Shown here: one piece after another, positions 1 through 64,000 of the stretch
Position numbering within the stretch: position 1 is the stretch's first letter
How the letters are laid out: every line of letters starts with the position of its first letter
From: Sipunculus nudus
Taxonomy: Eukaryota; Annelida; Sipuncula; Golfingiida; Sipunculidae
Direction of reading: 5' to 3'
DNA length: 64,000 bases
Assembly: GCA_026874595.1 (NCBI GenBank)
Contig: CM049310.1
Span: forward strand, 37,773,558-37,837,557
Program-made: the position numbers and the translations under genes
Notes under the pieces: generated by a model
The model's database searches: none
What the model saw: the letters and a program-made list of their open reading frames with translations, nothing else
What the model was told of the DNA's origin: nothing

Positions 1-139
1 GGGTGCTCAATCGTGACCTGTGCAAAGGGCCGGGCCACACTGACAAGGGGGGGGGGGGGGATTTCTGTGCATTCACCTATTTTTTGCCCATATTCCCAGG
101 TTCATTTGTGCATAAGTGACCATACAGTTGTGAAAATTC

Positions 140-240
140 TTTGATGATGCTCCGGAATCCGAAGAAGATTCAGCTTCAAAACCAAAATCTAACCGACACT
201 TCCTAGCCCATTCCCGAAATGCCTTTAACATTTCATAAGA
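140..240 (+). repeat. dispersed repeat, copy 1
   Basis: About 90 bp around the shared core GCTCCGGAATCCGAAGAA, followed by an aligned stretch containing AAATCTAA and CCGAAAT. The same order of blocks occurs at 1313-1420 in the same orientation. The copies are clearly diverged. Element class unknown. Confidence 0.6.
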
Positions 241-1312
241 TTCCCTTCCTGATTGCGTGAGTTATGTTGTGAACAATCAGTTACACACAAACACACACAC
301 ACACATGAGCGGGAATTAACACATACTTACTCGACCAATAACATGCCCTACCACGTGATAAACGAAACTACGTTCCCTGGAGTGTCTCAGAAGTGTCTTG
401 TAAAGCACAGTTTGAAAATTCAACGGGTACTTTGGGGAACCCCAAATACTTGGTAGGTTCAGTTCTGTTCATCAGTTCTCTATGTAATGAAAAGCGTCCC
501 ATTCAGTTTTTGTAGCTAATTTAGTCAACTGTCTATTGATCAACGACAAAATACAATTTTGAAAGTAAATAATCCAGAATGACCTTACTCACACTTAAGC
601 ATATAATAGTTTTCAGCAAAGTCTCACCTATCAATTATTTACATGTGACTCATACAATGGGGCGAATGAATTCACTACTGTAGTCTTTGTGCTATCCATA
701 TTGACAGCATTTTAAGATTTGAAGGGCTCCAATAAAATATTAGTAAGAGGCCTTCTTATGCCCACAGCCGCAGATGAAAAAAAACATGATTTTTATGCAA
801 CCAACTGCTCAAGATGGCCCTTTTCAGAAAACAGTCGCTTTTGGCCGACACATCCGCCGTCATCTTGATTTTACATGGTGCGCCGCATTTGTATTCTGTT
901 AACTTGTAAAATGTGTAAAAGAATATTTGAAAGGCCCATAAATGTTGGTGCCATTTAGTTCTTTAGGTGATCCCCGGCCACTGGTCTGGTACAATTCACT
1001 CAACCTGGCATACACTTCACGCATTCACTTACGGCGGTCCTGTCCATGCGGACAACCGATGTGAATAGTGACTTACAATCAGCTGAACTTTCAACAGGCA
1101 CATCAGGACCTGCATGTGCGAGAATTTATAACTGAACGTAAAACAATTCCAAAGGTTTGCTTTTTGGTACGAGGTTACAAAAATTACGGATATTGAATAT
1201 TTTTGTCATCCTTAGAATGAGGGACTGTTTATCTGGTACCTTCAAATGCTGTTAATTTTTTTTTGTTACATCAGAAAATCAAATTGCAATAGTTCCTAAA
1301 AATCACATACGG

Positions 1313-1420
1313 AGTCCTTGATAACGCTCCGGAATCCGAAGAAAATGCAGCATCATCATCGAAATCTAATCGATTCATCTTGGCCAATTACCGAAATTTC
1401 TGTGGTTCCGTTCATGTCAT
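1313..1420 (+). repeat. dispersed repeat, copy 2
   Basis: Direct-orientation partner of the repeat at 140-240. It shares GCTCCGGAATCCGAAGAA and the downstream blocks, with small substitutions. A 100-residue open frame covers this copy, but nothing supports it as coding. Confidence 0.6.
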
Positions 1421-1887
1421 CAAAATGTTATGCCATTAATGTTGGCCTGTTATCTTTGATACTTATTGTTAGTTACCTTTGCACTTTCTGTGGAGAGGAG
1501 GAGAGACAGACAGAAGGAAAGACAGTGAGACAGACAGACAGAGGTCTATCTAATTCGCTGTCTTGGTTTCCTACATGCGACATTCTCGGGGGGCATTATT
1601 GTAAAATTGACACAACATAATTGGAAATATTATGTCACTCGACATGAACCAGACCAATAGTGAGCTTTTCTAAGTATACTTTCTAATAACTCCTACCATG
1701 GGTCTGAAATTTCTGACCCGAATACAAACATAGCTCGCACGGATTGCTGGACGGCAGCCAACTTGTACGCGATTCAGGTTATGACTCGTTACCAGGCGTT
1801 TCCAGTTTGGTTTTTGTGTTCACATGTATTCTTTTGCGTTAATTCATCATTCGTAGCATAACGACTAGATTGTATGCTCTATACAAC

Positions 1888-2142
1888 GATGATGACGGGC
1901 CTCACAAACACCCACCTCACCCCATCACCAAACGCCCCGGCCCGTCAGGATCACGAGAGTGACACGTTCCGTTCTTACATCCGTCATATCAGACTAGATG
2001 GCTTGTCCCTGAAAAATGCTCAAATCTGAGATCCGGTCTCACCTGAGCGCCGTATGTGTCACTTTTGTGCTGAACGCTGACGGGCCTCGGCCTTTTGGGG
2101 ATGAGAGAGATAAGGAGTGGGTGTGAAGCCCGTCAGCGTCAA
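1888..2142. mobile_element. foldback / MITE-like inverted-repeat element
   Basis: Two arms of roughly 85 bp face each other around a centre at about 1973-2049. The left arm has TGACGGGCC (1893-1901), a CACACCCAC-type block, GGCCCGTCA (1939-1947) and AGTGACAC. The right arm has the reverse complements in mirror order: GTGTCACT, GACGGGCC (about 2079-2086) and GCCCGTCAGCG (2128-2138). Each arm also contains its own smaller hairpin. No transposase frame is present and I could not find clear target-site duplications. This fits a non-autonomous foldback or MITE-like element; its family is unknown. Confidence 0.55.
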
Positions 2143-3096
2143 GTTCTGGACTACATTGATGGCACACCGCATAGCAAACGATTGCAGCACCATAGTGCAG
2201 CACCATGGTTATGAATGTTAGGACCACACACTTTTACAGCTCATTGTCAAGAAATCGTCTCAGTTGATGTTCTTCAAATGGGAGGCGATTCTTTTACATA
2301 TTAGCGAAGTATAAAACTTATTGAGACATGAGAGTCAGTCGTGTCTCATTGGCTATAAAAAGTAAAATTTCGGTGGATTGTATGACTGCGTATCTAAACT
2401 AAATGGCCATATAATTTTCAGTTACCTGGATGTAAATTAAATTTACAAACAAGAATTTATACATGATTTTACATATCTGGAAAATGAGATAAAAAATGTT
2501 TAGCTAGTTATATAATCATTACTTTAAGTCAATGATTTAAATCATATGATTTAAATCAACCAACCTTGCCTGGATCTAGGATAATGCATAAAACAGTAAG
2601 TATTGTCAGAGACGCCATTCCAAACTGTACTGAAGTGCATCTGGAAAAGAAAATACCTCGGCCGGAAATGAAAGTATCATTCGTGTTCAGTGTGAATGAT
2701 GATTTCGGAGCCAAAGAAATATATGTTCGTTTCATATAAGTTCGTTCGCATCCGGTGTGATACTGCCTGTAAGAGCAATTTACACAAGGCGACTGTGTGA
2801 CGGCTGTGGCTTAGAAATATCGGTATACTCGGTACGATTTGTGTGGCATGCATGCAATCTCAGCATTCATTTAGCTACTGGGTCAGTTCTCGGGATAGAG
2901 GTCAAAACGAAAATATAAATGTAGAAGGAACGGATCCAAAATGTTGGAAGGGAGGCGGGGGTCCCACCAAGGAAGACGAAAAAGAAAACCTCATAAGGTT
3001 GTTAGATCTATAAAAGCTCTGCAATGTCTGCATTCACAACATGCGATCAAAAATAAATTGCGATTTGACAAATTTAATGAAGAATTATAACTTCTT
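2143..3096. other. intergenic, downstream of the secreted-protein gene
   Basis: No exon seen. Around 2930-2965 is a short G-rich stretch (ACGGATCCA followed by GGCGGGGGTCC) that resembles blocks at about 43,280 and 49,530, so it is probably a dispersed repeat. If the proposed last exon at 3097-3141 is right, a polyadenylation-signal variant ATTAAA lies on the minus strand just beyond it (about 3074-3082). Confidence 0.4.
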
Positions 3097-3141
3097 TTAA
3101 AATCCGCTGGAGCAGGTGTCGTCGGCAATCACAATATAGAG
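3097..3141 (-). CDS. possible last exon of the secreted-protein gene
   Basis: The acceptor is CATGTCGTTTCAG, followed by 14 codons (LYIVIADDTCSSGF) and TAA at 3099-3097, phase 0 as required by exon 5. An ATTAAA polyadenylation-signal variant follows. The exon is short and could be a chance match; the true last exon could lie elsewhere or beyond the window start. Confidence 0.38.
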   Translation of the reverse strand, partial: LYIVIADDTCSSGF

Positions 3142-3972
3142 CTGAAACGACATGGAACAATATTTAACATTATCTACTTGATCGTTGTCCTCATTTACTC
3201 AGCATGCGAGTCAAAGACTCGATCTTTCCTATGTTTCATCAACGGTGTTGCTCTCTGCACATCACATAAAAAGATCACATTTTTTTATTTTTATAGATAG
3301 GAGTACTAGGTGTTTCATATTACATCTTTTTACTGGAAGTTTTCACAAGCCATTTGAAAGGCCTAGAAAAGATTATTCGGATATGTTGATCAAACTACTG
3401 GGAGCTTTTAAGATCTGGAAAAATATGTTTCACAACTTTAAGGTATTTTTATAAATGTTTATAAGAGTTGGATCTCAATATCTGGTATAATGGGACTACA
3501 TGAGTATTTTCAGATCCTTAAAAGTACCTTAAGATCAATTTACCAGATCTGTTAATAAACCTACTTGAGGGGTTTTTGTCCGATCTTGTAATAATGCTAA
3601 TAGATAATGTTTGAGATATGTTTACAGGATAACAACAAGGTTTTTTTAATCTGTTGACAGGACCAATAAAATATTTTAAGATCTCTTAACAAGACGATAT
3701 TTTGTTGAGAACTGTCCATTGGTGTTTTAGCTATGCTAGCAGGACTACCAGGTGGGTCAGGGCGGTTGATAGGTCTATTCGATTTATTCATATATGCAGA
3801 TAGGTCTGCCGGATGATACTGGTAATACTGGTAATTCTTGAACTTTTCATATACCACTTTGTATCTAAAAGAATATATATATGTCAAATGGTCATCCAGC
3901 AACATTTTAGGTAATATTAAGGGAAACAAAACAATATGTAGGCTGGCCTCTGCCAAAGTTCTAAGACCTTTA

Positions 3973-4014
<42 letters not shown>

Positions 4015-7000
4015 CTGCCTGTGTGTGTGTGCAAGTGCAAACGTATGAAACTAGTCTTATGATTGTTTTTTAGTAATTTTGTATACGAATACACTTACTC
4101 CAGCGTAGGTATCCAGGAATCCTTGTTTGTTCACAGTCGCAGCACCTGATACGAATAGATACATGTAGAAAATAGATTTAGGGAGAATTCTCTATATGAT
4201 ATGATCTGAAATCTATAAAATCTCGTCAATGTTTATTACGATTAAATTCAAACACTCCGACGCCGTTGAACTAAATAAAAGGTATTTTATTACCTGGTTG
4301 AGACTAATATAATCTTTATTGGTAATTAGACAAATCCAGTTATATAAAGTCTGCAGCAGGAATTGAACTATTCCGCCGGTGATAGGCCTTGTGATAAACA
4401 TTTGCAACTCATACAATCTATTGAAATAATAATAAAACAATATTTATTGAACGTTTTTATGTGTGTAACCCTGCATTGCTGTGCGTGTCTATTTGTGTAT
4501 CCGTATATTTATGTAAAACTAATGTACACATGTGCAATTAACTGAATGGTGTGTGTCGCCAAGTTATGTTTCTAGAGTTCTCTGAAGAGAAACAGGCTAT
4601 AGGAAGCATGGTCCTGGACTTATTTACATGCCATTTTCACGATGACATAACCGACATTGACAGTTTAGTTAACAGGTTCATTAATGTTTGCATCACATTA
4701 CTTTCAGTATACTGTATATTTCCATGTTTGTTATCGTGCATTTATCTGCGTGTCCATGTGTGTATGGGTTTATTGATATGCGTGTCAAGGTGTGTACCCG
4801 TGCATTAATATGCGTGTCCATGTATGTTTGAGTGTATTAATGTGTAAAACAGTGTCCGTGTGTAAAACCTTGTAATAAAGTGCCTAATAATGGGTGTATC
4901 CTTGCATTGGTGTGCGTGTCTATGTGTGTAACTGTGTATAATTGTGCTTGCCCATGTGTGTATCCCTGCATTAACGTGCATGCCCAAGTGTGTAACCACT
5001 TATTAATGTGTCCATATGTGCATTCATGCATTCATGAGCTTGTCTATGCTTACGACATGAAATAATGTGCCTGTCCATGTATTTATTCGTATTTTCAGTG
5101 TATAAATGTAATCATAAAGCAAAATCATCAAACCGTTAGAAAGGAGCTCCCACGCGGCATCAATGTCAACCTGCTGAACAAAGTCCGGGTTATCACCCCC
5201 AAGAGCGGCAAAGGTGTCAAAGCATAAGTCCGCCTCAGAATCGCACATCTGGGTAACCTGTTTCCATGAACCGTTGAACGTAGCCCTGTCTACGTTGCCA
5301 TCTGCAAAGGAAATTTTTTATTGCAAGAAAAACTTTTAAAAATCAAAATTAATAGCCATAATGAAATAATACATCATTATAAAACTTAACCGAAATAGTA
5401 TATTTCTTTTCTCGGAAAATAATCTTGGAGATATAATTTAAAATAAATTTAAATTAATTAGAGAGATTTAAGATAATTTCTATCAACCTTTGATACTATT
5501 TAAATGGTTTAAATGTCCTTTCTACTGACCGGCATTCTTAATGCCATCGAATGCTGCTTGAAGGTTAGCTTTGGTCAATGTGGCTTTATCGACAGATACG
5601 GAGCAGAAAGCACGGCACCCTGTCCGAGTCTCACGGTCTGATACTGCATCACAGTTAGCACAGTCGAACCTGAAGGAGAAAACTATATTCGAAAACCCAA
5701 ATAATAGATGTATATGTTATTAATATTTATATATCCATAAATAAGGAATAAAGCAGGCAGAACAGGAAACACCAAGACTTTATTGCAAGGACTACATCAA
5801 TGGTAAATAGACAAGAGATAAAAAAAAAGAATTAAAAAAAGAGAAATAAAGGACATGGGAAAAGCTACTACACAGCAGAAGAAGGTGAATCTACAAACCG
5901 TACATACAAATAGTTTAGATTTTAAGAAAAGACACGGAGAGTTAAGAGTACCAGATGAGGGTGGGGAAGTTACGATTAGAGAAGAATCAGAAAACAGAAA
6001 ACCCGGAGAATAAAGACTACTAGTAGATATGACTGTAATAGGGAGACAATGTAGTTAAGATAACTAGAGAGGAAGGTAGCAAATATAACTGAATATCACT
6101 GAAGGATGATTTCAAAGTTTGTCTTAGAGAGTCAATTGAAAGAATGCACATAGATATTACTCAAATAATTGATTCAAAATTTGCCGAGTTGAACAATCGT
6201 ATAGACATCGAAATCGGTATCCTGACAAGGAGAATCGATGACTTAGATAGCAGAATGTCTGTGATAGAAAAATCCGCGCACAAGATAGGAAACAAGCCGT
6301 TTGATCCTGATGTCACTGTGGTAGCTAGTAGAGTGGTGCAAAATGATAATGAAGACCCTAAAAGTCTTGCACAGAGAATTATTCAGGAAGGTGTTGGTCT
6401 GGATGATATACCTGTGGTTAGGGCACTTATACTCGGCTCTAGAAATGGAACACCGGGTTTACTTAAAATTGAGCTAGCAAGTGAAGGTGACAAAATAAAA
6501 GTTCTGCGCAATAAACAGAATCTCGAAAACTCTGGTCTTTATAAACGTGTGTTTCTGAAGTCCTCCCAGACGCATGCCGAACGGCTAATCCAGCTCAACT
6601 TTAGAACAATTCTGAGCGAACTTCCAAATGGTGGCCAGTACAGAATAACCGGTAATGGTAAGCTGGTTCATGCTGGTACACTGGAAAATCAACATCATGG
6701 AACCACTGGGTATCGGGGACAAGGTGATAATAACAAAACAATAGACAAGCAGATATTACAAAGGGTCCCAGTACGGTCGCAAAGCCAGATGTCTACAGCT
6801 GGCTCTCAAGGGATGCCTAGTATGAAAGCATTCGCGCCCTCGGATCAGAGTGCCGTGATGCACGCTCACCCTACCGGAGTCAACATCCCTTCGTTACCGC
6901 CACCTCATTCTTTGTTAACCACCGGACTTACTATAGCCCAGGGCCCTCCGCTGGTCAGTGGATCCAAACTGACCACCCCCGCACCGACAAACCTCCAAGC

Positions 7001-10000
7001 GACAACTACCCCTCAGGTGTTTGTGCCCAGCTGTGCCACGATCCCTGTACATAACTATTAGGAGAATACCCAACTCTCGTGTGACCAGGCCGATTTGCCC
7101 AGGTTGTGTTTGAATTGTGAACGGATGGACTACGAACAATGCAAAATTAAGGAGCAAAAGTCTGCTGAAATTGAACATTGATATTATATGTATATGTGAA
7201 ACTCATTTAAAAAATAACGATACTATTGAACTTGATCATTATGTTTGGTATGGCCACAATCGAAATATGCTCCATGTAAACGCGAAAAAAGGTTCAGGTG
7301 GAGTAGGTATATTTGTTCGACGAGACCTACATGTAACATTTAATTTTCAGATAGTTGACAGGACCACAGACGGTATATTAGGGATACAGTTAGTACATAG
7401 ATTCACAGACTATCATATTGTTGTTTATGTTTGTTATCTTCCACCTTAACAGTCACCGTGGGGCAGGGATAGTGATTCTTTTTTCGCTCATCTAACCCAG
7501 GCAGTTTACTCTGGTTCTAATGTTGACCATGTCTTTATACTTGGAGATTTTAATGCTCGTTTAGGTAAACTACAAGACACTATTCCTGAGGTGGAAAATT
7601 TAGAACCAAGAGAAATTTTAGATGAAACTCGTTATCTTCATGGTGAAAGCCTGATCGAATTCCTTAAAGAAAATATGCTTTGTGTACTTAATGATAGAAT
7701 AGACAGACAAAGGAAAGATTTCACCTCAGTCACCGGTAGGGGAAAATCGGTAGTTGATTATATAATAACTGGGCATGATACCCTCGAAAAATGTACTGGT
7801 TTCAGGATTCTTCATGGTATTGACGTCCTTGATGAGTTTAACCTACAAAGTATGATCGAGGGACATTGTAAAGTACCAGACCATGCGATACTCACTGTTT
7901 CAGTCAGATTAACACACAGCACTGACTTTGTTTCTTTTAACACTGGAACGGAAATTTATCGTAGCATGCAACTTGAGGCACCGAACTGCCCTATGCCTGC
8001 TTCAAATCATGCTTCCTGTATCAATTTCAACGACATCCGAAAAAGTATTTTAAACAATGAAACTTTTGTCAACAAAGCTCAGGCTTTCTTTGAACATAAT
8101 CGTGACCATTATGAGAATGTTGAAATAGACCTGTGTTACAGACCGTTTGCCCTCCAAATCGAATAGGGCACGGGACAAGTGTGGGTCTAGTAAGTGGAAA
8201 ATAAGTGTGAAGCCGTCTTGGAACGATAAACTTGCAGAGCCCTGGGTTTATATGCGGAACAAAGAACATAATTTGAAGAATTATGTAAGAAAAGATTTAC
8301 ATAGTATTGTCCTAAGATAAGAATTTACTCAGGCCAGGCGTCGTTTTGATAAAATGTTAAGGTGTAAAGAAAGAAGTTACTGCAGAAAAATAAAATGGCT
8401 GAAATTGAGAATGTGGCAAAAACAAATCAAAAACAATTTTGGCGTTTGGTCAATCGTTGGGTTCCCAAAAAAGGTCCAGGATACCACTATCCGTTAGAAA
8501 TAACGGTGTTCTGGTGTATAACTTGACGACTGTAAGGAACTATTGGGGAAATAATTCTTTAAATTATACCAACAGACTGAGCCATCAGATATGGTTAAAC
8601 GCTTTCATGAAAACATAAATTACATTATTTTAAGCGAAGAAGATAAAATGAGGCTCCCTCACTATGAAAGTAATATTATGCTGAACTGTGATATTTCTTT
8701 TCATGAAATAGAATCCATCGTTAAACACCTAAAAAATAGGAAAAGTGTTGGATACGATTCTATACCAAACGAAGTTCTAAGAAGTCACAATGTCATGTTA
8801 ATAATGTATAAACTATTTACTCTTTGTTTCAACAAAGGTACGGTGCCTGCCTGTTGGAATAAATCACTTATTGCCCCTATCTTGAAAAAAAGGGAAGGAT
8901 CCCCATGAGCCTCTGAGAGACAGAGGCATCTGATTGCTATCCTGTGTAGGGAAAGTTTATAGCGCATTAATTGAACGACGAATATCCTCGTATTGTGATT
9001 CTTTGGGGTTAATAGCTGACGAGCAAACTGGGTTTCGAAGGGGTCGGTCATGTGTTGAACACATTTTTATTCTTACAAGCATTGTGACCAATTACATTAA
9101 TATGAGCAAAGATGTATTTGTAGCCCTGATCGACATGGAAAAGGCCTTGACAAAATAAATAAAGACCTCCTCCTTTACCGGTTGTTAGAGCAAAAAAAAA
9201 TGATGGTAAACTATATTACGCATTGAATTCTATGTATGAGAATAACAATGCACAGGTTAGAAATACTCCGGATCTGCTCACGGACGAATTTGCAGTCTGT
9301 TCTGGTTTACGCCAGGGTGATCCACTGTCACCTACAATATTTAATATATATCTGAATGAGTTGGTACGAGTTATCAATTCGCTCAACATGGGGATTACTT
9401 GTGGCGTTACTAAAATAAGTATATTACTGTACGCTGACGACATTGCTTTGGTGGCACCGACTGCCAGTGCCCTACAATGTATGCTCTCGTACTTAGACTC
9501 GTGGTGTTAGTTATGGCAACTATATCCGAATCCCATTAAAAGTAATGTTATCCATTTCCGTGATCGTAAAAAATCGCTTCCTCCGTCCAAATTTAATTTA
9601 AACGGGTCGAATTTAAAAGTTTTCAAGGAGTATAAATATTTAAGATTTTATCTTTCGGAGCATATGGATTATAAAAAAGGAATTATGTTTTATCAGACGC
9701 TGGTTCAAGAGCACTTGGAAATATAATTTCAAAATTTAAATATTTCAAAAATGTTTCTTATTATTCTTATACTAAACTTTATCACAGTGCCGTAGTACCA
9801 GTGCTTGATTATGCTTGCGAGGTATGGGGTCAATGTAAATCCCTGACCGTTGACAAAGTTCAGAACAAGGCTATAAGGTATTTTCTAGGAGTTCATAAAT
9901 TATGCCCCATTCTTGGTTTAACTGGGGATATGGGCTCGATCCCCAGTTTAGAAAGGCGCCAGATGAAAATACTGAAACTTTGGAATGAGCTCATATTAAT

Positions 10001-11986
10001 GGACGAAGGAAGGCTTGTAAAACAAATTTTCAACTGGGACCGGGAGTTAAGATATAACATTGGGCAGCTAGAGTAGAAGAAATTCTAGATATAGCAAATA
10101 TGTCGCATATTGTTGCGAGAATTCTACGAATCTAAGTGGCTAGAAGAAATTAAACTAAAGCCAAAGCTAAGAACATATGCATTACTAAAATCTTCATTCG
10201 GTACCGAACCTTATGTCATTCATTATTTAACGCGAGAAAAGATATCCTTAATGGCACAGCTTAGATGTGGAATCTTACCGTTAGAAATTGAAGTTGAGAG
10301 GTTTAAAAATATTCGCAATCACAGGTAAATTTAGAAAATTAAAACCCGAGGAAAGAATATGCAACATGTGTGAGGACAATTCAGTTGAGGATGAAATCCA
10401 TTTCATATGCTCCTGTCCAAAATATGAGGAAATTAGAGAGGAACTTTACAAATCTTTTCTTAAAAGTGAAACCGAGTTGTTAGGATTATCTCCTAAAAGT
10501 GAATTTATATACCTTTTTCAAAACTGTGTTAAAGAAATCAGTGACTTTGTAGCCAAAGCATGGGAGATAAGAAAGAACTGTTTGTACGCCTGTACTACCA
10601 TTATCGACTAGAGTACTGAGTGTCATATAAACCCCTGCGAGGGTTGGGTACTATAAGCAGACATTTACTGTACTTCATCTTGTATTATTGTACATGACAC
10701 TATAATAAATACACTCATTCATATAAGTGTTAAACGGAGACAGAGTAGACAAGGCTCGTAGAGAAACACAGGATATTTAAGACTGCTAGCGTAAGGCACG
10801 AGAGTTAAGATAGCTAGAAGAAGAAAAGTTAGTTAACACTGTTAGAGGAAGACAGGAGAGTTTAGACTGTTTGAGGAAGGCAGGAGAGTTTAGACTGCTA
10901 GAGGAAGGCAGGAGAGTAAAGACTGCTAGAGGAAGGCAGGAGAGTTAAGATTGCTTGAGGAAGGCAGGCGAGTTAAGGCCACTAGAAAATGACAGGTTAG
11001 TTCCTGTTAGGGGAAGACAGTAGATCTAAGACCATTAGAAGAAGGTATCACATATAACTGTTAGATGAAGACAGGTTAGTTAAGACTGCTAGCGTAAGGC
11101 ACGAGAGTTAAGATAGCTAGAGAAGACAGGTTAGTTAACACTGTACGAGGAAGACGGGAGATTACGACTGCTAGAGGAAGACAGGAGAGTTAACATTGTT
11201 AGAGGAAGACAGGAAAGTTTAGACTGCTAGAGGAAGGCAGGAGAGTTAAGAATGCTAGAGGAAGGCAGGAGAGTTAAGACTGCTAGCGTAAGGCACGAGA
11301 GATAAAGATAGCTAGAGGAAGACAGGTTAGTTAACACTGTTAGAGAAAGACAGGAGAGTTAAGACTGTTGGAGGAAGGCAGGAGAGTTTAGACTGCTAGA
11401 GGAAGGCAGCAGAGTTAGGACCACAAGAGGATGACAGAAGAGTTAAAACTGCTAGAGGAAGGCAGGAGCACTAGAAGAAGGTACCATATATAACTGTTAA
11501 AGTAAAACAGGGTAGTCAAGATTGCTAGCGTAAGGAACAAGAGTTACAAATGCTAGAGGAAGAAATGAGAGTGTAGACTGCTAGAGGAAGGCAGGGGAAT
11601 TAAGTCAACAAGAGAAAGTCAGAAATAAGCTAGAATATCTTAAGGAAGTAACATCATTCATTAAGGTTCGCAACAGACGCAGACCACAGAAAGACTGAAA
11701 TGTGAGGCCACCAGAGAGATGCAGAGTTAAACTAAGCGCGTTGTAGTATAAGTAACCGTTATTTTACATAAGTGGACGTTTATCGAATGTTTGCTGAAAC
11801 AATGATTATACTCCTTGCTCTCCATATTAAACTGAAATATGTATATAGCATTAAGAATTTGGGAAAAAATTAATTTATGACTATTTAGTAGTACTGCTGA
11901 TAAGAACATTATCAAAAATCTCTTTCTTACGGATCTTGGGCGGCAGCGAGCGCGAGGAGGCAGAGGAAGATGGCGGTACGTTCCAT
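3097..11986 (-). CDS. secreted cysteine-containing protein with degenerate EF-hand-like segments (split gene)
   Basis: Joined coding exons: 11986-11931, 5669-5530, 5301-5134, 4145-4099 and, less surely, 3141-3097. The translation has about 151 residues. Residues 1-17 form a typical signal peptide (MERTAIFLCLLALAAA, then Gln-Asp-Pro). Next come DCANC and GCRAFC cysteine pairs, a helix-like segment ending in NADGNVDRATF, a segment with MCDSEADLC, and a second helix-loop-helix-like stretch with NGAATVNKQGFLDTYAG. The two loops resemble EF-hands that have lost some calcium ligands. Every intron is GT-AG and the phases match (2, 1, 1, 0), which is hard to get by chance. The product is probably secreted and may bind calcium weakly or not at all. 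I do not recognise a named family. Intron 2 is about 6.3 kb and carries a LINE. Confidence 0.68.
3142..4098. other. intron 5 region with TA microsatellite
   Basis: It contains a (TA)n run at about 3976-4012 and CTGTTAACAGG-like short repeats at about 3480-3780. A 165-residue minus-strand frame here is largely the translated TA run plus low-complexity sequence and is not called a gene. Confidence 0.45.
4099..4145 (-). CDS. exon 5: second helix-loop-helix-like segment
   Basis: The acceptor is ATTCGTATCAG and the donor a strong GTAAGTG. The 47 bases complete a glycine and encode AATVNKQGFLDTYAG, ending in phase 0. Small, but in the correct frame and position. Confidence 0.55.
4440..5090 (+). 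repeat. degenerate GT-rich tandem repeat
   Basis: Words such as GTGTGTAACCCTGCATT, GCGTGTCCATGTGTGTAT and their variants recur every 30-40 bases at 4450-4530 and 4735-5065. The overlapping short open frames on both strands come from this repeat. It lies in intron 4 of the minus-strand gene. Confidence 0.65.
5134..5301 (-). CDS. exon 4: EF-hand-like segment
   Basis: The acceptor is TTTCCTTTGCAG and the donor is a weaker GTTTGA. The exon is 168 bases, phase 1 at both ends. It begins by completing an aspartate, giving the junction NADGNVDRATF. It then encodes MCDSEADLCFDTFAALGG and VDIDAAWELLSN. Read without splicing it would stop at about 5024, but the phase match to exon 5 favours splicing. 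Confidence 0.65.
5530..5669 (-). CDS. exon 3: cysteine-pair region
   Basis: The acceptor has a good pyrimidine tract (TCTCCTTCAG) and the donor is GTCAGT. The exon is 140 bases: one base completing the split proline, 46 codons and one base left over. It encodes FDCANCDAVSD, GCRAFC and a helix-like LTKANLQAAFDGIKNA. Confidence 0.68.
5800..6091 (+). repeat. left part of the GA-rich tandem array
   Basis: Purine-rich units with GAGAGTTAAGA, AAGATAACTAGAGAGGAAGG and GGTAGCAAATATAACTG match the array to the right of the LINE (10721-11640). The LINE therefore split one array. The first 100 bases are A-rich and more degenerate. Confidence 0.6.
6083..6091 (+). repeat. target-site duplication, left copy (LINE 1)
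   Basis: ATATAACTG at the left LINE edge pairs with ATATAAGTG at 10721-10729 (one mismatch). An undisturbed copy of the array at about 11,054 reads CATATAACTGTTAGA, which shows the pre-insertion order. Confidence 0.5.
6144..7061 (+). CDS. LINE ORF1 protein (coiled coil plus RNA-binding-like core)
   Basis: 305 residues, still open from ATG to TAG. Residues 1-45 look like a coiled coil (repeated Ile/Leu heptads with Arg and Asp). Residues about 74-175 form the compact conserved core, including SLAQRIIQEGVGLDD, ALILGSRNGTPGLLKIEL, KVLRNKQNL, KRVFLKSSQTHAERLIQLNF and YRITGNGKLV. The rest is Pro/Ser/Thr-rich and probably disordered. In related LINEs ORF1 coats the element RNA. It is followed after 55 bases by ORF2 in another frame. 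It could in principle still be translated, but its partner ORF2 is dead. Confidence 0.75.
   Translation: MHIDITQIIDSKFAELNNRIDIEIGILTRRIDDLDSRMSVIEKSAHKIGNKPFDPDVTVVASRVVQNDNEDPKSLAQRIIQEGVGLDDIPVVRALILGSRNGTPGLLKIELASEGDKIKVLRNKQNLENSGLYKRVFLKSSQTHAERLIQLNFRTILSELPNGGQYRITGNGKLVHAGTLENQHHGTTGYRGQGDNNKTIDKQILQRVPVRSQSQMSTAGSQGMPSMKAFAPSDQSAVMHAHPTGVNIPSLPPPHSLLTTGLTIAQGPPLVSGSKLTTPAPTNLQATTTPQVFVPSCATIPVHNY
7117..10611 (+). pseudogene. LINE ORF2 (endonuclease-reverse transcriptase), inactivated
   Basis: Pieces in several frames read as one ORF2. 7117-8166: AP-type endonuclease with ICETHL, GSGGVGIFVRR, GDFNAR, GKSVVDYII and PDHAILTVSV, interrupted by TAA at 7447-7449. 8591-9158: reverse transcriptase start with NRKSVGYDSIPNEVL, ADEQTGFRRGRSC and LIDMEKA, where a lost base shifts the frame before TGACAAA. 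9223-9510: GLRQGDPLSPTIFNIYLNEL and the intact catalytic LLYADDIAL. 9801-10611: LDYACEVWG and a C-terminal zinc-knuckle-like CNMC...EDEIHFICSCPKY. There are at least two in-frame stops and several frameshifts. No ATG precedes the NGWTTNN start, so the original start is unclear. Not functional. Confidence 0.82.
10721..11640 (+). repeat. GA-rich tandem array, 28-bp period
   Basis: The unit is close to GACTGCTAGAGGAAGGCAGG plus AGAGTTAA. GAGGAAGG recurs at 10873, 10901, 10929 and 10957, exactly 28 apart. Variant units (GCTAGCGTAAGGCACGAG; GGTACCATATATAACTG) recur at wider spacing, so there is higher-order structure. It lies in intron 2 of the minus-strand gene, giving a CT-rich strand in the transcript. 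Confidence 0.8.
11641..11930. other. intron 2, start-proximal part
   Basis: No element recognised. Plain AT-rich intron between the tandem array and the donor at 11930. Confidence 0.4.
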
Positions 11987-11995
11987 TTCTGGTGT
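11931..11995 (-). CDS. exon 2: start codon and signal peptide
   Basis: The acceptor TTTTACAG is followed by nine UTR bases, then ATG at 11986-11984. Eighteen codons encode the signal peptide and Gln-Asp, and the exon ends with CC before a GTAAGA donor (phase 2). The donor's leftover CC joins the first G of exon 3 to give proline. Confidence 0.7.
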
Positions 11996-12377
11996 CTGTA
12001 AAATAAGAAAACTAGAAATAAACATGTAGCTGAGCATGCATGGTTCACGTTTAACAATGTTTAACACAACGATCCTTTTATAAATCATATCAGCATGCGT
12101 TGAATGGAAATGATTGCATGATGATTTTGATAAAAAAAAGTCTCCTCTAACCTCTTTTGTTTTTACAGTATCATAAAATATCAGCTACAAAATCACTTTT
12201 AATATTTTCATACCATACCACGGTTTATAATAGCAACATGTGATAAATGTCAAATGAATGTATATAAAACTGTGATGAGGGATTTTCACCACCCCACATC
12301 AGATCTAATATATCGAATTATAATAATATCCAACTCTGTTACGTTTCTTATAATTATAATAGATTATTATAATTTAC
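11996..12377. other. intron 1 of the secreted-protein gene
   Basis: A 382-base intron in the 5' UTR, AT-rich, bounded on the minus strand by GTAAAT and TTTTACAG. It has AT-rich palindromic stretches near 12,305-12,375. No exon seen. Confidence 0.45.
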
Positions 12378-12424
12378 CTTGAGTAAATTCTCGGTGCTGG
12401 ACGTTGGTAGGTTCTTCGACTTTG
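12378..12424 (-). other. non-coding first exon (5' UTR) of the secreted-protein gene
   Basis: On the minus strand the transcript would start about 30 bases after a TATA box, at a TCCAAA initiator-like site. It then runs about 47 bases to CTCAAG followed by a GTAAAT donor. The next acceptor (TTTTACAG) opens the exon that carries the start codon. The start site is inferred from spacing only. Confidence 0.5.
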
Positions 12425-12460
12425 GAGCGGTAATTGTTCGGGAAACCTTATATAGGGGTG
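12424..12460 (-). promoter_or_regulatory. core promoter with TATA box
   Basis: TATATAAG lies at 12447-12454 on the minus strand inside CCCCTATATAAGG. An initiator-like TCCAAA sits about 30 bases downstream, then a splice donor. The spacing is textbook for a Pol II TATA promoter and fits the downstream signal-peptide exon. Confidence 0.55.
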
Positions 12461-14225
12461 CGCGGTGTTCATTCGTGTGACATCGACACTCGGTTACGGT
12501 CAAAAGGTTAAATGACAACATACAGGGTGAGCCGATAGGCGTGTCAAGTTAGAGGTACCCCTTCACAATAACCTTGAACCGTGTTTCCATCATTTGCTGC
12601 TTGAAATATCTTTCCTGGTCAACACAGTTATCTTCGTGCATAGAACATCTGGTATGGTCATTAGCCGCTATCTGGTGTCAATGACAGCTGGGATCATATC
12701 ATACCGTTGACATCCACTCTCCTTTGAAGACGATTGGACATTGCGCCTCATGCAGGTTGGGTGATTTGTTTGTGATTGGTAATGCTTGTTGCGGCTGCCA
12801 GTCCAATCCTTGAACGGCGGAATCAGTTGTAGTTACTACAGGTTAATGCTGAAAGAGGCTGTCTTGAGGGGTTCAATGCTACCTTTGTCCAGTCCACTCT
12901 TTTTCTCTCTTTGACTTGGTTTAACTGCCTGTCTCTAGGTGCTGCGGTCAGATAATGTGGTTGACTAAATATTTGCGAGGTTAAATATTCACGATTTTCC
13001 CTTCTCCGCGACGGTTTCAGTTTCGGAATAGATCATACAGTAACTAACACAATGTACATAAACTTTTTGATATTAGTTACGTAATTTGCACGACAAATCT
13101 TAACAATTGTAAGAGGAGCCGAGGAAGCATCGAGTAGGTAGAAGTTCCTCATGCAATTGTGACAGATATTACAGAAGAATTGATATTTGTTTAATTGTCA
13201 ATCTTTAAAATACGAGAAACATAATATGCATGTTAATATTTACGCTACAGGCACAATATGCGGGAGATACTATTGAGACTTTGGAATTAATTACTGTTCA
13301 CTTGTGCAAAGTAGCGTATTATTCACCAGAGTTTATCTTACTCCGTAATTTCCGATTCGAGTTCGCGGATTTGAAAACTTCGCGAACATAAAGCCAACAA
13401 CAGCAGTCTAGCCTCCCAGACGGACTGGTTAGTTCCACAGGCTTTGAGGATACTTTTTCATATATGTTTTATAGAGTTCTATCCATCTACAGGACCCACC
13501 CACTTGGCCCGATGTATTCACCGGGTGAGCGATAATACAGGTATCATGTGCCCCCCCCCCCCCCCCGCACACTGCGCTGAATCGGGCCCACAAGGGTACG
13601 ACTAAGCTGTTAAGGATTTTTGGGCGTCATAATATGTACCCCATAATGCACCGCGGCTTCTAAATACACAAATATATGAATTTATTGATGAGGGTAATAT
13701 AAACATGGGTGTTTTTGTGGAAAGGACTTTACGGAATAAGTTGTATTTTGCCAGGATCCGTATGTAAACAGAAGGTATTTCGTTTTAAATATAACAAAGT
13801 TTTATTCCAAAGTTTGACAGTCTGTCTCACAGTGATTAACAGAAAGAGGTTTGTTTCGAGAAGAGTTATTACTCAGAAACAACCGCATATTGAAAGTACT
13901 AGCACCGGAAGTGGAAGGGTAGCAAAGTTTTACTCTTACTTTACAAAGTAATATATTTATTGGCCCACCAAACTCAACCAATCATATTAGGAAAAATTTT
14001 GTCAAATTGCTTTTGACCAGAGATACAGCAAAAAAATTTGATGGTGCGGCATTTCAAAACCTCAGCCTTAGTATATGTTATTTCTTGTATGAAGTCGAGC
14101 GATTTATACTAACAAAAAGATGAGTTTGCTTATCAGTGGACCTGGCAGTCGCAGGCCCAAATATTGTACAGTCATTGTGTGGCCGCCCAAGCCTCGCCGT
14201 GTCTGCCGTTTTGATATCACTTAAT
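12461..14225. other. upstream intergenic region
   Basis: Contains a C homopolymer (about 13,551-13,566) and GCGA-rich blocks at about 12,975 and 13,355-13,385 that resemble each other (GCGAGGTTAAATATTC, CGCGAACATAAAG). No exon stands out. It is the upstream flank of the secreted-protein gene. Confidence 0.4.
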
Positions 14226-15080
14226 CAGTGATTTAGTCGAGTGCACATCATCCAAACCCGAGTCGAAGTCCGAGTACATACCACTCTAGTCCAAGTCCGA
14301 GTCCAGACCACTCTAGACCAAGTCCGAGCCAGGCCACTCGAGTCCAAGTCCGAGTCCAGGCCACTTGAGGCCTTGTCCGAGTCCAGGCTACTCGAGTCCA
14401 AATCCGGGTCCAGGCAACTTGAGTCCAAATTCGAGTCCAGGCCACTCGAGTCCTAGTCCGAGCCAGGCCACTCGAGTCCAAGTCCGAGTCCAGACCACTC
14501 TAGACCAAGTCCGAGCCAGGCCACTCGAGTCCAAGTCCGAGTCCAGGCCACTTGAGGCCTAGTCCAAGTCCAGGCTACTCGAGTCCAAGTCCTTGTCCAG
14601 GCCACTCGAGTCCTAGTCCGAGCCAGGCCACTCGAGTCCTACTCCGAGCCAGGCCAGTCGAGTCCAAGTCCTTGTCCAGGCAACTCGAGTCCAAGTTCGA
14701 GTCCAGGCCACTCGAGTCCTAGTCCGAGCCAGGCCACTCGAGTCCAAGTCCTTGTCCAGGCAACTCGAGTCCAAGTTCGAGTCCAGGCCACACGAGTCCT
14801 AGTCCGAGCCAGGCCACTCGAGTCCAAGTCCTTGTCCAGGCAACTCGAGTCCAAGTTCGAGTCCAGGCCACTCGAGTCCTAGTCCGAGCCAGGCCACTCG
14901 AGTCCAAGTCCTTGTCCAGGCAACTCGAGTCCAAGTTCGAGTCCAGGCCACTCGAGTCCTAGTCCGAGTCAAGGTCACTCGAGTCGAGGTCCGATTCTTT
15001 GAGTTTCGAGTCCATGTAGGTCCACCTTTTCCAGTCCATGTCATTTGAAACTGATTCAAAGTCCAAAACCGAGTCCAATA
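14226..15080. repeat. satellite array with 80-bp higher-order unit
   Basis: About 850 bases built from 26-27-bp subunits of the type CTCGAGTCCAAGTCCGAG plus TCCAGGCCA. In the right half three subunits form an exact 80-bp higher-order unit: CAACTCGAGTCCAAGTTCGA recurs at 14681, 14761, 14841 and 14921. The left half is more irregular and the right edge decays at about 14,960-15,080. Nearly every subunit has the palindrome CTCGAG. Short open frames on both strands (Trp-Thr-Arg or Leu-Glu-Ser repeats) are by-products. Confidence 0.88.
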
Positions 15081-15580
15081 CAATTTTTCTTATTAAAAGA
15101 AATTAAAAATGGAAATTGGGGATTTTCATGTATGTTTATATTAAAGTTTATATTATAATTTACATACATGTTTTTCACTTCAGCTTAGAGATGAAACCTT
15201 GTAGATCATCCTTTTTTTGTAATATTTTGTAAGTAGTTGCATTTGTATGTAACCGCCATGTTGCATTTACAAATGAGTGCGCCTTTCAGGGAGTTCTTCG
15301 GTGGCATAATATACACCCAGGGCCCCGCAGATGCAGTAGTGACAGGGACTGGCTAACACCAGAATATAAAACGACACGAAGCGTTTGCTACTGACCTGCC
15401 ATCTTGTCCGAAATTCTGCAGTTGTGTATACCCGGTTAAGTTTGCATCAACACAGTGGAAGTGATCAATTCCAACATAAATAAAATCAAAAATAAAAATA
15501 ATAAAATTAACATTTGTAATTGGTTATTTTAAATATGGTGGAAACCGGAATCTTGGTGCATGTAATACGTAGTGTTTACA
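15081..15580. other. AT-rich intergenic stretch
   Basis: At about 15,397-15,475 the minus strand reads YVGIDHFHCVDANLTGYTQL then FGQDG before a GTCAGT donor-like site. I found no acceptor AG upstream that would make this a full exon, so it is only noted here. Confidence 0.3.
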
Positions 15581-16430
15581 CACACACATATTGTTACAGA
15601 ACCTAAAATCAACAGATCACGTATGCGTTATGAACATAAATTTTGTCAAGGAGATAAAAAAATCAGATTCTGTAACACTAGGCAGCGTGAAATGTCTAGG
15701 GAAATGAATAAAGAAGTCAGTGTTTTTTTTTTGTTAACAAATAACTATAATTTATTCTTAAAACAACCCTAAAATTACAATGCACTAAATCAATAAAATA
15801 CAGTATAACAGCAGTAAAACAACAAATCAATACAATCACACAGTAAAATAAACAAAGTGCACAGTACCTGGATACCACCACTGTCACAGCGATAAGTCCT
15901 TTAAAATGTATAAGCCAGACGAACAGTTCACACAAATTCTCACGGAGAATAACAGTCCAATGTAAAGCTCTTGTAACAATCCCTAAAGTAAACTGAAGAC
16001 CAAATAAGATTCGTCACAAATCCAGAAGAATATCTGAAGAAAATCTATAATTGCCGCACTTATCGGAATAGGTCCCACAAACTGACATACACGCTTTTGC
16101 GTCCGCTGGAATATTCTCTCACCCCTCTCTCGGCTTTTAAAACACAGCCTCCTTATATAACTTTTCACCTCAAGCCGAGAATTTTTCATTTCTCGAACAA
16201 TCTAAAGAACCTAATATAATAAACACGCTCAAAGAACATACTAGAACAAAGAACACTGTGTATCTACACGCCAGGGTTCAACCGTGAGCCGGCCCGGCCC
16301 GGCCCGGCCAGGCGAGAAAACCCCAGACTAGCATGACAAAGAGAGGTCAACCAGTACGGATTAAACTGAGAGTGCAACACGCGGCCAGGCGAGGCCGCTA
16401 CAACACGAGTTACGTCCGTGTCACACAATA
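15580..16430 (-). mobile_element. possible solo LTR
   Basis: On the minus strand this stretch has a TATA box in GTTATATAAGGAGG (about 16,149-16,162) flanked by an inverted repeat TCTCGGCTT / AAGCCGAGA. About 400 bases further on is an AATAAA signal (about 15,745-15,760), and there are TG-like and TGTAACA-like candidate ends. That order (promoter, then polyadenylation signal, no coding region) is what a long terminal repeat looks like. I could not find a matching target-site duplication or a second LTR. It could equally be an unrelated promoter. Confidence 0.3.
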
Positions 16431-16444
16431 AAAAAGGGAACGTG

Positions 16445-16448
<4 letters not shown>

Positions 16449-16479
<31 letters not shown>

Positions 16480-16480
16480 T
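16449..16480. repeat. (TA)n microsatellite
   Basis: About 32 bases of pure TA, next to the possible LTR. Confidence 0.9.
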
Positions 16481-18140
16481 GCCGCCAATCCAAAGAGACA
16501 GAGAGCAATCCCCTATCTCTAGGGCAAAAGTTTTACTTGCGTTAGTTTCTTAATATATATATTTATTATTCCTTGTTATTTGATACCCAAACTGCTTCAA
16601 GATTGCTTATATTCTAAATGACAAGTGTAACCCCCCCCCCCCCCCTGAATTTTGTTTCGGATCCACTTCGGATAATATTATTTTATTGAGAAAATGTGCC
16701 GGAAGATCTGAGTTTAAATATGGTATATACCCCGCTTTAAGCGTCTGTGTATAAGGGAGGGGGATTCTAACACTCCCTACCCTGCCCATCCCAAACCCCA
16801 ATACATTGCTTAAAGATATTAAGTATACGCCCCTGCTTACATCAAGTGATTAAATATGTGTTTGCCCTGAATTTTGAGGTGGAGGAACAGAGGTACCTGT
16901 AATGAAAGGAACAGGAGCTGTCTGAAAAAAAGGCCTTGTTGATACAATCTTATCTCATATGTAATACTAGCTGATAAACCCGGTATACCGGCCTTTTTAC
17001 CGGGGTTGGGGAGATATATTAACTGAGATGTGGAATGTTGGCTCATTTTTAATCCCAAAAAATAAAAGAAAATATAGGTTTTCAGTGGGATACTGTCTCA
17101 ATAAGATATGTACAAATAATTTAACATTTATTTTGTGACGCTGTGCTCGTGGCAAGAACAAATCATACCCCGGTGTGTACTGACCTGGTCAGTGATGATG
17201 TTAAAATTGCGAACCGGAATGAGACGCGGGGGCATTCAGGTTTCCGATGATATTTGACGTATAAAGAATAGGTTGATGTGAGGATCACATGAAATATTAA
17301 TTAAATGTATGTTGCAAGGAAACTGTTCCTGAAGAAAGAAACAGAAATATGCATACCTCGTAAGTAGCAGAAGTGGACCCAATGGGACTCCATGCAGAGG
17401 GTCCGTATCCCATTTTTCAGCCGCCGCAACCTTTTTTTCATCGTATCAGACCAATTTTGAGGCCTGAAACCCCCGCCTCCACCCCACCCTATCCCTGTTC
17501 CTGAAATTTGGACCTTGAATCAGGTTTTGTTATTAATCCCCTGGGTAGAACCCTTCGTTTCATCAAGCGAGAAATGTGTTTTTCACTTTTACTGACCACG
17601 CACGTGGGTTAGAGCCTGATTCCAGTGAAAAGTCAGACATGCTCCAATCCCTCAAAGAAAGCAAGCGTTATTCATATGAACAATATTCCCTAATCTTGTG
17701 GTTGAGTGACCACGATGCACTCATTCAGGTCATTGCCGAAGGCAGTTTGGCTGTGCTCGGTCTAACCTCCGCGCAAGTCAGAAAGCGGAAAAATCACTCA
17801 AAATGATGTGCACATTAAAAATTATTCATTCTCATATCGCCAATATCACTGCGGGGACAATAACCTTTAAAATGAGGTATGTCACAGTGTCATACGCAAA
17901 GTGGTTTCAGATAACATTGAGAACAAATGGGGACCGAATTCCTTTTAGATTGGACGTTCAGCTACCTGTTGGCATTTTTTAAAGAGAACTTCAGTGTAAG
18001 CCTACAATAGTTTCGCCAGGGTCAAGGTTAATCTTACATACTTGATGAGAATCTTTTATATTAAAAGGCTCTTAAATTGAAATTATATTGAAACGAATTA
18101 CCTCCATAATTCGATGGCTTGTTTCTTGGGGGTTAGCCTC
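16481..18140. other. intergenic stretch
   Basis: C homopolymer at about 16,630-16,646. No exon or element recognised. The 76-residue frame at 17,576-17,806 has no supporting splice sites or recognisable motif. Confidence 0.35.
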
Positions 18141-18180
18141 CCCCCCCCCCCACACACACACACACACGCGTACACATACA
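18141..18180. repeat. C-run followed by (CA)n
   Basis: A C homopolymer at about 18,141-18,151, then CACACA repeats to about 18,180. Confidence 0.9.
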
Positions 18181-20290
18181 CAAAATTAAATGAGGATCCA
18201 TTCATATTTTTTTAGAAAAGCTGCTAACAGTCAAAGAAAACAATCAATTTTCAATTTATCAAGCAAGCAAATAAGGGAAAGTGTATTTCGAAGCCACCTG
18301 GAGGAGGTCAGACATATTACATCACTGAAGCATATTGAGCCAATAACTAATGGACGCCAACAAGAAACAAAAAAAGCGGGAATTCAAGAATTTATTTCCT
18401 AGAAAAACTGTTTATTAATCACAAATAATTGTCCATATTACCCATAATTCAAACTTTATTTGTACAGGTTGAACTGATATGTCCATTATATTAATTTATT
18501 CCTGAAATAGAGCATTATTACAAGTTAGAAAGTTAATCTTTATCAAGTATACATAAGATAGTAATTAAGTGACCTTGCCTCGCTTATATACAGGAGTTGC
18601 GATAGATCGTAGTTTAGAATGAGATGGACAGAACAGCTGCAAGAGTTCTGGTAATAGCCATTGGTCAGTTATATCGGGACTCATGGCGTTTCAAAATTAT
18701 GGGCATGACGTCAATCGCCAGCAACGGACATTCCTCGATACCAGGTAATCGCTACTGGCGCATATTTGGCCGTGGTCAAAACTGAAGGTATCGATGGACC
18801 AGTCTAACGAAGGGTTGCTAGCTTTTTAATGAGAATTAGATTATAGTCTAGACTAAGATAATAAAAGAGAGGTTTGTTTGGACTAAACAATTACGCTAAA
18901 TAGTGGATAAGTGTATTATAAGTTAACTGTGTACAAATAATGGAATTACGTATATATAAACCCCTCACCCATATTTCTGACAATGAGGTTAAGGCAGCAG
19001 TTTGAGGAAGGCTACCATAGCATTATGTTTTTTTTTTGTGAAGGTCCTGTATTGTCCACACTAACAAAAAATATATAAGCTAGAAGAAAGTTAGAGAGTC
19101 AGTTCCTCGATAGGCTCCTCCATGCAGTTCCTGAGATTTCCTGCGAGTTCCTGAGAGTCTTTCCTCCAGGGTCACCCAATATACAACACAATACTTTGAC
19201 CAGCACTTAGGTATCCTGGACTGCTCTAAACCAGGAACCATGGTCTGGCCATAGGATAACAGTAATGTTATCCTCTTTACACAGCGCTTTACCTATAGGG
19301 CTACTACCTATATCGTAAGGCGCTGTTTGTTATGACCTCGTATCCTGAATTGCAACACCAGAGGGGAGCACTGTATTTTTATCCAATCAGATGAGACCTT
19401 GTGCTGGAAGACAAATCCAAGCGAGGAATACACGGAGCCAATCTGAATAGGCCACAGGCTCAGAGAGAATTGCCCCTGACGTGGTTTGCTGAGGGTCTTG
19501 GGCACATAGGATGCTCGGCCGGTGAGCTGTGATTCAAACGAAACGTAACAACAAAGGCTGCGTGCACACCTCGCTGGCTCGTTTCAATTCTGCAGACAAC
19601 AAATACATGGCTACGCTAACACAGTCATAATGTCATAATGTCATAGTCGATGATGCGAGAATGCAGAGGGAGCAATTTAAATTCGACCGGAAACTCATCA
19701 AGCGGCGCTTGAAGCGCAGCAATGGGCGGAGCCAGGATGCCTGTCGAGTGTTTGTTTATTGGCATCTGATTGGCTGCTTGTCACATCATATGCACGTTTA
19801 TTTCAGTGGACAACGAACCGCCATCTGGTGTCTAAATATATCATAAACGGTCAAAGCTGGCAGCGTGAAAATCAGTTGCTTCTTTAGAAGCGCAAGATAT
19901 CCGCTGCCTCGGGAGCGTATAGTAAAGTCGGACCCTTGACTTAATAATAAACAGAGTGATTACAAGAAGACGTTCAGGATAAATACAGTGATGAGTGGAC
20001 TGTATTCCGTGCAGATATATGTCGTTTCAAGAAAAATTACATAATCTTATACACTTGGTTGTATTATGGTAAGGACTTCACGGAAATAGTTATATTTATA
20101 TATTGAAATATAAAAAGAAGATGTTTAATTGAAATGTAAATAATTTTGTTTTAAAGTATATCAGCTGAGACAAGTAGTCCCGGCCGTCCGTCCCATAGTT
20201 CTTAACAGGAGATGTTCGTTTTGACTGGAAAACGATATCTGGCCTAAGGATGGTCTTTGTTATGTATACCCTACTAGTACCCCCTAACCC
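18181..20290. other. intergenic stretch
   Basis: No convincing exon. Short repeated words occur at about 19,105-19,160 (GTTCCTGAGA) and 19,625-19,650 (GTCATAATGTCATAATG). A CTCF-like motif lies at 19,820-19,831 and is treated as a weak observation. Confidence 0.35.
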
Positions 20291-20317
20291 TCTCTCTCTC
20301 TCTCTCTCTCTCTCTCA
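20291..20317. repeat. (TC)n microsatellite
   Basis: About 26 bases of TC repeat. Confidence 0.9.
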
Positions 20318-20989
20318 ATGTTTATTAATAAAACCCATACACCCAGAATAGCAGGTATACATGTCTTGTCCGACAGTAGACCTGCACTCCCTGCTCCTGG
20401 TGATCTTGTTCCCACGTCCTGCGAATCTTATCATCAGATAGTGTCAGATAAAGGTATAAATAAGGAAACAACTAGACATTTGTGATGTATGACCGGAGCC
20501 TGGAGTCAGCCTTATCAATAGTGTCAACGAGGTTTCGAGAGAATTTTATCCTCCAAATGCTTATTTTCCAGTGATAATCAATGACCAATTTAGCACACGG
20601 TCCTTTCAAGGAACCCTTCACAAACCAGATATAAACAGCATACATGAAATGAAGTATATTCTAAATATTGTGGTATCTGTCAGTTTTTCGAAAAACCCGT
20701 TTGTTTTCCAAAAGCTTGCACCGGACGCGACCAGTGGCACAATATGCACACCACCTGGTGGTCGTACCATACAAGATCAGACCTCTGCTATCTGGACACA
20801 CAGTCTTGGTATTGTAACAAACTCCATTTACTTACACACACCCTTAACAACTAAACGCATAAAAAGGTGAACTGGAGTTATTGAATCCGTGTCCCTGGAT
20901 GGCTTGGCTGAGAAAATTTGTATTCAGCCACAATAAGTTAATAACATGAGATAATACACATATTGTAATGTGAGATAATATCGTGAGAT
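20318..20989. other. intergenic stretch
   Basis: No element recognised. A 99-residue plus-strand frame (20,571-20,870) has no recognisable motif. Confidence 0.3.
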
Positions 20990-21475
20990 AATGAATATGA
21001 ACCTTTAAAGACCGCACGTCTTGTGCTGTTGTAAGTAGCTGTCTCACTTAACACAACTGAAGTTTACAGTTGTCTTGAAAGAAATGATTATGTGAGCAGT
21101 CTTCCTGTCAGTAATTTTTGTTAACAGTTGGTCTTGTGAATAGTTGTCTAATGAGCAGTTCCAACAAACAGTTATCTTATGAGTAGTTGTCTTGTGGGAT
21201 TTCGGAAAGAGCTGTTTTGTGAGCAGCTGCATGCCTTGTGTTTAGTTCTTCTTTACACTTCTCTGGTGAGCAGTTCTTACAAACAAGTTTCTAGTGTGAA
21301 GCCTTTTGGGCTTTCTTGTAAACATTCGTGTTGTGAGCAATTATCCTTTAGAGCAGTGCCTTTAAATATTTGTTATCTGAGCAGTTGTTATATGGGCAGT
21401 TCTTACAAATAGTAGTCTTGTGAGCAGTTGTCTTATGAGTAATTATATGAGCAGTTGTCTATGAATTACATAATT
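20990..21475 (+). repeat. degenerate short tandem repeat (GTGAGCAGTTGTCTT-like)
   Basis: Variants of TTGTGAGCAGTTGTCTTATG recur throughout with a spacing of roughly 17-40 bases, interrupted and diverged. The small frames on both strands come from this repeat. Confidence 0.65.
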
Positions 21476-22700
21476 GTCCTGCAAATTGTCAAAAATCATG
21501 CATTTTTATTCAAATTGGGGAAATTTAAATAAAACCGCACTGTTTGCCCCAGGTATTAATGTTTGCTGACCGTCATACCTCAGGTTATGGGCATACTTGG
21601 ATTTAGTATTGATATCAACCGCAAGATGGCGACTAATGATGACTAGAGAGACCCTGTCGGAATGTCAGTTATTTGCTCATAAAATGCAAAAACAAAATTG
21701 TACGTGTTATTGAAATTGTTTAGGTTACTAACACATTTTAAAATCCTTTTAGAATTGAACAAATAAGCAATATTACCAAGGACCTGCTCTTTATTTGCAA
21801 AGAAAAATTGATCCACGAAATATGGGAGAGGCAGATCCGTAGTAAATAATGTTTTTAACAGACCACAATTTTGAGAAGCAATTTGATAAAAAAAAACAAT
21901 TTGGAATAAAATCAATATCTCGAAAAAAGTCTGTTTTTTATGCAAACCAATTTAGCGGCCTAGATATGCCCCCCTATATACATTTATGTACATGTGTATA
22001 TTGACTGTTGATATCGAGCTAATCTCGATGCTAATGGCGTGCTATTGCAATGTGACTATTTTAGTTACAAAAAAATGTGAAACCAGGTGATAACTTTCAG
22101 GTGTAATTCCAAATTTACTTTCATGTGTGCATTTAACTTTCTAACTTTCAATAGATAACGTTAGAATTCAAGCTACCATGACCCGGCTGTGCATCACCAA
22201 TATTACTTTTAGTCAAGTTATAGTATCTTAATAGTATTACCGAGAAAAAACAATGACGTAGGCACATGATGTAACCGTTGCACTTGGCTCTATGTAGCAT
22301 TGAATAATTTGACGCCTTGATTAGACCAGCATTTATGAAAAGAATGCATAAAAAGAAATCATCCTTGAAATTTAATGTCCATACATAATATAGACTTTTC
22401 TCTCCGAGAAAAAACGCTGAATATATTTTATAAGGTCTACAAAATAGACCCTGTTTCAATTCAAAAATGTTTCTCGTATTTGAACAAAAAAGTTAAAAAT
22501 CAAAACAAAATTAAAAATTTACATTCTAATGAATGCAAGCCCCATCGTTTGTGTGTGTATAATCGATTCTACATTTATGAGGATGTTCCCGTATCGGGGT
22601 CATGAACTGGATCTACACCAAAATCAATGCAGGTATTCTTATTTTAACTTTAATCAAATCCAGTCAAATACCCTATTCCGTGTTCGGCAGGCATAGGTGG
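21476..22700. other. AT-rich intergenic stretch
   Basis: No element recognised. Open frames of 60-103 residues are AT-rich, lack motifs and overlap on opposite strands. Confidence 0.35.
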
Positions 22701-22739
22701 AAACGCATGTCAAATTTTTTTATTCATGTAGCTTTTCTA

Positions 22740-23060
22740 CGGGAGCATACAACCAAAGCAGCCATAATAAGGGTTAGACGATTACTCCCTCTAAGTTTGC
22801 CTTCGCTCCTGACCAATACCCGTACGCTTCTGGGTGTAGAAGGTGCACCCTTGTGGTAAAAACTTTGGCCGGGGGTCTTAGCGCGGCGGGCGATCCCAAT
22901 GAGATGCGAGCAAACACTCTTGCGGGCTCAGCTCCACTGATTGAACTAGCTTGGACGAAACTTAAGCACGAGGAACAAAAGCTTTTTCAGCCGATGGCTG
23001 CCTCATTAAAACAAGGACTTAGTCTTTCTCCGCCAAAAGTTGGGGTCAGCCATTAGTTAA
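22740..23060 (+). other. coding-like island 1, unidentified
   Basis: GC content rises well above the surroundings. A plus-strand frame at 22,853-23,056 reads LAGGLSAAGDPNEMRANTL, then IELAWTKLKHEEQKLF, which looks amphipathic and protein-like. The minus strand is also largely open. No start, splice sites or known domain can be assigned. It may be the remains of a transposon gene or processed pseudogene. Confidence 0.3.
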
Positions 23061-23335
23061 GGCTGTAATGATGAAAAATACTTAAAGAACAAGTTTTGTT
23101 TTATACAATAAATTACGGAATGAGTAATTGCCATCAGAAGACAGCGTCCTAACATGATCTTAACCGCAGGCAGAAATCTCTCAAACATGCAGAACAATAT
23201 ACGAATATATTGGGTTATAACGGAATATTTCGCACACATGGTAGGTATATTTGGAGAGATAAGAAACTTATTAAAAGGTTTAGTTGGATTATTTGAAGTG
23301 ACACGACACTTGTAAGCAATGAGGCGTTGTAAAAA

Positions 23336-23520
23336 ATGATGAAAATATGTGCATCCTCATGGGGCTTTATGATGCGATCCTCAGAGTTGGATGTCCAGGC
23401 ACTCTGGCAAGCTAGTAATCTGGCCATAATTTCAGAGGGCCGATCTGGCGCTAAGGACGAAAGTGCCTGTATGAACCACTCAAAAATAGTTGATGAAGCC
23501 GCTGGTTACTACATCATTTT
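23336..23520. other. coding-like island 2, unidentified
   Basis: A second GC-richer island 280 bases downstream. The plus strand reads SSELDVQALWQASNLAIIS; the minus strand reads LSSLAPDRPSEIMARLLACQ. It may belong with the island at 22,740-23,060, but no splice sites join them clearly. Confidence 0.25.
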
Positions 23521-23575
23521 TTTTCTTAAGAACATCATAGGTCATTCACTCTTTGTAATAAAGCCTTTCATATAA

Positions 23576-24000
23576 TTCACTAAATAGATGAAAGACAAAC
23601 CACGGGGTCAAAGATCAAAGATTAACCTAAAGACTCTTCCACTCATGTTGATAAGCAACTCGTATGAGCCAGTCACACGTCGGCCCTGGGGTCGCCGAAA
23701 CCACTAGTTGCGCTCGGTGGTCGGTACATGCGCACAACAATAAAACAAACAGCGAGCCCGTACAGGTGACAGCGACTATACGCATAGACACTTAACCGAC
23801 CGATCAGCGCTGGTCAAGGTGTAACACTGAGTTCCCGTATTAGACAGGTCAATTTTTTAGTAATATATCACATTGGTCTGACAAAATCACTTCTTATAAT
23901 CTGTAACTGATAGGTGGCCGTATTTCACAGTGTTCAGAAGGGAATGATATCCAGTGGACGTAATAGCCAGTTGCCCGCATTTCACAGGTGGTCATCCAGA
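23576..24000. other. intergenic stretch
   Basis: No exon seen. CAGTTGCCCGCATTTCACAG-like and GGTGGCCGTATTTCACAG-like words at about 23,912-23,990 form two or three diverged copies of a short repeat just before the TA run. Similar GTGGCCGTTATACAGG words occur at about 37,965. Confidence 0.35.
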
Positions 24001-24014
24001 CAGGTTGCTATATA

Positions 24015-24098
<84 letters not shown>
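24001..24098. repeat. long (TA)n microsatellite
   Basis: About 90 bases of nearly pure TA, with one G and one phase break. Confidence 0.92.
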
Positions 24099-25500
24099 TT
24101 GTTTAAGTGTTTTAGTTTGATAAATGAGCATACATGCACCACGGTTTGATTTATATCCTGCCTACATATAATGAGAAAATAGTTAATTCCTGATTATGTC
24201 GAGTTTTATGTCTTTATATAGGAGATACAGCAACGTATGCTGGCTAAATATTAATTTTCATACATACATATATATATATATGTATATACCTTTACTAGTA
24301 TACACACACAAACACACATATATATACCAGAAATATATCGTAAAACCTTTTCGATTTGATTTTCTTAACTATTAAAACAAACATACTAGGAAATGCTTTA
24401 TCGAAAGTCTTTATATACAACTTTTCAAGCGATTATTTATCTTGAACTTATCTATCTCTTCCTTTCAACATAATAAAAAAAAAAGATTTAAAGTATCTTG
24501 GCTTGTCTATACCTGGTCTTATTTGGAAGATTGATCATAGCGCATGTGGTATTTACATGTCCCTCTTGTATAACACAACACCGTATAAGGTTTTTTTATG
24601 ACATAGTTGTATACAAAACAGGAAATAACAGAAGCTAACGAAAATTTCAAAATTTATTTTTTTACTAAAATCTCTGCAGTGCTTCAAGCCAAGTCTTCCA
24701 TGTAATGATTCTAATAAGAAGTGTTGATCCTACATTCTTAACACCTCCGAATACTTTATTTTCTTATGAATGTTTGGAATACAAAGATATAGATAATGTG
24801 ACCTGTCGCTTAAATGATTTTTATTTATTTTATCATTTTTTCATAAATCAACAGCTTCCATGAAAAATGATTTAAACGTAATATCTTACATTCAAAATAT
24901 TTCTTAAGGCACATGTACGTGTCAAATTTCGTTTTCTTTTTGTGGTTTCCTCTGTCTTTATCCTAATCACTCAGCCTTTTCATCCATTTTATTTGGATTT
25001 ATACATGTTCAAATGTAAAAATCAAACTAATTTTACCAGTCATGGTACTCAATTTTTACTAGTATATGCCCTAACGCGTATAATTAACATTTCCGGTGTA
25101 ACACATAGCTGAAACATGCTGGAAATTGCATATTCATTTCTTGTATACCATAACAAACGTCAAATCCTCTTGTAGGCTTGTCCATTATATCGCCTCTAAT
25201 AGGATTTCCCCTTTAATACATGCAAGAACACAGGCACACCAGTGCCTATACCAGAGAGGATTCCTTGTATACTTTTGCGTGTGCGTTCATCTAATGATAA
25301 TTGTGCATCAAGGTTTGCTAATTATTTCAAGACTTAAAATGAGAGGAAACTGCCGATGATTCAACACCAGGAACACTCAACTTCAACACTTGTAAACACT
25401 TTAGGATGAACTCAAGTAATTGTTATCCTCTGTGGCTTATGCATTTAAGGCCAAAATTCCTTATCAGGCCTTAAACAAGAATATATCAGTGACGGTAGAT
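24099..25500. other. AT-rich intergenic stretch
   Basis: Short TA and CA runs near 24,265-24,330. No exon or element recognised. Confidence 0.4.
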
Positions 25501-25529
25501 AGGATTCATTTTAAAATTATGGTCGTCTC

Positions 25530-25632
25530 ATATCATTGTCTTTTTATATTTAGGTGATGTTAGTGTTCATACAGGACCCGGATTTACATTTCATCGAAAC
25601 AAGACACGTTCAGTTAAAAATCACAGGTAACC
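25530..25632 (+). other. possible LINE ORF2 leader or short exon
   Basis: One frame reads a hydrophobic run, then GDVSVHTGPGFTFHRNK. This resembles the GDVxxNPGP (2A-like) leader found at the start of ORF2 in some CR1-group LINEs, with NPGP degraded to HTGP. The same bases are also bounded by a good acceptor (TTTATATTTAG) and a GTAACC donor, and another frame (VMLVFIQDPDLHFIETRHVQ) is open as well. I cannot decide between a LINE relic and an exon. Confidence 0.3.
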
Positions 25633-25639
25633 AGTGTTG

Positions 25640-26275
25640 TGTAAACTGCAAAATAGCAACTAGAAACACAAACTGATAATGATAATTTCATTTTAATGAA
25701 ACAAAAATTAAACAGTCAACATGACGACTTTTGAATTAAAGTTTGCTAATTATGGGAATAAAATCCTATAGCGTCCCAGGATGGAACTGGATGACTTAAT
25801 TGTAAACATTTTGTCTCACTTTATCTCAAATATAAAATAACAAAATCAAGCTTGAATAAGAATGACGTAACACAATAATGAATCGAATGCTATAAAAAAA
25901 CATATATTCTTATATAATCACAACATTTTTATAAACAATATAAACAACTATTTTTACATGACTTTTTTTCTTTTCCTTTTGGCGCGAATTGTAAAACATA
26001 AGAGTACGTGTGCCAGCGTGATAAAGCAATAATTTAAGGACATTAAACGCATAAATCCGACTATGTGATATTTTCTATAATGGTAACAAGATTTTGATCT
26101 TCATTCATAATTGAATGGGAAATAAAGTAATCAAATTTGTTTATCTACCAGCCTGTCTGTCAATTACTATATATTCAGTAATTGTGAATGATTTTTTTTA
26201 TCCGTTAAGCACTGTTGAAGTAAATTAATATGTATATACAGAGATGTTGTAACTCCTATCCTTAAACCCCATTAT
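25640..26275. other. AT-rich spacer
   Basis: No feature seen. No reverse-transcriptase motifs connect the flanking LINE-like pieces. Confidence 0.35.
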
Positions 26276-26950
26276 AGGATGGATCAGAGGATCATCGACG
26301 GCCATGCACGAATAAAGGTAAGGGAGTTAACAAGACGGCCTAAAGCTCGATTGCAAACTAGTGAAACCCGGGAGGCAAAACAGAAACTAGCCTGACAGTC
26401 AATCGATATATGTACAATGAGTTCAAACCGAAAGTCAGCAGGCTCACACAACAGGCTAAGACCAGTAAACTGGACCACATTGCGATACACCAGTATTACG
26501 ATATCTACACTGGCAATCTGTCAGTCAGCATATAACATTCAAAGCTGACATGCTGGTATTCAGAGCAAAGCCTCGAATCGCCTTACTTGCAAGCCTGATC
26601 TAGCCATATGTGCCAAATCGTAACATAAGATCTCCAAAAAAAAATTCAGCGTCGCTGGACCATCTTTGTTCAACAGTTTCTCCTTCAAACGGAGAAGAAC
26701 TAATAATCCGGTCACGCCCAAGAGGAACCTAAAGCCGTTTTTGTTTAAGGAGCAGTATGTTTAAATGTGATGAAATGTACACTAAGTTTTTCTTCCCAGC
26801 GACAATAAATTCTTTTTAGTTCAAATGTTTTTATGTTTTATCTCACTACTTTGTATGTATGTCCTCTTGTATTTTAAATAGCGTGCTAAAGCGCATTTTG
26901 TTGATAGGCGCTTTATAAGAATAAACTCTTATTATTATTATTAGTTATTA
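26276..26950 (+). mobile_element. 3' end of a CR1/L2-like LINE
   Basis: Around 26,500 a decayed frame gives WQSVSQHITFKADMLVFRAK, matching the common LHWLPVRxRIxFKVLLLxxKAL block near the end of CR1/L2-type ORF2. It is followed by PYVPNRNIRSP. The tail carries AGCGTGCTAAAGCGC, then GCGCTTTATAAGAATAAA, and ends in a TTA-trinucleotide run. Such 3' ends are characteristic of these LINEs. Stops and frameshifts are present. Strongly 5'-truncated and dead. Confidence 0.6.
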
Positions 26951-27009
26951 TTATCATTTTTATTATTATTATATCTTATATGCATTCTTGTCTTACGTGT
27001 GACAATCCC

Positions 27010-27060
27010 CGTTCCTTGTTTTGTGTGACATATATATATATATATATGTGTGTGCGTGTA
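27010..27060. repeat. short (TA)n / (TG)n run
   Basis: About 20 bases of TA, then a short TG-rich stretch. Confidence 0.8.
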
Positions 27061-27880
27061 TATCCATTATTAGATCAGGCAAAGCTGTTAAACAAATATG
27101 CATATGCAACAAAATCGTCCTTAATAACCTTAAACGATTTCAGTTTTTTTTTTACAGTTTCAAAAACATATACTACATACTAACGTGGTCAGCATTAGCT
27201 CTCAGGTCTGTGTAAGCCCTGCAGTCCTTTTTTTCAAATAAAAAACAGGTTCAATGACCAACTATTGTCGCTTATCTATTATGGAAATACGCATGTAAAT
27301 ATTTCTACTGTGGGGTATCCCTTTGTTAATGTTCTTCTAATGTTTGCGAAGCAAGAGTCAGTATTAAGGCTGTCACTCAAAACAGCGAACAGATTACTTA
27401 TCTGATAAATTGAGTTACACGCTGATATGAAAAAAAGATCAAAATATATTCATGCACGGCTTTATTCGCTGTATGATAAGCAGGTAATCTTTGATTAGCA
27501 GATAATCTGTGATTATCAATTGGATATGACTGGATAGGTTACAAATTTTCAGTTGTTTTGTAATGTGAGTCGTCACTTTCGAGACTCTTTCTTTGTGATA
27601 AACGTGATGAATTGTCTGATAGATTGTCTGGTGCATGACCGCACACAGGCGTGTAAATACAGTTGAAGCCCGGTTCTGCAAAGCGTATGAACAATGTTAT
27701 TTGTCTTACCTGCTTTTCTCGTGGAGTAAAGGGTCAAAAATACCCCCCCCCCCCCACAAAGAAAATCATTGGGTCTTTTTTTATGCTATCTTATCTAGTT
27801 CTTGATCAAAGAATGTACATCTGCAGAGTTCCATTTCGGTTAGGGACTATGCGATCCCATTCGCTTCCTGTCAAATCATT
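27061..27880. other. intergenic stretch
   Basis: C homopolymer at about 27,743-27,756. Short repeated words (GATAATCTGTGATTA) near 27,480-27,520. No exon recognised. Confidence 0.35.
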
Positions 27881-27884
27881 CTAG

Positions 27885-28110
27885 TATCCTGGTGTCACCC
27901 AGGCCCGATATCTACAGCGTCTTCGGGTCCTAGGTGTGTAATGATCCCCATTGCCGGGTCTTTATACCGATGAACCCAAAAAGACGCACTAGTTTGTGAG
28001 TGACACACTTCTTTGGGACACAGCCTTCCCATTAAACCCACAGAGCGCTCACGACATACCGGCTTTGAGTCATGTGCCCTACCCCTGAGCCACAGAAGCC
28101 GGTATTGTGT
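27885..28110 (-). mobile_element. possible tRNA-derived SINE
   Basis: On the minus strand TGGCTCAGGGGTAGGGC (about 28,075-28,091) matches a Pol III A box. About 45 bases on, GTGGGTTTAATGGG is a poor B-box match. A GC-richer body follows. The weak B box makes this tentative. Confidence 0.33.
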
Positions 28111-28149
28111 GTTAAACCTTTTTCAGTAAATTCCCTTTGTCATAAAATG

Positions 28150-28412
28150 TCGGTAGAATTTTTAGTTTATATCTCGGTTGGTAAAATCCCTATTAATGGT
28201 ACAGGATCGGTAGACCAAACTCTTTGAAATGTATTTTTTTATTAATTAGGGGGAGGTATAGTTTATTTGTTAAGTTTCCTATTTGTGGGCGAGGATCGGT
28301 ACACCAAACTCTCCAATTCTAGTTTTTTTTATTAATAAGAGATAGGGTTACGTTTATTGATAATATTCCTATTTATTGGAGAGGATCGGTGAGCCGAACT
28401 CTCTGAATCTAC
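28150..28412 (+). repeat. three-copy tandem repeat, about 87 bp
   Basis: Each copy has TATTCCTATT(T)-like sequence, then GGATCGGTA/GNACCAAACTCT, then a T-rich run and ATTAAT. GGATCGGT recurs near 28,205, 28,292 and 28,385. G homopolymers follow at 28,424-28,437 and 28,546-28,558. Confidence 0.7.
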
Positions 28413-28899
28413 AATTGTTTTGGGGGGGGGGGGGGGGAGTGGGGATTTTGTTTCGAAGTTTCAGATTTTGGTAATTTTGGCATAAACATACCTCAGTGGT
28501 ACGCAGCCTAGTAACCTTCTATCAGGCGGGGAGTATTAGAACATGGGGGGGGGGGGGGCAAAAGGGTTTTTTTTAGAGGGAGTTTGTTTGGCTATTGTTA
28601 GCATGACGGGGCACCGACATGGGTCGTGCTACCTAACCTCTGAGTTTGATTCTTGGATCTTGGACGCTGCCTGGCAACTTATCCACTTATCAGTATTCAG
28701 TATTTTAGTATAGTTTTTAGTTGTTGTTTTCCAATATAATGTTTATAGGTGGTATTTGTCTGTTCCTAGGGGATGTCCTCCTGTGCTCTGTTAGTAGTTC
28801 TTTAATAAGATTGATATGTTTTATCCTATTAAGGCACTGACTGCTTGTTCTTTAAAGTATTCTTAGATTTTGGGTATTTTTGCTTTTTTTCTCTTAACT

Positions 28900-29700
28900 T
28901 ACCTGTTCTTGTTTTCCTTTTTTTTTTGCTCTTAATACAGCTCTGAGGGCTGCATTTTGTTTAGCCTCAAGTTTTTAGGCATTTCTTTACTGCATCCAGG
29001 GACGCTTTAGGTCCCTATATGCCAATTGGTAGGCGGCTGTTTCTAGTGTGGGCCCTTCTTTTATTCTGCACACTTCTTGAAGGGATCTGTGTGTTACCAC
29101 ATTTTATGTGTTATGTCATCAATTTGTATTTTCCATAAACCTTTTTTTTATCAAAAGTAAGGCCTAGGAATTTTGATTTGTTACTCATTTTTGAGATCAT
29201 TTTTTTTTCTAATGGTTCTATTCTTTTCCATTTGTGTGCTTTTGAAACTAGGACTGTGTTTTTTTTTTGTTTGGTTTTGATACGCCAGCTGTCGCACCAT
29301 TCGCTAATGCGATTTAGTTGTGCTTGTAAACTTCATTGTTATTGACGGTAGCCCATATGGCAATGTCATCTGCGAATTGGGACACTTTAGCCAGTTGACC
29401 TGTTTTTAACAGGTCATTGACATATATATACAATAATGTGGGGCTTAGGACTGATCCGTTTGGGCCTGCCGGCTTGTAGTGTTATTTCTTTAGAGTGTGT
29501 CCCGTTTACATTTATTTTTAGAGTTCTGTTCCCTTAAAATGAGGATATGATCCGTATGAGTTTATAGGGGAGTTTAGATCTCCTAATCTTGAGGCGTCCC
29601 TTCAGGCCAGACTGCCTCGAAAGCCTTTTCTACGTCGAGGAATGTTGCTAGTATGGCTTGTGATTTATTGGAATGCACTAGTCACATTAGCCACATTTCT
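28900..29700 (-). mobile_element. decayed LINE reverse transcriptase, Jockey/CR1-like
   Basis: Read on the minus strand: LDVEKAFEAVWPEG (motif A, about 29,605-29,650), GSVLSPTLLYIYVNDL (about 29,400-29,450), FADDIAIWA (catalytic motif C, about 29,345-29,375), QWCDSWRIKTKQ (about 29,270-29,305) and KFLGLTFD (about 29,160-29,190). Stops and frameshifts separate them, and the sequence fades towards 28,900. This is the polymerase core and thumb of a dead element, not related closely to the LINE at 6092-10,720. Confidence 0.65.
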
Positions 29701-29889
29701 CGACTTAGAAATTTATATAGAAATATATTAATGGAGCCGATAAACGCAATGCCACACAAGCACGAAGCATTAGCGACCGGTGTGGCACCTGGTGTTAAAC
29801 TATATTATTAATGATAATTTTTATCAAACTTTAAATTTTTAAATGGAATGTACAAATAGTCATTATAACTTATACTAAGCACTCTCCAT

Positions 29890-30065
29890 GGCTCAGGTAG
29901 TGGCGTTCGTTAGTGTCCATAACATTGGAAGAAACTCGCAGAAATCCACCCAGCCTTAAGTGGCTCATTACAAACCAAACAACATAGCAACGCCGGGGAT
30001 CGAACTCGATTAGCCATAGAAGAGAGCCGAGTGTTTATCCCACGACCATCCAGGTCCCTCCCAGC
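29890..30065 (-). mobile_element. tRNA-derived SINE candidate
   Basis: On the minus strand a tRNA-like head has TGGATGGTCGTGGG (A-box-like, about 30,038-30,051) and GAGTTCGATCCCC (strong B box, about 29,995-30,009), followed by a body of about 110 bases. At the other end the plus strand reads ATGGCTCAGGTAGTGG, itself A-box-like. It does not fold as a complete tRNA. Confidence 0.45.
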
Positions 30066-30471
30066 GTACCTTTAAATTTACATAGGTCAAGGTTCAACAA
30101 TATTCTATGGACTAATTCAAGGAGAAGTCCCTTTCAATACGCAAATGAAACAAAGGGCTTCTCAATATTTTTTCCTCTCTAACGTTTCAAGTATCCATCC
30201 ACATGTATTAAATACAGCAGTGGGATTAACAAGTAATAAAGATGACACACAAACTTGACACATTTTTGCCGGGTATACTTATTATCAGTCACTCTTGAAG
30301 AAGAATCGCAGATATGATATTGCTAATTAAGGAGAAGCATAAGACTATGATGTATATAACAAGTGTTTTCACATATAAAGGAAAACCTGGTTCAAGGCCG
30401 GCATTGCAGGTCGATCATCTTGAATTAATTACCACTTTTCACGATGACTAACTTGTTTGCTCTTTATTTTG

Positions 30472-30474
<3 letters not shown>
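30066..30474. other. intergenic stretch
   Basis: Nothing recognised. Confidence 0.35.

Positions 30475-30550
<76 letters not shown>
30475..30550. repeat. (TA)n followed by (TG)n microsatellite
   Basis: About 40 bases of TA, then about 34 bases of TG. Confidence 0.93.
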
Positions 30551-30552
<2 letters not shown>

Positions 30553-30584
30553 TGGGACTAGTGGGCACCACGTGTTTCTTTTTG

Positions 30585-30711
30585 CAGTCACCTGTTGTGG
30601 TCCCAAAGGCGACCTGTACCACAATTATTCGACTAATAAGTACATAATAAAGTTTGTCTGCCTGGCCAGAGTTTGGCCCAATCGACGTATTATGTCATCA
30701 GCTGGTATATA
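30585..30711 (+). other. possible exon, unidentified
   Basis: A strong acceptor (GTTTCTTTTTGCAG) at about 30,588 opens a frame reading TCCGPKGDLYHNYSTNK, then FVCLARVWPNRR, to a stop at 30,710-30,712. It would be a short terminal exon. No partner exon was found, so this may be chance. Confidence 0.22.
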
Positions 30712-31480
30712 AGAAACTGCAGTGCATTTATTGCATAATCTGGGCAGTTAAGAAAATGTTTAGCTGTCATTAAAAGCGACTTAGCACTCGTTGATTAATT
30801 TATATATGTGAAATATAAACCAGTAGCCGAAACATGGAAGAGCAGATTCCACTGGCAGGCAGAGGTTCTTAATCGTGTTTCAGATTGCTGTCAGGTACCC
30901 AGGCGAATATACTTCTCTACTTTAAGATTATTTATAAAACATAGGTACTTGTTACCTACTACAGTGCTGTGAGAGTGGTAGACTCAAAACGGCAATGTGG
31001 CAACTTTACATATACCAATACCTGAGAAAATATACTGTATCATCGACTCGTACATTTTTGTTCCAATTCTTCTACATTTTTGGAATAAGTCGATTCGTTT
31101 ACGAAAAAAAAAAATTTTTTCTGATCATATTTTGAACAGAAATTCATTGCCCATATTGTGATGTTGTTAATAATTGAAGTACGATGTCAGTAGTACAATA
31201 CAGTTTTATAGAAAGGGAAACATATATTATTTGGAAACCACTTTTGGTTTGCTTCGAGAACATGGTCAACATCCGGTAACACATGCATCAACATAATCAC
31301 ATACGCTATATTCAATGCACAAGAGAGTGACAAACTCTAAAAATATCTTACATTTCATCAATATTATTATTAAACAAATAAAAACAGCCATATATTAGCC
31401 AGGACATTAAAATTCATCAGAAGATTAGCCTGCTATGCAAACCAAAACGAATATTTGTAGAAAAACCGGACCCAGTTTTT
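30712..31480. other. intergenic stretch
   Basis: Nothing recognised. Confidence 0.35.
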
Positions 31481-31806
31481 TAAGGGGATATTGACGATGG
31501 AATGGCTGAAACGTTTAATTGAATAAAACATAAATGATACTCCATAAATGATGATGAAGTTGACTGTATTGATAAGTTTATTGGCCTATTGATGAGGATG
31601 ACCAATAAGATAACATCGGTTATAATTATGAGGTTACCATACAAATGACCATATTTCTGAGAATGATGTACCGATATTGGTGATGAGGTAACTATTGTAA
31701 TGGTCATGATTCGTGCATGTCAAAATGATCTTTTGATTATATTGATGATGTGACTATATTGATGATGGGACAATAGTAATGTTGACGACGATGATATATA
31801 TATCAA
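31481..31806 (+). repeat. degenerate ATTGATGATG-type repeat
   Basis: Variants of TATTGATGATGTGACTA recur at irregular spacing across about 320 bases. Open frames on the minus strand derive from it. Confidence 0.6.
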
Positions 31807-34189
31807 TTACTCAATTTAACCTTCATCTTCCTCTTTGGAACACTACCTCCTCACACATTATTTTTCTTTAGAAGTAAGCTGATGCTACATTTTTTGCAAA
31901 CTTTGATAAACCATTTTTAAGGCAAGTAAAACATCACGGCCATACTGACTGCAAACTGCACGTTACCTATAGCAGTCTTGTAAATTGAAATGTCTGGCAA
32001 ATAGACTTTCAGACTGTGAGGTAAACTGTTATACGAACTGTAGATTATTAGTTCTTTAAAATGCAGTTGAAATGCTGTCATTTCGGGAATTCATAAGGAT
32101 ATTGTATTGTGAACTACAGCTAATACATTTATTGAACAAAACGTAAAGGATCTAGGCCTCGGTAAGAATGTAATGCAGGGCTATCTCGATTCAAGCCCAA
32201 AACAAGCCATCTTTAATAAAAAAAACTATTATTTGCTGTTAATCTGATATGTTCTTTTTAAGGGATAATGGACACATAATATTACACGTAATATCGTATT
32301 ATTAGGCCAAACAATAAAAGGTATAGTTCTCAGGCACCGCCCGCGCCAATTATTACCTACCGCATCGAAACTATTGTTTTTGATTTTGATCTTTCAAGAA
32401 GATAAAATAACACAATGTTGATAAGATTTTCCTTGTAATGTTGTGCTCTATATGTTTAGCCATAACATTCTGTTATCTCCGATGCTTTTCCCTGATTATA
32501 TGATAAATTTATCGAAACATAAAAAAAGGTCAAAAGTAAAATTTTGCCCGTCCGCATTGATTTCTGAAAATAGTGCCTGATAATTATATCTTTTTTATTA
32601 CCTTATATGAATTTACGGGGTTCCACCACGAAGGATTTTTCCGTTGTCCAAAAAAATTGTATTATTTAGAATCCAGCCACCTCAGTGTATCATGTAGCCT
32701 TTCTAAAAAAAGAGCCTCCTTCGTGTATCATGTAGCTGTTCAGGTTTCATGACCGCGTGCAGATGGTAAAATTGCTTTAACAGAACACGGATTGCTGATA
32801 AGTATACTGCTTAATTCATTTGTAAGTCCTTTTCCTCCCGACTTAGAATAGGGTCAGTTTGACATGCGTATTCAAGCGTATTCAACCTGGTATGCTCTGA
32901 TATGTGACATTTACATCCGACAATAATCCACGTAAAATGTTGTCTGTCGCCAAAACGTTAATACTATATAACGTTTAAGATTATCTGGGAAGCAGTGTTC
33001 GGTAATATTAGAGGACATAAAAGTGATTATGATAATTTTGCGTGATTTAAGTGTCTGAGAGTTAGCATTCTCTCTACTAATGTTGTACTCTGACAAGTTT
33101 GTAAGATTGGTGATCGCCTTTAATCCTTATGGACGAATCCAGAAGATTTGGTTCCCTCATGCAAATATAGGCATGACATGTAAGATAAAAGGAGGGTTTA
33201 TAGAGAGATTAGATTCTGTATGAACACATCCACATAGAAATTCATAAAACAGTCACCCGTCATTTTGTCCCATAATTGCTCACCTAGTGACGGAAAAAAC
33301 AAACTACTCTTGTGCCTGACCTCTGAGCAAGACCGGCGTCAGAATAAGGTTCGCTTTATTTTTAAAGACATTGTTTTGTCTAGGCCACTTAATAAGGCTG
33401 GTGACTATAATGAAAAAAAAATAGAGTCATATATCAGGAAATAATAATCATTTAAGTAATATGAGTTAACTGCTGTGATTTAGTTTCCATATTGCTAACC
33501 ACGTGACGCAACTTCGGAATATATTCTAATATGCATTTTATAACTGACCTGAAAAAAAAAATAATAATAATAAATTGAATACCTGGTTAAATATTTTGTT
33601 AACTTTGCTTTAAATGTCTACTTCACTTTTCCTCTAACTCATTCTTTACTCAACTTAAATATACCGATGTGTACTTAGCTGAAATTGTAATTAATAATAA
33701 TAATAATAATAACATCAACACCAACAACAATAAAGACAATAGTAATTCATGTCAGTTGAAGTGAAAAAAAAGAGAAAAAAGAGAGAGAATAGGCAACACA
33801 AAGAATTAATAACTAATTAAATAATAAACAAACAAACAACTGACAAACACTCACCTGGAATAAAATGTAGTACAAGTCTGTTCGGTGTACATTTTATAAA
33901 TATTAAAGGTATTCTTCTTCTTGTGTTCATACTCAATTTAAATAGAATTAAATATGATCCTGAATGACAATTGTGCATTTACTATTCATTATATATCATC
34001 TTAAGCAAAACACAACATGTAAGTTAAAAATATTGTACGCTCATAATGTTAATTCTGCCATCTGTTCAAAGTGTGTTATTCAACCATAAAAATTCTGTCG
34101 AACATTGAATGACGGATAAACAAAAATTGCTAATTTTGATATATGAGTTGGATTTTCTGAATTTAATATTTCTTTAAAATTAATTTTAT
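31807..34189. other. AT-rich intergenic stretch
   Basis: Short AAT-trinucleotide runs at about 33,560-33,575 and 33,692-33,712, and A-rich/GA-rich simple sequence at 33,760-33,800. No exon recognised. Confidence 0.4.
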
Positions 34190-36175
34190 TGGTTTAATAC
34201 TTTTTAGCTCCCAAATATTTTTTCCTAAGTTCTGCATACATTGGACATTCTAATATGAAATGGATCTCATCCTCTGTAATGTTGTATCCGTGATTTAAGC
34301 AGTACATACATATTCTTTCTTCTATGTTAAGATTTTGATGTCTGCCTGTTTCTATGGCTAATTTGTGATTAGAGCATCTAAGTTTAGCTAATGCACATCT
34401 GTGATTTTTATTTGGAACACAGACAAGATATTTTTATAACGTTAACATAGATTTAAAAACACCATATGAGTACAATTTATTACAGGAGTTAATGTCATTT
34501 TGCCAATCTTCAACTTCCATATCTGTGAGTCTCTGTCTAATACCAGAAAAAAAACATGATCTCATCTCCTATATGTTGTGCCATCCATACATAGCCATAA
34601 CCTGCTTGAAATAATAATGATCTTACACCACTGACCCAGTTATTTTTTCCATTATTATCTAAATCAAATAAACATGAATATATATGTTTTGGGAATCTGT
34701 TTGTATCCATATGTAATAGTCTTATCCAGTATTCCAGGCATTTCAAAGAGTATTTAACAAATAGTGGTAATCTACCACATTCTCATAAGGCAGCTGCATT
34801 AGGTGTACTTGCACTTACTTTAAGAATATACTTGCAAAATTTATACTGTACTCTTTCTAAAATCATATATTTTGAATAACCCCACAATTCACAGCCATAT
34901 AATAATATAGGTATCACCATGCTATCAAAAAGATAAAAAGTTGTTTAACATTTAAATTAGCACATTTCCTATAGAAAGCTTTTATAACACATAATGCTTT
35001 GTTAGCTTGCATAATTTGTTGCTGATGTGTTTTTGTCCATGACAATTTTGTTGTGAGGAAAATACCAAGATATTTGTAATTATTTACCACTTCTAACTTT
35101 TTGCCTTGGAAATACCAGTTTTCATTCTTTCGTAGTGGGCCGCCTCTTCTGAACACCATGACTTTTGTTTTTTCCAAATTCACTTTCATACAATATTTAA
35201 CACAAAATTGCTGAAGCTTCTCTATCTGCTTTTGTAGTCTGCCGACAGTATCTCCAAAATTCACGACATCATCAGCAAACATTAAAGTAGTTATATTTGG
35301 AAGGTTCTCATTAACATATACACCTTTACAGTCAGAACTGTCTAATATTTGTATATATTCATTGATAAATAGAGAAAAAAGTAAAGGACTGACCATACAG
35401 CCATGTCTCATCCCTACTGAACATTGAAAGTACTCTGTAAGCCCACCTTCCGATAATACACATGACTTCATATTTGTATATAATGATTGCAAAGCCCTTA
35501 AAATATTTCCATTAATACCATGCTTTATCAATACATTCCATAATATATTATGTTGCACTGAATCGAAAGCCTTAGAAAAATCGACATACAAACAATAAAA
35601 TCTGCCTCTTTGTTTTGTTATATATTTTTGGACCATGGCTTGTAAAATAAAAATATTATCGACAGTACAGTACCCTTTCCTATACCCTGCTTGTGCTTCT
35701 GACATCAAATTATTACTCTCAACATAATCTACTAATCTACTGTATAAGATTTTTGTCAAAATTTTCCCAGTTATATTTAGTAATGAAATACCTCTATAGT
35801 TACCTGGATTATTAATTGAACCTTTCTTGTGGAGAGGAATTATAATAGCTTTACACCACTCATCAGGAAAAACTCCAGAATGTAAAATTTTGTTAAACAA
35901 AGATACCAATAAAGGCTGCAGAACTGGATAGTATGATTGTATAATTTCCAAAGATATTCCATATGGACCTGGTGATTTCCCTTTTTGCATCTCATTCAAC
36001 GCTTGTATTATTTCATCTGTAAGTATAGGTTTGTTGAAAGTAGGTTTTGCAAAGTGTTCAATGTTTATGGTAATGTCATCATTTTGTAATTGGTGATCAT
36101 TTTCAGTTTCATTTACACTGCTCATAAACAGATCTTTGAAGTAATCGAACCATTGCTTAGCATAAACTTAACGGA
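34190..36175 (-). mobile_element. 5'-truncated LINE (reverse transcriptase to C-terminus)
   Basis: About 2 kb on the minus strand. It starts abruptly near 36,170 within ORF2, upstream of the reverse transcriptase, and ends beyond a C-terminal CCHC-like segment (ICMYC...EDEIHFILECPMY, about 34,225-34,320). The first 403 residues are still open, and later frames carry stops and shifts. The C-terminal EDEIHFI...CP motif matches the LINE at 6092-10,720, so both belong to related groups, but the reverse transcriptases differ clearly. The exact 3' end and target-site duplications were not found. Confidence 0.75.
34914..36125 (-). pseudogene. LINE reverse transcriptase fragment, 403 codons open
   Basis: Domains in order: GKSPGPYGI (residues about 48-57; normally GKSPGPDGI, so one conserved Asp is lost), NYRGISLLN (about 109-117), EAQAGYRKGYCTVDNIF (about 143-159), catalytic motif A YVDFSKAFDSV (Asp182), RHGCMVSPLLFSLFINEY (about 240-257), motif C FADD (283-286) and CMKVNLEKTKVMVF, NYKYLGIFL. 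The reading frame also continues upstream of the first Met (KQWFDYFKDLF), so that Met is not the original start. Both catalytic aspartate motifs are present, but the protein lacks its endonuclease and C-terminus. Confidence 0.75.
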
Positions 36176-36830
36176 TTCACTAAAAAAATCATACCTGGAA
36201 GTAACCAGCAACTGAGCAAAGTTTTTCGTCTCTCAGTGTTAGTAGTTCTATGTATGCCCAGCTTTGTAATCCGACGTTTTAACGTAAACAGAAAAGGGAG
36301 AATCCATTAAGAGAGGGGGAGGTAAGGATGCCGGAAAAATCAATGAACAACTTCATTCAAGTGTTAAATAACTTACCCAACGTTTCTACAAATTAAAAAT
36401 TTTCTAAATAATGACAGGCATGAGAATAACTAGTTAACAAATATATTTAATTTTTTTACACACTATATATATATATATCCCACCCTACCCAGAGCTACTT
36501 CAAGAACTTCCAGAACGGACGATTTGTCCGTTGAAACGGGTATCCGCCCCTGAGGGGGTCATATCTGAGATCCAAGTGCGGGGCAAAACAATCGATGAAA
36601 ACTTATTTTTCCTATATCGATTGGTTCTTTACGTCCACATTAAAAACGAATAAATGTTATTGTTATTTTTTATCCTTTTTTTTATTAATAAGCCTATCAC
36701 ATGTATGATTATAAATTCATGTTAATAATTGTTAACGTTATTTCGTCATTTTGGTCTTTTTCAAATGTCGTCTTTTTGTTTTGCCATTAAATATCAATAA
36801 ACAGTCAAAAGGAAGCTAAAGGAACATATT
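36176..36830. other. intergenic stretch
   Basis: A small hairpin AACGGAC/GTCCGTT at about 36,513-36,531 and a short TA run at about 36,465-36,478. No gene seen. Confidence 0.35.
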
Positions 36831-37400
36831 CTCTTTTAAAATCACTCAAAATTTTATTTACGTTACAGTTTAAGTGTTGTATCACCGCCATTTGTATTTT
36901 AAAGACCAAGTACCGCCACCGCAGGCTGTTTTTTGGGGTTTCATAGTCTCCATCTTGGATTTTGACGCCAAAACAAAGATTCCCCACGTAAGATGTAGTA
37001 ACACCCGCTTCATTCATAATCTACACGCCACCGTTTTCCGTTTCTAGTAATTAAATTTTAATTACAACGGGTAAACGCTTCATTTGCATCCATTCTATGA
37101 TTTTTTTTAAATAATTGCAGACGCCATCTTGGATTTAGGCGCAAAAATAACGTTTTCTCACGGAAGGACGGTAGCACTCGCTTCTTGGCATGGTCTATGG
37201 GCAACTCTCTACCATTTCATGAAATAAAATTGTAACCTAATTGAGTAGTTTACATCCATTCAATGTTTTTTTAAAATTATTTACGGGCGCAAAATTTGAT
37301 TTTTGCCACCCAAAAAAAAAATGCAAAAAAAAGGGTGACAAGATGGCATCGCCTTGATTCATGACCTATGGACCACCCTTTATCATATTATGAATACAAT
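36831..37400 (+). repeat. three-copy tandem repeat, about 170 bp
   Basis: CCATCTTGGATTT recurs near 36,951 and 37,126, with a decayed third copy near 37,291. Each is followed by GCGCC/AAAA-type sequence, a GTAGCACYCGCTTC-like block, CATGGTCTATGG-like sequence and TTTNCATCCATTC. Confidence 0.65.
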
Positions 37401-37847
37401 TATAATCATACCCAACGTCACACCAATGCCTGGTATCTGCTTGACTAACATCTTTGGCCGCCTTTGATGTAAAGCCCAACCAGGCACCACCGCTCAGGCG
37501 GGATGTCATGACCTGTGACCGTCCATGCATGTGACACCTAGCAACGCAGATACACAGCCATACTCGCTCCCGGGCCCTTTGAGAGAATAACGCCGCCCGA
37601 AGTAAGGATGATCATTTTCTGGGCAATTATGGTATTTGTCTTGACGACGGTCTTTGGTGTGTCCGTGAGCGGGGTGATTTTAACTTTTGGGCGCACAAAA
37701 AATGTCCATTGCGCTGAATAGCGGTGTGTCCGTCCAAGAGGGGTTCTTTAAATAAGAAAAGGTCTAGTCGTCCCAAAGACAGTTTGTACAGGGGAAGTCT
37801 CCCCAGAGGAGTGTCCGCAGCCCGAAGTTTCTCTGTATATATGTGTT

Positions 37848-37850
<3 letters not shown>
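37401..37850. other. GC-richer intergenic stretch
   Basis: No exon seen. It leads into a TA microsatellite. Short frames on both strands across the TA run are artefacts. Confidence 0.35.

Positions 37851-37906
<56 letters not shown>
37851..37906. repeat. (TA)n microsatellite
   Basis: About 55 bases of pure TA. Confidence 0.93.
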
Positions 37907-37908
<2 letters not shown>

Positions 37909-37990
37909 GAACGCCTGTATTACGGTCACCATCGGGACTGGAAGAAAGTGGCCTTAATACAGGAGTGGCCGTTATACAGGACTTGACCAG
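37907..37990 (+). repeat. dispersed repeat (GTGGCCGTTATACAGG type), copy 1
   Basis: Two internal copies of a GTGGCC-TTAATACAGG-like word in GTGGCCTTAATACAGGAG followed by TGGCCGTTATACAGGA. A diverged copy lies at about 38,745-38,860 (AACTGGACGTAATACGGA, then GTGACCGTAATTAAC). Confidence 0.5.
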
Positions 37991-38739
37991 GATAGGGGGG
38001 TTGAAATGTAACACGAAACCAAGTTCAAATCTTCTTTACGATCAACAAAATAAACGTTTATACAGAGTATTAGTATAACTACTGTCATCATTAAAAAAAT
38101 AAAATATTTCTGCTAGGTGTCGGCTGCTTTTCCCGTCACTCTTCCTGATCAGATCAACCTTTTTTTGAGAGCAAGTTCGTGTCTTTTCTTGGTCGCGATA
38201 ATGGTCAAAGTGATCGGGACAGTGTTTGCGTAACATTTTATACATGTAACAATATTTATTTTGCATTCATAATTATTCATGTATGAGTAAATTTGTGATG
38301 TTTGTCGCACTTTTTTTTCGTTGAATGTACGTGTTCACAAGGATATTAAAGAAAGTTTAAAGATGCACAGTTAGCCTAACTTTTTTTCTGATGACATAAT
38401 CATCGGGACCCGTTGGTTGTCATTCCTTATTTAAAGACAAACACTCTGATTAGGATCCGGCTCGCACGACTGATTCCCAAACATACACGCAGGTTGGAAC
38501 ATATGCCTTACTATTGTGCATACTAATGAGGCTGAGTGGGGTAGCACGACGCTGGCTACGTTTCAAGCAACTCAGTCACGGTCGAGTGGTTACCATTATC
38601 CAGCACACATTAACAGACAGGAATATGTGAGAGCGGACACTTGTGTAATGACATTGAGGTCAGAAGTGGCGGCTCGATTTGTTGACCCCATGTCACGGTC
38701 ACTGCCCCTGACCGTAACTGAGGCGTTTCCCGGCCTGCG

Positions 38740-38875
38740 GGACCGAGAGAACTGGACGTAATACGGAATAGAGGAGTGACCGTAATTAACAACAAAATGA
38801 TTATGAAATATAACGGTCGAAAATTCGGGACCGAAAAATCTGACCGTTATATACATATTGACCGTTATCATCTCA
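38740..38875 (+). repeat. dispersed repeat (GTGACCGTTA type), copy 2
   Basis: Contains GGAGTGACCGTAATTAAC, TGACCGTTATATAC and TTGACCGTTATC, sharing words and order with 37,907-37,990. Confidence 0.45.
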
Positions 38876-40500
38876 CATGTTTTAATTACAATAAGAAATA
38901 TCAGTTGTACAAGATGAATAAATATAAAACAACATATTTGCAGGATCCAACCTGAAAATGTAGGAAATCTAGAATTATCAATAAACAACAAACGCTGCGG
39001 CCCCCATCGAACACGCCCCTTTTAACGGTCATCATCAAAACCCTTTAAAAATTCCGATTCATTTACCTTTTCAAAAAGAATGATGTAATTTCTGGCTTCC
39101 TCTGTGTATATAAGTGATTTAAGGGTTATTCTTGTTATGAAAAGTTCTTATAAGGCCTCCGTGAAGGATGTATGAACTCATTTATTAGCAACATGTTTGT
39201 TAACACAGCAATATTAGAAAACGGGAAAAACATGCAACCTAAGTGGGTAGCATGCATGTATGCGAAGTTAGAAAGATCATTTTTTGCAAAAAGCCATATG
39301 CAAAGCTGTTGCTTACCTGACTTGCTGCCAGATACCCTTGTTGAATTAGTTTATATTTTTGCGGCCTCCACAAATTATAAACATGTGGAAATAAATAAAA
39401 CATGCAGCCTGTGTGTTGTAAAATCCACGTTTTCTGGCCTGCTTTTATAAAAGCTCCAGGGGGTTATCTTTAGTGTAAAAAGGTAAGGTTAGGTGATTTT
39501 GCCCCCTAAACCATTTATTCCAACATTGATAGTAAGTGATTGGCTAATCATGAATGGAGATGTGGGGTTACGTGGGCAGGCTGAATAACTTTGCCCAAGG
39601 CGGGTCCATCTCGGTCTCAGACATGGCGGCACCTTGAAAAATCCATAAGATAAGGCACAAAAAAACACATGAATAACGACGCCGCCAAAATATGGTAGCT
39701 CACTTAAAAGACAAGACTCATGGTTTTATTATGTTCTTGATCACTGGTATGAGATAGCTGATACCGTATACCATACAGTTTGCTCTTAAATTATACATCC
39801 AATACTTCCGTTAGGTGGCAGCACAAGTTTTTTTTTTTACAAGAAAACATTACAATAATTATGTTTTATCAGTATGTGACAAAATTATAATGACCTAATT
39901 CAGGACCTATCGACAGGAACAATCTGCCAGCTGAAATACGAACTGTAACTTTACTTACGTATTTTAGAGAGAGTAAGAGCATTTCTATGACTTGATATCG
40001 GGCATGTATTCTAGGGGATGTAACATAAATTTTCTCATGTTTTATAAACATAAAAATTGTTAACGTAATATTTTAACTTCTTGATTTGTATATATGCTTT
40101 GCATATGAATTTTCATAATGATTCAGCTGAAATCCTTGCACTCTATCATGTAGGACATTTTATATTTTATTCATGCATAATATATACATTTTAGTCGTTA
40201 TTTCTTGTCATTGTCTATTTGTATATTCAACGAACCAATGCAATTGCTTAAATGTATGTGTTACTGAAACCTGACTCTATTGAAACAAAGAATTATGCTA
40301 AACTTGTAATAAAAAAAATACATAGTAAATCACTTGTCAAGTTACTTTCTGACCATGAAATAATTTCAGATAAATTTAATGTTACTTTTCAGACAGTTTG
40401 ATCATTTATCCATTTCTCAGCAGCTGCTTGTTTCCATATTTATTTTACACAACGGCACTAAAAGAATAAATATATCTCTTCAATGCTGTTACAAAACGAG
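38876..40500. other. intergenic stretch
   Basis: No exon recognised. The 92-residue frame at 39,172-39,450 has no known motif or flanking splice support. Confidence 0.35.
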
Positions 40501-40507
40501 ATGCCAT

Positions 40508-40640
40508 GAGTATCAGCTGACCAGGGTACGGGTTGACCGGTAGTATGAGCTGACCAGGTTACGGGTTGACCGGTAGTATGAGCTGACCAGGGTACGGGTT
40601 GACCGGTAGTACGAGCTGACTAGGGCACGGGTTGACGGGT
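40508..40640 (+). repeat. 33-bp tandem repeat, four copies
   Basis: The unit is close to AGCTGACCAGGGTACGGG plus TTGACCGGTAGTATG. AGCTGAC recurs at 40515, 40548, 40581 and 40614, exactly 33 apart. Because 33 is a multiple of three, the minus strand stays open as a Pro-Val-Asn-Pro-rich frame. Confidence 0.85.
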
Positions 40641-41344
40641 ACCTGTAAACATGTGGATTCTGGCTTCTTCAGATATGCCGAAGATCTGAGGTGGTTGTAT
40701 ATGGTTTGCAATAATTTATTGAAACAGCCTTTCGTTACTGGTTTACCTCTCAATTTATATATAGAAAAATTCCGTACATTTTTCCAAAATTAAAATATTA
40801 AGGGGTGTCTTTATCATCCCTTATTTATCCATACAGGCTTTGCTAACGTAATTCTGTAAAGTGATCACCTATGGTAATATCTAGGTTTATGTATTGGCTT
40901 GCCTTTTATATCTGTTACTATTTTATGAATATGTTTTTGAATACTATTTTAAATCACAATGCTGCCCAAGTGGAGTTACGCATATCAGAGCCAGCAAGGA
41001 TTATGTCCCCACTCGGCTTGCCATAATAAAATAATTGAATGAATCTCTTGTTAAAAAATGATTCCATAATGGAAAGTTTCGCTTCATTTTGTTTCCGTGT
41101 CCTTCTAACAGAGAAAATACGAGGATATAAGCCCCATTTACACACGTTTTCTCGAACGCTCTACATTGTTTAGCGCACGCCAAGTCCCTCGCACGCGCAA
41201 GATTTCGAAGATTTTCGGTCTGGAGCGCGCTACATTTTGACCACCGGTTTGAGTCGATTCAACATTCTAGCGGTCTACATTTATGCTTCGAACGTGGGTA
41301 AACTACGGAAGCGTATTGCTGCCACCTGGTAAAAGAAAAATGAA
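40641..41344. other. intergenic stretch
   Basis: GC-richer patch at 41,140-41,300 with GCGCACGCC and GGAGCGCGC words. No gene recognised. Confidence 0.35.
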
Positions 41345-41528
41345 TTATTTATCTCGTACGGACGACATACTATCTCGTACGTACGACATGTTATCTCGTA
41401 CGTGCGACATACTATCTCGTACGTACGACATACTATCTCGTACGTACGACATATTATATCGTCCGTCCGACATATTATCTCGTACGTAGGACTTATTATC
41501 TCTTACGTACGACATAATAAATCTTACG
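41345..41528. repeat. 21-bp palindromic tandem repeat
   Basis: About eight copies of ATCTCGTACGTACGACATACT. ATCTCGTA recurs at 41351, 41372, 41393 and 41414. Each unit contains the self-complementary CGTACGTACG. Open frames on both strands (LSRTYDI and SYVRDNM repeats) follow from the period of 21. Confidence 0.88.
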
Positions 41529-42112
41529 GATCTTATTCTTAGATTAAACAACATGCCAACAGATATATATAAGCAATATGTATATGTTAAATAATGTACG
41601 TTTTCACATTAAATATATTTGCAACATCTCCACCTCCTTGCAAACCGCTGGATTACCGTTAAAACCAACACATACTCGCATATAATTATTTATTTATAGT
41701 ATATATTTAAATGCTATTCGGTTCAAATGTTTTTTTGTGTGTGCCCAGGTTTCTGTTATATTTCAAGCAAGCAAATATTCATCAAATCGTTGTCTGATAG
41801 TCATACACATAACTCTCATTTTAAGACAGGTGATTAAATAATGTTAACAGTATATGATGTTATAATAGTGAGCCTGTCATAATGTTAATAAGAAACAAAT
41901 CTTGCTTCTGCCAAACTGAAACTACTTTTTGGATAAAGAAGGGTTCGGACAAGAGTTAAAGCTCCCAAATAGCCTGATTTTAAGTAATTGAGAATGGATA
42001 TTTGTGGGGCAGGTTTCTAATATTCTAAACTGATCTTTCTAAGAACTAGATTGATACATAACGCAACGTGTAGTTGATCTTTTAAACTATTTATTGAATA
42101 TACAGCCATTGA
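41529..42112. other. AT-rich intergenic stretch
   Basis: Nothing recognised. Confidence 0.4.
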
Positions 42113-42600
42113 TATGATTGGTGGGTAGCTGAACAGACAACAATCCATATAATGGGGTACGTAATTTTTTTTGTTTTGAACTAAATAATAAAAAAAAAAT
42201 ATTAAAATCTATCACTCAACAATCCATTTAATGGGGTACATATACTTTTTAAAAACTAAATTATAAAAAAAATATTTAAAACTTTCACTCCTAGACGTGC
42301 GGTTAATATGTGACAGAAGAATACGGAATTATAAAATTAGTCATAACCTCATTGTCAGGCTAAAGTGGTGGTAAAATCTACACCTCAGATTTGTCTCATT
42401 TGCGGATTGGTATAAGATCTTGATATGATTGATATGATTGGTGGGTAGCTGAACAGACAACAATCCATTTAATGGGGTACGTAAATTTTTTTTATTTTGA
42501 ACTAAATTATAAAAAAATATTAAAATCTATCTCATTTGCGGATTGGTATAAGATCTTGATATGATTGATATGATTGGGCGGTAGCTCCAATTTAGATTTT
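42113..42600 (+). repeat. interspersed tandem duplications
   Basis: A block GATATGATTGGTGGGTAGCT, then GAACAGACAACAATCCAT and AATGGGGTACGTAA with a poly(A/T)-rich end, occurs at about 42,113-42,215 and 42,425-42,530; its second half also occurs at about 42,217-42,290. A second block (TCATTTGCGGATTGGTATAA plus GATCTTGATATGATTGATAT) occurs at about 42,398-42,440 and 42,533-42,580. The copies are nearly identical, so duplication is recent. Confidence 0.75.
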
Positions 42601-43270
42601 GACCCATGTGGAATGAATTCACGTTTTGCACAATTCTTCTCCCAGAAGCTGGACTATAAAGTGCGGCCCTCTTTACATTGTAAGCCCACTGACGCTGGCG
42701 GAGACTATTGTCAAGGATCAATGGCCTTGCACTGAGGCGGAATGCACTTGACGCGGATCACTGCGTTGGCACCCCTGTAAAGATCGCCTCTTTGGCAGTG
42801 ACCTATTCAAACCCATCACAGTTTCAATTTAGGTTTCACATCAACCACGTCAACCTCAGCCGAACTGAGTCACAGCGGATGAAGGATATCTTTTTAAATC
42901 GGTAAAAGTCTTAAATATTCTTAAGAGGATAAGGTTTTAAATGTGTGGTCGTGATTTTTTTTCTTTATTTGGAAATAACAGGTAATTGTGCACTTACTTG
43001 ACACGCTCGGAAGGAGCGCGGATGACGCCATGAAGTTAAGACCCCTTTACACAGCTCGGAGATCGTTGGGAGACCATTGAGCGATCAAACGTTATCTCAA
43101 CGATATCCTTAGCCTCGAAAAAGCTGCTTCTATGTAACTGTTTGGGAGATCCTTGTGCGCTCGTTGTGTAATGAAAAATATTCAAATTCGGCAACTTTAA
43201 TGTTAATATGTATAGATCTTTGATCTGCCTTGGCGGTCATTGAGCGCTCATTGAAACATCTTTGAACGAC
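42601..43270. other. intergenic stretch
   Basis: GC-richer at 42,600-42,900 with open frames on both strands but no recognised domain. Words like GACCATTGAGCG recur at 43,070, 43,225 and 43,260. Confidence 0.35.
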
Positions 43271-43274
43271 CATT

Positions 43275-43400
43275 GAGAGTTCAGGGGCGGATCCAGGATT
43301 GGAAAAGGAGGGGTCCTACCTAGAAGGACTAGTGAAAACCCTGACCAGGTCCGGAAAAGAGGTGGGGGTCCAGGCTTAGAATTTAACTCGGGCGAGAAAA
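43275..43400 (+). repeat. dispersed G-rich repeat (GGGGCGGATCCAGGATT type)
   Basis: AGGGGCGGATCCAGGATTGG, then CAGGTCCGGAAAAGAGGTGG. Similar words lie at about 2,930-2,965 and 49,535-49,665. Confidence 0.45.
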
Positions 43401-45500
43401 TATCTTATAGACTAGCGGCCATCCTCCTAAAAGAAGCTTAGAAATAGGTGTAACCGCAACCGGAGGTCTAACAAAACACAGCCTATATCTTAATAGAGGT
43501 AGTCATCTCCTCATTCATTAAAAATAGGTGGTGGCTTCAAAAAAGTATTCTTTGGTATAGATATTGACCAGTTTCCATGGCAACCTCTCAACTTTTAGGT
43601 GAGGTAATTAATTTCACTTTTTTGTTAATACTTTAATTTATATTAATGATAGGCACCTGCAGTTTTAAAAAAAAAATGTAGCTGTTTATTTACGCATTTG
43701 GAAAACAGAAACTATTATAGAAAAATGTAATATCTGCATATTAATTATGTTAATTAAATTAATTAAATGCTAATTTTATTTAAAAATTGGCTATATATGC
43801 AATTATATTTTCTGTAGCTTTGCGAATGTGTAAAAAGGAGCCACAAAATGTGATCAAATGAAAAGACCAGCTACTATGGAATAAATAAATATCAAATATG
43901 CCAGGGTTAATGGAGTATAATGTTATAAAACAGCCAGAAATAGACTGATGCAAATTAGGCTAAATAAGTGGGAATAGATATGTCAGTGCACACAAAAAAG
44001 ACTAACTTGCACTGATTTTTGGAACATAATATGCAGGTTGTTTTTGACTGCAAAAACAGTTCCAGTGTGGTTATATGTACACATTTAATATTATAGTAAC
44101 TTTCTTTGCATAAACATTTGCATGCATATAAAGGCCATATAACTGAATCAAAGTTATAAATTATGAAGAATTTATGTTCCCTGTCCTAAAGGAAAAATTT
44201 AAGCAAAGACAGAATAACATTTTCATAACATGTTTTATTTGAGACGGCTAAAAATGCACTTTTTCAATTGAAAGTTACATATATTTAAATATATTATCAT
44301 AAATTAAACAAATAAAGAATACAAAATGTTCAATATGAAAATCCCCATGCTTTTCCCGCAATTTGGTGCTTGTTTCATTTTTTCTATGTGTAAACACAAC
44401 AGAGTTATGGCTGTTTATTTAAAGATTATTATGACCTTGTAAATTACAATGGTTACAATGGAAAATGTAGGACAAAACACTTTCATGAGACCACGACCTA
44501 TTTTTTCTGGAAGTATATGAGTTCTTTACTAATAAAAAATAGGTTGTAATTTGTTATACCTCGGGTTGGGTTTTGACTAGCGTCATATCGACCCTCTGGC
44601 ATTACGACCAGATTACTAGCGCCAGAGTGTCATGACATCTACGTATGAGGATCGCATTATAAGGCTTTATGAAGATGCAAATATTTTCGTCATTTCTGAC
44701 AACGCTTCATAGGCTTCAGGTACACTATCAATCAACACAAACCAGACCACTCGTTAGAATTTTTTGTGTTCTTTCTAAAAATACCAAATATGAGCGAGAA
44801 AAATGTTCCTTTTTAACCCAGCACATTGGTTAAACCCCTCGGCATGTTTGTTGAATTTATGACCGCATGAACACGAGCATGGCTGGCACGGGTTACAGGA
44901 CGCAGGCAACTTGCAGGCAGACACAGGAAATGGCCCGTGTCCATGGAGACGGTGTTTCAGTTTGGGTTGCGAGTTCACATATATACTATTGTGTTTATTC
45001 ACCATTCTAAGCATAATATTGAGATTATTGGCCGTTTACCACAATATGAATGCAACCATATGCAAGACCACTGCGATACATTCCTCCATATTACTAGTAT
45101 CACGACTCGAGTAGGCTTACCAGCCAAATTATCCGATTGCCTACAGAGTCGGGTTATCACGGCTAGGATTTTACCCCATGAAACCCCTCTTTGCCGCAGG
45201 TCTATTAATGATGAATTGATTGATTGATTGGTTTTATCTACAAACGGCTTCATGTGGTCTATCACAAGAACGACCTTACCTCTATGACGAGATAGAAATG
45301 TAAAATTAGATATTTAAAAAATGTAATCAATGTGAAATCTAAGAGAAGGGTATAAGCATTCAGAATAAAATAGGAGGTTACTCATTTTCTCTGACTGTAT
45401 ATTACTGATTACTGAGTTAATGACAAGTATATAGCCAGTTTAAGAATTTAAAGGTTTCTGCAAATCTCAGTATGCATGTTTTAAAATTTGCTATATGATT
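43401..45500. other. AT-rich intergenic stretch
   Basis: AT-rich palindromic words near 43,740-43,770. At 44,820-44,960 the minus strand has a cysteine-rich frame (CNPCQPCSCSCGHKF), noted as a weak observation. No gene called. Confidence 0.35.
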
Positions 45501-45539
45501 ATTTCTGTTTCATATATCTGTTAATACTGATAAAACTAC

Positions 45540-45698
45540 AGCTTAGTGTATATCGAACAGAATTGTCAACATGATTTTCTTCATCAGGACACACATTGGT
45601 CACGTGATCCAGGATGCTGGTGACGTCATTTTGTCTCTGGGTCCTCCTGTTGACGATCAGTAAAGCCACGTGCTCTGAAGACAACAGACATGGAACTT
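45540..45698 (-). other. possible exon, unidentified
   Basis: On the minus strand a strong acceptor (CTGTTGTCTTCAG, exon from about 45,675) opens EHVALLIVNRRTQRQNDV, then SILDHVTNVCPDEENHVDN. The amino-acid mix is protein-like. No clear donor follows and the frame stops at 45,499. It could be an exon or a relic. Confidence 0.28.
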
Positions 45699-45949
45699 CG
45701 GTAATAATCTTGTTGCCTTTGTTCAGATGTCATCTCTTGATATTTTAAAATGGTGAACTATATAATAAACAGTGATAACACAAAAATATTTCCTCGAGTC
45801 GACCGCAATATGAATTACTCTCACAAATGTTAATAAACAAGTGATATTTTAAGGAACCACAACCAATTCGCATTCGTTCTGCGCTTCTCCCACTGCACTG
45901 CAGTACTTGCAAAATACCTCTGCAGTGGTCATAAACTTAAATAGATTGT

Positions 45950-46154
45950 CATGACGATAATAATAATTAATATTACAATAATAATAATGAAATATAATAA
46001 TAATAATGATAAAATATAATAATAATAGTATAATAATAACGAATATAATGATAATAATGATTATAAAAATAATTGATAATAATGATAATAATTATAAAAT
46101 ATAGTTATTATAAATATAATAAAATAAATAATGATAATAATAAAAAAATGTTAC

Positions 46155-46197
<43 letters not shown>

Positions 46198-46265
46198 TAT
46201 AATAATATAATAATAATTATATAATAATAATGATAAAATGAATAAAAATAAAATAACGAAAAAGG
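45950..46265. repeat. (TAA)n-rich microsatellite block
   Basis: Over 300 bases of AAT-trinucleotide runs with interruptions. The minus-strand Tyr/Ile-rich open frame here is the translated repeat. Confidence 0.92.
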
Positions 46266-49200
46266 TAGTCTGATAAATTATGATAAAGTCGAAATTATGA
46301 TAACGAAAAAGGTAGTATGAGACCATATAGATATCTCAAGCAGATGTGCTATACGCATGGCCAGCTAATGCATCCCCATTACCAAACAGGTGACAATAGC
46401 TATCAATGTTTTTTTAAAGGTCTATGTGTGTAGATAATAAAAATGCCTGATAGCAGTATATAGGTGGTAGCTTTCTGTAAAATATCAGCCTGTTTTGACA
46501 TGTACTTGCACCGAAATTGCAATTTTGCGGTAAATACTGTTATATATATATATATATTATTTAGTTATAACATCTTATATAATGCCTGTTTTAAAACAAG
46601 TTTGATGTCAGTTGATTGTAGACATTAATAGCTTTCATCTGGTGTGTTATTCATGCATATAGCTTTCCAAATTCCAAAGATATGAATACTTTTCCTCACC
46701 CTGTATCATAACAATTTGTATAATTTTAGCTCATTTAGCTAAAAAATACAAGGTGCATATCTGATTAGACCAACCGTGACCAGTTTGGTTTTTATTAAGT
46801 GATTAATGAAGTCTGAAGTCTTTTAGCTTAAAAAAAAATATGTCTGGCGCCCAACTACATTTTGTGGATTTGGGCGTGGTCACAGAAATGTGTTATTCCG
46901 TACATAAGTTAGCCGGATACATACCCCATTGCCACCAACTGTCCGCAGAAACAGTTAGTGCCAGGTTGATGTTTTTGAGTACTTATGTGTCGCATACCCA
47001 TGCACTTATCGAACGCTGATTGGTTAATCATCCCAATTATTCCACTCGGCTGATATCGGGGGCCGATATATAGACTAAAACTCGGATGTCACAAACCGAA
47101 TGTCACACATGAGGGCTAATTGTTTAAATATATGTTTTTGCATGTCTCCGGTTGAAAAAAAAAGAAAAGGACGACAAGTCATTTGAGCAGTATATTTTAA
47201 TTTGTAAGTTTTTGTTGTTTTGGTGCCTAAGTCACTTGTGATATCGTACAAACTAGGCCGCCGTATCTGCACTTTTGGTCAAATTCGCTTTCTTACACGA
47301 AATATAAAAGAGCCTTCGGCTGAGAGAGGGCTATATTAATTGTCTGCTGAAATTTTTTCAAGCAAATATTTCTTACAAACTTGCATCATTCTGGGTTGCC
47401 TCTGTTTATACTGTTAACATTTCTTACAGGAGAGAGATTTTTAAATAAATACCACTTCTGTAACGGAAACTAGACGTTTATTTGAACCATGGGGCAAACA
47501 GATTTTAACATGAATATATACCAGGTTGCAAGATTGCCAGTAAGTGCAATGACTTATCCTGTTCCGGTTTTATGTTAATACAAAGTCTAGTAAATGCTAG
47601 TGATAAGCCCAAATTAATAAAATCAGTTGGTGAACAAATCTAATTTAATTCTAACAGGAGATCAGGGATTATGTCTCAAACAAAACTCTAGCAGTCCAGT
47701 GTGTCAACTAACTCTACCGGATTGGAAGACATACATGGTTCGCTTTGGGCTATGTACTTGCACCATAGAGTGCCATTAAGGTCCTTTTGATTTAAACTTG
47801 CAATGCCTTTTTATCACTAAACGGTCAAAGCAACTTATGGCCCTGTCATTCCCCAGGTTTAAGGGAGATCATGTTAATCACTGACTGTTGTATTGCCCGT
47901 ACAATTATAATATCAATAAGGTTTATGGTTTTGCCCTTAAGAGAATATCATCTGTCGCTTACTTGGATATAATTGTAACTGTTAGATCACAAGGTGGAGA
48001 TACATATTATAATTTTTTTGTTTTCATATTATTTTCTTTTATTTAACATTTCACTAGAATCACACCTGATAATAAACATGAAACAACTGATTTGTCATTC
48101 ATCTAGTGATTTCTATTTTAATTCCTGGCAAATGCTAACATTCTTATGACTTCTTTGGCAAGGTAGCCAGGCCTGAAATAACTATACGATATAATAGACT
48201 TATAAAAGCCCCATTGATAATCCAAAATAAAAAATGACGAAATGATTTTTATATTTCACTCGATGTTATCTTTCCAACCATGAAAACTAGAACTCATCAG
48301 ATCTGATGTTTTTCTGTCAGAAAGCGATTGCATATTTATATGATTATGAACTTATAAACTGATATTGCTTATTTTCCCTTTAAACCTATAACATTGAATA
48401 TTACTTAGATAGTTTTATTTTGGAATATGAAAGCTCAAAATACACAAGGGCCTAATTGTGAAATAATCAATGTAACAAACAATTCTTTAAGGAGTCTTTA
48501 TCACATAGCGAAAATTCACGCTGAACAGTGAAACAGTAAACAAATTCTATATCTTAAATACGTTATAACCTGTTACCTCTTCTATTGATTTTAAATGTTT
48601 AACTTTACAAAGTGCCCCACTGGTCATAATGCTCAGGTTTAAGAGAACCTGTATACACAACGTCTGAACATCCCACGTCTAGCGATTACTAGTTGTGCCT
48701 TTATATATATCACACTGATGTAATTGCAGTCTGTCATTCACAAAAAGAAACTTAAATGTCTTACATTATCTTTGTATATAATCGTGAATAATGATGGAAA
48801 ATAGAGAGTGAAGCTAAGAAATACAATTTCAACTGTAGTCCATCATAATCGGTAAGTTACATATGGATAAAATTTTCTTACCTTTAAAAAAACTAAAAAT
48901 GTACCGGATTTGCTCGCAGACGAAAGGTAAACATAAATGTTGCCATCTGTAGTTAATATACTCGTAAAAGTCACATGATCAATGTATGATAAAGCACAAT
49001 AACAAATTGTAGGTAAAATCAAATATCAAATACAACAATAAGCGAATATAAGTTTAACTACCCTAACGTAACGCTATCGCTCACATAAAAGGCAATTTTT
49101 TTTATTTCCTGACTTGAGTAGGAAGAACATGAAAAAAAGATCATTTTGACTCAAGTCAGCAAAAGTGGCGATACTTGCAACTAACAATGACATACCAGTC

Positions 49201-49500
49201 ACGGGATCAATATGCTGGGTACATTATGAATACAAACATTTGTGATCAGCAAAGTTAAAATAAAGACAAATCTTATAATAATTCAGCACACCTCATACTT
49301 ATTTAGTCATCTTTTGATCATCTCCAATGAATAAGCCATGGAATGAAAAGAGTTAAATTTTTTGGCTTGCACAAGTTAGGACAACCTATAGCTTTTAAAC
49401 AAAATACCAGTCCCATGATCAATATTACCACAGCACTTGGAGCTGTCAGTTCCTGCTGTATTCGGTTACCGACATAACATTACAGTTGTTAACGTATTCT
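46266..49500. other. AT-rich intergenic stretch
   Basis: Short TA run at about 46,541-46,558. No exon or element recognised across about 3.2 kb. Confidence 0.4.
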
Positions 49501-49529
49501 ATATATGGAGTATTTTTCTTAAGGGTATG

Positions 49530-49665
49530 GCAGAAACCGGGGAGGGGGGGGGGTGGTCCAGGAGGTCCGGACCCCCCTGTTCAAGTCCCCACAACTTTTT
49601 TAAGGGTTTAAGACTAAGTTTTGTGTCCTGGAAATCCCCCCTCTTTTCCGGACCTGGGGACCTTT
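49530..49665 (+). repeat. dispersed G-rich repeat, further copy
   Basis: G-run, GGTCCAGGAGGTCCGGACCC and TTTCCGGACCTGGGGACC, similar in words to 43,275-43,400. Frames on both strands over it are not genes. Confidence 0.4.
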
Positions 49666-51680
49666 TTATAGGTTTTGACATTAGTCCTGCTGCATCTGCT
49701 CGTATGAGGGCATAAGATAGTATAACTGTAGGTGCATACACCTTTTGATCATAAATGATACATCATTGAAAAGTTTATTTTACTGGATATAAGTTTGGCA
49801 TATAAAGTAAATTTATATAACCACTCATTTGTCGTTTTTCCTAGGGGTGGGTGTAAATATAAGAATGTATTACTTAAGCAGTATATAGCCAGGGGTCATA
49901 AATTGCTTGTCATACTGAAGCGTTTGGTTTAAGCTATCATTTGATACCAAATTTGACTGGTTACGTTTTGTATATTAAGTAGTATGGGCCTTATAATCAC
50001 CCGAAGTCGATTTCCTTGAAAGGGGAAAAATGTATACGTCATCCGAAATAAAATATCCATTTATTCACTGAGAGCTACCATTTTCATACTGCTATCAGGC
50101 TTTTTTTATTACCTACACATGTATACCTATCAAGCACACATGGTGAAAATTTGTCACAAAAATGGTACCGATGATCCAAACTTTGGGGTCTGGCTGATGT
50201 ACTGTGAATGACAAACTACCATTAAATGATATTTAAATATAATACATCTTGGCGAGGTAATAATAATCTCAGTAATAGTTATAAATACTACTACTACTAC
50301 TACTACTTATAATAATAATAATAATTATTATTATTATTATTATACTTATAATAATAAAAAGTTTGAATTTAGTTTAACTAGATACAAGTATATCTTACGT
50401 CCATGAGTGCACAAGATGGCGGACATAGGGAAGGGGGTTATGACAGGCATATTTCAAACTTAAAACATCTATATGCTAGAGTAGCGACATGTGCTGTCAT
50501 GCCTGCTTATCTTCCGGATAGATTTGACAAAAAATCATGTTCTTTATTATGATTTAGTATCAATTGTTAAATATGGATTAGCGACCTGATCATGCACAGA
50601 CACATGTACATTTCATTTATATGTAAAATCCCAGTTTCATCTAGTCAAAATGAGTTAAATTATATGTCCACTTGCATGGCAAAGACGGTTACATGTTATT
50701 AACATTGAATTACCAACGTAAAAGGGCCAAGTCCACTCTACACATTATAAGGTTTATTATCTAGGTGAGCTCGAGGGAAACCTTTGCTAACAAAATTGCG
50801 CACTTTATGCTTCAAGGCCAGGTATTTCCCATTGAATTGAAATTATAGGCCTACTCTTCACGCATTTTAAACTGCTGTATGCATCGGTAACTTCCATTCT
50901 GAATATAACGACATACCCATTCAAAGGCTAAAGTATGTGATTGTTAAACATTTCTTATTTTGTGAAATCCCTCGCACTTCCAAAGTAGTGGGGCCAACAA
51001 CTGAACCGTGTACAGTGGGATCGTGACGCTCCGCTACCCACCGGTGATCAAGAAGATTCTGTTTATCGAAACGATCATGAATCCTGCACCAATTGCCTAT
51101 GCTAGGAGGGCATGCTTTCTTCCTCGATCGCGCGTGTGTGTGTTCACACAGGCAATCAGGCAATCAGGAACGGAATCTCATGAAATTTGCAGTGCATTTC
51201 GGGAATGGGCAAATAAAAAATCGATTTAATTTGGGTGTGGATCCCACTCATGATCCGGTTTCAGGAACGCCATCGAGGAATAATCAGAAATGTACAGCAA
51301 TTATGCACGAGTGAACCTGGTCATATGACCCGAATAAATATTCTTTTAATGTGCTATTATTGATAATTCTTTTAATAAAATGATTATTTAAGTATGACGT
51401 TTTATAAATGTATGAATATCATATTATATGAAAAGAAGAAGATTACTTAAATCGATTGTCAAATGAACCTTAACTTTATGCAACTTTTATTTGAACAAGG
51501 CCTGTATGCGAACCTGTGCAATGGCATTTACACCAGGTATAATGCTTCAATGCTGGACCATTACATTTCAAGAACATGTGTAATATGTACATAACAAATG
51601 CAAATACTAAACATTTTGAACAAGAATCAATTTCACAAACATCACTGCTGAAATACTAGCATGGGTGCACACAACACAAA
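49666..51680. other. intergenic stretch
   Basis: (ACT)n and (AAT/ATT)n runs at about 50,287-50,342; the latter form a perfect AT palindrome. Overlapping frames at 50,921-51,314 on both strands have no recognisable motif. Confidence 0.4.
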
Positions 51681-51684
51681 AAAT

Positions 51685-52160
51685 GATAGTAGGTGGCGCC
51701 ACCAGTCTTGTATATGACAAAGCTATCCGAGAAGTATACATATGCCCAATTTCAGGCTGATATATTAAACCCCTCCTGAGACATGAGCAGGGACATACAC
51801 TGTGTAAAAATAATTATTGGTGGCACCACCAGTCTTGTTTACGACAAAGCTATCAGATATGTATATACATGCACAATTTCAGGCTGATATCAACCCCCCC
51901 CCCCCCGAAAAATAAGCAGGCACATCCAATCCGCAAAAGTCATTGTAGGTGGCGCCACCAGTCTTGTATATGACAAAGCTATCCGAGATGTATAAATATG
52001 CCCGATTTCAGGCTGATATATTAGACCCCTCCTGAGACATAAGCAGGGACATACACTGTGCAAAAATAATTATAGGTGCCACTTCCAGTCTTGTTTACGA
52101 CAAAGCTATCGGATGTGTATAGACATGCACACTTTCAGGCACCAGTCTTGTGAACGAGAA
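51685..52160 (+). repeat. tandem repeat, about 128 bp (256-bp dimer)
   Basis: GGTGGCGCCACCAGTCTTGT-like starts occur at 51,692, 51,819, 51,948 and 52,075, followed by GACAAAGCTATC and TTTCAGGCTGATAT. Copies 1 and 3 resemble each other more than 2 and 4, so the basic repeat is a dimer of about 256 bp. A partial fifth copy starts near 52,139. A C homopolymer interrupts at 51,896-51,906. Confidence 0.82.
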
Positions 52161-52750
52161 AGTCATCAAAGATGCAGGACAGGTCAAAATATCATGCCAA
52201 ATACATCAAACTTCTGGAGTCAGGTGATGGGCTAACCAGGCCTAGGTGAGAAAGGCCGTTGCTCCGAGTGAGAACAAACTGCTTGCTCCAGCTACTGCAC
52301 TGAGTGAACTATTGACCTCCACCTGCCTGCACTGAGTAAACTCTTGACCTGTACCTTGCTGCACTGAGTGAACTCTTAATCTGTTGCATAATCTGAGACA
52401 GATGGCACTCTGCCAAAGCTATAAATAGATCTAGAATATCCTTTGGCTTGTTGCTAAATCTGAAATAGTTGGCTGTCTGCCAAGCTATATATAAATACAG
52501 ACTCAATATTGGCCTGTAGGTAAATATGTTTACACATAATGAAAGACTTTGGCTACATTTTTTTTTCAAGCTAACATGTTCTAATATTTTATTTTTATCA
52601 AAATGTTTACAATAATGAAAGATTTCGTTCCTTTCATTGTTAAAAGTTCAATAATTCTGCCAACAATCCTTGAGTAAACTCGAACAAATGCCTCCTAAGA
52701 ATCATTTTGTGCAATGTTATACAGAAGTTGAAACAACAGTTTTGCAGAAA
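52161..52750. other. repeat-flanking sequence
   Basis: GCACTGAGTGAACTCTTGACCT-like words recur near 52,297, 52,328 and 52,362. No gene. Confidence 0.45.
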
Positions 52751-53840
52751 AAGATTATTGCAGTCAAAAGTTTGAAATAGGTTTACTAATGCCGCAAAAC
52801 CAACTTCAGTTTTCTATGACTCTTCCAAAAAATCATCAAATCCAATCGATTCTTATAAAATTGAAAGAACCATACCCCAGGAAAATTTTTGTGAAAAATT
52901 AAACGAACCAACTTGACGGTTTATCATAAAACATTTTTAAATTGGAAGAGGCTTAAATTATGAGGTTTTGTCCTTAAAAAACAGGTCGAAGTAGGTGGCA
53001 CCACAAAGAAACTAATTTCACATATGAATCATGTGACCAACATTTGCACAAAACTTGTCAGTGTGATTACTTGGCCAAATGACTTACTCCAAATACCTAT
53101 AACTCAGCCAAATTTCATCAAACCAAAACCATTCGAACAAAATTTGAGGGAGCTTATCTCTGAGATTTTTTTCGTTTCTTCTGGCAATGTAAGTTAATTC
53201 AGGTTACACCCCCAAAAACGCTCAATCCCACAACATTTGTTATGTGACAGATTTATACATAACATTTGGGGATGCTAGCTCAAGCTTTTCCTGAGAAATT
53301 ATGGGTTAATGCACTGATGAACGATGACCCTCATACAGAAAAAAAAGTCGATGCAGGTGGCGCTAATACGTCAAATTCTTCTATGATCCATGTGACCACC
53401 GTATGCATAATATTTGGTGAAGTTAACTCCAGCCATTTCGATATTGTAATTTAAGTATCATTTTTGGCCAAAAAACTAAGTTCAGCTTTCTGTAACTCAG
53501 CTAAAGTTCTCTGAACTTCAGCCATTCGCAGAAATTTGAGAAATTTGGTTTCAGAGATAATTTTTTTTAATGAAAAATTGAACAGTTTGGCCGGAAAGTT
53601 TTGGAGGAGAAGATTTGTTAAGTTTTTTCCGCATTTTCTTGATAAAATCTAAGTAAATGAAGAAAGCCAAAATATAAGCAAAGTCCGATGGATTTCTTTT
53701 AGATGGCCGATTTTTTTGGCATAAAGTTTGATGGTTCTAGCTCCTTCCGTTTACAAGATAGAATTGATTAACGTATAGTCGACGGACGACGCAAAACGCC
53801 ACATATTCACATAAGTTCACAGATTCGCTAAAAAGAATCT
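52751..53840 (+). repeat. tandem repeat, about 360 bp, diverged
   Basis: Three diverged copies: each has AGTAGGTGGCACCAC or GCAGGTGGCGCTAAT (52,993 and 53,356), then CATGTGACCA, TTTGGCC, then AACTCAGCNAAATTTC, CATTCG and TTTGAG...TCTGAGAT. The first copy keeps only its last third (from about 52,790). It ends in GTCGACGGACGACGC at about 53,778. Confidence 0.62.
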
Positions 53841-53929
53841 TTCAGAAAAAAAGGTATTTCATAACTACTCCTGGGCCCTGAAAAACATAGACGATAACAC
53901 CAAAATCAACCCCCTACTTTGATTCCTTG

Positions 53930-54420
53930 GCTTGTCTTATGCGATTAAATGGTACAGCGGCCATATTGGCAGCCATATTGAATATCACCGTAACCAAATA
54001 CGGTACTGTCTTGGACATGTTTTCAATAGATTTCTTGACCCTGAAAACTTAGGCAAAGACACCAAAATCATAGCCCTACCTCAATTACTTTTTGAGTTAT
54101 GTATGATTTTATGGTACGGCGGCCATATTGGCAGCCATATTGAATATCACAGTAACCAAATACGGTATTGTCTTGGAAATGGTTTCAATAAATTCCTTGA
54201 CCCTGTAAACATAGACAAAGACACCAAAATCAAACCCCTACCCCAATTACTTTTCGAGTTATGTATGATTCAATGGTTTGGCGGCCATCTTGGACGCCAT
54301 CTTGAATTTCACCCTTTCTGCCCTAGATCCAGGATGTCTACCCAAGATTTTGTTACTCCTCTAAAGGTGTCCTACCTGGACCAGAAGTCAAAATTAGGGA
54401 ACATACGATTGCACACAGGA
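53930..54420 (+). repeat. tandem repeat, 162 bp, three copies
   Basis: GCGGCCATATTGG recurs at 53,957, 54,119 and 54,281 (the last as GCGGCCATCTTGG), exactly 162 apart. CCATATTGAATATCAC, ACCAAATACGGTA and GACACCAAAATCA follow in each. Since 162 is a multiple of three, a 217-codon frame stays open and shows the same three internal repeats; I read it as a by-product, not a protein. Confidence 0.82.
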
Positions 54421-56085
54421 CCCCCTCAGCCCCCAGACTACGTCCGGCTGTCCGGCCGTCCGTCCGTTAACAAGGCACCAATCGTAACCGTTAGACCTAG
54501 AAACCTCTTACTGTACATCCAGGGAGGTCCTGGGCAAATCTCCTTCGAAACCCAAAATCAGGTCATGGTGACCTATATTTTGTGACCTATGGGCCGAAAA
54601 CATGATTTCGAGCACCCAGACAGTCAGACGGGGCACAAAATGTATCCATGAGACCTAGAAGCCTCTAACCTGACATTTTGCGAGATCCTAGGCAGAAGTC
54701 CTTGAAAACCTGAAATTAGGTCATGGTGTTCTATATGTTGTGACCTTCAGGCCAGAAAACATGATTTTGAGCACCCTGAATGTCAGATGGAGACAAATCG
54801 TGTATGTTGGGCCTAGAATCTTCTAACTCAATATCCTGGCAGTTTCCAGGCAAATCTCCTTTGAAACCTGAAATAAGGTCATGGTGAACTTTATTTTGTG
54901 ACCTACAGGCCGAAAACATGATTTTGAGCACCAAGACAGTCAGATAAGGCACAAATAATATCCATTAGACCTAGAATCCTCCAACATGACATTTTAGAAG
55001 ATGTTAGGCAAATGTCCTTGGAAACCTGAAATTAGGTAACCTTGACCTATATTATGTGACCTAGGAAAAAGATGTCGAATGAACACCCTGAAAGTCAGAT
55101 GATGACAAATCGTATCTGTTAGTCCTACAATCTTCTTACACAATTTCCTGGGAGGCTCTAGGCAAATCTCCTTGGAGACCTGAATTTAGGTCATGGTGAC
55201 CTACATCGTCTGACCTACAGGCCGAAAACAGGATTTTGAGCACCCAGAAAGTCCGGCAGGGCACACATTGTATTTGTAAAGCCTAGAATCATCTAATGTA
55301 ACATTCTGAGAGGTCCTTAGCAAATGTCTGTGGAAAACTGAAATTAGGTCACCATGACTATATTTTGCGACCATTGGGAAAAGAAGTCATATAAGCACCC
55401 AGACAGTCAGTCATGGCACACATTTTATCTGTTAGGCCTAGAATCTTCTAATATAACATTCTGAGTTGTTCTTGGCCAGTGTCCCTGGAAAACTGAAATT
55501 AGGTCACTATGACCTATATTTTCAACCTATCAGAAAAGATGTCATATAAGCACCCAGACAATCAGACAGGGCACAAATTGTATCCAATAGGCCAAATCTT
55601 TATACATAAAATTCATGGAGGTCCTAGTCAAGTGTCCTTGGAAACCTGTAATTAGGTCATGGTGACCGAAACTGTGTGACCTATGTGCTGAACAATGGTT
55701 TTGCGCACCCAGACAGACAAGGCACAAATTGTATCCATTAGCCCTAGACTCTTCTAACATGACATTCAGGGAAATCCTTGGCATTTCTCCTTGGAAACCC
55801 GAAATTGGAACACCTATATTCTGCTATCTATGGACCAGAAACATGATTTTGAACACCCGGACAAACAGTGTACAAATTGTATCCATTTTCCTCGGAACCC
55901 TCTGTTTTGAAATCCAGGCGGGTCTCTGATGAATCCTGAAATTTTATTTTCTGTCCAATTTTAACATAGTAACATTAGCAATAGGCTATTCTCAGAGACA
56001 ATATATTACATTTATAAAAGAAATGAGCACCCTGTCAGATTTAGCTCAGCGTCATGGCCCATAGGCCACTTGTTTACATGTACGT
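54421..56085 (+). repeat. tandem repeat, about 155 bp, nine copies
   Basis: AGCACCCAGACAGTCAGAC-like starts occur at 54,611, 54,770, 54,927, 55,082, 55,239, 55,394, 55,549, 55,704 and 55,852. Each unit also has GGCACAAATTGTATCC, TTAGRCCTAGAA, CTAGGCAAATCTCCTTGGAAACCTGAAAT-like words and GGTCATGGTGACCTATATTTTGTGACC. The last edge carries GGCCCATAGGCCAC at about 56,058. A single related copy lies at 58,225-58,400. Confidence 0.85.
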
Positions 56086-56834
56086 ATCACACATGTACTT
56101 AAACGATCAAGTACTTTTCTAAAAAAAAGCATGTTATCATGGAAGCATTATACCTGATGTATATCTCATTCACAGGTTAAACTGTTTAAAAGATAAACGT
56201 AAATGGCCGGTCTTCCCCTCATCGAGAGCTGTTCCGAAATGCGACGTGTTTTTGCGGGAAAGTCTATTTATAGTCACCCTGTTCTATCCCACTGTACAGG
56301 TTCGCATTAGGCCTGTAGGCTTTGTTTTATCATGTATCTCGTATAAACATAATATGGAATATATATATACAGAAGATATTTTCTTGCAAGGGCTGTGCTA
56401 TGTATGAACCTTAACAAATATAATAACTGAAATGAGCGGTTGAAATAGGGGGGCCATATATTATTAAGGTTCAATGATCGTCAAACATCTTTAGTCTAAT
56501 TAAGCTTTTTACAAACATGTTAAAATGAATTTTGACATTTTAATTACACGGAACGGTAGGTTATATATAGTTAGTATTTTTCAAGGTTAATGCCTTAACA
56601 AATCTGATATTTTACTTAAGATAACTAAAATATAAGGAATATATCTTGTCTTTATATTCTTTTAATAAAAAAACTGCAGTAGCTGGTCACTGCCTATTCC
56701 CTTATTAACTCCAGTATCTGTTAAACTAATATGGTTATGTGTAATTAAGGCCTTTATGCGAATTTACATAAAATAAATATACTGGTTTTTCAATGAGGCC
56801 AAAGAATTATATGGTTGACTACTTTTTTGCACAG
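56086..56834. other. intergenic or intronic stretch before the plus-strand gene exons
   Basis: A TATTTATAG promoter-like word lies at about 56,268 in a GC-richer patch, followed by CACTGTACAG then GTTCGC. It could be a start region for the exon at 56,835, but this is unproven. Confidence 0.3.
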
Positions 56835-57176
56835 GAGATGGGAAAGGAACAACTTATAGTCCAGGAGTCCATATCAATGAATCAGTTCTTCAAGAAGTTT
56901 AAAGACAATATGGGTAAGTGGGAAACTAACATACTACAGATTTATGAGATTTAACAGTAGTAACAGGTTTACAAAAATATGAAGCACAAAAAAAGATTTG
57001 TTCAGAGCAATTTCTTATTTATCTGTTTGTGTTTGTATGGGTGTCATTACACTATAGAGATGTTGGCCTTCAGGGTATATTGTATGCGTTCAAACTATTT
57101 ATGGTACATTATTAATGCTCCCCTGTATGGTAGACCACTTTCACCGTGATATATTGAAAGTATATATATATTACAT

Positions 57177-57229
<53 letters not shown>

Positions 57230-57804
57230 GGTATACATGTACACAGAAAAGTCGGTTCACTGACGGTGGGAATCGAACCCATGATCTTCCGATTTCCGGT
57301 CTTGGGCCTTACCACTTCGCTACGCCAAATTACCCTTCCCCTCTGTGTATTTGCACACTTTTATAGGAACCAGCAAAGTGACGTCACGGTAGAGACGTCA
57401 TAGTCTCGCCCACTTCATGTGTCGGCACGTACGTGTCATACTTATGCTTAGGGTTTATCCGAAGATTTTCCACCATCTGTACAGGAATGTATTCATCAAA
57501 GTCATCAAGACTTCGACACAAGGTCAACTCATAAAAGACAAGCGAAATGTCAGATTCACAGATATCTTATGATGGTAACATTGTACAACCAAGATTTTCA
57601 ACTATGTTAGACTTAAACCCGTGCGTTGCACCGGTAGTTGCTAGTTGTATATAATTGTATCATTATAAATGTATATTTTATAACAATAGGTCCTCATGCA
57701 AGTGCAGGTGACCGGTCAATGAAACACAGACTGAAGGAGATGCTGTACGACTTCTCTCACCCCTACATCGAGCGCTACAATAACCAGTACATCCGGTTCG
57801 GCAC
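56835..57804 (+). CDS. two exons of an unidentified gene
   Basis: Exon A, 56,835-56,913: acceptor TTTTTTGCACAG, donor GTAAGTG, phase 1 at the end; it encodes EMGKEQLIVQESISMNQFF and KKFKDNM. Exon B, 57,690-57,804: acceptor TAACAATAG, donor GTATGT, starting in phase 1 and ending in phase 2; after a split Gly it encodes PHASAGDRSMKHRLKEML, YDFSHPYIERYNN and QYIRFG. The phases match and both exons have biased, protein-like codon use. The segment is charged and helical with aromatic residues near the end. I do not recognise the family. Upstream and downstream exons were not found, so it is partial; it may continue past the window. Intron length is 776 bases, with a SINE inside. Confidence 0.55.
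57178..57229. repeat. (TA)n run at the SINE 3' end
   Basis: About 50 bases of TA directly follow the SINE body in the SINE's own (minus) direction, so this is probably its tail. Confidence 0.85.
57230..57440 (-). mobile_element. tRNA-derived SINE with (TA)n tail
   Basis: On the minus strand: TGGCGTAGCGAAGTGGTAAGG (A box, 57,307-57,327) and GGGTTCGATTCCC (near-perfect B box, 57,268-57,280), spaced as in a Pol III promoter. A short body and the TA tail follow. The upstream segment to about 57,440 (TGACGTCA words) may be flank. The acceptor-stem ends do not pair, so it is not a working tRNA gene. It lies antisense inside the intron of the plus-strand gene. Confidence 0.62.
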
Positions 57805-58129
57805 GTATGTCTGTTTACTATTCTTTTAATCGTATTTGCGGGAAATTGCACATTGTAATCTATGTAAAACTCCCATTTACGTCAGCGTATGCACAGGCTA
57901 CGGAACCGGGGTAGGGGTGTCGGCGGCGGGGTGTTGGGTGGGGTGATTGGTGGGGGTGGGAGAGGGAGGGGGAATTAGACGAGTGGGAACCAAGTGGCCC
58001 CGATTGATATTCTTCCTTTTAAAGAGCTTTATTTAAACCTTTTAACGATACAGCCGAGGGACGTCCCCATCCAATACACTCGCATAATTCCTCTAACCCA
58101 TGTGTAGCTTTTCATGTATGATGTAAAGT

Positions 58130-58133
<4 letters not shown>
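57805..58133. other. intron or intergenic stretch with G-rich patch
   Basis: G-rich simple sequence at 57,910-57,975 (GGCGGCGGGGTGTTGGGTGG) on the plus strand. No exon seen. Confidence 0.4.

Positions 58134-58181
<48 letters not shown>
58134..58181. repeat. (TA)n microsatellite
   Basis: About 46 bases of pure TA. Confidence 0.92.
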
Positions 58182-58183
<2 letters not shown>

Positions 58184-58224
58184 CCCAACTGACTAAACGT
58201 TATTTGAGCTATATGGATATGCCT

Positions 58225-58400
58225 TTGTCCATCATCTGCCCGTCCGATCAGCCGCGCGTCTTGCCGTCCGTTTGTTATCAGGTCACAAATCGTAACCGCT
58301 TGTCCTAGAAACCTTTATTCCATCCAAGAATATTTATGAGAAATCCCCTACTACACCCAAGATAAGGTCACATAATGTAACATCTGTAAACAAAAATCTC
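58225..58400 (+). repeat. dispersed copy of the 155-bp repeat family
   Basis: CCGTCCGTTTGTTATCAGG, then CAAATCGTAACCGCTTGTCC and TAGAAACCTTTATTC, ATCCAAGAATATTT and AAGATAAGGTCACATAATGT match in order the left edge of the array at 54,440-54,600 (CCGTCCGTTAACAAGGCACC, AATCGTAACCGTTAGACC, TAGAAACCTCTTAC). Confidence 0.6.
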
Positions 58401-59465
58401 ATTAACAGCTGCTGCCGTCTGCTCCAAATATCGATCTCGAACTGGTGTTCATATGAAAGATACAATATTCTTTCTTCTCCTTCCTGCTAGAAAAAAAAGT
58501 CATTTGAATTTCCTTTTCCCCGATGAAAACTGAGAATATGACACAAGCTCTATATCTTGGTTAATTATTCATTAAGGAAAGGATGATAAAATGAGTTTGA
58601 ATTGAGTTATGTTATTTTTTTTAAACACCACACAGAACTACAAATATTTCATATCACAGAGTTTGACTGTGACTCTAGATCCAGATATAAAGAGACACGA
58701 TCGCATCCAGGATCAAATGCTGGTGGTCCCTTTATGTCACCAGAGGACTGTTACTTTTTGTGTATACATTTGGATATAGGGATTATGATCAGACAATTGT
58801 TTTGCAGAATATATTAGCGAGATAAACTCAGGAGTAGCACGTGGTTTGTTTGATATCGATATCAGAAAGATTAGCGATCGATATAGAACACCTGCACTTT
58901 TGATGTTCCTTCCTTAAGCTGTGAGAAGCCGATTTTGTACGACAATCTCTTTAGCACGGTGTTTAGCTGGCGCCAATGTGTCTATGTCTGTCAGTGGATT
59001 TCACTTAGAATAGTTTTTCCCACGTATTATACCTGGAGGCCTGTCTACAGTAATTTGATGTTTGTGACAGCGGAACGGATGGATAGTGGTGCTAATTGGC
59101 GGAGGAGTGTTGCGGGACTTGTGACTTTAGGAACCGGTACAAAAAAACCGCTTTGAGAGTGGTGTCTTATCTGTGTGTAGCTGCGAACTGTCCGACCGAC
59201 ATGTCTGCTTTTCTTCAATGCGCCTTGTGGGGCTGTAGCGTCATAGTGTTTGGACAGTTTAGCCTAAGGGAACCATACTCTGACGTTGTATGCAGTACTG
59301 CAGAAACTGTCCTGATGTTTGCCGATGGACGGGCAATTCGGGTCGTTTTGAGAGTATTAGTTTTGACGCTGAGATATAACGGTGCTGAGATTCGATAGTA
59401 AGAGTTTCGGTCGGTATCCGACAGCCGGAGAGTTATTGTCGAGTGCAACTAAGATAGAGCCGTTG
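58401..59465. other. stretch before the terminal satellite
   Basis: No exon recognised. GC rises from about 58,930. Frames on both strands (59,096-59,448) overlap and lack motifs. Confidence 0.35.
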
Positions 59466-62400
59466 ACTAAGGCCTCAGTTCCAAGTGGTCCGCTTGCTCT
59501 GTATAGAGAAATAAGTTGTTCGTGGCCAGGACTAGGTCATAGTGGTCCGCTTGTTCTGTGTAGAGAGATGACTTGTTCGTGGTCAAGATCAGGTCTTGGT
59601 GGTGCGCTTGTCTTATCCAAACTCCTGTATGGAGAGATAATTTGTTCGTGGTCAGAATCAGATCTTGGTTGCCCGCTTGTCTCACACAAAATCCTGTTGA
59701 GATAAGTTGTTCGGGTCAGGATCAAGTTCTGGTGGTACGCTGGTCTTACAAAAGATCCTTTTTGGAGAGTTGATAAGTTGTTCGGGTCAGGATCAGGTCC
59801 CGGTGGTGCGCTTGTCTTACCCAAACTCCTGAATGGAGAGATTAGTAGTTCGTGGTCAGGATCAGATCCTGGTTGCCGACTTGTCTCACGCAAAATCCTG
59901 TTTAGGGAGATTAGTTGTTCGTGGTCAGGTTCAGGTCCTGGTGGTACGCTTGTCTTACCAAAGATTTCTTTTGGAGAGTGATACGTTGTTCGGGTCAGGA
60001 TCAGGTCCTGGTGGTGCGCTTGTCTTACCAAAACTCCTGTATGGAGAGATAATTGGTTCGTGGTCAGAATCAGATATGGTTGCCCGCTTGTCTAACACAA
60101 ACTCCTGTTTAGAGTGATATGTTCTGTTTCGAGTGATAAGTTGTTCGGGTCAGGATCAGGTCCTGGTTTTCCGCTTATCTCACGCAAAATCCTGTTTAGA
60201 GTGATAAAATGTTCGGGTCAGGATCAGGTTCTGGTTGTGTGCTTGTCTTACCCAAACTCCTGTATGGAGAGATAATTTGTTCGTGGTCAGAATCAGATCT
60301 TGGTTGCCCGCTTGTCTCACACAAAATCCTGTTTAGAGTTATAAGGAGTTCGTGGTCAGGATCAGGTCCTGGTGGTACGCTTGTCTTACCAAATATCCTT
60401 TTTGGAGAGTGATAAGTTGTTCGGGTCAGGATCAGGTCCTGGTGGTGCGCTTTTCTTACCCAAACTCCTGTATGGAGAGATAAGTAGTTAGTGGTCAGGA
60501 TCAGATCCTGGTTGTCCGCTTAACTCACGCAAAATCCTGTTTAGAGTGATAAGTTATTCGGGTAAGGATCAGGTCCTGGTTTTCCGCTTTTCTCATACAA
60601 AATCCTGTTTAGAGTGATAAGTTGTTCGGGTCAGGATCAGGTCCCGGTGGTGCGCTTGTCTTACCCAAACTCTGTATGGAGATACAATTGGTTCGTGGTC
60701 AGAATCAGATCTTGGTTGCCCGCTTGTCTCACGCAAAATCCTGTTTAGAGAGATTAGTTGTTCGTGGTCAGGTTCATGTCCTGGTGGTACGCTTGTCTTA
60801 CCAAATATCCTTTTTGGAGAGTGATAAATTGTTCAGGTCAGGATCAGGTCCTGGTGGTGCGCTTTTCTTACCCAAACTGCTGTATGGAGAGATAAGTAGT
60901 AAATGGTCAGGATCAGATCCTGGTTGTCCGCTTGACTCACGCAAAATTCTGTTTCGAGTGATAAGTTGTTCGGGTCAGGATCAGGTCCTGGTTTTCCGCT
61001 TTTCTCATACAAAATCCTGTTTAGAGTGATAAGTTTGTTCAGGTCAGGATCAGGTCCTGGTGGTACGCTTGTCTTTCCCAAACTCTGTATGGAGAGATAA
61101 TTCGTTCGTGGTCAGAATCAGATCTTGGTTGCCCGCTTGTCTAACGCAAAATCCTGTTTAGAGAGATTAGATTTCGTGGTCAGGTTCAGGTCCTAGTGGT
61201 ACGCTTGTCTTACCAAAGATTTCTTTTGGAGAGTGGTAAGTTGTTCGGGTCAGGATCAGGACCTGGTGGTGCGCTTGTCTTACCCAAACTCCTAAATGGA
61301 GAAATAAGTAGTTAGTGGTCAGGATCGGATCCTAGTTGTCCGCTTATCTCACGCAAAGTCCTGTTTGGAGTGATAAAATGTTCGGGTCAGGATCAGGTCC
61401 TGGTTGTGCGCTTGTCTTACCCAAACTCCTGTATGGAGAGATAATTGGTTCGTGGTCAGAATCAGATCTTGGTTGCCCGCTTGTCTCACACAAACTCCTG
61501 TTTAGAGTGATATGTTGTTCGGGTCAGGATCAGGTCCTGGTGGTGCGCTTGTCTTACCCAAACGCCTGAATGGAGAGATAATTGGTTCGTGGTCAGTATC
61601 GGATCCTGGTTGTCCGCTTGACTCACGCAAGATCCTGTTTAGAGTGATAAGTTGTTCGGGTCAGAATCAGGTCCTGGTTTTCCGCTTTTCTCATACAAAA
61701 TCCTGTTTAGAGTGATAAGTTGTTCGGGTGAGGATCAGGTCCTGGTGGTGCGCTTGTCTTACCCAAACTCTGTATGGAGAGATAATTGGTTCGTGGTCAG
61801 ACTCAGATCTTGGTTGCCCGCTTGTCTCACGCAAAATCCTGTTTAGAGAGATTTGTTGTTCGTTGTCAGGTTCATGTCCTGGTGGTACGCTTGTCTTACC
61901 AACTATCCTTTTTGGAGAGTGATAAGTTGTTCGGGTCAGGATCAGGTCCTGGTGGTGCGCTTTTCTTACCCAAACTCCTCTATGGAGAGGTAATTGGTTC
62001 GTGGTCAGAATCAGATCTTGGTTGCCCGCTTGTCTCACACAAACTCCTGTTTAGAGTGATATGTTGTTCGGGTCAGGATCAGGTCCTGGTGGTGCGCTTG
62101 TCTTACCCAAACTCAGTATGGAGAGATAATTGGTTCGTGGTCAGAATCAGATCTTGGTTGCCCGCTTGCCTCACGCAAAATCCTGTTAAGAGAGATTAGT
62201 TGTTCGTGGACAGGTTCAGGTCCCGGTGGTACGCTTGTCTTACCAGAGATTTCTTTTGGAGAGTGAAAAGTTGTTTGGGTCAGGATCAGGTCCTGGTGGT
62301 GCGCTTGTCTTACCCAAACTCCTAAATGGAGAAATAAGTAGTTAGTGGTCAGGATCGGATCCTGGTTGTCAGCTTATCTCACGCAAAATCCTGTTTAGAG

Positions 62401-64000
62401 TGATAAAATGTTCGGGTCAGGATCAGGTCCTGGTTGTGCTCTTGTCTTACCCAAACCCCTGTATGGAGATATAATTTCTTCGTGGTCAGAATCAGATCTT
62501 GAATGCCCGCTTGTCTCACACAAAATCCTGTTTCGAGTTATAAGGAGTTTGTGGTCAGGATCAGGTCCTGGTGGTTCGCTTGTCTTACCAAAGATCCTTT
62601 TTGGAGAGTGATAAGTTGTTCGGGTCAGGATCAGGTCCTGGTGGTGCGCTTTTCTTACCCAAACTCCTATATGGAGAGATAAGTAGTTAGTGGTCAGGAT
62701 CAGATCCTGGTTCTCCGCTTGACTCACGCAAAATCCTGCTTAGAGTGATAAGTTGTTCGGGTAAGGATCAGGTCCTGGTTTTCCGCTTTTCTCATACAAA
62801 ATCCTGTTTAGAGTGATAAGTTGTTCGTGTCAGGATCAGGTCCTGGTGGTGCGCTTGTCTTACCCAAACTCTGTATGGAGAGACAATTGGTTCGTGGTCA
62901 GAATCAGATCTTGGTTGCCCGTTTGTCTCACGCAAAATCCTGTTTAGAGAGATTAGTTGTTCGTGGTCAGGTTCATGTCCTGGTGGTACGCTTGTCTTAC
63001 CAAAGATCCTTTTTGGAGAGTGATAAGTTGTTCGGGTTAGGATCAGGTCCTAGTTTCCCGCTTTTCTCATACAAAATCCTGTTTAGAGTGATAAGTTGTT
63101 CGGGTGAGGATCATGTCCTGGTGGTGCGCTTGTCTTACCCAAACTCTGTAAGGAGAGATAATTGGTTCGTGGTCAGAATCAGATCTTGGTTGCCCGCTTG
63201 TCTCACGCAAAATCCTGTTTAGAGAGATTAGTTGTTCGTGGTCAGGTTCAGGTCCTGGTGGTACGCTTGTCTTACCAAAGATTTGTTTTGGAGAGTGATA
63301 AGTTGTTCGGGTCAGGATCAGGTCCTGGTGGTGCGCTTGTCTTACCCATACTCCTAAATGGAGAAATAAGAAGTTAGTGGTCAGGATCGGATCCTGGTTG
63401 TCCGCTTATCTCACGCAAAATCCTGTTTAGAGTGATAAAATGTTCGGGTCAGGATCAGGTCCTGGTTGTGCGCTTGTCTTACCCAAACTCCTGTATGGAG
63501 AGATAATTTGTTCGTGGTCAGAATCAGATCTTGTTTGCCCGCTTGTCTAACACAAAATCCTGTTTAGAGTTATAAGGAGTTCGTGGTCAGGATCAGGTCC
63601 TGGTGGTACGCTTGTCTTACCAAAGATCCTTTTTGGAGAGTGATAAGTTGTTCGGGTCAGGATCAGGTCCTGGTGGTGCGCTTGTCTTACCCAAACTCTG
63701 TATGGAGAGATAATTGGTTCGTGGTCAGAATCAGGTCTTGATTGCCCGCTTGTCTCACGCAAAATCCTGTTTAGAGAGATTTGTTGTTCGTGGTCAGGTT
63801 CATGTCCTGGTGGTACGCTTGTCTTACCAAAGATCCTTTTTGGAGAGTGTTAAGTTGTTCGGGTCAGGATCAGGTCCTGGTGGTGCGCTTTTCTTACCCA
63901 AACTCCTGTATGGAGAGATAAGTAGTAAGTGGTCAGGATCAGATCTTGGTTGTCCGCTTGATTCACTCAAAATTCTGTATAGAGTGATAAGTTGTTCGGG
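59466..64000. repeat. satellite array, about 69-bp monomer, runs off the window
   Basis: About 4.5 kb, roughly 66 monomers averaging about 69 bp. A typical monomer runs TTGTTCGGGTCAGGATCAGG, TCCTGGTGGTGCGCTTGTC, TTACCCAAACTCCTG, TATGGAGAGATAA. Alternating variants have TCGTGGTCAGAATCAGATCT with GCCCGCTTGTCTCACGCAAA, or GGTACGCTTGTCTTACCAAA with TTTTTGGAGAGTGATAA. Left-edge copies (59,466-59,700) are more diverged, and the array is cut by the window end. A period near a multiple of three keeps many short frames open on both strands; indels break them and none has a consistent start. Confidence 0.93.

Follow-up and report, generated by a model that had tools for sequence, protein, structure and literature searches.

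Structure of the gene

The window, i.e. the whole stretch of 64,000 nucleotides that we have analysed (C5:37,773,558-37,837,557; the assembly comprises 1.43 Gb in 153 contigs), contains a spliced gene on its minus strand, and our analysis confirms that the hidden gene that had been flagged there in an earlier note is a real, protein-coding animal gene. Each of the minus-strand exons that the earlier note had claimed is found, the joined frame is open, and the claimed maximum exon length of 168 bases is exact; the count of "five or six" exons becomes six, of which one is non-coding and five are coding. The proposed order, in which a TATA box precedes a UTR exon, a signal-peptide exon and the exons of the body, also stands as far as structure is concerned, with secretion being read by eye from the N-terminus. 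The five coding exons, when joined, form a coding sequence of 456 nt that encodes 151 amino acids, with its sole stop at the terminus; the introns are of the GT-AG type, and their phases are 2, 1, 1 and 0.

Table 1. Features of the locus, in positions of the window; the coding part and its length (in bases) are given for the coding exons.
Feature	Position	Strand	Coding part	Length	Description
TATA box	12447..12454	-			TATATAAG inside CCCTATATAAGG
Exon 1, non-coding	12378..12424	-			ends at 12378, donor GTAAAT; start approximate
Exon 2	11931..11995	-	11986-11931	56	9 UTR bases, ATG at 11986, signal-peptide-like MERTAIFLCLLALAAAQDP
28-bp minisatellite array	10769..11468				within the intron that separates exon 2 from exon 3; related repeats in sister copies
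Decayed LINE-type non-LTR element, 4.6 kb	6092..10720	+			pieces of endonuclease and reverse transcriptase, spread over several frames
Exon 3	5530..5669	-	5669-5530	140	CxxC...CxxxC region; initial half of the first EF-hand-like unit
Exon 4	5134..5301	-	5301-5134	168	loop A, central helices, degenerate loop B
Exon 5	4099..4145	-	4145-4099	47	C-terminal EF-hand-like loop
Exon 6	3097..3141	-	3141-3097	45	C-terminal end, conserved Cys, stop TAA
ATTAAA, probable polyadenylation signal	3073..3078	-			begins 18 bases past the stop

The promoter and exon 1, whose start would be located about 30 bases downstream of the TATA box, can be aligned with three related copies from the same assembly, namely L009, L010 and L013, the last of which is more divergent and approximately 75% identical to the window around the TATA box. 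The 10-mer CCTATATAAG at the TATA box is common to the window and these three copies, and the context of the exon 1 donor is conserved in L009 and L010, with one base differing in L013. The exon 2 peptide MERTAIFLCLLALAAAQDP is encoded identically in L009 and L010, as seen in a tblastn search with the exon peptides. At the opposite end of the gene, 11 of 12 checked models have an ATTAAA or AATAAA signal 18-33 bases past the stop; the exception is L025, whose model has no true last exon.

Paralogous copies and selective constraint

The comparison of the 151-residue protein with its own genome, where the best candidates were scored, has revealed at least 51 matches to exons with E no higher than 0.001; the matches of the exon 3 type, counted by hand, correspond to at least 36 related copies, which are located in six clusters of the same assembly. 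The largest cluster is a tandem array of 15 copies (C15 42.52-42.61 Mb, referred to here as the C15 array), and the others comprise 6 copies (C15 53.13-53.18 Mb), 5 copies (C5 81.99-82.04 Mb), 4 copies (C5 92.40-92.45 Mb), 3 copies (C2 26.03-26.05 Mb) and 3 copies including that of the window (C5 37.73-37.78 Mb). These copies, at least 36 in number, arose by tandem and segmental duplication; a search of prokaryotic genome contigs found no prokaryotic homologues. Among marker genes, the matches to COX1 were bacterial, and globins were present without pointing to a particular animal group.

Gene models were built from 20 genomic stretches by chaining exons from 28 exon-3 anchors, window included, which represent 27 distinct copies, as the anchors L018_21 and L017_7021 are the same copy; the stretch L033 was left unused. 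Judged by the score limits of the search, the full five-exon chain is present in 14 of the 27 distinct copies, window included, with a protein identity to the window of 34-99%, and none of these 14 modelled copies has a coding exon longer than 177 bases; L021 was skipped at first and completed afterwards. Five copies (L011, both copies of L012, L013 and one copy of L028) were omitted from the models as broken or incomplete, three anchors (L017_151, L018_21 and L019_9093) are truncated by the ends of their loci, and exons are missing or disrupted in the chaining of L024, L025, L026, L027 and the other copy of L028.

The chaining script required GT-AG borders and the given phases, so that the GT-AG count of 112 of 112 and the sameness of the phases are guaranteed by the search itself; what the script does not demand is that the joins be open and that the similarity extend up to each junction, and these two features are independent of it. 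A tblastn search, which imposes no splice constraints, finds the complete set of five exons, in the right order, in L009, L010, L014, L015 and L016, with small exons listed to E 2 and exon 5 of L014-L016 being weak when taken alone (E 1.4). The scores of the small exons were also compared with those from 28 reversed or reverse-complemented search spaces, among which those of the array copies are not mutually independent: the minima over the 14 models are 25.0, 20.2 and 39.6 for exons 2, 5 and 6, respectively, and the corresponding null maxima are 18.8, 20.4 and 19.8, the null reaching the real minimum for exon 5 only, in one of the 28 spaces. A homologue that preserves the exon junctions, the absence of which the earlier note would have counted against the gene, is thus found among the paralogues, where the junctions are kept. 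The idea that open frames with splice-like borders are strung together here by chance, for which the shortness of the exons is the only argument, is refuted by the paralogue chain at 34-99% identity, by the null scores and by the deficit of nonsynonymous changes that is described below, and we assign it a negligible probability.

Nei-Gojobori counts were obtained for close pairs of copies, with binomial tests on six pairs. In these six, dN/dS ranges from 0.035 to 0.23, i.e. nonsynonymous changes are rarer than under neutrality: 1 of 7 changes is nonsynonymous between the window and L010 (dN/dS 0.05, P 0.0008), 7 of 17 between the window and L009 (0.19, P 0.0013), 2 of 11 between L014 and L015 (0.06), 2 of 16 between L014 and L016 (0.035, P 3e-8), approximately 40 of 79 between L022 and L023 (0.225), and 4 of 9 between L017 and L019 (0.23, P 0.03). 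The constraint is weaker in the pair L009-L010 (dN/dS 0.32, with L010 being broken), in L017-L020_6605 and L018-L020_6605 (0.34 each) and in L020_849-L020_6605 (three changes, 0.58); in three array pairs, 2 nonsynonymous changes stand against 0 synonymous ones. The alignment gaps are distributed in the same sense: the window has 0 gaps in 456 exon bases versus 19 gaps in 2,140 aligned bases of three introns when compared with L009, and 0 gaps in 456 exon bases versus 9 gaps in 2,154 aligned bases of three introns when compared with L010. Judged by these substitution counts, the family is shown to be under purifying selection.

The longest intron of the gene, which follows exon 2, measures 6,261 bases in the window, 1,570 in L009 and 1,496 in L010, and the excess in the window is the LINE-type element. 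This element accounts for about half of the 9-kb span of the gene; three of its seven ORF pieces match the Pfam models Exo_endo_phos, Exo_endo_phos_2 and RVT_1, and its borders, which were placed by visual comparison with the empty site of L010, carry the imperfect 9-bp repeat CA[C/G]TTATAT, which has one mismatch and is hence missing from the list of exact repeats of at least 8 bases. No stretch matching the LINE is found in L009, L010 or L013, so its insertion probably took place after these copies had split.

The LINE is also part of an alternative reading, according to which the window copy is a recently silenced pseudogene, with the element in its intron and with a frame that is still open through youth. 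Several sister copies are indeed broken: L010 has a full five-exon model, yet contains an in-frame stop; exon 2 is deleted in L013; and in L011 and L012 exon 2 is not found, while exon 4 of both has in-frame stops. Since the sister copies include broken ones, the expression of any single copy is not certain. The coding sequence, splice sites, TATA box and polyadenylation signal of the window copy, however, are without lesion, large introns are tolerated, and the low share of nonsynonymous changes relative to L010 and L009 argues for constraint, part of which is older than the split; we therefore regard silencing of the window copy as improbable.

Kinship and proposed role of the protein

The N-terminus of the protein resembles a signal peptide, as judged by eye, and the mature protein would comprise approximately 134 residues, with an acidic composition (pI about 4.05). 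An alignment of eight members contains 27 invariant columns, among which are six cysteines (C22, C25, C37, C41, C85 and C147) that probably form three disulphides; in the alignment of 11 members (A2), which took in L024, L025 and L026 as incomplete proteins, the first five cysteines are invariant and the last exon is missing in two members. The earlier note recognised no named family, which agrees with our searches: no Pfam model matches the window protein or eight scanned members at cut-off, and the window protein matches no PDB sequence up to E 10. Two sets of weak matches were rejected as chance, namely the Pfam model UBA_At5g58720, which spans 12 residues below cut-off (E 0.078 for the whole protein, 0.0062 for the first half), and matches to NCBIfam (best E 0.0099).

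The "EF-hand-like loops" of the earlier note may plausibly reflect ancestry, but no canonical loop is left in the window copy itself. When the family is compared with the PDB as a profile, EF-hand proteins, assigned by name at E up to 10, make up 17 of the 20 rows for profile A1 and 15 of the 18 rows for profile A2; the rows are led by KChIP4 and calexcitin, with a best E of 0.025, and are partly redundant, many of them representing a small number of proteins in several variants, above all KChIP1. A control profile from eight reversed mature sequences, which are not the same set as the 11, returns 0 rows. The kinship would thus be one of enrichment among weak rows, without any significant single match. 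The Pfam matches are likewise weak and below threshold: among eight members, EF-hand_6 matches two, and EF-hand_1 and EF-hand_7 match one each, the best of them (E 0.0093, 15.9 bits against a cut-off of 25.4) occurring only in the C15-array type, with the window protein matching none of the Pfam EF-hand models.

The loops themselves were scanned over the 14 models with a pattern of the PROSITE PS00018 type. The canonical 12-residue loop has 0 matches in the window protein and one match in each of 6 of the 14 models, all from the C15 array, so that this result rests on six of the 15 copies of the array. The exact match is DLNGNNLMERSEL, which is expected in approximately 0.2-0.4% of shuffles; DPEGKGAVGKSEW is a near fit by eye, and the loops of the array members are located at residues 48-60, 67-79 and 126-138. 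The counterparts of these loops in the window are SVDKATLTKANL, NADGNVDRATF and NGAATVNKQGF, where key acidic positions appear to have been lost; in the last loop, L009 retains E at the position of the window's G.

A different fold is the main competitor to EF-hand descent: the gene would be real, but would encode a lineage-specific, all-helical, cysteine-stabilised secreted protein, with loops rich in D, N and G that resemble EF-hand loops by composition. The window protein has no significant Pfam or PDB match, hhalign with calmodulin gives a probability of 9%, and the loop spacing is odd, as the loops of a calmodulin pair are approximately 36 residues apart and the two N-terminal loops here approximately 19. 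Exon 4 alone is predicted by AlphaFold as three helices, with a pLDDT of 59 that is too low for a fold search. The share of EF-hand proteins in both profile searches, set against the empty reversed control, and the exact pattern in six C15-array models speak against a non-EF-hand fold, which we consider unlikely, although less so than silencing of the window copy.

The best explanation, to which we attach a fair degree of confidence, is that the window holds one copy of a tandemly expanded family of EF-hand-derived, probably secreted, cysteine-bearing proteins. On this reading, the TATA promoter would drive a gene for a small acidic exported protein, which would be folded with three disulphides and act outside the cell, in the extracellular fluid or matrix (mantle or shell, mucus or similar), as molluscan secreted EF-hand proteins do. 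Its fold would most likely descend from that of a compact EF-hand protein that bound calcium, and the helix-loop-helix units would lie at residues ~44-82 and ~110-143. The C15 group, whose scanned copies keep one canonical loop, could bind calcium; the window group probably lacks calcium binding of the classical-loop kind and may act as a scaffold or by its surface acidity. Since the loops of the window copy are without the key ligands, this copy is probably an acidic, disulphide-locked scaffold or a weak calcium binder.

A more tentative extension, which we regard as possible, is that dozens of duplications multiplied an ancestral sensor or buffer of extracellular calcium, and that most subfamilies, the window's included, lost their calcium sites and gained a new extracellular role; equally speculative candidates for such a role are a matrix scaffold, a mucus component or an interface with the bacteria that have contigs in the same assembly. 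If calcium ligands have truly been lost, the passage of an EF-hand protein to non-calcium extracellular use could be followed by comparing the C15 array (before) with the window group (after), which form a natural pair. A gene family of at least 36 copies can escape both open-frame scans and Pfam, because no coding exon exceeds the length limit given above for the modelled copies, and a reader of the raw sequence can find such a hidden family.

Comparison with known EF-hand proteins

In the PDB profile rows, at E of at least 0.025, KChIP4 aligns with the N-terminal unit of the family, and the last EF-hand of calexcitin aligns with its C-terminal unit. Calexcitin and the KChIP-type proteins are intracellular and are not known to have the signal peptide and the cysteine pattern of the family.

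Secreted EF-hand proteins are found in molluscs. The shell-forming mantle of Pinctada fucata expresses PFMG1, EFCBP and the signal-peptide EF-hand genes 000262, 000493 and 002138 (PMC3120837); several of these mantle proteins have signal peptides, as the family described here probably does, but, compared by description, they have recognisable EF-hand domains, unlike the family (PMC3120837). The shell proteome of Perna is reported to include a protein with a signal peptide and an EF-hand, without a named homologue (PMC6641155). None of the EF-hand mantle proteins that our literature searches listed, SMP5 included, could be tied to the family by sequence, and the family may still be in print.

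Our best reading is that the window protein resembles molluscan SMP5, which we know by description; the likeness would be one of general character, and membership is not claimed. Hdh-SMP5 from Haliotis discus hannai (GenBank ON803450.1), which its authors have aligned with bivalve relatives, is small, acidic and secreted, with a 16-residue signal peptide (PMC10741955), and the protein of the window would resemble it in these traits, its own signal peptide being judged by eye. The two differ in length (134 amino acids in Hdh-SMP5, 151-156 in the family) and in the number of PROSITE EF-hands, of which Hdh-SMP5 has three, the C15 array one and the window copy none; the available text of the Hdh-SMP5 paper mentions cysteine only in the title of a reference (PMC10741955), and six cysteines are invariant in eight members of the family. 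The EF-hand loops of Hdh-SMP5, as given in that text, are located at residues 36-48, 56-68 and 112-124, i.e. with spacings of 20 and 56 residues (PMC10741955); the loops of the C15-array members, of which only one in three fits the PROSITE-type pattern, follow one another at 19 and 59 residues.

Copies of the gene family across the assembly

Our protein search of the 1.43-Gb Sipunculus nudus assembly has revealed that at least two of the genes of the secreted-protein family have close counterparts in each of three clusters, within every one of which these counterparts are spaced 30-35 kb apart; the pattern looks as if an entire cluster had been carried as a copy from one chromosome to another, or as if the assembly contained it in duplicate. 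In the tandem array many of the copies follow one another at about 6 kb, and the coding sequences of the six copies that were modelled differ at 0-11 sites, those of L019_851 and L019_6470, two gene copies of this array, being identical.

Repeats and a probable second retroelement in the window

The reverse-transcriptase frame that is located on the minus strand probably belongs to a second element of the non-LTR type in the window. One portion of the 27-base minisatellite reads open as a repetitive frame.

Location of the features
Feature	Location	Details
Tandem array of the family	C15:42.52-42.61 Mb	fifteen copies
Clusters with close counterparts	C5:37.73-37.78, C15:53.13-53.18, C5:81.99-82.04 Mb	
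27-base minisatellite	window 14259-14994	80-base higher-order unit, 27.6 copies
Reverse-transcriptase frame	window 34914-36167 (-)	417 codons; Pfam RVT_1, E 2.6e-37
Large nested minisatellite	window 59556-64000, running past window end	periods ~69, 137, 344, 412 bases
COX1-family/CcoN genes	contigs C60, C61, C62, C66, C72, C74, C75, C89 (two copies), C123; stretches L029, L032	

Bacterial contigs in the assembly

The assembly includes bacterial contigs, possibly from symbionts or associates of the host. The COX1 search has returned nine COX1-family genes with near-equal scores and frames of 577-578 aa; the one that was read, in L029, appears to be aa3-like from our own reading of its sequence, and its identity to its best relatives is at most 58% among the 80 matches kept from GTDB genomes. 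The C123 gene, read likewise, appears to be a cbb3-like CcoN.
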